A stretch of 37,132 nt of DNA from a bacterium (GCA_018653315.1 JABIAL010000015.1:1-37132); one strand, 5' to 3'; counted from the stretch's first letter, positions 1 to 37,132 are shown. Numbers and translations: made by a program. The notes: generated by a model not told the origin, from the sequence alone.

Positions 1-529
1 AATCATTAAGATCTACATAAACTGGAAAATTAAATACATTTCCACTGACTCCACTGGGCTGTACACTTACCTTGATCCGATTAGTCCAGCCAGAATATGA
101 CCAAGCATCATTAACAATGTCTCTGTAAGAAGTTATAGTTATTGGTGTACTAGATACATTAACGCCCATTACTATGCCTCCTTGCCAATATCCAATATCG
201 GAAAAAGATGCTGCCGTTGTAGTTACTACTTTAGCGCCAGCTACAGTAGAAGATATCTCATAATTACAATTAATATTACCAATATTCAAAGCATAGGTTC
301 CTGTAGCATATACATTATTATTTATTGTATACAAAGCATCTTCCAAGCAAGCATCTCGCTGAGCCAAAAGTTCTTCATTTTCTATCAAATGATAATTTGC
401 TGTTAAATCCGAAATGTTAATCAAAGCTAAACTAACGGCTGAAACCAAAGTTAGACTAGTAATCATGATCACTAGAATCAAAGCTATGTTTCCTTGGGTA
501 TCTTTTATTTTTTTAATAAAATTAAACAT
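1..529 (-). CDS. PilX-like minor prepilin / type IV pilus-associated protein, C-terminus off the left edge
   Basis: Minus-strand reading from ATG at 527-529 gives MFNFIKKIKDTQGNIALILVIMITSLTLVSAVSLALINISDLTANYHLIENEELLAQRDACLEDALY..., open to the window edge; short basic N-terminus then one hydrophobic helix, as in PilX N-terminal proteins. Absent from the supplied ORF track because it is truncated. Confidence 0.75.
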   Translation of the reverse strand, partial: MFNFIKKIKDTQGNIALILVIMITSLTLVSAVSLALINISDLTANYHLIENEELLAQRDACLEDALYTINNNVYATGTYALNIGNINCNYEISSTVAGAKVVTTTAASFSDIGYWQGGIVMGVNVSSTPITITSYRDIVNDAWSYSGWTNRIKVSVQPSGVSGNVFNFPVYVDLND

Positions 530-537
530 ATTTATTT

Positions 538-1863
538 TTACGGGCCAGCTGATGCTCCTTGTGATTGTAATGCCCAAATTTCTTCATCAGATAATTTACG
601 ATTATATATCCTTAGCTCATCTATGGTTCCATCAAAATAATTACCTGGCACGTCAGCAGACATACCAATCATCATGTCTGTATTATAATTAACTAAGTTT
701 TCACGAATAGTATCATAAGTTGTAGTACCAACACCACCTACACCCTCTTCATAAACATACATTTTAATTACTCCATTATCCCGATCAAATGTACAAGCTG
801 TATGATATGTCTTACCCATGGTCATAACATAAGTATCATTAGGACCAGTACAACCAACGTCATCACAAACACGACAATAAAATTTACTAGCTTGCAACCA
901 AGTAGTATAACCAGTTTTATTACTCCAATTATGTTTATGTGTAATAATATCCGCGCCAGTTGCTGACTCTGGCTCCACCCAAGCAGTAATGGTAAAAGAA
1001 CCATTAATATTCAAGCCATCCTCGTTACCTACGTCACATCTGTCAGAACCATCTTGTTCAAAATGAAAAGCACCATCAGAGCCATTGACTAGTCCTGCTA
1101 CTGCATCTGGAGCGGCAGTAGAACAATCACCATCATAACCACTAATACTATCAATCATATTAGAACTTGGAGTGGCGTCATCCATTTTCCACCAAGCTAA
1201 TAGTCCATCTGAAGTTTGATTACGTAAAGTGGCTGTAGAAGTGGCTGTAGAAGTGGCTGCTAATTCTATCTGACTATTAGCTAGATTAGTCATGCTTAGT
1301 ACCGTGGTGACATTCATAAAACTACTAAAAGTAGAACTAGCTGTGGAAGTAGAAAATATTAGACCACTACTTGCCACATTTATTTCTGGTGAGCTTAAAT
1401 AATAAATATTACCAGCCGTAGCAGAACAAGCCTCGTACTGACCATTATTGGTAATATTTGGGTAACAAGTCATTTTAATCCGACCACTATCAGTAGTAAT
1501 TTTTATACCGCCACCATTTTCCACACAAGTGCCTGGTAAATAAGTATCATCGGAAAAATATAAAGCCAAAGTAGTACTGGTCATGCAATGAGCATCTACA
1601 TCTTTAAGTAAACCGTCAGAATTACGAGATAAATAATCGATCATGCTCAAAGATAATCTTCTACCTTGAGAAACATTTAGATTAGCCGTCAGTTTACTAG
1701 TTGTTCCGCCTAAAATTAAACTAAAATTAATTACCGCTACTAATAAAATACCAACAATAGCTAAATATAAAATAACTTCTACCAAACTAAAGCCCGCATT
1801 ACTTTTATTATTGACAAAATAATACTTAAAGAGAGTTAACTTTTTATATAAATTTATCATCAA
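538..1863 (-). CDS. Prepilin-like protein with C-terminal LamG/concanavalin A-like domain
   Basis: Type III signal NAGFSLVEVILYLAIVGILL (G-1, F+1, E+5); C-terminal DGLLAWWKMDD...FTITAWVEPES...GTIDELRIYNRKLSDEEI is LamG-like. Confidence 0.85.
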   Translation of the reverse strand: MMINLYKKLTLFKYYFVNNKSNAGFSLVEVILYLAIVGILLVAVINFSLILGGTTSKLTANLNVSQGRRLSLSMIDYLSRNSDGLLKDVDAHCMTSTTLALYFSDDTYLPGTCVENGGGIKITTDSGRIKMTCYPNITNNGQYEACSATAGNIYYLSSPEINVASSGLIFSTSTASSTFSSFMNVTTVLSMTNLANSQIELAATSTATSTATLRNQTSDGLLAWWKMDDATPSSNMIDSISGYDGDCSTAAPDAVAGLVNGSDGAFHFEQDGSDRCDVGNEDGLNINGSFTITAWVEPESATGADIITHKHNWSNKTGYTTWLQASKFYCRVCDDVGCTGPNDTYVMTMGKTYHTACTFDRDNGVIKMYVYEEGVGGVGTTTYDTIRENLVNYNTDMMIGMSADVPGNYFDGTIDELRIYNRKLSDEEIWALQSQGASAGP

Positions 1864-3908
1864 CGATAATTTAATTTAAATGAATAAAGTGTAGGCGTAT
1901 CTGCATTACTATCACAAGCATCCATATCTACTGTATAACGCAACCAACGCTCTCCTTGCATGTCAGTATTTACTTCTTCTGTAAAAACACTAGTGGTGCT
2001 ACTAAAAGCTTGACTAGTAGCTGAACCAAAATTTATATCATCATCCGCTTCCAATGTAATATCAATATCACAACCAGATGGAATATCTTGCGAAATAGTC
2101 ACACTATGTAATTCTTGATCTGTTGACCCGATATCTAACTTTGAAGAAACCAAACTACCAGATGCTGCATAAACTCCTGGAGAAGCTATTTCTTCTTGAT
2201 CAACGAAGGCTGAAAAACGGGTAGCAGAATCATCAAAAGTAATACCACCAAGAATTGCTCCATATTGTTTAGCGCTATAAGCCATCGGATGATAATAAAT
2301 AGAATAAGTACCATAAGTCTCATGATCAGCAAGATCAATGGATAATGATGGACTAGCGCCTGTGGTCACTCCAGAAATCGTAAACATGGTTATTCTAGGA
2401 GCAATGACAGAAACATAGGCCATTACAATAGCCTCATCATTACCGGTATAAGCAACATCTTTAGGATAAATAGTCCCCGTACTCTCAGCACTAAGATCAG
2501 CTCCGGCTACCTTGACAAACTCTGACTCGCTAATATCATCATCTATAATCTGAAATTCATCAGCGCCAGTATCTGAAATAATAATAAAACGATTATCACC
2601 ATCTCCATTGGTGCCAATGTACTTAATATCTGTCATATCATAACTATTAGCATAGCTATAATCTGTCGTTAAAGCAGTCTTACTAGAAACATCTATTCTA
2701 CTCAACGCATAAGTAGAATCATCACTAACAATATATAATGCATCTTCACTATCATCCAGCCAAACTGCATTAACATTAGAAGTCTTAGCCATTGACTGAG
2801 GAATGCCAGATTTACAATTCTGACAAGTCAATGTGCCATCTGCCGCAATAGCCAAGCTCCAAACACTTCCAAGACTACCCACAGCATACATATGAGTGCC
2901 ATCATCTTGAATAGCAAAACCATAAATAGTACCTGCACCTTTAGTTGTAGAATAACTCTGAAGCACTGCAAAAGTACTAGTGCTAACTGTCTTTATTTGG
3001 CCCTCAGTACCACCAACATAATAATGTGGATAAACCGAATTTAATCCTGAGCCATACTGATAAAATCCAACGGCAAGAGAACTTTGACTACCAAAGCCAT
3101 TTGTACGAATATCTGTAATATCATAACGATACGCATTAGAAGAATAAGCACCAAGATAAAATTGATCATTATCATCATCAATTAATGCTGAGAAAGAATA
3201 TACAGCCAAAGTAGTTGAAGCTATATCAGCAACATCATCAGGCCAGAGCCAGGCTAAAGATCCCGGAATATAAGCTAATGTTAAATCACCAATCACAGAA
3301 GTACCATCTACACTAGATGTTGTATAAGCTTTGTTTTCATAAGACCAAAACTCAGTACCAACACCACCGGACCAATCTGTCTGCTCCCAAACCCGATTTG
3401 ACCATGAAGTCAAATAGCTATTCAATACATAATCACTTATTCCTGAACCAGAAACTGTGACTGTCACTTTTTTAGTCAAAGGATCTTCTGCGCCAGCTCC
3501 TTCTGTAATATTGCCATCAGTATCACGCGATACTACGCTAAGTGTGATAACCCTAGTTAAATCACCTAGAGTATTTTCACTACCAGAAAATTCCCATATT
3601 TCATTAGCATCTTTAGCAATGCCTAAATTTGAACCAACATTATCTTCCATGTATTGCCAAGAATTTTCTCTAATAGATCGAACAGCTTCTAAGCCTTCTT
3701 GAGCAAATTCGGCAATTGATTGTTTATCGCCTACACCATAAAAATTTGTGTATGAACTTGTCACTACATAAAGAACACCGCTTGCTAAAATTGCAAAAAT
3801 AGCAATAGCAACAATCAGTTCTATTAAACTAAACCCCGCACCACTTTTAAATTTTTTAAAGTGGTGCTGGGTAAATCCTGCTTGATTTTTATATTTTAAA
3901 AATTTCAT
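1860..3908 (-). CDS. Giant prepilin-like protein with beta-propeller-like extension
   Basis: GAGFSLIELIVAIAIFAILASGVLYVV prepilin motif, then about 600 aa of beta-rich repeats (FAIQDDGTHMYAVGS, VNAVWLDDSEDALYIVSDD) and a C-terminal GERWLRYTVDMDA...TPTLYSFKLNYR segment. Confidence 0.8.
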   Translation of the reverse strand: MKFLKYKNQAGFTQHHFKKFKSGAGFSLIELIVAIAIFAILASGVLYVVTSSYTNFYGVGDKQSIAEFAQEGLEAVRSIRENSWQYMEDNVGSNLGIAKDANEIWEFSGSENTLGDLTRVITLSVVSRDTDGNITEGAGAEDPLTKKVTVTVSGSGISDYVLNSYLTSWSNRVWEQTDWSGGVGTEFWSYENKAYTTSSVDGTSVIGDLTLAYIPGSLAWLWPDDVADIASTTLAVYSFSALIDDDNDQFYLGAYSSNAYRYDITDIRTNGFGSQSSLAVGFYQYGSGLNSVYPHYYVGGTEGQIKTVSTSTFAVLQSYSTTKGAGTIYGFAIQDDGTHMYAVGSLGSVWSLAIAADGTLTCQNCKSGIPQSMAKTSNVNAVWLDDSEDALYIVSDDSTYALSRIDVSSKTALTTDYSYANSYDMTDIKYIGTNGDGDNRFIIISDTGADEFQIIDDDISESEFVKVAGADLSAESTGTIYPKDVAYTGNDEAIVMAYVSVIAPRITMFTISGVTTGASPSLSIDLADHETYGTYSIYYHPMAYSAKQYGAILGGITFDDSATRFSAFVDQEEIASPGVYAASGSLVSSKLDIGSTDQELHSVTISQDIPSGCDIDITLEADDDINFGSATSQAFSSTTSVFTEEVNTDMQGERWLRYTVDMDACDSNADTPTLYSFKLNYR

Positions 3909-3918
3909 AAAAAATTAT

Positions 3919-5454
3919 TTAAGGACTAACAGCATCACCAATAGTATAAAAAGTTGAAGTGCTAAATTGATTATTATATTCTGTTGTAATCCAATCAGCG
4001 CTTCTTGCTGCATTTGAAATACGAATTTCATCTAACCTGCCATCCATCCACTCCGAGCCTTGAAGATAACCGACTACAAAATTGGAAGCATCCAAAATAT
4101 CCCCTGTAGTCAGAGTTTCTGGGCTATTAGTTGTTTCTGAACCAGCGATATAAACACGTAAATTATCACTATCAAAGTTACAAACCAAATAGTACCAAGT
4201 GTCATCTGCCGGATCTTCAGTGCTATAGTTAATAGACCGCCATTCATCAGGATCTGGGTCCATATCCTCGCGCACATAACAAAGTGTTGGCCGTAATTGA
4301 ATATTATTAAATGAAACGACATGTTGACTAGAATCTACTGCATCATGACTCACCCAAGCTGAAAGGGTAAAACCATTCTCTGCTGTACCTATTGGATTAT
4401 TACTGACGAAATCAAATTTGGCAGCTGAGCCATTAAAATTAATCGTATAGCCAATCTGTCCGTCAACTAAATCTCCAGAACTAAAAGTACCGACAGCAGT
4501 ACCATCATGATCATTATCTGTGCTATCGATAATTTGCGGAGCATCACCACTTGGATCTTCATTCATATGTTGCACCATTTGATAATTACTATCCCAAACT
4601 TCAGTTATTCTTTCTTGAGAAGAAGCAATGTCCGGATTACCATAAAATACATGAATCACAGTATTTTCGCCTGTCTTTAATTCTGGTATTTTTACCCAAG
4701 CTATCAACTCTCCAGTAGTTGAAGAATATTTTTCTATCTCATATGGTAATACATGATTACCATTTATATCTGAAGCAAAAAGAATATCATATCCATTATC
4801 ATTTTCTATATTTCCGCCATGAGTAATTGTTTTAAAATAATCATTCGACTCTCCCAATAAAAAAGGAAAGTTAGCTAAACTTGTTGAACCGCTCACTTTT
4901 GTATTATCTACAGCAATGGAACGACGATAATTATAACCATTAGTTCCCTGGTAAATTAATCCCAAAGCATTAACATTAATCATCGTGTCATTACCATAAT
5001 TATTTTTTAAACGAATCATTTGCCCGGTTAACGATCCAGTGGTTGTGCTCAGCCAACCAGAAGTTTTAGCAAAATAAAATTCTGTCTCCTGATCGGCATC
5101 AAAATATGCTCCAGTGTCAAGCAGTAATGTTTCATCATAACCCGTACTACGATTAATATAACTTGTGCCTTTATATAAAATCATACAATCTCCACTTGCT
5201 CCATCACTATAACAATCTGTGCTGTCATCTAATATTTTTATACCCCAATTATCTCCATAATAACCAGTTACTGCATAATTGCGTGCTCTATTTAATAAAT
5301 CAACTATCGACAAAGCCTTAGCTCTTAAATCTTCTTTTACTGTTCTGTTTGATACTAAGCCAACCACAGAAGATAAAATCATTACAAAAATGGCTACTAC
5401 TATAATTATTTCTATCAAAGAAACTCCATCTTGTTTTTTAAGTTTAGCTAACAT
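3919..5454 (-). CDS. GspH/FimT-like prepilin fused to DUF2341-like and LamG-like domains
   Basis: DGVSLIEIIIVVAIFVMILSSVVGLV then LLNRARNYAVTG (FimT/GspH style); YRRSIAVDNTKVSGSTSLANFPFLL...AWVKIPELKTGENTVIHVFYGNPDI (DUF2341-like); FTLSAWVSHD...RLDEIRISNAARSADWI (LamG). Confidence 0.83.
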   Translation of the reverse strand: MLAKLKKQDGVSLIEIIIVVAIFVMILSSVVGLVSNRTVKEDLRAKALSIVDLLNRARNYAVTGYYGDNWGIKILDDSTDCYSDGASGDCMILYKGTSYINRSTGYDETLLLDTGAYFDADQETEFYFAKTSGWLSTTTGSLTGQMIRLKNNYGNDTMINVNALGLIYQGTNGYNYRRSIAVDNTKVSGSTSLANFPFLLGESNDYFKTITHGGNIENDNGYDILFASDINGNHVLPYEIEKYSSTTGELIAWVKIPELKTGENTVIHVFYGNPDIASSQERITEVWDSNYQMVQHMNEDPSGDAPQIIDSTDNDHDGTAVGTFSSGDLVDGQIGYTINFNGSAAKFDFVSNNPIGTAENGFTLSAWVSHDAVDSSQHVVSFNNIQLRPTLCYVREDMDPDPDEWRSINYSTEDPADDTWYYLVCNFDSDNLRVYIAGSETTNSPETLTTGDILDASNFVVGYLQGSEWMDGRLDEIRISNAARSADWITTEYNNQFSTSTFYTIGDAVSP

Positions 5455-6659
5455 TAACGACCAACTTTACTGGTTAATTCATAAATTGGATTGATAATTG
5501 ACATAGCAACAAAACCAACTACTAAACCAATAGTTACTAACAATGCTGGCTCTAACATGGTAGATAAATTTTTAGTGGTCTCATCAACTTCAGTCTCATA
5601 AAAATCTGCTAAATATTCTAGTGTTTCGGACAATGTACCAGATCGCTCACCTACTTTGCCCATGCGAGAAATTAAAATTGGAAAATGCTTATCTTTAGCT
5701 ACTATTTCTGAAAAAGAGGTTCCTTTTAATAATTGATGATAAATAATAGTAATTCTTTTTTTGTAAACATCATTAGTTACTGTATCAGCTGTAATCCGTA
5801 AGGCCTGATCAATTGTAATACCACTATCTAATAGTGAAGCTAGGGATCTACAAAAAATAGCTAGATTCATATTTCTACTGATCTTGCTAAAAATGGGTAA
5901 TTTCAAAATTATCTGATGTAAAACAAAACGTGTACCACCAAAACGAGCCATCACTTTAATAGCAATGATAAATAATATTATGCCACCAAAAAATTGGGGC
6001 CAATAACTTACAAAAAAATCTGAACCTGCCATTAAAATTTTAGTGGAAAGTGGCAATGTAGCATTTAGGGTAGTAAAAAATCCTAATAATTTAGGTAAGA
6101 CGAATACTGAGATTACTACCAATAAACCTAAAATAGCAAAAAATACTACACTTGGATAAAGCATAGCCGCTTTAATTTTACTACGTAAGGTATAATTTTT
6201 TGATTGCTGTATGGCAACAATCTCTAAATTCTTTTCTAAACGACCACTAGCCTCACCAGCCGCTATCATATTAACAAACATATTATCAAAAACACGTGGA
6301 TATTTTTTCAAAGCAGCTGACAATGGATTACCTTGTTTAATATGAACAGACACTTTTTTTAGCAATCTCGCCATAGCATTTGAACTTTGTTGGGTTAATG
6401 TATCCAAGGCTTCATCAAGTGGCATGCCAGCTTTTATCATCACTGATAAATGCTTAGCAAAAACCATTTTATCTAATAATTTCACCCGGCCAATGGCAAT
6501 ATCCATGTGTAAACTAATTTTTTTCTTAGCGGGCTCCATTTTCAAGACATTGGCGCCTTTTGCACTCAATTTAGTACGAGCAGCAGCTAAATTAGTTGCC
6601 TCAATCCTTCCTTTGACTACTTTGCCCTTTTGATTAACAATTTGATAAGCAAATAACAT
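5454..6659 (-). CDS. pilC: Type IV pilus inner membrane platform protein PilC/GspF
   Basis: Duplicated T2SS_F architecture: FAKHLSVMIKAGMPLDEALDTL and FCRSLASLLDSGITIDQALRI, three TM helices, C-terminal SMLEPALLVTIGLVVGFVAMSIINPIYEL. Confidence 0.95.
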   Translation of the reverse strand: MLFAYQIVNQKGKVVKGRIEATNLAAARTKLSAKGANVLKMEPAKKKISLHMDIAIGRVKLLDKMVFAKHLSVMIKAGMPLDEALDTLTQQSSNAMARLLKKVSVHIKQGNPLSAALKKYPRVFDNMFVNMIAAGEASGRLEKNLEIVAIQQSKNYTLRSKIKAAMLYPSVVFFAILGLLVVISVFVLPKLLGFFTTLNATLPLSTKILMAGSDFFVSYWPQFFGGIILFIIAIKVMARFGGTRFVLHQIILKLPIFSKISRNMNLAIFCRSLASLLDSGITIDQALRITADTVTNDVYKKRITIIYHQLLKGTSFSEIVAKDKHFPILISRMGKVGERSGTLSETLEYLADFYETEVDETTKNLSTMLEPALLVTIGLVVGFVAMSIINPIYELTSKVGR

Positions 6660-6692
6660 ACAAATAATTTATTTTAAAAACCTTTTTTAAAT

Positions 6693-8378
6693 CTATTGAC
6701 GAGTAACACGTAATATTTCTTCTAATGTTGTCTGACCAGATACTGCCTTATTAAATCCATCCTCCAACATTGTGATCATACCATTAGCTTGAGCTTGCTC
6801 TTTTATCTTATCTGCGTCTGCATGAGCAGTAATAAGATCACGAATATTGTCATCTACTTCTAAAACTTCAAAAATACCCATCCGACCAGTATAACCAGTG
6901 TTATTACATTTATCACAACCCTTACCTTTATAAAGACGAATATCTTTTAATTTATCTAGATCCAAAAATTTTTCAATAGCAACCATTTTCTTTAGATTGT
7001 CTATTTCTTTATCAGTCAAAGTATAACTAATAATACACTTCAAACAAATACGGCGAATTAAACGCTGAGCAATAATAACATTAACAGTAGAAGCTATTAA
7101 AAATGGCTCAATACTCATATCCAATAAACGAGGTAAAGCAGTAGCCGCATCATTAGTATGCAAAGTAGACAATACCAAATGTCCAGTCATGGCAGAATTA
7201 ACAGCAATACCAGCTGTTTCTTCATCACGAATCTCACCAACCATCATAATATCTGGATCTTGCCGCAAAAGTGATTTTAAGCCCGCAGCAAAAGTCAAAT
7301 TAGTTTTAGAATTAACCTGGATCTGATTAATACCATCCAAATCATACTCAACTGGATCTTCAATAGTGCAGATGTTAACCTCTCGTTTATTAATAATCCT
7401 AATCAAAGCATAAAGACTGGTGGTTTTACCAGAACCAGTTGGACCAGTCACTAACAACATGCCAAATGGTCTCAAAATAGCCCTATTTACTATTTCCATA
7501 TCTCGGCTATTCATTCCTAAATCAGTCAAGTCTAACTGCTGACCCTTGGAGGCCAATAAACGCATAACCACCTTTTCACCTTGCGTAATTGGAACAATAG
7601 AAACACGAATATCCACTTTGTCTCCTTCAACTTTGGTAACAATTTTACCATCTTGAGCACTACGTGTTTCATCAGTTCTTAATTTAGCCAAAATCTTTAA
7701 ACGAGTAACAATTAATTCTAAAATGCTCTTTGGCAAGGTTAAAACATCATGTAAAACTCCATCTATTCTAAAACGAATTTTTACATTTTCAGCTGTTGGC
7801 TCAATGTGAATATCTGAAGCGTGATTGGTGTAAGCATAAGAAAATAAATCATCTACCAAGCGCACAACAGATACATCTTCAGCTCGAGAACCCTGTGCTT
7901 CCACGGCATGCTTTTGGATCGTATTGGCATATTCTTGTTGAATAGCTTTGCGATAAAGTCCGAATGTATTTTTAATATCATGCCCAGTAGCGTAATAAGG
8001 AATCACTTTATCGCCAACTTTTTTCTCCAACATTTTAATCATGTTGTAATCAAAGGGATTATTCATGGCTACTTTTAGACCTTCTGCATCATGACGGAAA
8101 ATAACCATTTTTTGCTTACGAGCAACTATCTCTGGTAATAATTTTAATATTTCTATTTTAATTTGCTCTTTTGCTAAATCAACAAAGCGAACATGAAGAC
8201 TATTAGATATTAACTGACCAACTTCTTTTGATTTAATTAAGTCTTGTTTAATCAAAAAAGTAACAAAATCTTGTTTTTTATCCCTAGCCGTCTTAAGACT
8301 AGCATCCAAAACACCAGGATCTATTAAACCTACCTTACTAATAATATTATGTATTTTTTGATCTGAAATAATTGCCAT
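6693..8378 (-). CDS. pilB: Type IV pilus assembly ATPase PilB/GspE
   Basis: Walker A GPTGSGKTT, Asp box TIEDPVEYDLDGINQIQVN, Walker B region RQDPDIMMVGEIRDEETA, His box TGHLVLSTLHTNDA, tetracysteine CLKC...CDKC. Confidence 0.96.
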   Translation of the reverse strand: MAIISDQKIHNIISKVGLIDPGVLDASLKTARDKKQDFVTFLIKQDLIKSKEVGQLISNSLHVRFVDLAKEQIKIEILKLLPEIVARKQKMVIFRHDAEGLKVAMNNPFDYNMIKMLEKKVGDKVIPYYATGHDIKNTFGLYRKAIQQEYANTIQKHAVEAQGSRAEDVSVVRLVDDLFSYAYTNHASDIHIEPTAENVKIRFRIDGVLHDVLTLPKSILELIVTRLKILAKLRTDETRSAQDGKIVTKVEGDKVDIRVSIVPITQGEKVVMRLLASKGQQLDLTDLGMNSRDMEIVNRAILRPFGMLLVTGPTGSGKTTSLYALIRIINKREVNICTIEDPVEYDLDGINQIQVNSKTNLTFAAGLKSLLRQDPDIMMVGEIRDEETAGIAVNSAMTGHLVLSTLHTNDAATALPRLLDMSIEPFLIASTVNVIIAQRLIRRICLKCIISYTLTDKEIDNLKKMVAIEKFLDLDKLKDIRLYKGKGCDKCNNTGYTGRMGIFEVLEVDDNIRDLITAHADADKIKEQAQANGMITMLEDGFNKAVSGQTTLEEILRVTRQ

Positions 8379-8387
8379 AAAAATTTC

Positions 8388-9059
8388 TTAACTTTCTAAT
8401 TTATATCCACAACTTGGACAAAATTTATAATTATCTTTCAAATGTTTGCCGCAACTTGGACAAAAATTAAACCTTTTTTTATTTTCTGTATCTACTGCAA
8501 CGCGTTCCTTAGGTTCCTGCTTCTTTAAACTTTTTTTCACTATTCCCTTGGCTACTGCTTGTAAAGATTTGGAACTAAAATCTTGTATCGCTTTTTCCCC
8601 TGCTTTTAATATTGTCTCCGTCTTAGCTTCTTTTATAGCCACTTGATGACTTTTAGCTAACACTTCTTTACTATAGGTCTTGGAATTCAAAATATGATTT
8701 ATCTTGTTTATAATAACTCCCAAAGTAGCACTGTCTTTCACTAAATAATCAGCTGCCCCTAAATCAATCCCCTTTTGCCGATCAATTGCTTGACCTAAAT
8801 TAGATAAAATAATTACTGGAATAGCTGCGGTTTTTGGATCATTTTGTAAGGCCGTTAATACTTCAAAACCATTTTTTTTTGGCATAATCATATCCAAAAT
8901 AATCAAATCAGGATCTTCACTATGCGCCTTATCTAAACCATCTTGACCATCTACGGCCAAAACTACATCAAACTTTTGCTCGCTTAATTCTGCGTCATAA
9001 ACTTTACGCAAAAAACTATCATCATCAACAAATAAAATTTTTCTTTTTTCTTCTGGCAT
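8388..9059 (-). CDS. Response regulator receiver protein with C-terminal double zinc ribbon
   Basis: CheY fold KILFVDDDSFLRKVYDAEL...DLIILDMIMPKKNGFEVL...PVIILSN...AADYLVKDSA; C-terminal FCPSCGKHLKDNYKFCPSCGYKLES (two CPSCG motifs). Confidence 0.92.
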   Translation of the reverse strand: MPEEKRKILFVDDDSFLRKVYDAELSEQKFDVVLAVDGQDGLDKAHSEDPDLIILDMIMPKKNGFEVLTALQNDPKTAAIPVIILSNLGQAIDRQKGIDLGAADYLVKDSATLGVIINKINHILNSKTYSKEVLAKSHQVAIKEAKTETILKAGEKAIQDFSSKSLQAVAKGIVKKSLKKQEPKERVAVDTENKKRFNFCPSCGKHLKDNYKFCPSCGYKLES

Positions 9060-9061
9060 AT

Positions 9062-10627
9062 TTAATCAAACAAATAATCAACATTCAAGACCAAAACCGG
9101 ACGACCATCAGCTGCAACGGCCACAAAACTAACTATCTTATTATTTTTCAATACCTTTGGCGTGCGTTTAATAATAATATCCTCTTCTTTGGTTATCTGT
9201 GGTAAGGGTAACAATATTTTTTTATTATCATGTTTTATAATAGCTAAATTTTGTGTAACTATAGATAATTTCTTAATTTCCAACACCTTAGCCAACGATA
9301 TCAGTGAATATTTAATATTTTTATGGACAAAATTTGTTTGTTTATCAAAAACAATTAGTTTTGGTAAACGTATTATTTTTATAACAGAAGCATTGGGCAA
9401 GGCTAAATAAAAATTACCAATTTGAAAAACTAAACTCCGCAAGACAGATACTGGTAATGGCAATAAAATAGTAAAACGAGCACCTTTATTTTTACTACTA
9501 TCGACTACCACACTTCCTCTTAAATCCTTGACTCTTTTTTGTACTAAACTAAGCCCAACTCCTCTACCTCCTCTGATACTTGTAGTGCTACTAGAAGAAA
9601 AATGGCCATCAAAAATCAATTGTTTGATATCTGATAGTTTCATTTCTTTACTTTGAGCGGTGGTTATTATCTTTTTCTTTAAGGCAATAGCTAAAATTTC
9701 CTGCCAATCAATGCCTTGTCCATTATCAGCAACTACTATTTTAACAGAATCATTGACTATTTCTGTCTGCACAATAATTTGACCATCTTTTTGCTTAGTA
9801 GTAATCCCATGTACCATTGCGTTGCGTAATAACTGAACAATAATATCTATCATATCATCCAAGATAGTTTTATCTAGAGACAAACCATTATCCTCAATAA
9901 TCAAATTAACATTTTTCTTCTCTGCTTTAGCTAACTCTCTGACTAAGCGGGGCAAAGGTGAAAAAATTTGAGCCAAAGACATTGTCCTTAATTCTTTAAC
10001 TTCACGACGTAAATCAGCAACTATTCTATCTATCTCTAGACAAGATTTAGTAGAATCAGGATCATGAGATATTAAACATTGCAAATTCATTTTAGCTACA
10101 AAGAGAGAATCAACGATCCTTTGTAGTTTGTCCAGACGATCTGTAGGTACTACTATTTCTAATGGAGTATATAAATCAGAACCAGAATGAGTAATATAGC
10201 TCAAAGAAGCTCTGGCTTGTTTTTTAATTTTAGTTTTTGTCTTAGTTGCGTTATTTTTAATAACTTGTTTTAAACTTTTAATATGAATATCTAAATTAGC
10301 CTCTTTCCCTTGTGAGATGATGTTCTTTATATTCTTGTCTAATACTTGCAAAGTTTTAAATAAAATATCTAGTACTTTCTCACTAAGCTCTAATTCTTTG
10401 TGTAATAAAGCATAAAAAATATCTTCTGCTAGATGTAAAACTTTGACTGTTTTATTGTATTCCATAGTAGCAGCTGCGCCCTTCATAGAATGAGTAATGC
10501 GTAAAATATCTTCAATTAAATAAAGATCTTTTGAATGTTTTTCCCAAGCTAAGAAAAGATTGGACAATTTTTTTAATTGTTCAACACTTGTGTCAATATA
10601 AAAAGTTTTATATTTATTATTTGGCAT
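9062..10627 (-). CDS. cheA: CheA-like histidine kinase (Hpt, dimerization, HATPase_c, CheW-like; no evident P2 domain)
   Basis: Hpt motif ITHSMKGAAATM; N box QLLRNAMVHGI; VVADNGQGID; GRGVGLSLVQ; CheW-like C-terminus FQIGNFYLALPNASVIKIIRLPK. Confidence 0.93.
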   Translation of the reverse strand: MPNNKYKTFYIDTSVEQLKKLSNLFLAWEKHSKDLYLIEDILRITHSMKGAAATMEYNKTVKVLHLAEDIFYALLHKELELSEKVLDILFKTLQVLDKNIKNIISQGKEANLDIHIKSLKQVIKNNATKTKTKIKKQARASLSYITHSGSDLYTPLEIVVPTDRLDKLQRIVDSLFVAKMNLQCLISHDPDSTKSCLEIDRIVADLRREVKELRTMSLAQIFSPLPRLVRELAKAEKKNVNLIIEDNGLSLDKTILDDMIDIIVQLLRNAMVHGITTKQKDGQIIVQTEIVNDSVKIVVADNGQGIDWQEILAIALKKKIITTAQSKEMKLSDIKQLIFDGHFSSSSTTSIRGGRGVGLSLVQKRVKDLRGSVVVDSSKNKGARFTILLPLPVSVLRSLVFQIGNFYLALPNASVIKIIRLPKLIVFDKQTNFVHKNIKYSLISLAKVLEIKKLSIVTQNLAIIKHDNKKILLPLPQITKEEDIIIKRTPKVLKNNKIVSFVAVAADGRPVLVLNVDYLFD

Positions 10628-11030
10628 CCAAATTAATATCCTTTAACACTGGTTTCACCTCTAAAACCTTAATCTTTTTCTTATTAACTAAAATATATTC
10701 TTTCAAAATATCTTGAGTTCTACTCTTATTCAATATTGCGCTCACTATATCTCCAGCTGATTTAATAATCCAGCCATAATAGTGATGGTCAAATTTGACC
10801 ATAGCACACTTTTCATTGCTATTTTTTGTCATTAAAGTAAAAATTTTAGCAGTATCTAATAGAGTTACAAGATGACCATTATGATAAGTAAAACCAATGA
10901 TGCGCTTGTCCATCTGTGGAATAGGTGTGATTTGTCGAATATGAAAAAAATGATAACTACTAGACAAAGGTACAGCGTATTGTTGTCCATCGACATTGAC
11001 TAAAATAAATTTTTGTTTTTTATTAGGCAT
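10617..11030 (-). CDS. cheW: CheW-like coupling protein
   Basis: KFILVNVDGQQYAVPLS...ITPIPQMDKRIIGFTYHNGHLVTLLDTAKIF. Start at MPNKKQK (ATG 11028-11030) preferred to the longer ORF because it follows the upstream stop at 11032. Confidence 0.88.
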   Translation of the reverse strand: MPNKKQKFILVNVDGQQYAVPLSSSYHFFHIRQITPIPQMDKRIIGFTYHNGHLVTLLDTAKIFTLMTKNSNEKCAMVKFDHHYYGWIIKSAGDIVSAILNKSRTQDILKEYILVNKKKIKVLEVKPVLKDINLDAK

Positions 11031-11031
11031 A

Positions 11032-12171
11032 TTATTTTGATCCCAACAAAGATGATAAGCTATCAATCACTCGCTGTAAATTATTAAATGATCGATTTAA
11101 AGTACCAATTGCATAGACCTGTTTTTTTACTGAATTACTTACTTGATTAATATTTTTTGACAAATTCTTGCTATCCTTATCAAGTATAGTAGTAGTACTA
11201 TCGATTTTTTCTATGCTTTGGCGAACATCTTTAGTCTCTTGATCAATAATTTTAATATCTTGACAAATATCTTTAGTTTGTTTACTAATTTTAGTCAAAA
11301 AATTTATAGTCTGTCCAATAGTGGTAATATTTTTATCTGCCGAGCCTTGTTTATTAACCGCTCTTTGCTGGCTTTGTTTTAATTGCCTTTGCATATCTTC
11401 GGTCAATCCTTGAATATTAACAGCTACCTGCTGACCAACAGAATTAAGTTGTCGTATTTGACCTACTAAACTACTAAATTCTTCAGAATCTGCTGTTTTA
11501 TGAGCCTCAACAGCTGTATTTAGACTCAAATAATGAGCCAAATCTGCCATTGATGCTACTCGCTGAGCAATAAACTGTATTTTATCGGTATAAGCATCTA
11601 AGGCCACGTAAAGCTTCTGATTATCAGTAGATAATTGTTTTATCACTACTAGACTATCTAGAGCACTTTGTGATTTATTCTCACTATTTGTGGCCAAATT
11701 ATCTATCATTACTGTGCTTTGAGCTGTTTTGTTTATTTTGTTAGCAATTTGTTTGATAGAACTTTTTATTTCTGTACCAGTCTGATTATTAACCTTAAAA
11801 CCTGTCTGACAACTTTTTATATTTAACGACAATACTTCAATATTCTCTTTGTTATCTTTGTTAATATTGCTGAGATTATTTAAAGATTTTTTAAAAGTTT
11901 TAATAATTTTTCTTATCTCTACGATTTGCTCTTGAACAACACCATGATTAGGTAGGTTGATTTTACGAGCAGCAATAATAGCTAAAATAATAACTGAGGC
12001 TATGGTAAATACAAGCGATAATACAATTTTATCTATAGCTAAATAAAATAAATTTAAATCTTTAGCGATAACTGACCAAAAAATAGCTAATATAATAGCT
12101 GTGGTAAGCAAGGCCACGATTAAAAACCAAGCAATAAAGCGCCAATAAATTTTATTTTTGCTAATATACAT
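11032..12171 (-). CDS. Divergent methyl-accepting chemotaxis protein-like transducer
   Basis: Two N-terminal TM helices with a very short intervening loop, then a long coiled coil with an MCP tip-like segment ASMADLAHYLSLNTAVEAHKTADSEEFSSLVGQIRQL. The ORF-track start at 12192 is TTG; ATG at 12171 preferred. Confidence 0.82.
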   Translation of the reverse strand: MYISKNKIYWRFIAWFLIVALLTTAIILAIFWSVIAKDLNLFYLAIDKIVLSLVFTIASVIILAIIAARKINLPNHGVVQEQIVEIRKIIKTFKKSLNNLSNINKDNKENIEVLSLNIKSCQTGFKVNNQTGTEIKSSIKQIANKINKTAQSTVMIDNLATNSENKSQSALDSLVVIKQLSTDNQKLYVALDAYTDKIQFIAQRVASMADLAHYLSLNTAVEAHKTADSEEFSSLVGQIRQLNSVGQQVAVNIQGLTEDMQRQLKQSQQRAVNKQGSADKNITTIGQTINFLTKISKQTKDICQDIKIIDQETKDVRQSIEKIDSTTTILDKDSKNLSKNINQVSNSVKKQVYAIGTLNRSFNNLQRVIDSLSSLLGSK

Positions 12172-12218
12172 AGCGTGAATACCTGCTAACAATTTAATGA
12201 AATCATTAGTAAGTTTTT

Positions 12219-12238
12219 CCTGCCTGCCGGCAGGCAGG
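12219..12238. repeat. Perfect 20-bp GC-rich palindrome CCTGCCTGCCGGCAGGCAGG
   Basis: Read directly; equals its own reverse complement; GC-rich in an AT-rich intergenic region. Confidence 0.95.
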
Positions 12239-12271
12239 TATTTGTTAGTTTGTTATTTTATTTAAAATAAA

Positions 12272-12303
12272 ATAATAAGGTAAGAAAACTCTTACCTTAT
12301 TAT
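12272..12303 (-). terminator. Candidate intrinsic terminator downstream of the 12334-14190 gene
   Basis: 14-bp perfect stem (ATAATAAGGTAAGA / TCTTACCTTATTAT) with a 4-nt loop, about 30 bp past the stop; T-rich on the minus strand after the stem. Confidence 0.65.
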
Positions 12304-12333
12304 AACATATTTACGTGATGAAACAAAGAGTAA

Positions 12334-14190
12334 TTAATTTTCTATAACACTTTGTAATAATTTTAATTTTTCTTCTGTTTCTACAATCTCAGGAAATCGC
12401 AAATAATTATCTTGCAAAAGCTCTAGGGCTATTTGCAGATATTCTTGAGCACGATCTTCATCTAACCAGGACAATTGATAATAAGCTTGAGCTAAATTAT
12501 ATATAACATCCGGACGATAGTCTGGTGTTAACTTAAATATAATATCCTGATAATAACCAATTGCTTTTTCGATATCATCTTGAGACGAATTTAAAGTACC
12601 CAGGGCTAAGTAATTATTAGCTATAAGATAATGTAATTTAGCATTCAGAAGATGCTGTTGACTAGCTTGAGCTGCATAAAATGAAACTAAATTATGGCCA
12701 ATATATTTTTCTTCAAGATTCCAATCATCATTAACTATAGTTTGCATCAAAACTAAACTCATATCTTGTTGGTAAGCTGGTGCAAGTTTAGAAATTTTAT
12801 CGGCACTTTGCACTATTTGCAACATTGATCTATTTTGATCATGATGAATTATTTGAATATTTTTTAATTGCCAATTAGCCAACATCGGCTTATAAAATAA
12901 AAAGAAAGCTAAAATAATAAATAAAATCAAACTTATTATTAAACGTAGATAAGATTTATAAATTTTAAACTTTTGTCCTCGGTGACTAAGATAATAAATA
13001 AAGGCTAGATAAATAAAATAAACCAACAACGATACAATGGTATCAAAATTAAAAAATAAAAAGATAGCATTAGCAAATAAACCCAAACCTAGTAACAGTC
13101 GTATTTGGCTAGCATTGCGTTTTAATTTAATTTTCTTTAAATAAATAAATGGTAAAGCTAAGAATATTAGATAGGCTAAAAATCCAATAACACCACCTTC
13201 AACCAAATAATCTACATACTGATTATGTGCTTTATCAAACCACATTCTGGTACCACTACCTTTATAAATATCTAAATCAAGATATTTATTAAATGGGATA
13301 TCAAAATTATTTCTCCCCCATCCTAAAAATGGCTTATCTTGCCAACCAATAAAACCAGACTGCCATGCTACTAACCTGGTTTCTATAGTGGTATCTGTGA
13401 AACTATAATTGGTAAAACGATTAGATAGATTATTTATGCCAACAAGAATTATTATTATTAACAAAAACGCCAAAGCAATACTTTGCAATCTCTTCTTTTT
13501 CCAAAAATGTATTATAAAATAAACACCACAAATAAATAAAGAAATAGCCAAGCTTAAAAAAGCAGCTCTAGATTGAGTTGCTAAAATAGCTGGTATGCTA
13601 AAAATAGCTATGCTAAAATGGATCGATTTAAAACGGCGATCAAAATAAACCAAAACTAGACTCAAGAAAAAGCTTAATAATAAATAGTGAGCTAAAAAAT
13701 TAGCATTACCAATCAAAGCAAAAACTCTACCTGCTTTTTCATCGGCAAATACTGACCAATTAAACATTTGTCCCCAAGACCAAATAATAGTAGCGAGCAC
13801 TACTAACTGATGAATACGCAAAAATTTCAGCCACTGCTTTTTCTTATTAAAAGCCAAAATAAGACCAAAGAAAAATGGTAACCACCACAAAAAATACAAT
13901 AAACCATCCATCCGCTGCCAATCTCCCCACCAACTTTTGATCGGGTCAGTACTAAATAAATTAATTGCTAAGATAATTATAAAAAACAAAATAATCACCT
14001 GTATAAAACGAGACTTCCAAAAATCTTTCTTAGCTGGCAAATAAAAAATAACCAACGGTAAACTGATTAAAATAAAAAATATCAGCCAAAAATACTTCCC
14101 AGTAATATATGGCTGATAAAAACCTAAATGCAAAAAAATAGGGATAAATAGAGTAAATGTTAATAAATACTGAAAAATCTTCTCCTTCAT
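12334..14190 (-). CDS. O-antigen ligase/Wzy-like polytopic membrane protein with TPR-like C-terminus
   Basis: Multi-TM; ETRLVAWQSGFIGWQDKPFLGWGRNNFDIPFNKY and KAHNQYVDYLVEGGVIGFLAYLIF typical of Wzy_C/WaaL; TPR-like C-terminal helices. Confidence 0.88.
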   Translation of the reverse strand: MKEKIFQYLLTFTLFIPIFLHLGFYQPYITGKYFWLIFFILISLPLVIFYLPAKKDFWKSRFIQVIILFFIIILAINLFSTDPIKSWWGDWQRMDGLLYFLWWLPFFFGLILAFNKKKQWLKFLRIHQLVVLATIIWSWGQMFNWSVFADEKAGRVFALIGNANFLAHYLLLSFFLSLVLVYFDRRFKSIHFSIAIFSIPAILATQSRAAFLSLAISLFICGVYFIIHFWKKKRLQSIALAFLLIIIILVGINNLSNRFTNYSFTDTTIETRLVAWQSGFIGWQDKPFLGWGRNNFDIPFNKYLDLDIYKGSGTRMWFDKAHNQYVDYLVEGGVIGFLAYLIFLALPFIYLKKIKLKRNASQIRLLLGLGLFANAIFLFFNFDTIVSLLVYFIYLAFIYYLSHRGQKFKIYKSYLRLIISLILFIILAFFLFYKPMLANWQLKNIQIIHHDQNRSMLQIVQSADKISKLAPAYQQDMSLVLMQTIVNDDWNLEEKYIGHNLVSFYAAQASQQHLLNAKLHYLIANNYLALGTLNSSQDDIEKAIGYYQDIIFKLTPDYRPDVIYNLAQAYYQLSWLDEDRAQEYLQIALELLQDNYLRFPEIVETEEKLKLLQSVIEN

Positions 14191-14196
14191 AAAAGA

Positions 14197-16299
14197 TTAT
14201 TTAAGATAACTATCTATGACATTAACAATATCAAATAATTCCTGAGTCTGCGCTTGATAAGCTATATTATTTAATCTAGCTATTTCACTATCGTCAAAAG
14301 TCCTATTTATTTTATCCATATTTAATACGGACAAATCATCTAATATATTTGCTAACAAAACTACATCTTTTTCAAAGAAGGCAACTTTCATCAGATTCCA
14401 ATAAACGCCATTAACCCACGGAGATAAATCAACTAGTTCTTGTGCTGTTTTTCTAGCCTCTACTATATTACCTTGTGCTAGATAAGAATCAGTCAAGCTT
14501 AAATAAATATCTGGTCGTTGTGGCGCTAAATTGTGTAACTTTTCTAGTAAAGCTAAATTTTTATCTAGAAAACTTGGATCAAATTGAGCAAAATTATAAT
14601 AAAAATTTGCCAAAAATAAATTAGCACGAACATCTTCTGGATAACGATTAGACACTTCCTCCATGTATACTTTAGTTAAATAAAACACCTTATCCTTAGC
14701 TGGACCAGCCACATCTGGTCTAGAGATAACTCCCATAGCCAAACGATACAGATTATCCACCTTTTCTTTATCGCCAATAAAAGACAACTCCCATGACCTT
14801 TGCCATTTGTCTAGTGCTTGATTCATTTGATTTTCTGTCACAGACATTGAGCTAGTTTTTATCGACTCGACCAACATTAAGTTTGATCTTAATGGTTTAA
14901 CAACGAATAAATTAGTCACAAATAAAAATCCTGCGATACAAAATAAGGCCACTAATTTTTTAGGCACCTGTTTTCTACCCTCAAAAAAATGCCATTCTTT
15001 ATCTCCAACAAATAAAAATCCTAAAATTAAATATAAAATAACATTAGTATTTAAACTATCAAAAATAAATAAATCATGAAACAAAAAGCTCAGTAAAAAA
15101 CTAATCCACAAAAAAGGTATTAACCACTGCTGATCTTTTTTATATTTTCTATACAAACGTCTAATTGAATAAATAAATACGGAAAGATATAAGATCAAAC
15201 CCAATATTCCACTTTGCACAAGATGTTGCATTAAAATATTATGTGGCCGATCAAACCAAATCTCTGAACCCAGAGTATGAAATATCTCAATCGGAAAATA
15301 TTTATTAAAAACATATTGAAAATTTTCTTCCCCCCAGCCTAAAATTGGTTTTTCAGCTACACCAGAAAAACTATTACGCCAAATCATCAAACGAGATTGA
15401 GCAGTGGTATCAGTCAAGGAAATATTAGCCACTTTACCAAGCATCGGCACTTTTTTTACCCAATTACTATCTTGCTGTGCAAATAATAAACTTAAAAATA
15501 ATATACCCGCTATAAAAACAGCTAGAATACCATAATACCAGCGATTTCTCTTTTTTCTTTCAAAATATAAATAAAAAATGCCAAATAAAAATATAAAAAG
15601 TAATAAGCCTAAAAACGCACCTCTGGTATGCGTACTTAATAAAATAAACACAAATAAAATAGAACTAATTATATAAAAAATTCTAATCCATAATTGCTTA
15701 TTATTAACAAATAAATAAGCTAACAAAACTATATGAATCATCATATATGAACCAACATAGGCCGCATTACCTAAAGTAGAAGTTAAGCGAACCCCGCCAG
15801 ATGATTCTATTACAAAATCTAATCCCAATCTTTGACCAACCGCTACTAAGGCTACAAACCAAGCAGATAACAATGAAACATGAAAAAATAGGTGCCAATC
15901 TTTTTTGTTTGGTAACACACCAATTAAAACAACTAAATACAAAATAATATGCAGCCAATTTAATAAGCCGTCCATTCTTTCAAAATTACTCCAGAAACTA
16001 AAACCAAAATTTTGTCCAAATAAACTTGAGATTGTAAAACTTATTACAAAAAATACTAAAAACCAAAAACCTTTATTAAACTTTGGCCTCAAATCTTTAT
16101 GCAACCAAGCTAAATATAGATAAATGAAAAAAATTATCTCGACAATAAACCTAAATAAAAAATTACGAGGAGCAATAAAAGGGAAGTAAAAATCCGACAA
16201 AACTACTAATGGTAAAAATAAAATGAGCCCTAGCCCAATCTTTACAATGATTAATAAATAGTCATTATAATCATTATATTTACGAAAAAAATGTGACAT
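14197..16299 (-). CDS. O-antigen ligase/Wzy-like polytopic membrane protein with TPR-like C-terminus (paralogue of neighbour)
   Basis: QSRLMIWRNSFSGVAEKPILGWGEENFQYVFNKYFP and RPHNILMQHLVQSGILGLILYLSVF; C-terminal RPDIYLSLTDSYLAQGNIVEARKTAQELVDLSP TPR-like. Confidence 0.88.
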   Translation of the reverse strand: MSHFFRKYNDYNDYLLIIVKIGLGLILFLPLVVLSDFYFPFIAPRNFLFRFIVEIIFFIYLYLAWLHKDLRPKFNKGFWFLVFFVISFTISSLFGQNFGFSFWSNFERMDGLLNWLHIILYLVVLIGVLPNKKDWHLFFHVSLLSAWFVALVAVGQRLGLDFVIESSGGVRLTSTLGNAAYVGSYMMIHIVLLAYLFVNNKQLWIRIFYIISSILFVFILLSTHTRGAFLGLLLFIFLFGIFYLYFERKKRNRWYYGILAVFIAGILFLSLLFAQQDSNWVKKVPMLGKVANISLTDTTAQSRLMIWRNSFSGVAEKPILGWGEENFQYVFNKYFPIEIFHTLGSEIWFDRPHNILMQHLVQSGILGLILYLSVFIYSIRRLYRKYKKDQQWLIPFLWISFLLSFLFHDLFIFDSLNTNVILYLILGFLFVGDKEWHFFEGRKQVPKKLVALFCIAGFLFVTNLFVVKPLRSNLMLVESIKTSSMSVTENQMNQALDKWQRSWELSFIGDKEKVDNLYRLAMGVISRPDVAGPAKDKVFYLTKVYMEEVSNRYPEDVRANLFLANFYYNFAQFDPSFLDKNLALLEKLHNLAPQRPDIYLSLTDSYLAQGNIVEARKTAQELVDLSPWVNGVYWNLMKVAFFEKDVVLLANILDDLSVLNMDKINRTFDDSEIARLNNIAYQAQTQELFDIVNVIDSYLK

Positions 16300-16317
16300 A
16301 AAAAAATATTTATTTTA

Positions 16318-16347
16318 TTGACAAATTATAGCTATTTCTATTATAAT
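16318..16347 (+). promoter_or_regulatory. Sigma70-type promoter TTGACA-N18-TATAAT for the plus-strand glycan operon
   Basis: TTGACA 16318-16323, TATAAT 16342-16347, 26 bp before ATG 16373, in a divergent intergenic region. Confidence 0.8.
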
Positions 16348-16372
16348 ATAAAATATTTACTAAGACAAATCT

Positions 16373-17737
16373 ATGAAAAAAATCCTATTATTATTAGGCG
16401 ACATTATATTACTATACGCCAGTTTATGGCTGACTCTCTGGTTTAGATATGATAACGTAAGTATTGAATTATGGCAAAGTCATTTTTGGCCATTTTCTTT
16501 AGTATTTGCCATTTGGTTAATGATCTTTTTCATCAATGGATTATATGAAATACGCAAAGTAAAAAATGATCATAAATTTTATGGCCAACTAGTCAGTAAC
16601 CTAGCGGTTAATACTTTGTTAGGCTTTTCATTTTTCTACTTGATATTAGGAAGATTTAGCTCACTCAGACCACAAGCAGTCTTAGTTGTTCTGATAATCA
16701 TTTTTGCAATTCTATGGATAATCTGGCGTAAATTATTCTATATTATGATCTCTAGTACTAGATTATCAAATAATATAGCTGTCATCGGAGTAAACAAAGA
16801 ATCTCTACTTTTGGCTGAAGAGATAATCACCAAACCTCACTTGGGTTATAAACTTAAATTAATCATTAACCCTGACAATGCACCTTTACCAGAAAAATTT
16901 CAAATAGCTAAAATAACAAGAGAGCTAGCTAACCTAAAAGATAATCTGCAAAAACAAAATATCAACACAGTAGTGGTGGTCAATGATGCGAAATATGGTC
17001 CAGAAGTAGCTCGTTATTTATTTGAAAGTCTAGATTTAAAAATAAACTACTTTAACCTAACAGATTTCTATGAAAAAATTACTGGTAAAGTACCAGTGAC
17101 AGCCTTAGAAAAGAATTGGTTTTTACAAAACTTTGGTCAGACGAATAATCAATGGTTTTTATTAGTCAAAAGAACATACGATGTTTTCTTTGCCTCACTC
17201 TTTGGTTTAATATCTTTAATTTTTTTACCAATATTAGCTTTGATGATCAAACTAGAGTCCCGTGGACCTGTCATCTATAAACAAAAAAGGATTGGCTTAG
17301 GAGGAAAAGAATTTTTTGCCTACAAATTAAGATCTATGGCACAAAATGCTGAAAAAAATGGCGCACAATGGGCTAAAGAAAAAGATAATCGGGTAACAAA
17401 AATTGGTAAATTTATTCGCAAAACTAGATTAGATGAAATACCACAATTTTGGAATATTATAAAAGGAGAAATGAGTTTTGTTGGACCACGTCCTGAAAGA
17501 CCAGAGTTTGTAGAAATCCTAAAAAAAGAAATTCCATTTTACAATGAAAGACATCTAGCTAAACCCGGTTTAACTGGCTGGGCCCAAATTAATTTTCCCT
17601 ATGGAGCTTCAGTTGCCGACGCTAAAGAAAAATTACAATACGATTTATTTTATATAAAAAATCAAAGTATCTCTTTAGATATTTCAATTATTCTAAAAAC
17701 TATTAATACAATTTTTAATGCCACTCTGGGCAGATAA
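16373..17737 (+). CDS. Exopolysaccharide polyprenyl glycosylphosphotransferase (initiating sugar transferase)
   Basis: N-terminal TM bundle; C-terminal KRTYDVFFASLFGLISLIFLPILALMIKLESRGPVIYKQKRIGLGGKEFFAYKLRSM...TRLDEIPQFWNIIKGEMSFVGPRPERPEFV...KPGLTGWAQIN. Confidence 0.95.
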   Translation: MKKILLLLGDIILLYASLWLTLWFRYDNVSIELWQSHFWPFSLVFAIWLMIFFINGLYEIRKVKNDHKFYGQLVSNLAVNTLLGFSFFYLILGRFSSLRPQAVLVVLIIIFAILWIIWRKLFYIMISSTRLSNNIAVIGVNKESLLLAEEIITKPHLGYKLKLIINPDNAPLPEKFQIAKITRELANLKDNLQKQNINTVVVVNDAKYGPEVARYLFESLDLKINYFNLTDFYEKITGKVPVTALEKNWFLQNFGQTNNQWFLLVKRTYDVFFASLFGLISLIFLPILALMIKLESRGPVIYKQKRIGLGGKEFFAYKLRSMAQNAEKNGAQWAKEKDNRVTKIGKFIRKTRLDEIPQFWNIIKGEMSFVGPRPERPEFVEILKKEIPFYNERHLAKPGLTGWAQINFPYGASVADAKEKLQYDLFYIKNQSISLDISIILKTINTIFNATLGR

Positions 17738-17741
17738 TATT

Positions 17742-18695
17742 ATGCAAAAAAATATAGTCTTAGTTACTGGTGGAGCAGGCTTCATTGGTTCAAATATTGT
17801 GAAAACTCTTGTAGAAAGAGCTTATGTTATCAAAGTGTTAGATAACATAAGTACTGGCTACTTAAAAAACTTAGATAGCATCATGGATAAAATAGAATTT
17901 ATCGAAGGTGATATAAATGACTCTGAATTATTAAATAAAATATTACCTGGTGTTAACTTTGTTTTACACCAAGCAGCTTTACCATCGGTACCTAGATCCA
18001 TAGATGATCCAATAAAATCTCATCACAACAACGTTACTGGTACTCTAAATTTATTAACAGCCGCTAAAAAAAATAAAGTGCAAAGAGTCGTCATCGCTTC
18101 TTCTTCATCTGTTTATGGTGATCGAGAAGAAGAATATAAAGTAGAGACCCTGAAACCTCAGCCACTTTCTCCATATGCTGTTACTAAATATGCTAGCGAA
18201 GTTTACTGTAAGGTTTTTTCTCATATTTATGATCTAGAAACTGTTTGCTTGAGATATTTCAATGTTTTTGGACCACAACAAGACCCAAATTCACCTTACT
18301 CTGCTGTCATTCCTTTATTTGTAAAAGCTATTCAAAATAATCAAGCACCAACTATTTTTGGTGATGGAAATCATAGTAGAGATTTTACTTTTGTCCAAAA
18401 TAACGTCGAAGCAAACATACTAGCCATGCATTCAGATAAAGTGGGCAAAGGAGAAACAATAAATATTGCTTGCGGAAAATCTTTTAGCCTTATTTATTTG
18501 ATGGATCAAATAAATAAAATTTTAAATAAAAATATTAAAGCAAACTTTACTGACAATAGACCTGGTGATATAAAAAAATCATTAGCTGATATTTCTAAAG
18601 CTGAAAAACTTTTGGGGTACAAACCTGTTATTAATTTTGACGATGGCCTAAAACAAACAGTCGATTGGCTAGTTAAAAAAAATGAAAAAAATTAG
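17742..18695 (+). CDS. NAD-dependent epimerase/dehydratase (UDP-sugar 4-epimerase type SDR)
   Basis: VTGGAGFIGSNIV, SSSSVYGDREEE, YAVTK catalytic motif, RYFNVFGPQQDPNSPYSAVIPLF. Start ATG 17742 after the upstream stop preferred to 17718. Confidence 0.94.
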   Translation: MQKNIVLVTGGAGFIGSNIVKTLVERAYVIKVLDNISTGYLKNLDSIMDKIEFIEGDINDSELLNKILPGVNFVLHQAALPSVPRSIDDPIKSHHNNVTGTLNLLTAAKKNKVQRVVIASSSSVYGDREEEYKVETLKPQPLSPYAVTKYASEVYCKVFSHIYDLETVCLRYFNVFGPQQDPNSPYSAVIPLFVKAIQNNQAPTIFGDGNHSRDFTFVQNNVEANILAMHSDKVGKGETINIACGKSFSLIYLMDQINKILNKNIKANFTDNRPGDIKKSLADISKAEKLLGYKPVINFDDGLKQTVDWLVKKNEKN

Positions 18696-19932
18696 AAATA
18701 AAATTTACCACCTCTTAAGACGTAGTGAAAAATATACCAAGACCGACATGGTATATTTAACCAAGGGTGGAATCTGGTTAACCATTGGCCATGTTATTTC
18801 TTTTTGTTCCGCTTTAGCTTTGGCTGTCACGTTTGCTAATTTATTACCAAAAGAAACTTATGGCACCTATAAATACATCATCGCTTTTTTTACTTTATTA
18901 TCAATACCGAGTCTCAAAAAAATTGGTGTAGCATTAATTCAATCTGTTTCCAGAGGCTTTGAAGGAAATTTAAAAGAAATATTACTCACTAAATTAAAAT
19001 GGGGCTCCCTGGGAACTTTAGCTGGACTTTTATTAAGTGCCTATTATTTTATTCAAGGAAACAACGTCTTGGCCATGGCTTTTGCGATTAGTGCTATTAT
19101 AGTGCCATTTTTTAATGGTGCTAATATTTATATTTCTTATCTTAATGGTAAAAAATTATTTAAAAAAATTACTAAATATCGCGGCATTAATCAGATCATC
19201 ACAACCATCGTAGTTATCACAACACTTTTTTTAACCCAAAACATATTTTTAATATTACTAGCCTATCTATTATCTGAAACTATTACGCGCATAATCTCAT
19301 TACTAATTACTATAAAAAAGTTTCCTCCTAATGACAAAAAAGATCCTGGAATCATAAAATATGGCACTCAACTCAGTGTAATTGAATTTATAAAAACCAT
19401 GGCCTCAGAAGCCGACAAGATCTTGATTTATCACTATATTGGTCCTACCGAACTTGCCATCTACGCTATTGCTATAGCACCAGTTGATCAAATAAAAACA
19501 CTTATTTTAAGTCTTCGAACCTTAGCTTTACCAAAATTAAGTGACAATAGCATAGCCTCCATTAAACAAACGCTACCTCGCAAAATATGGAAAGCATCTC
19601 TAATAATCATACCAATAATTATTGTTTATATACTAGTGGCACCGTGGTTATTCTCTGTTTTCTTTCCAGAATACCAATCATCCGTAATACTCTCACAAAT
19701 CTTAGCTATCTCCATAATTCTAGCACCAACCACTCTAATGTCTTCTGGCTTAGCGGCACAAAAACAAATAAAATCACTGACCAAAGTAAAAATTTCCGGT
19801 GCTATTGGTAGATTAGTAATTTATTTTGTAGCTGTTAAATTTTATGGCCTTATCGGTTTAATTGTCGGCCGCATAATTATCGATGTTTATTTAGCATTGC
19901 TCTATCAATATTATTTTCAAAAAATGAAATAA
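18682..19932 (+). CDS. Wzx-like oligosaccharide flippase
   Basis: About 12 hydrophobic segments; TKGGIWLTIGHVISFCSALALAVTFANLLPKETYGTYKYI typical of polysaccharide_synt family. Confidence 0.9.
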   Translation: MKKIRNKIYHLLRRSEKYTKTDMVYLTKGGIWLTIGHVISFCSALALAVTFANLLPKETYGTYKYIIAFFTLLSIPSLKKIGVALIQSVSRGFEGNLKEILLTKLKWGSLGTLAGLLLSAYYFIQGNNVLAMAFAISAIIVPFFNGANIYISYLNGKKLFKKITKYRGINQIITTIVVITTLFLTQNIFLILLAYLLSETITRIISLLITIKKFPPNDKKDPGIIKYGTQLSVIEFIKTMASEADKILIYHYIGPTELAIYAIAIAPVDQIKTLILSLRTLALPKLSDNSIASIKQTLPRKIWKASLIIIPIIIVYILVAPWLFSVFFPEYQSSVILSQILAISIILAPTTLMSSGLAAQKQIKSLTKVKISGAIGRLVIYFVAVKFYGLIGLIVGRIIIDVYLALLYQYYFQKMK

Positions 19933-19958
19933 AAAATTGCCCACTTGGACAATTTTTT
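19931..19958. terminator. Bidirectional intrinsic terminator between convergent genes
   Basis: AAAAAATTG ... CAATTTTTT 9-bp stem with A-tract and T-tract flanks, between a plus-strand stop at 19932 and a minus-strand stop at 19959. Confidence 0.75.
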
Positions 19959-20735
19959 TTATCTTAATTCTTTAAATAATTTTTGATGCGGATACTGCCA
20001 AAAAACTCTATAAGCTAAAATTACTAAACAATAAATAATGTGAATAGCATAGAGCTTATAAGCTAATTCAAAATTATTAACACTAATAAATACTACAACT
20101 AAATAATAAAATAAAATCCAAGCATAGAGCATAAAAGTTAGGTAATTTAATAACCTAATCGGAAGAGGCCAATTTGTCTTTTTTTTATTAGTCCGAGGAA
20201 CTAAATCTTTAATGTTTAAATTATTTTTCTGAATAATCTCGCCAATTAAAATTCTAATAGCTCTAAACTCAACTAGAGCAATAGTAATAATACTTAATAG
20301 TATTGTTAAATAAAATAATAAAAATTGACCGGACACAGAGAAAAAATAATGTCCAATTGTAAAGTAAAAAATAAAAGGATAAAAAAGATGTACAGTATAA
20401 TCATAGTACACACCTTTTTGAGTAACGAGCTCTTTAGCCCGTGCTAATTCACCATCGATTTTATCAGTCAAAACCACTAAATATAAGGCTAAAATTTGAA
20501 TGATAGTAAAGTAGCCTGGCCAATCAACAGAGCGAACAAAGTTACTAAAAAAAACTACCAACAAAATTAAAAATGATAAGCCTGTAACATGATTTGCTTG
20601 AATAAAAGGCAAAAACTTGTACAACGACCAACTAATTCTGACGGAAATATTACGCTCCAACCTATAAAGCCTATCTCCAGCCATGTGATCTTTTTTGGGA
20701 GCATGCACTAATTCTTTATATTCTCTGAAATTCAT
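19959..20735 (-). CDS. CDP-alcohol phosphatidyltransferase family protein
   Basis: Motif DKIDGELARAKELVTQKGVYYDYTVH within a polytopic protein. ORF-track start is TTG; ATG 20735 preferred. Confidence 0.85.
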   Translation of the reverse strand: MNFREYKELVHAPKKDHMAGDRLYRLERNISVRISWSLYKFLPFIQANHVTGLSFLILLVVFFSNFVRSVDWPGYFTIIQILALYLVVLTDKIDGELARAKELVTQKGVYYDYTVHLFYPFIFYFTIGHYFFSVSGQFLLFYLTILLSIITIALVEFRAIRILIGEIIQKNNLNIKDLVPRTNKKKTNWPLPIRLLNYLTFMLYAWILFYYLVVVFISVNNFELAYKLYAIHIIYCLVILAYRVFWQYPHQKLFKELR

Positions 20736-20737
20736 AA

Positions 20738-21679
20738 TTATCTTATCAAATCTTTTAAGAAGCAATTCTTTGTATTTTTACTTTTAAAATACTTAAACAT
20801 TTCTTCAAGTTGTGTATAAATATTTTCTAATTGTTGTTCAGTCTTGGAATAAGGGCTACCACCCACCATTAACTCACTTGAGTGTATCATAAATTCCATA
20901 ACAGGCAAGTTATTTTTTACCGCTGATTTATAAATCAACTTCCAGTCTTTAGCACTACTACTATCAAAAATTCTCAACCACCTCTGTCTAAAAAACAACT
21001 TATTTAATACCTTTTTTATAAAACTCTCTGGCAAGCTTAAAAAAAGTTTGGCTAATCTTGTGTTTTCTTTTTTAAAAATCCCTGTAAATAAAATCGTCAT
21101 GGGAATCTCTGTGATACCCTCAAATGTATGTGGGTAAACTGAATGAAACCTAAAATCAGGGCCACCATTTTTCTGCGGATCACCAATTGTTTTCTGCCAA
21201 TTTATTTTTGGTGTCACCGAACAATCAACCTTGTACCCAAGAGATTTTAAATGTTTAGCTACTCTTTCATCAAATCCCCAGCGACCAGCTCTAAAACTAA
21301 CTGGCAACTTATTAAATTTTTGACTAATAATGTCTGTCAAATTTTTAAGTTTAATCAATAATTGATTGTCATCTAATTCATGAGGATAGCTGTGAATTTT
21401 ATAATCATGATTTTCTTCATAAGGTGGCGTAGTCCAAGGATGTAAATGCGCTCCTATTTCAGCTAAATTTTTATCCTGCCAATCTTTTAAATCATCTACC
21501 AAATTACTAGCGGCAACTTCGTGAGAAAGTAAATAAGTCGGCTTCATGCCATATTTCTCACACAAAGCTTGAAAACGAGGTAAATGTTTTATATTGTTCA
21601 AACTTAAATCACCCTCGTGCCATTGATTATCTGCCTCAGTATCTATTGTAACAATGAGTTTTATTTTTTGCTTTTCCAT
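20738..21679 (-). CDS. Polysaccharide deacetylase-like protein
   Basis: LIVTIDTEADNQWHEG, EIGAHLHPWTTPPY, SFRAGRWGFDERVAKHLKSLGYKVDCSVTP. Confidence 0.8.
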   Translation of the reverse strand: MEKQKIKLIVTIDTEADNQWHEGDLSLNNIKHLPRFQALCEKYGMKPTYLLSHEVAASNLVDDLKDWQDKNLAEIGAHLHPWTTPPYEENHDYKIHSYPHELDDNQLLIKLKNLTDIISQKFNKLPVSFRAGRWGFDERVAKHLKSLGYKVDCSVTPKINWQKTIGDPQKNGGPDFRFHSVYPHTFEGITEIPMTILFTGIFKKENTRLAKLFLSLPESFIKKVLNKLFFRQRWLRIFDSSSAKDWKLIYKSAVKNNLPVMEFMIHSSELMVGGSPYSKTEQQLENIYTQLEEMFKYFKSKNTKNCFLKDLIR

Positions 21680-22785
21680 AAAGACATAAAAAAAATTTCT
21701 AAATCCTCTATTTTCCCCAAAATACTATCTACACTTTTTTTCGATCTTAAACTAAATTCATGCATCAAGGATTTATTTTTATAAAAAAATAAAATTTTAT
21801 TAATAAAATCTTGCTTATGATTATTATCAATTAAGAATCCACTCTCTTTATCCCTAATTACCTCTGAAACACCACCAACATTAAAAGCAATGCAAGGTAA
21901 GCCATTGTTCATTGCCTCTAATAAAACTATGCCAAAGCCCTCCCTTATTGAAGTCAAAATAAATATATCTAACATGACCAAGTATTCTTTGGCTAGACCT
22001 GGATCTTTGATAATTTTAACATACTTTTCTAATTTTTTGACAGCTATCAATCTTAAAAGTTCATCATGTAGAGCACCATAACCAATTATGATAAAATATA
22101 TGTCTTTAATTTTTAAATCATAAACTAAAATCTCAGCCATATCTATAATTTTATACTGAGCCTTTTCTGGACTAAATCTACCTAAACTACCACAGACAAA
22201 AGCATTTATAGGAATATCAAATTGTCTTCTCAGTTCATTTCTATTAAAAATTCCTTCAATACTTATGTCACTAATTTGTTTGATTACTTTAAATTTTTTT
22301 GAATCAATCTTTTCTTGTTTTGATGTGAAATCTGCAACTTCATTACTTACGGCTACTATTTTATCTGTAAAAAATGATAAAAACCAATCAACTTTTTTCT
22401 GCCAATACCTTTTATCATAATAACAACTGTGTTCAGAGCTGACGATCACTTTTGTACCAGCAAATTTTGCCGCTAGTCTACCGGCAAAATTTGCTTCGAA
22501 TAAAGAAGTAAATATAATGTCTATTTTATTTTGCCGAAGAAATTTAGTAAGTCTTATTATTCCTCCAATGTCTAGAGCCCCTAATTTTTGCTTAAAATTA
22601 AAATGAATAATTTTATTATCACTAATTTTTAATTTGTGATATAAATTATCTTTCTTGTTAGTCGAATAAAGTAAGCCAACAAATGGATTAAACTTATTTT
22701 TGTCTATCAAATTTATTTGGTTCACAAAAATCATTTCGGCACCTCCAATCAACAACTTGTTTGTTAGAAATAAAATATTATTCAT
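21661..22785 (-). CDS. Glycosyltransferase family 4-type
   Basis: FLTNKLLIGGAEMIFVNQ...CGSLGRFSPEKAQYKIIDMAEIL...ILTSIREGFGIVLLEAMNNGLPCIAFNVGGVSEVI. ATG 22785 overlaps the upstream TGA and has an AAGG-like SD. Confidence 0.93.
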   Translation of the reverse strand: MNNILFLTNKLLIGGAEMIFVNQINLIDKNKFNPFVGLLYSTNKKDNLYHKLKISDNKIIHFNFKQKLGALDIGGIIRLTKFLRQNKIDIIFTSLFEANFAGRLAAKFAGTKVIVSSEHSCYYDKRYWQKKVDWFLSFFTDKIVAVSNEVADFTSKQEKIDSKKFKVIKQISDISIEGIFNRNELRRQFDIPINAFVCGSLGRFSPEKAQYKIIDMAEILVYDLKIKDIYFIIIGYGALHDELLRLIAVKKLEKYVKIIKDPGLAKEYLVMLDIFILTSIREGFGIVLLEAMNNGLPCIAFNVGGVSEVIRDKESGFLIDNNHKQDFINKILFFYKNKSLMHEFSLRSKKSVDSILGKIEDLEIFFMSLWKSKK

Positions 22786-23504
22786 CACCTTATCTTTATC
22801 CAAAATTTTAATAAAGGTGAGTATATTTTATGGTAATAATAACAATCTTTTCTAACGCCACCAAAGCTCTCTTTAAATTCAGTAAGTGGGGAGCCTTCAT
22901 CTTCTAAGTCAAGGCCGCCCATATCAAACACTTGCAAATTATTTTTTTTAGCATATTTGATTGCTTCCCAGATTAACATTCTGTTAGCCCAACTAATAAA
23001 ACGTTTATCTTTACCTATGATCTGGCTTAAACGTGAAGAAGCAGTCACCCAAGAACGCATGTGTCTATCGTCGGCTACAAAAATATGTCCAGCGATCATT
23101 TCATCTTTATAATAAGCAGAAAATAATATCCCCTGTTTTAATAAACTAAATCTATCAGTTGATAATTTCTTTTTGCTACGAAAACTTTTATATATTTTTT
23201 TAAATTCTTTAAAATTATTATCCTGTTTAATTACGATGCCCTGTTTCTCACCTTTAGAAATCAATGCTCGTGTAAATTTTTTTCTGATTTTCTCCCAAAT
23301 ATTATCAAGATTTTGATTTAAATCAATAATTGAGGTTAAGCCTTGTTTTTTATGAAAACCTTCTTTATTAACATTATTATAAGAAAAAAAATTTACCATG
23401 GCACTATTTTTGACATCACAAGGATCAGAAAACCAGATCCATTTCTTTTTCAAGATAAATGGTAGAAAAAAACCATAAGAAAAATGTTGCTTATACTTGC
23501 TCAT
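22785..23504 (-). CDS. FemAB/GNAT-like aminoacyl- or acyltransferase
   Basis: KKFTRALISKGEKQGIVIK...KLSTDRFSLLKQGILFSAYYKDEMIAGHIFVADDRHMRSWVTAS...LIWEAIKYAKKNNLQVFDMGG, typical of FemAB/GNAT proteins. Confidence 0.75.
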   Translation of the reverse strand: MSKYKQHFSYGFFLPFILKKKWIWFSDPCDVKNSAMVNFFSYNNVNKEGFHKKQGLTSIIDLNQNLDNIWEKIRKKFTRALISKGEKQGIVIKQDNNFKEFKKIYKSFRSKKKLSTDRFSLLKQGILFSAYYKDEMIAGHIFVADDRHMRSWVTASSRLSQIIGKDKRFISWANRMLIWEAIKYAKKNNLQVFDMGGLDLEDEGSPLTEFKESFGGVRKDCYYYHKIYSPLLKFWIKIR

Positions 23505-23510
23505 ACTTCA

Positions 23511-24203
23511 CTAAGACTTATGAATAATAAAAGAATTTCCATTCCAGCCAAATTTATGAAACTCGCTTACTTTTATGTTTGGATTTTTATCTAGCCACTC
23601 ACTAAATGCTTTTTGCTCTCCTTTGTCTGGACGCCCTTTAAAACAAACCCAATCATCAAACAGAACAATACTACCGTCAACTAAAAAATATTTTATAAAA
23701 TCCAAAACTACCGTAGTTGATTCATACAAATCGCAATCAACCCACACTATCGAAGATTTTTTGCCTTGGTCTTTTAATTTTTGTTTTAACTCTGTGTTTA
23801 GTACTTTATCAAACCAACCAGGGAAAATTTTTACTTTATTGAGATCTACATTATTTTTTATCAATTCATTTTTAAAAATATCTAGATCAGCAGAATATTG
23901 CCCTTCTTTATACATTGGGTCCTCAGCATCTTCATTTTTTATTTCAGGTAACCCCTTGAATGAATCAAAGGCTAAAAACTCTATGTCATTCTTTACATTA
24001 TTTTTAACAAAATGATAAGCCGCAATAAATGTACCGCCTCTATAGACACCAAATTCAAAATAATCTCCAACTACACCATTGGCCTGAATAAACATAGTGG
24101 CTTTCTTCAAAACTTCTTCTCTTGCATTTAAGGCAAACCCTCTAAAACGATTAGAGTATCTAATTTTAGGGCTATAAACAATTTTCTTTAATTTATTAAA
24201 CAT
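23511..24203 (-). CDS. TylF/MycF-like class I SAM-dependent methyltransferase
   Basis: DYFEFGVYRGGTFIAAYHFV, FLAFDSFKGLPEI, VDCDLYESTTVVLDFI, GSIVLFDDW. ATG 24203 preferred over TTG 24239. Confidence 0.85.
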   Translation of the reverse strand: MFNKLKKIVYSPKIRYSNRFRGFALNAREEVLKKATMFIQANGVVGDYFEFGVYRGGTFIAAYHFVKNNVKNDIEFLAFDSFKGLPEIKNEDAEDPMYKEGQYSADLDIFKNELIKNNVDLNKVKIFPGWFDKVLNTELKQKLKDQGKKSSIVWVDCDLYESTTVVLDFIKYFLVDGSIVLFDDWVCFKGRPDKGEQKAFSEWLDKNPNIKVSEFHKFGWNGNSFIIHKS

Positions 24204-24213
24204 GAAAATTATA

Positions 24214-25125
24214 TTAAGATTTATTTTTTGCTTTAACAATTAACAAATGACCTAACTGATTTACAATAGGTATGTGCTCAGACAATCTAGATAATAGACC
24301 AGCTAGTTTCATGGGGATATTGAGTCTCGCTTCCAAGGGTAACGTTATATCTATGGGGTGAAGATTTACAATATTAAAATAGGTTTTGAGCTCATCTTTT
24401 ATTTCTTTATCAAAAAAATAATGGAAGAAAATACCAAAGGGATGACTTCCTTCTTGTGGTTGTTTTTTTATACGACGACGTAAACTTTGATGATAAACTG
24501 TAGAAATAAAGAGTCCTCCATCAATCAAGGTTTGATGCACACTATTTAACCAGGTCTTTCTCTGCTCTAAAGTAGGAACATGTTCCAAAAATTGAAAAGA
24601 CAAAGCTATGTCAAAAGAATTGTTAACTGATTTAAATTTAGTAGCATCAGCTAAAACTAAACCAATATTATCCTTGTTATCAAACTTGTCTGCTAACAAT
24701 TTTAATGACTTCACAGAAAAATCAACAGCTAATATTTGATCACACCTGGTGACTAATTCTTGAGTTAAACGTCCTGTGCCGCAGCCATACTCTATAACCT
24801 TCTTATTGTGACAATCACCTATTTTTTTAAAAGTAGAAGGCAGCTCTTTGTAATATCTAACACTTAATCTTTTGTCATATTGACCCGCCTCCTTATCACG
24901 AGCAGATATTTCATCTTGCATTAATTGTTCTAGATCGTGCTTATCAATCAACAAATTTACTATTCCATCTTTTATTTCATAATGAGACTGACAAGTAGCA
25001 CAGACAAGTTGCCCGTCAAAAACAGACTGTTCATTTTCTCTAGTGATTTTATCAATGCTCAAAATAGCTCCATCTTTTTGACAGACTAAATCGGAAATTA
25101 ATTTTTTGGAAAATCCACAGGACAT
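24214..25125 (-). CDS. Class I SAM methyltransferase with N-terminal Trm112-like zinc ribbon
   Basis: LVCQKDGA...LVCATCQSHYEIKDGIVNLL; KKVIEYGCGTGRLTQEL; FDIALSFQFLEHV. Confidence 0.87.
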   Translation of the reverse strand: MSCGFSKKLISDLVCQKDGAILSIDKITRENEQSVFDGQLVCATCQSHYEIKDGIVNLLIDKHDLEQLMQDEISARDKEAGQYDKRLSVRYYKELPSTFKKIGDCHNKKVIEYGCGTGRLTQELVTRCDQILAVDFSVKSLKLLADKFDNKDNIGLVLADATKFKSVNNSFDIALSFQFLEHVPTLEQRKTWLNSVHQTLIDGGLFISTVYHQSLRRRIKKQPQEGSHPFGIFFHYFFDKEIKDELKTYFNIVNLHPIDITLPLEARLNIPMKLAGLLSRLSEHIPIVNQLGHLLIVKAKNKS

Positions 25126-25126
25126 A

Positions 25127-26272
25127 TTAAATATTTATAAAATCTAAAATTGATTGCACACGATTAGACCAGGAAAATTTTTGTACATCTTTATGGGCTT
25201 GTTTAGCTATAGATAAGGCATGCTCTGGATTGTTAAAAATATATTTTATTTTTTTTGATAAATCTTCTGGATTATCTGACCGACAAAAAAGACTATTATT
25301 TTCATTTAAAACTTCTCTAATAGTTGGCAGATCAGAAGTAACGATTGGTTTTTGACTGGCCATATACTCAAACATTTTTATCGGTGACATAAATTCTGCA
25401 TAATGCTTATGGTAAGGAAATGGCATTAATAAAATATCTGCTGCTTTTTGATAATAAGCTAAGTCTCCTTGTGCTACATGACCTATAAAAATAACTCGCT
25501 GATCAACTTTTAAATCTTTAACGATGTTTTGATAATGTTCTATATCTTTATCACTTCCACCAACTGCCAAAAATATAATATCTTCTGACAAATATTTTAG
25601 AGATTTTAAAATATCATGAATCCCCTTGTCCATATTCATGGTTTTAAATTTACCACAATAACAAATAATTTTTTTATTTTCAGGTAAAGCTAATTTTTGT
25701 CTAGCTTGTCCAGTGGGAATATCAATATCAAATTTTTCTAACTTAACTGCATCTGGGGCAATAAAAATTTTCTCTTGCTTGAATCCTTGCTGTAAAAAAT
25801 ACTTTTGCAAGCCTGCTGAAATGACAACTGTTTTATAAAATAACCTTGTCAAAGAAAAAAATACTTTTTGTTTTTTGGGAATACTATGACACTCATAAAC
25901 AACCTTATAACCTAAGAACCACAATAAAGATGCTAAATGGTCCCTAGTATAAACAATAGTGTCTTTTCTGCTCTTGAATAATAGATAAAAAAAGACAGAG
26001 ATATAAAAACTACTAAATTGCACCCAAAAGGCTAATTGACCCAAAATGCTTTCCCAACGCAAAGCCGAAATAGTTGGCAATTTTTTGATAGGAAATTCAC
26101 TTTTTAGGCCATAATAATTTACTATACTAACTTTAATATTATTGCCAATATTAGGCACAATCAACTTAAAATCACCATCTTTGGCATAAAAAAATTCACA
26201 CATGGAGACAATGTTAATTCCATGTGCTTTTTCAGTCGGAATACGGCTATGATTTATGTATAAAAATGGCAT
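25127..26272 (-). CDS. Glycosyltransferase family 4-type
   Basis: CYCGKFKTMNMDKGIHDILKSLKYL...ADILLMPFPYHKHYAEFMSPIKMFEYMASQKPIVTSDLPTIREVL. Confidence 0.92.
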   Translation of the reverse strand: MPFLYINHSRIPTEKAHGINIVSMCEFFYAKDGDFKLIVPNIGNNIKVSIVNYYGLKSEFPIKKLPTISALRWESILGQLAFWVQFSSFYISVFFYLLFKSRKDTIVYTRDHLASLLWFLGYKVVYECHSIPKKQKVFFSLTRLFYKTVVISAGLQKYFLQQGFKQEKIFIAPDAVKLEKFDIDIPTGQARQKLALPENKKIICYCGKFKTMNMDKGIHDILKSLKYLSEDIIFLAVGGSDKDIEHYQNIVKDLKVDQRVIFIGHVAQGDLAYYQKAADILLMPFPYHKHYAEFMSPIKMFEYMASQKPIVTSDLPTIREVLNENNSLFCRSDNPEDLSKKIKYIFNNPEHALSIAKQAHKDVQKFSWSNRVQSILDFINI

Positions 26273-26278
26273 ATCTGT

Positions 26279-26307
26279 ATTATAGTACCATATTTAACTT
26301 ATTGCAA
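26279..26307 (-). promoter_or_regulatory. Promoter TTGCAA-N17-TATAAT for the minus-strand GT4 gene
   Basis: TTGCAA at 26302-26307 (palindromic), TATAAT on minus strand at 26279-26284, 6 nt before the start codon. Confidence 0.6.
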
Positions 26308-26330
26308 AATAGTAATTTAAGATGTAAAAT
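26302..26330 (+). promoter_or_regulatory. Promoter TTGCAA-N17-TAAAAT for the plus-strand cytidylyltransferase gene
   Basis: Same TTGCAA 26302-26307 with TAAAAT 26325-26330, 26 nt before ATG 26357. Confidence 0.45.
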
Positions 26331-26356
26331 GATAATATTAAATTAGTATAATTATT

Positions 26357-26830
26357 ATGAAAATTTCTAAATTAGTCAAGATGTTTAAAAAACAAAAACC
26401 ATTAGTGGGCTATACTACTGGGGTTTTTGATCTATTTCATATTGGACATCTGAATATCCTAAAAAACTCAAAAGCGATGTGTGATAAATTAATCGTAGGT
26501 GTTACCACTGATGAATTGGTCAGTTACAAAAAAAAGAAGGCCTTTATCCCGCACAATGAAAGAATGGAAATAATTAGAAATCTAGGTTTTGTTGATTCGG
26601 TCATAGCGCAAGATAACATAGATAAATTCGAGGCTTGGAAAAAATTAAAATACGATATACTCTTCGTTGCTGATTGTTGGTATGGTGCAGAAAGCTGGAA
26701 AGAATATGAAAGAAAATTAAAAGAAGTAGGTGTAAAAGTTGTTTATTTTCCTTACACAAAATCTACTTCATCAACAGAAATAAGAGAGCTAATAAAAAAA
26801 ATAACTGACCTAGAACATGGAGACTCTTAA
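26357..26830 (+). CDS. TagD-like cytidylyltransferase
   Basis: GVFDLFHIGHLNILKNSKAMCDKLIVGVTTDELVSYKKKKAFIPHNERMEII...STSSTEIREL. Confidence 0.9.
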   Translation: MKISKLVKMFKKQKPLVGYTTGVFDLFHIGHLNILKNSKAMCDKLIVGVTTDELVSYKKKKAFIPHNERMEIIRNLGFVDSVIAQDNIDKFEAWKKLKYDILFVADCWYGAESWKEYERKLKEVGVKVVYFPYTKSTSSTEIRELIKKITDLEHGDS

Positions 26831-27671
26831 GGAATTAGGCAATAAGCTACACGGTGACAAAAGAGAAAGAATGGGGAAAATGTGGGGCCATCGTAGATGT
26901 AATCAAGATCCAGCTCTACTTTTAAGCTACCTCATTATTAAACATAATATAAAAATAACCCCAAACCAGGTGACTTATATTTTTGTTCTACTAAGCGTTG
27001 CTGCTTCAATATTAATTTTCTTTTCTGGTTTCTGGCTCAAAATAATTTCTATATTTTTATTATGGATTTGCTTGGTTTTAGATGGAGTTGATGGTGACCT
27101 AGCTCGTTATTACAATAATTTTTCTCTCAAAGGACTATATGTTGACGGAGTCTATCATCTAATTGTTCCAGCATTATTCTTATTCGCTTTAGCTTATAAT
27201 ATTTCTCAATCATCTTTATTAAATCCTGACTTAATTCTATTAGCTGGATTCTTTGGCGGCCTATCATGGACACTACTTAAATCTAATGGCCAATTACCTT
27301 TTCATCTTTGTTGCAAATATTACTTAAAAAAACCAACTATTTGGAAGGTCAAAAATAACGAAGTTTCAGAATCTATTGTCAATGAAAAAATTTTAAAACA
27401 TGGATTAATTCGCAAAGTATTATCTATTCGTTTTCAAATCAGGCAATTTTTTATCGCCATGATTATCATTGTACTTAGTTTGATAATAGAAAAAATATTT
27501 TTTGTTAGCCCTGAACTGTACCCTCTAACTTCTTACGTTATAGTAATCTATGGCGCTTTTTTGACATTACACCTTGTGGAAGAGGTACTAAAAGCGATTT
27601 CTTATGTTGAAAAAGTCATTGCTCGCTTAGGTAAAGACTACATTAAAGATGATCAACACGATAGATTGTAA
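26817..27671 (+). CDS. CDP-alcohol phosphatidyltransferase family protein
   Basis: LDGVDGDLARYYNNFSLKGLYVDGVYH motif; polytopic; start overlaps the end of the cytidylyltransferase gene. Confidence 0.86.
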   Translation: METLKELGNKLHGDKRERMGKMWGHRRCNQDPALLLSYLIIKHNIKITPNQVTYIFVLLSVAASILIFFSGFWLKIISIFLLWICLVLDGVDGDLARYYNNFSLKGLYVDGVYHLIVPALFLFALAYNISQSSLLNPDLILLAGFFGGLSWTLLKSNGQLPFHLCCKYYLKKPTIWKVKNNEVSESIVNEKILKHGLIRKVLSIRFQIRQFFIAMIIIVLSLIIEKIFFVSPELYPLTSYVIVIYGAFLTLHLVEEVLKAISYVEKVIARLGKDYIKDDQHDRL

Positions 27672-29352
27672 AATTTCTACTATAATAAACATTTTCTAGA
27701 AAATCCAAATTATCTACTTGCCAATTTGGATTTTTGTTTTTATCCCAAATAAAATAGTCTACTCGATAATTAAATAAATAGTCTTTTAAATCCCCCGCTT
27801 GCATCTGATTTACCAAGTCAATGAACTTGTCAATTTCTGATTGAGGGATTTGTTCATAATCTTTAACAGGTAAAAATAATAATTGCTTTAATTTATTTTT
27901 AGATAAATTATGTCCATACTGATCTATATAATGCACACCCCAAATATAACGTTGGTGATCAAAAATAAATTCTTCATCAAAATTTTCCCAATAATTATTA
28001 ATAATAAATCTTTCCTGAACTTCTTGATCAGAGATAAAAAACAAATTAGCAAAACGGTTATAATAAATATTATTACGTGTATAAACTGGGATTAAATTAC
28101 TTAAGTCACTGTTAGCATAGACAACAGATTCTTTGTTTGAATTTTGGTTTAGCCATTCAAACAAGGGCATGTATTGCTGCCAGTAGATTTCTTGTTCTTT
28201 AGGATGAGCATCTGATAGAATTTGATTTTTTTGATGAACAAAAGCAAATACTAAAACCAAAACTAATAAAATAATAGCAATTTTATTTTGGTATATTTTA
28301 AAACTTGTTTTTTGTAAAAACTTAGCTAATAAATAAAATATTAAAAACACAAAAGAAAAAATACTAACATCCCAATAATGACTAGAAAATTCTAAATTTT
28401 TTCCAGTGATAACATGCTGGTTAACACAAATCACCGCAGCCATAATATTACTGATTAATAAAATCGATAGCTCATTGATTTTTATTATTTTTTTCTTATA
28501 CGCAATAGCAAATAATATTAAGGCTACTATAAATAAAAAAATTATCTTTATACCTGATGGAAAATGAGTATTGATCATGCCTAGACGATAAATTGACTGC
28601 TCATAAAATGGTAATTTGGTACTGATTAACATAGAAATAAAATATGGTAAGCCAATAACAAATCCGCCGATCATCAAAAATATGTAGTTCCATTTGATCT
28701 TCTTTTTCCATAATAAATTTCCGATCAAGAAAACACCCATACTGGCTGCAAAAAATGTCCAATAATATGGGTAGATATAAAACAATAAGCCAAAAATAAA
28801 AGTCGCTAAAATAACAAATATTTTTTTCTTTGTTTGAATATATTTAATTAAAAATAATAATAACAACAAATAAAAAATAAAATTTAACTGCGGACTAGGA
28901 GCTCTGGAAAACACAACAAGAAAAAGCCCTAAATGTAAAAAAGTTGTAGCTGATAATGATAATAATCTATTTTTAGTTAATGAAAATAAAATAGAATAAA
29001 TTAAGATAACTAAAATTATGGACAATAAAAGATCATAAAAAATATAGCCAATCGCAGGCTCAACACCAAAAATAGCTAGTGGCTTAGCCATGATATAGTC
29101 TGGTAGCCAAAACTGCATTGGCGAACTATCTTTATGCTCATATAAATATGGATTGGCTAAAAAATTATGCCCATCGGATATATCTTGAGCACGAGCTAAA
29201 TAATAAATATCATCAGCTGTGTTGATAGGATAAACACCTCTAAAGTCATTACCTATTTTATTAATAGCAAATAATTGCGGCCCAAAAGTAAAAATTGAAA
29301 CCACAATAGCTAATAAAATGATACCAAAATGTTTTTTGAGAAAATTAATCAT
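27643..29352 (-). CDS. Polytopic GT-C-like membrane protein (putative polyprenyl-phosphosugar-dependent glycosyltransferase)
   Basis: Multi-TM; acidic first-loop motif TADDIYYLARAQDISDGHNF; soluble C-terminal part. Confidence 0.6.
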   Translation of the reverse strand: MINFLKKHFGIILLAIVVSIFTFGPQLFAINKIGNDFRGVYPINTADDIYYLARAQDISDGHNFLANPYLYEHKDSSPMQFWLPDYIMAKPLAIFGVEPAIGYIFYDLLLSIILVILIYSILFSLTKNRLLSLSATTFLHLGLFLVVFSRAPSPQLNFIFYLLLLLFLIKYIQTKKKIFVILATFIFGLLFYIYPYYWTFFAASMGVFLIGNLLWKKKIKWNYIFLMIGGFVIGLPYFISMLISTKLPFYEQSIYRLGMINTHFPSGIKIIFLFIVALILFAIAYKKKIIKINELSILLISNIMAAVICVNQHVITGKNLEFSSHYWDVSIFSFVFLIFYLLAKFLQKTSFKIYQNKIAIILLVLVLVFAFVHQKNQILSDAHPKEQEIYWQQYMPLFEWLNQNSNKESVVYANSDLSNLIPVYTRNNIYYNRFANLFFISDQEVQERFIINNYWENFDEEFIFDHQRYIWGVHYIDQYGHNLSKNKLKQLLFLPVKDYEQIPQSEIDKFIDLVNQMQAGDLKDYLFNYRVDYFIWDKNKNPNWQVDNLDFLENVYYSRNFTIYRVDHL

Positions 29353-30220
29353 CTTTTATTTTTTGAGCAATAATAAATATATTATCACGAAGATTTATAG
29401 GAATCTTAACTTTGCGCCAAAATTTATTATCAAACAAATAGGATAAATTTCTATAAATTTTCAATTTTTGCCAATTATATAAAACTTTAAAAATATAAGC
29501 TAAAGAAAATTTCTTGCCAACTTTTTTACTGTCTTTAATTATAAACTTTGTTTGCTTTAATAAAAAAAATAAACTTTGTTTGCTAAAAAACAAAAGATGT
29601 TCTGGCGGAATAATAGCATTCCAGTGCTTACCACAAAGCTTAGCCCAAATACTATCCTTATCAATGGTATTAATAGCCACTAAACCATCTTTTTGTAATA
29701 ATTGATTTACCCGCTGCATATAACTAATAGGCTCTGTGATGTGTTCTAACACGTCCCACATAGTAATACAATCAAATCTCTCTTTAATGTCTAATTGCGC
29801 CAAATCACCTAGAAATACTTGATGGCCTCTTTTTTGAGCTTCTGCAGCTGCGTATTGAGAAATTTCTACCCCATAAGTTTGCCAACCAAGCTCCCTAGCT
29901 AAATCTAGAAAATAACCATTAGCACAACCAATATCTAATATTTTTTTATTCCTAACTGATTTTTCTAATTTTTTTAAATAAGCAATAAAAATATCCTTCA
30001 TTGGCTCCTTGTCCTGATCATAATCACTATAGCCAAAAACACTATTATCTGTTTCATTACCTTTGTAATAAGTCTCTTGATAAATTTCTTGTAAATTTCT
30101 TGGCACTGGCCAAACAAAAACCAATCGACACTGCAGACATCTATGCAAATCATAATTGTCTTTTTTATGGTAAAATTTTATTTGCTCTGAGCGACAAATC
30201 GGACAAATTATCTTTTCCAT
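29345..30220 (-). CDS. Class I SAM methyltransferase with N-terminal zinc-binding motifs
   Basis: CPICRSEQ...HRCLQCRLVFVWP; KKILDIGCANGYFLDLARELGWQTYGVEIS; FDCITMWDVLEHI. Confidence 0.88.
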   Translation of the reverse strand: MEKIICPICRSEQIKFYHKKDNYDLHRCLQCRLVFVWPVPRNLQEIYQETYYKGNETDNSVFGYSDYDQDKEPMKDIFIAYLKKLEKSVRNKKILDIGCANGYFLDLARELGWQTYGVEISQYAAAEAQKRGHQVFLGDLAQLDIKERFDCITMWDVLEHITEPISYMQRVNQLLQKDGLVAINTIDKDSIWAKLCGKHWNAIIPPEHLLFFSKQSLFFLLKQTKFIIKDSKKVGKKFSLAYIFKVLYNWQKLKIYRNLSYLFDNKFWRKVKIPINLRDNIFIIAQKIKDD

Positions 30221-30924
30221 AATCTTTTGAAAAATAATTTAATAGGCAAAATAACTCCTTCACTAATAACTTGGTTAGAAATTTTTGATTCACCTTGTCG
30301 ACGGCTCTTGAATATGATAGGAATTTCCTTAACACGAGCTCCTAAGGTATATGCGCACATAAATTTGAATTCTATCTGATAAGCATAGCCAGAAGAACTA
30401 ATATGATCAAAGTTTATTTTTTCTAAAATTTCGCGACGAACACAAACAAAGCCAGCTGTTAGATCGTTTATCTTCAAGCCTGTCCAAAATTTGGCATATA
30501 AGTTACCAAAACTACTCAACTTCTTACGGAAAAATTCCCAATCCTCTACTCCACCACCCTTTACATAACGAGAGCCTATAATCAAATCATATTCCTTTAT
30601 ATTAATTAACATAACAGGTAAATACTCTGTTGCATGAGAGCCATCTGCATCCATAGTAATAATCGAATAAATATCTTTATCTCGAATTGACTTTGTGATC
30701 GCATCTTTATAAGCGGCTCCTAGGCCTTGCTTTTCTTGACGCTCTAGAATGTCCAAATTTGGATATTGTTTCATTAAATTTTTGACTACTTCAGCTGTTT
30801 TATCTGGTGAATTATCGTCAATAACTAAAATATGAATATTTGGTAACAACGCAAAAATTTCTTTGATTATAATTTCTACATTTTCTCTTTCATTATAAGT
30901 AGGTAAAAGAATAAGATTTTTCAT
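30208..30924 (-). CDS. GT2 polyprenol-phosphate mannosyltransferase-like (DPM1 type)
   Basis: ILLPTYNERENVEIIIKEIF...LVIDDNSPDKTAEVV...GLGAAYKDAI...ITMDADGSHATEYLP...SRYVKGGGVEDW. Confidence 0.93.
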   Translation of the reverse strand: MKNLILLPTYNERENVEIIIKEIFALLPNIHILVIDDNSPDKTAEVVKNLMKQYPNLDILERQEKQGLGAAYKDAITKSIRDKDIYSIITMDADGSHATEYLPVMLINIKEYDLIIGSRYVKGGGVEDWEFFRKKLSSFGNLYAKFWTGLKINDLTAGFVCVRREILEKINFDHISSSGYAYQIEFKFMCAYTLGARVKEIPIIFKSRRQGESKISNQVISEGVILPIKLFFKRLWKR

Positions 30925-30925
30925 A

Positions 30926-31966
30926 CTATAAATTTTCTAAATTTATTTTTATTTTATCGCTTAACAAGTTAAGACTATGATTATTAATAACATATTGTCT
31001 AAATTGTTCTTTGTATTTTTTTTGTTCTATATCTGATAAAGAAAGAATTTGTTTAATTTTTTCAACCAGATCTTGAATATTATTTTCTTCAAATAAAAAT
31101 TGCTCCGGTAAATCATCACCTAAAGATTGATTACAAATTAAAACAAGATTCTGACAAGACATTGCTTCTAAGATAGTTTTGTCAAAACTTCCGCTTGCTG
31201 TTAAATTAATAAATAAATCATGCTGACTATAAACAGCTGGTGTTTTAAAATTTACTACCGGGGGATGAAAGATAATTTTTTGATCAGCTATCAACTTATT
31301 TGTCGACGTTTTTAATTTATCTAAATATTCCCTGTCTCTAATTGGGGCATCACCATAAATGTTTAGTAAAAAATCAAATTTCTGCTTGTCTAACACCTCC
31401 ATTGCTTCAATTAAGATGTCTATATTTTTGACTGGAGAAATACGACCAATACTTAATAATGTGGGCTTGATTATTTTATCTTCGCTATCTCTCTTGAATA
31501 AATCAGTATCTATACCGACCGGCATGGTAATAGATTTTTTGAAGCGAGCAGGACAAGCAAATGGAGAGGTATGAAAAACTTTACTGACAAAAAACTTACT
31601 TAAATACAATTTAATACCTCCGTGTTTATGATTGTACCAAAGTGTAATTTTTTTACCTAACAATTTCCATAGCCAGCCAACAGTCAAAACATACTCAACA
31701 TTCATGTGCACAAAAACTGCGTCATAATTTTTTCTCTGCTGCCAAATATGCTTATATAAACGGATAATATACTGAAAACGACACTCTTTCTTCTCTTTGC
31801 CTAAAGAAAAAACCTTAACATTGCCAGGCAAGTCATAATCACCAACTCCCAAGGCAATAACGATAACATTTTCAAACTTAAAAGACAACGCCTTTACCCA
31901 ATTATGAAAAAAACCAAGAATGGCATCATTTTTATCTACTTTTTGAGTTAAAATTAATAACTTCAT
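30926..31966 (-). CDS. Glycosyltransferase family 4-type
   Basis: LLSIGRISPVKNIDILIEAMEVL...HDLFINLTASGSFDKTILEAMSCQNLVLI. ATG 31966 overlaps upstream TGA (ATGA). Confidence 0.9.
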   Translation of the reverse strand: MKLLILTQKVDKNDAILGFFHNWVKALSFKFENVIVIALGVGDYDLPGNVKVFSLGKEKKECRFQYIIRLYKHIWQQRKNYDAVFVHMNVEYVLTVGWLWKLLGKKITLWYNHKHGGIKLYLSKFFVSKVFHTSPFACPARFKKSITMPVGIDTDLFKRDSEDKIIKPTLLSIGRISPVKNIDILIEAMEVLDKQKFDFLLNIYGDAPIRDREYLDKLKTSTNKLIADQKIIFHPPVVNFKTPAVYSQHDLFINLTASGSFDKTILEAMSCQNLVLICNQSLGDDLPEQFLFEENNIQDLVEKIKQILSLSDIEQKKYKEQFRQYVINNHSLNLLSDKIKINLENL

Positions 31967-33039
31967 ATTATTGTTTTCCAATTTGATGTAATTTTATTAA
32001 TCAACTCTTCTTGAACTAAAATTTTATATTTAAATTGGCTACTATTTTTTCCAAACTCCAACGATAAATTTTTATCGTCAAACAATAACTGCATTTTTTC
32101 TATCAAGACATCTAGTTTGTTTACTGGAATTATAAAACCGTTTACATCATTAACGACTAGTTCTCCTGCTGCTCCAACATCGGTCATGATAATTGGCAGA
32201 TCAGCCAAAACAGCTTCTGCTACCACCATACCGTAACCCTCGCTATCAGAAGTCAATAAAAAACAATCTGCTATTTTGTATATGCCACCCAAATCATCTT
32301 GCCAACCAATAAAATTAACTTGATCTTTTAAATTTAATTCTTCTACTAAATTTTGTAATTTTAGTTTTTCTGACCCTTCGCCAGCAATTACTAATTGTAC
32401 ATTTTTATTATTTATCCTAGCTAGAGCTTTTATTTGTAATTTAATATTTTTTACTGCAACTAACCGTCCTACGGTCAAAAAAATGAATTTATTCTTATAC
32501 TTTTGTTTTAGCTCATTACTTGTATCACTATTTTTTATTTTATCTACATCCACTGCCACGGGGGCTATGTAAATTTTATTTTCTGCAACTTTGAAATCAG
32601 TTATCAATTGCTTTTTTAATCTTTCGCTCACTACCCTAATTAAATCTGCTCGACGTAAATTTTTCTTAGCCAAATATCTTCTGATACCACCTAATTTTTC
32701 AAAGCCATGAACCTGAATTTCAGATTTCAAACAAAATTTATTAGCCAGACACAAACCCAAAGAAGCCAAAAAATAAATATCTTGGATAGTTATTAAATTA
32801 AATTTTTCTTGCTTAATTAAATTTTTTAAATATTTTCTTAACTTAAATAAAGCAATAATCTTATTATTACTCCCCCGAGACTCAACGTGAACATTATCTG
32901 CTAATTCTAAAGATTGATTTTGACCTGGAACTACAACGAAATATTGATCAACTTTTTTACCATAAGCAACAGCTCGTTGAGCTGTTTCAGAACTTTTATC
33001 TAAAATATTTTTGTCTAATCCTAAACTTAATATTTTCAT
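31963..33039 (-). CDS. Glycosyltransferase family 4-type
   Basis: FLTVGRLVAVKNIKLQIKALARI...LVIAGEGSEKLKLQNLV...DCFLLTSDSEGYGMVVAEAVLADLPIIMTDVGAAGELV. Confidence 0.93.
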   Translation of the reverse strand: MKILSLGLDKNILDKSSETAQRAVAYGKKVDQYFVVVPGQNQSLELADNVHVESRGSNNKIIALFKLRKYLKNLIKQEKFNLITIQDIYFLASLGLCLANKFCLKSEIQVHGFEKLGGIRRYLAKKNLRRADLIRVVSERLKKQLITDFKVAENKIYIAPVAVDVDKIKNSDTSNELKQKYKNKFIFLTVGRLVAVKNIKLQIKALARINNKNVQLVIAGEGSEKLKLQNLVEELNLKDQVNFIGWQDDLGGIYKIADCFLLTSDSEGYGMVVAEAVLADLPIIMTDVGAAGELVVNDVNGFIIPVNKLDVLIEKMQLLFDDKNLSLEFGKNSSQFKYKILVQEELINKITSNWKTII

Positions 33040-34148
33040 AAAGATTTAAATAATTTAATATGATCATGAGTAATTTTAGACCAACTATTATCAAAAATGC
33101 ATAGCTCTATTTTTTGTAAAAAATCTTGATAATTTTTATCTTCTAACAAAAAATTAATAGCTTTTGTAATCTCATTAATGGCCTCTGGATTAATCAAATA
33201 AAAATATTTTTTTAGCTCAGCTGGCAATCCATTGTTTTTGGTCAATATTACCGCCTTACCTAGACTTAAAGCTTCTAGGGCAACATTTGGGCTTAGCTCA
33301 GACAATGAAGGTAATACGAATGCGTAACAACCACTAATTCTTTTTAGTAGCTTATCTACTGGCAATGGAGCTTCTATTTTTATATTAGTATAATTTTTAA
33401 TTAAATTTTTTAAATTATTTTTTTCTGGACCATCACCAATTAAAATCAATTTTTTATTTGTTTTTATTTGAGAAAAAGCTTTAATTAAATTTTCTATATT
33501 TTTTAATTTAATAAATCTACCAGCAAATATAATTTCATCGGAATTTATATTTTTATTTTCTAGATTATTCTTTACAAAAAAGTTATGAATTACTGAATTA
33601 TTTTTTTTATTCAAAATGAAATTAGCTTCATATAAATCTTGCTGCCATTGTGTGTTAAAAATAATTTTATTTGCTCGAATAAAAACTCTTTGGAAAATAT
33701 TAAGATAAATTTTTTCTTTTATATTTTTATTAGTAGAGTAATATTTATGCAAAGGAATATTTATTTTTCCTAAATTAACCATTTTTTCCCAAAGAAAATC
33801 GCCACCGACTCTAATCACTAATGGCTTTTTTATTTTTTTAGCAAGTAAACTTGCCGGAATACCAGCGCTAAAATGATCAAAGGCATACAAAAGATCAATG
33901 CTTTCTTTTTTGTTTACATCCTTTAATTTTTTATAGTAACGAAAATAATTAGATAACTTATTCTTTCTTTTTATCCGAAAAACTTTATATGATAAATTAT
34001 CATCAATGTCATAAAAATCTTGATCCGAATAAGTAACCACAGATACCTTATGACCAAGCTTAACAAACTCTTTAGCTAAGTTGGAAATATAAGTAGCTGG
34101 TCCACCTACTTCAGGAATAAATATGCCAGCGGCAATAAGTATCTTCAT
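33036..34148 (-). CDS. Glycosyltransferase family 4-type
   Basis: GIFIPEVGGPATYISNLAKEFVKLGHKVSVVTY...IIFAGRFIKLKNIENLIKAF...YAFVLPSLSELSPNVALEALSLGKAVILTK. Confidence 0.93.
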   Translation of the reverse strand: MKILIAAGIFIPEVGGPATYISNLAKEFVKLGHKVSVVTYSDQDFYDIDDNLSYKVFRIKRKNKLSNYFRYYKKLKDVNKKESIDLLYAFDHFSAGIPASLLAKKIKKPLVIRVGGDFLWEKMVNLGKINIPLHKYYSTNKNIKEKIYLNIFQRVFIRANKIIFNTQWQQDLYEANFILNKKNNSVIHNFFVKNNLENKNINSDEIIFAGRFIKLKNIENLIKAFSQIKTNKKLILIGDGPEKNNLKNLIKNYTNIKIEAPLPVDKLLKRISGCYAFVLPSLSELSPNVALEALSLGKAVILTKNNGLPAELKKYFYLINPEAINEITKAINFLLEDKNYQDFLQKIELCIFDNSWSKITHDHIKLFKSL

Positions 34149-34152
34149 AATA

Positions 34153-34215
34153 TTATATCTGTTGGAATATGACAGCTAAAACTGTTAATGAACCACAAAA
34201 TAATAAAAATTTCAT
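34153..34215 (-). CDS. Candidate 20-aa hydrophobic micropeptide MKFLLFCGSLTVLAVIFQQI
   Basis: Intact ATG-to-TAA reading frame in the intergenic gap, 4 bp upstream of the ATG of the 34148 gene; too short for the ORF track. Confidence 0.3.
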   Translation of the reverse strand: MKFLLFCGSLTVLAVIFQQI

Positions 34216-34274
34216 ATTGTTTTTTGTATTTAATTTTAATTTATAACGACAATGTATGCGAAAATGTGATTGAT

Positions 34275-35477
34275 TTATTGATTCATCTTATCAAAAACTT
34301 GTTTCATCTTTTTTGCAATAATGTCCCAGTTATATTTTTCGGATACTAATTTTTGTCCAGCGATTTTAATCTGGTTATATAAATCTTGATTATCTATATA
34401 TTTTTCAACAGCTTGAGCAATCGATGATGAATTGTTAATTTTACAAAATAAACCCGTTTTCTCATCAGTCAAAAAATCTGGGATACCACCTATTTCTGTG
34501 CCAATTATTGGCGTACCAACTAACATAGACTCCAAAAAAGAATTACCTAAACCCTCAGATAAAGACGGTCGAATAAATATATCTGCTATTTGTAAATACT
34601 TAGGCAGATCCGTATGATCAAGATGTCCCAAAAAAATAACATTATCTGTTACGCCTAATTTTTGAACTAAATTTCTTAGTTCAAATTCATCCGAACCACT
34701 ACCAAGTAATAACAATTTTACATCTATACCACTTTTATATAACAAAAAATTAACCGCTTTAATTAAATCATCTAAACCATTTTTGCTCACTAAACGAGAA
34801 ACTGAAATTAAAATGATTTCATCTTCTAAACCCAAATGTTGTTTTAAATCTAATTTTCCAGCCAAAGGCTGGTCAGCCTCTGGCTGATCTTCCTCATATG
34901 ATTTTGTTTGAAAAACTTCTAAATCAACACCATTTGGGATTAAAATAATTTCTCCTTTATTGCCCATCTGGCGAGAACGTTTACCAAGATAATTACTAAT
35001 TACCTGGGTCAATTTTGCTCGACGATAAACACGTTTGTACCAAAAACTCCACCACCAAGTACGTTTTTTTAAAAATGTATCACTATCGCCACTTTGTAAT
35101 GTCAAAAGATACGGCACTCTGGTTTTATACCTAAAAAATAAAGAAGTAGCTCCAGCGTAAAAAGCCATAATACTCCATACGAAATCAAATTTAACCATTT
35201 TATGCAAACGCAAAGCATAACGAAAGGCTCTTAAAGGATAGAGATATTTATCTATCTTTTTACCCTTGCCTACACGTCGCACATTAATATTGCCTATTTT
35301 TTCTTCATCAGGCCAATTAGTATCAAATTTATTAGTAATCAAATAATAATCAAAATCGGGATTACGATCAGTAATCTCCTTAACTGCAACTTCAGCTCCA
35401 CCAATAAATGGATAATAAGCCACGGAAAATATTAATATTTTTTTTACCCCGTTAGATACGGGTTGATTTTTATTCAT
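34275..35477 (-). CDS. Glycosyltransferase family 4-type (with intragenic palindromic insertion)
   Basis: YYPFIGGAEVAVKEITDRNPDFDYYLIT...IPNGVDLEVFQ...LISVSRLVSKNGLDDLIKAV...IFIRPSLSEGLGNSFLESMLVGTPIIGTEIGGIPDFL. Confidence 0.94.
   Translation of the reverse strand: MNKNQPVSNGVKKILIFSVAYYPFIGGAEVAVKEITDRNPDFDYYLITNKFDTNWPDEEKIGNINVRRVGKGKKIDKYLYPLRAFRYALRLHKMVKFDFVWSIMAFYAGATSLFFRYKTRVPYLLTLQSGDSDTFLKKRTWWWSFWYKRVYRRAKLTQVISNYLGKRSRQMGNKGEIILIPNGVDLEVFQTKSYEEDQPEADQPLAGKLDLKQHLGLEDEIILISVSRLVSKNGLDDLIKAVNFLLYKSGIDVKLLLLGSGSDEFELRNLVQKLGVTDNVIFLGHLDHTDLPKYLQIADIFIRPSLSEGLGNSFLESMLVGTPIIGTEIGGIPDFLTDEKTGLFCKINNSSSIAQAVEKYIDNQDLYNQIKIAGQKLVSEKYNWDIIAKKMKQVFDKMNQ
34858..34887. repeat. Two adjoining GC-rich palindromes inside a coding sequence: CCAGCCaaaGGCTGG and TCAGCCtctGGCTGA
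   Basis: Read directly; 6-bp perfect arms with 3-nt loops, head to tail, in an AT-rich gene. Confidence 0.9.
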
Positions 35478-35521
35478 ATACTAACACTGGCAAATCTTCT
35501 CAACTTTGCATTCTTCTTCAT
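35474..35521 (-). CDS. Candidate 15-aa leader ORF MKKNAKLRRFASVSI overlapping the GT4 start
   Basis: ATG at 35519-35521; TGA at 35474-35476 overlaps the ATG of the 35477 gene (ATGA). Confidence 0.3.
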   Translation of the reverse strand: MKKNAKLRRFASVSI

Positions 35522-35573
35522 TTTTTATACAAACTTTGAATATAAGTATAAATTTAAACACATAAAACAAAAT

Positions 35574-36557
35574 CTACACCTCGCTAATTACATCAAAACC
35601 CTTAAAACTACCTGTTAAGGCTAGCCCTATAATCTTTCCTTTGACTAATTTTTTTTCTCTTATTTTTTTAGCTATTTGATTAAAAGTGGCTCCGGAACCA
35701 ACTGCATCATCGATTAATAAAATATTATTAAAAACTTTATTTTCACCTAAAAAAATAGTCTTATCTACATTATTAATTCTATCTTTTAATTTACTTAAAG
35801 TTTTTTGTGGTACAGTAATTTCAGTGTTGACCTTAACAATGTTTATTTTTGGTAATTTAAAAGAAAACTTTTTTTCTAATTCTTTTTGTAATTGAATATT
35901 TCTAGCAACAGTAGGAGGGACAAAAGATACAGCATCAATTTTAGCAATCTTAATTAAATTTAAAACTGGCTGTTCTATAATTTGAAAAATTTTATTGATT
36001 AACTCTCTATTCTGTGATTGTTTCGCATAAAGCAATAATGAACCTAATTTAGTTTTACCAAATCTTTCTATACTATAAAAATCAAGATAATAAACCTGAT
36101 CTATATAAACTTGTTCAAAAGATTGTTTAAATTTCTCTAACCCTGAAATCAATCCTGTTTCATTATTTTTAAATTTATTATATTTATCTAATGTTTTAAC
36201 GTAATCACTTACTGTTTTTTCTACTGGTAAATTATTATGCTCACACCAATAATTAAATCCCTTTACTCCAGCTAAAAAATCTCCATTGGGTGTAATAAAT
36301 AAATAATTTTTTTCTATAATATCAGCATTATTTTTATCTGAAATAGTAATATTCTTAAAATTTGAGAATGTTTTAATCGTATAAAAAACATTCGGAGGTG
36401 TGCCAGTTTTACTTAAAATCTCTTGCTCTAACAATTTTTTTAATTGTCTAAAAACTGCTTGCTTGCTAATTTCAAGATAAGAAACCAAATCATTTGGCCT
36501 AACGCTTTTATTTTTTCTAACAAAATTAACGATTTTTTGTGCTGTGTTAGTTGTCAT
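35574..36557 (-). CDS. Winged-HTH/ComF-like phosphoribosyltransferase fusion protein
   Basis: N-terminal RPNDLVSYLEISKQAVFRQLKKLLEQEILSKTGTPPNVFYTI (wHTH); C-terminal QKTLSKLKDRINNVDKTIF...NNILLIDDAVGSGATFNQIAKKI (PRPP-binding loop, ComF-like). ATG 36557 preferred. Confidence 0.85.
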   Translation of the reverse strand: MTTNTAQKIVNFVRKNKSVRPNDLVSYLEISKQAVFRQLKKLLEQEILSKTGTPPNVFYTIKTFSNFKNITISDKNNADIIEKNYLFITPNGDFLAGVKGFNYWCEHNNLPVEKTVSDYVKTLDKYNKFKNNETGLISGLEKFKQSFEQVYIDQVYYLDFYSIERFGKTKLGSLLLYAKQSQNRELINKIFQIIEQPVLNLIKIAKIDAVSFVPPTVARNIQLQKELEKKFSFKLPKINIVKVNTEITVPQKTLSKLKDRINNVDKTIFLGENKVFNNILLIDDAVGSGATFNQIAKKIREKKLVKGKIIGLALTGSFKGFDVISEV

Positions 36558-36563
36558 ATTTTT

Positions 36564-36608
36564 ATAGTTTACTATTGATAGTTTACTGTAAACTATCAAC
36601 TATGTCAA
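36564..36608 (-). promoter_or_regulatory. Promoter TTGACA-N17-TAAACT overlapped by a palindromic operator TTGATAGTTTAC-T-GTAAACTATCAA
   Basis: -35 on minus at 36603-36608; -10 at 36580-36585; 12-bp perfect inverted repeat 36575-36599; extra half-site ATAGTTTAC at 36564-36572. Confidence 0.75.
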
Positions 36609-36708
36609 TAAACCTCCTCTTATTTCCTAAATACTCTAAAATTATAACAAATTTAAAGGAAAATAACAATCTAAATTTTTACTAATATTAGCCAAAATTA
36701 ATAAAATA

Positions 36709-36830
36709 TTATTCACGACATTTTCATTACTATTCACGACATTTTTTGATCAAAATATAATAAAAGCTAATAAAATAAGAGGTTTATTCACGACATTTTC
36801 ATTGCTATTCACGACATTTTTTGATCAAAA
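36709..36830. repeat. Two 47-bp near-identical direct repeats (36709-36755, 36784-36830), each with two ATTCACGACATTTT boxes and a TTTTGATCAAAA palindrome
   Basis: Read directly; 75-bp period, single A/G difference (36729 vs 36804); boxes 21 bp apart in each unit; TATAAT follows each unit (36756-36761, 36835-36840). Confidence 0.95.
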
Positions 36831-36879
36831 ACACTATAATTCTCTTGTTTTATTAGTCTATATAATATATTATAATACT

Positions 36880-37132
36880 ATGATAAAAGACAAAAACATA
36901 AAAGGCAAAAAAATCCTCTACCTAGTCACTCAGACAAAATGGGGTGGAGCACAAAAATATGCGCTAGAATTAGCCCAATATTTCAGTAAAAACAATGAAG
37001 TTCATATTGCTTTTGGCGAAATAAATGATCAAAATCCAAAATTCTTGGCTTTGGCCAAAAAAATGAAAATCAAAACCATTCCAATCCAAAATCTCAAAAG
37101 AAAAATCGAACCAAAAAAAGAAATATCTGCCG
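36880..37132 (+). CDS. Glycosyltransferase family 4-type, N-terminal fragment off the right edge
   Basis: ATG 36880: MIKDKNIKGKKILYLVTQTKWGGAQKYALELAQYFSKNNEVHIAFGE..., open to the window end. Confidence 0.8.
   Translation, partial: MIKDKNIKGKKILYLVTQTKWGGAQKYALELAQYFSKNNEVHIAFGEINDQNPKFLALAKKMKIKTIPIQNLKRKIEPKKEISA

Follow-up and report, generated by a model that had tools for sequence, protein, structure and literature searches.

Patescibacteria are believed to find and hold their hosts by means of type IV pili. In the papers searched we found no description of chemosensory or other control of Patescibacteria/CPR pili. The Saccharibacteria pili T4P-1 and T4P-2 resemble the case described here in that there are several pilus loci, one without its own retraction ATPase, and the text of that study contains no mention of CheA or CheY and no "chemo-" words (PMC12206443). 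In the Pil-Chp system of Pseudomonas aeruginosa, as in our locus, a dedicated receptor, a CheA-type kinase and a CheY-like regulator stand over PilB-driven pili (PMC10519157, PMC12632253), and PilG promotes the recruitment of PilB to the pole (PMC10519157). Unlike our locus, Pil-Chp includes PilK and ChpB, a PilJ with three or more likely methylation sites, a pair of regulators and a ChpA with many Hpt domains. We found no counterpart of the PilK/ChpB pair or of the PilJ methylation sites. Instead of two antagonistic regulators (PilG/PilH), the cluster holds one receiver, a second lying in a pilMNO-pilB-pilT-like operon; the connection to a type IV pilus is one of genomic linkage only.

The cyanobacterial Pix/Tax systems (Synechocystis tax1: PixJ1-PixI-PixL-PixG/H) likewise place type IV pili under the control of an MCP, CheW, CheA and CheY-like regulators. 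Synechocystis has neither CheR nor CheB (PMC4758948), so adaptation enzymes are no strict requirement for a chemosensory system, and its PATAN regulators bind PilB according to the passage of PMC10519157 that cites Han et al. 2022. Pix/Tax uses two regulators, one with PATAN, and photoreceptor GAF domains in PixJ1, whereas our locus has one receiver, no sensory domain, and PilB, PilC and the pilins in the same row. The cluster receiver gave no Pfam match to PATAN and comprises receiver and zinc ribbon only. In cyanobacteria, type IV pili are already known to be governed by arrays that lack CheR/CheB; the cluster represents a variant. Clusters of other Patescibacteria (e.g. L097, L100, L102) also keep MCP, CheW, CheA and CheY together, but they encode CheB, CheC and CheD, their receptors are canonical and carry methylation motifs, and they lie mostly away from pil genes. 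A single-receptor, single-regulator, adaptation-free system beside its motor is, to our knowledge, about the smallest chemosensory circuit.

Gene order and conservation of the cluster

The stretch analyzed (the window, 37,132 nucleotides) is all of contig C35 of a draft genome of 880,741 bases in 39 contigs (96.57% complete). The source genome and two protein-matched relatives (MAGs; L017 = G005:C78, L018 = G017:C1) belong to family f1 of the Patescibacteria. On the minus strand, genes for an MCP, CheW, CheA, a receiver-zinc ribbon protein, PilB, PilC and three prepilins follow one another (Table 1), neighbours being spaced by at most 33 bp or overlapping. The MCP stop and the CheW ATG are 1 bp apart, CheW and CheA overlap by 11 bp, the spacings of CheA/receiver, receiver/PilB and PilB/PilC are 2, 9 and 33 bp, and PilC overlaps the adjoining prepilin by 1 bp. 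The packed MCP-to-prepilin cluster described in the first-pass annotation was correct in coordinates, order and strand, and Pfam identities agreed with it (T2SSE 436.6 for PilB, T2SSF 204.4 for PilC, N_methyl in all three prepilins). Its further claim of a single functional unit gains support from conserved synteny and from a terminator-like hairpin ahead of the MCP.

Table 1. Features of the cluster, with window positions, strand and basis of assignment.
Feature	Position	Strand	Basis
Terminator-like hairpin (14-pair stem, T-rich tail) between upstream Wzy_C gene and MCP	12272..12303	-	
MCP-like receptor	11032..12171	-	Pfam, PDB profile, TM and motif scan, AF2
CheW	10617..11030	-	PF01584, 42.6 bits
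CheA: P1 (phospho-acceptor His46), P3, P4, P5; without P2, without receiver	9062..10627	-	Pfam, alignments, PDB CheA matches
CheY-like receiver (Asp56, Lys108), C4 zinc ribbon at its C terminus; sole output regulator of the cluster	8388..9059	-	Pfam, alignment
PilB extension ATPase (MshEN + T2SSE)	6693..8378	-	Pfam, NCBIfam
PilC inner-membrane platform	5454..6659	-	PF00482, 204.4 bits
Prepilin with DUF2341 and Laminin_G_3 (ConA-like lectin)	3919..5454	-	Pfam
Large prepilin, N-methylation motif	1860..3908	-	PF07963
Prepilin with Laminin_G_3	538..1863	-	Pfam

The unit is probably bounded upstream by the hairpin (12303-12272). Several relatives (L076, L079, L080, L082, L084) have a divergently oriented gene ahead of the MCP, which indicates that the MCP begins the unit. 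Promoter-like sites within the cluster (39, against 38 expected) gave no information either way. Between hairpin and MCP start lies a perfect 20-bp palindrome, CCTGCCTGCCGGCAGGCAGG (12219-12238), present as a single copy in the window. Ahead of the MCP, positions 12334-16299 encode two Wzy_C O-antigen-ligase-like proteins, one of which is kept there in several relatives; they could be candidate pilin O-oligosaccharyltransferases tying the glycan locus to the pilus.

A CheA profile matched 21/36 genomes of the order, mainly those of f1 (18/21) and f2 (2/2). The synteny check across relatives showed the order MCP-CheW-CheA-receiver-PilB-PilC-prepilins to be unbroken wherever the contig was long enough, with G012 as the exception, and the same order recurred in two genomes of the sister family f2; spacings in the conserved loci were mostly <50 bp. 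The shared order across f1 members and two f2 genomes argues that the cluster is not due to chance. Three f1 genomes lacked CheA. Two of these, G006 and G021, also lacked the orthologous PilB (best match 44–47% identity, where the orthologues in G011, G012 and G015 reach 73–78%); G011 retains receiver-PilB on a contig ending just before the expected CheA start. An apparent split of CheA in G013 and G020 was dismissed as an artefact, since both pieces stop at contig ends. In an unrooted CheA tree, the f1 sequences grouped together, separate from f2 and from the systems that carry CheB (support 0.998). Across the phylum, CheW of any kind was found in 18 of 380 evenly sampled genomes. CheA also lies near PilB/PilC, in differing arrangements, in other Patescibacteria (L106:7242-16679 and L112:7534-13106), perhaps as independent links of chemosensory genes to pili.

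Receptor, kinase and adaptation machinery

The cluster encodes the parts by which a chemosensory system is recognized: an MCP signalling domain, CheW, and CheA with P4 and a CheW-like P5. The Pfam score of the MCP, the only one in the source genome, is weak on its own (MCPsignal 34.9 bits vs cut-off 34.6), but a 15-member receptor profile matched solved MCP signalling domains across the whole cytoplasmic part, covering nearly the full cytoplasmic length against T. maritima MCP 2ch7 (E 1.6e-17), which marks it as a true MCP. Hydropathy places two TM helices ~10 residues apart, leaving f1 receptors without an outer domain; the cytoplasmic part following the TM pair is a long coiled-coil hairpin with no ligand-binding domain. 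The AF2 model likewise has two TM helices and then a hairpin turning at residues 223–229, and its mean pLDDT of 65 makes it supportive only. By alignment, the receptor tip retains the SLN..IEA core and the F..LV.QIR.LN return helix, lacks ARAGE.GRGF and, in f1, is shorter by one residue. What is missing includes Arg388, Glu391 and the Gly-Arg-Gly region of Tsr, positions regarded as near universal among MCPs that form arrays; the receptor may therefore be unable to build arrays of the normal kind. Its partners CheW (42 bits here vs 94–127 bits in 14 other Patescibacteria) and CheA P5 are divergent too, and the receptor-CheW-P5 interface may have changed jointly.

The core of the window CheA is complete in P1, P3, P4 and P5 (Pfam Hpt 30.3, HATPase_c 63.9, CheW/P5 31.3; P3 from a match with T. 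maritima CheA that starts at residue 154), and every f1 CheA aligned carries the P1 His46 together with boxes N, G1 and G2. The receiver (Pfam 78.4, zinc ribbon 35.3) keeps its Asp and Lys residues. Its zinc ribbon is restricted to the window, G012 and family f2; most f1 members are without one, and we rejected it as a general part of the regulator. No receiver phosphatase was found within the cluster.

Profile searches of the draft genome (96.57% complete) returned no CheB, and none occurred in the 23 genomes of f1 (21) and f2 (2); CheD was likewise found neither in the source genome nor in any of the 23. Among other Patescibacteria tested, 13/17 had CheB and 13/15 had CheD. CheR had no match in the other f1/f2 genomes. 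Two weak matches in the source genome were rejected, as they cover the methyltransferase core only and belong to generic methyltransferases of ~220–240 aa. We scanned receptors for the published methylation motif in the form quoted in PMC12632253. It occurred 3–8 times per receptor in 11 receptors of other Patescibacteria (shuffled expectation 0.16–0.34), was absent from 15/16 f1 receptors, the window receptor among them, and appeared once in the remaining one (2/16 being cut by contig ends). Judged from the sequences, adaptation enzymes and methylation sites are both missing. The absence of CheB and CheD, the generic nature of the CheR matches, the presence of a single MCP and the loss of motifs support the reduced, non-adapting system proposed in the first-pass annotation, and the genome-wide cheR/cheB search suggested there yielded nothing beyond these two generic enzymes.

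Clusters of other Patescibacteria (L096-L108, L111) encode CheB, CheC and CheD in genomes with no detectable CheR. Of the methylation motifs in their receptors, 44/61 are Gln-Gln, as though deamidation without methylation were the rule.

Retraction ATPases and input variants

The earlier listing of CheR, CheB, CheD and PilT as absent is true of the window, but PilT is encoded elsewhere in the genome, and the retraction ATPase claimed to be missing is thus accounted for. Contig C27 carries a PilT above the family cut-off (TIGR01420 440.7 bits vs 319.1), and C14 a divergent PilT-like protein (score 295) in a pilMNO operon with PilB and a second receiver. A PilT-family match was obtained in 35/36 genomes tested, and a missing PilT was therefore rejected; what remains supported of the first interpretation is a reduced, non-adapting system forming one functional unit. 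PilB, PilC, prepilins, PilM/N/O and PilT are all found in the genome, which has four PilB-type ATPases, making the cluster one of several pilus gene sets. At L013:62-3284, a second PilB with a receiver to itself and a PilT-like protein whose Walker region is altered lie beside PilM/N/O-like genes, the latter assigned by gene order and sequence reading only.

Two genomes, one for each variant, show other genes at the input position. G012, the closest relative at this locus, has no MCP in a genome-wide search and no CheW at the locus, and keeps receiver, PilB, PilC and prepilins. Directly ahead of its receiver and PilB is a mini-CheA (L094:6362-7297), whose open frame of 311 residues holds just Hpt and HATPase; in the alignment P3 and P5 are cleanly lost, leaving P1 and P4. 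Among thousands of CheAs in a published survey, all had P1, P3, P4 and P5 (PMC10782961), which puts the G012 protein outside that definition. In G034 (family f6; PilB 53% identical), a two-TM HAMP-PAS-HisKA-HATPase kinase (L144:1913-3901) precedes the receiver-PilB-PilC-prepilin row. These variants indicate a common core of receiver and pilus genes with varying input. We tentatively suggest, as a possibility somewhat short of even, that receiver-PilB-PilC-pilins form a fixed output cassette into which lineages plug different inputs: a memory-less array whose receptor senses membrane or pilus, a receptor-less soluble P1-P4 mini-CheA, or a HAMP-PAS kinase. If so, ultrasmall bacteria would have in this cassette a modular switch for a single pilus. 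The natural series of full array, mini-CheA and kinase swap opens two questions to direct testing, the contribution of an array and the purpose of adaptation.

Proposed control of the pilus and alternative explanations

The cluster looks functional and conserved, and adds a variant to the chemosensory control of type IV pili. We consider it likely that it is one transcription unit for a dedicated non-adapting chemosensory system of one type IV pilus, signalling from CheA through the receiver to PilB; transcription as a single unit, the formation of arrays, the transfer of phosphate and the choice of PilB as target are inferred. The membrane receptor, with almost no outer domain and linked by CheW, would set the activity of CheA, which would autophosphorylate on P1 and pass the phosphate to the single receiver. 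The receiver would then act on the adjacent PilB motor, or on the PilB/PilC base, turning pilus extension up or down, and retraction would be shared with or supplied by the PilT encoded elsewhere. With no methylation memory, output would track the receptor's present state rather than the way that state changes over time. As the receptor has no ligand domain, its signal may originate in the membrane, the pilus base or the pilins. Cells of f1, a family with very small genomes, thus probably use a memory-less sensor to turn one particular pilus on and off.

The low MCP score, the remodelled receptor tip, the loss of MCP, CheW, P3 and P5 in G012 and the disappearance of the whole locus from G006 and G021 would also fit a chemosensory part that is a decaying remnant, with only receiver and motor still mattering. 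We regard this as distinctly unlikely, given that open frames and catalytic residues are kept in most f1 genera, that gene order is unbroken in nearly all members and that dN/dS is far below 1 (~0.03–0.15 for most MCP and CheA pairs within genera; dS is saturated, so only the direction of this result is safe), consistent with apparent purifying selection on the locus. A functional array could instead address a target other than the pilus motor, the linkage to PilB reflecting co-expression only. Action on PilB is deduced from sequence, and the unusual zinc ribbon could serve a different target; nevertheless, the receiver gene always adjoins pilB in f1 and f2, G012 included, and in f6 together with the sensor kinase, and the presence of the locus tracks that of the orthologous PilB, which makes this alternative unlikely.

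A third alternative is that the system does adapt, through an unrelated methyltransferase or a methylation-independent route. The weak CheR-fold matches of the two generic methyltransferases and the retention of CheB and CheD without detectable CheR in other Patescibacteria leave some room for this, but the receptors no longer carry the target motifs and the methyltransferases sit on contigs other than that of the cluster, so we consider it very unlikely.

At the end of one chemosensory cluster in a Patescibacterium, an H-NOX (haem-NO-binding) protein is encoded (L097:12908-13435; PF07700, 151 bits).
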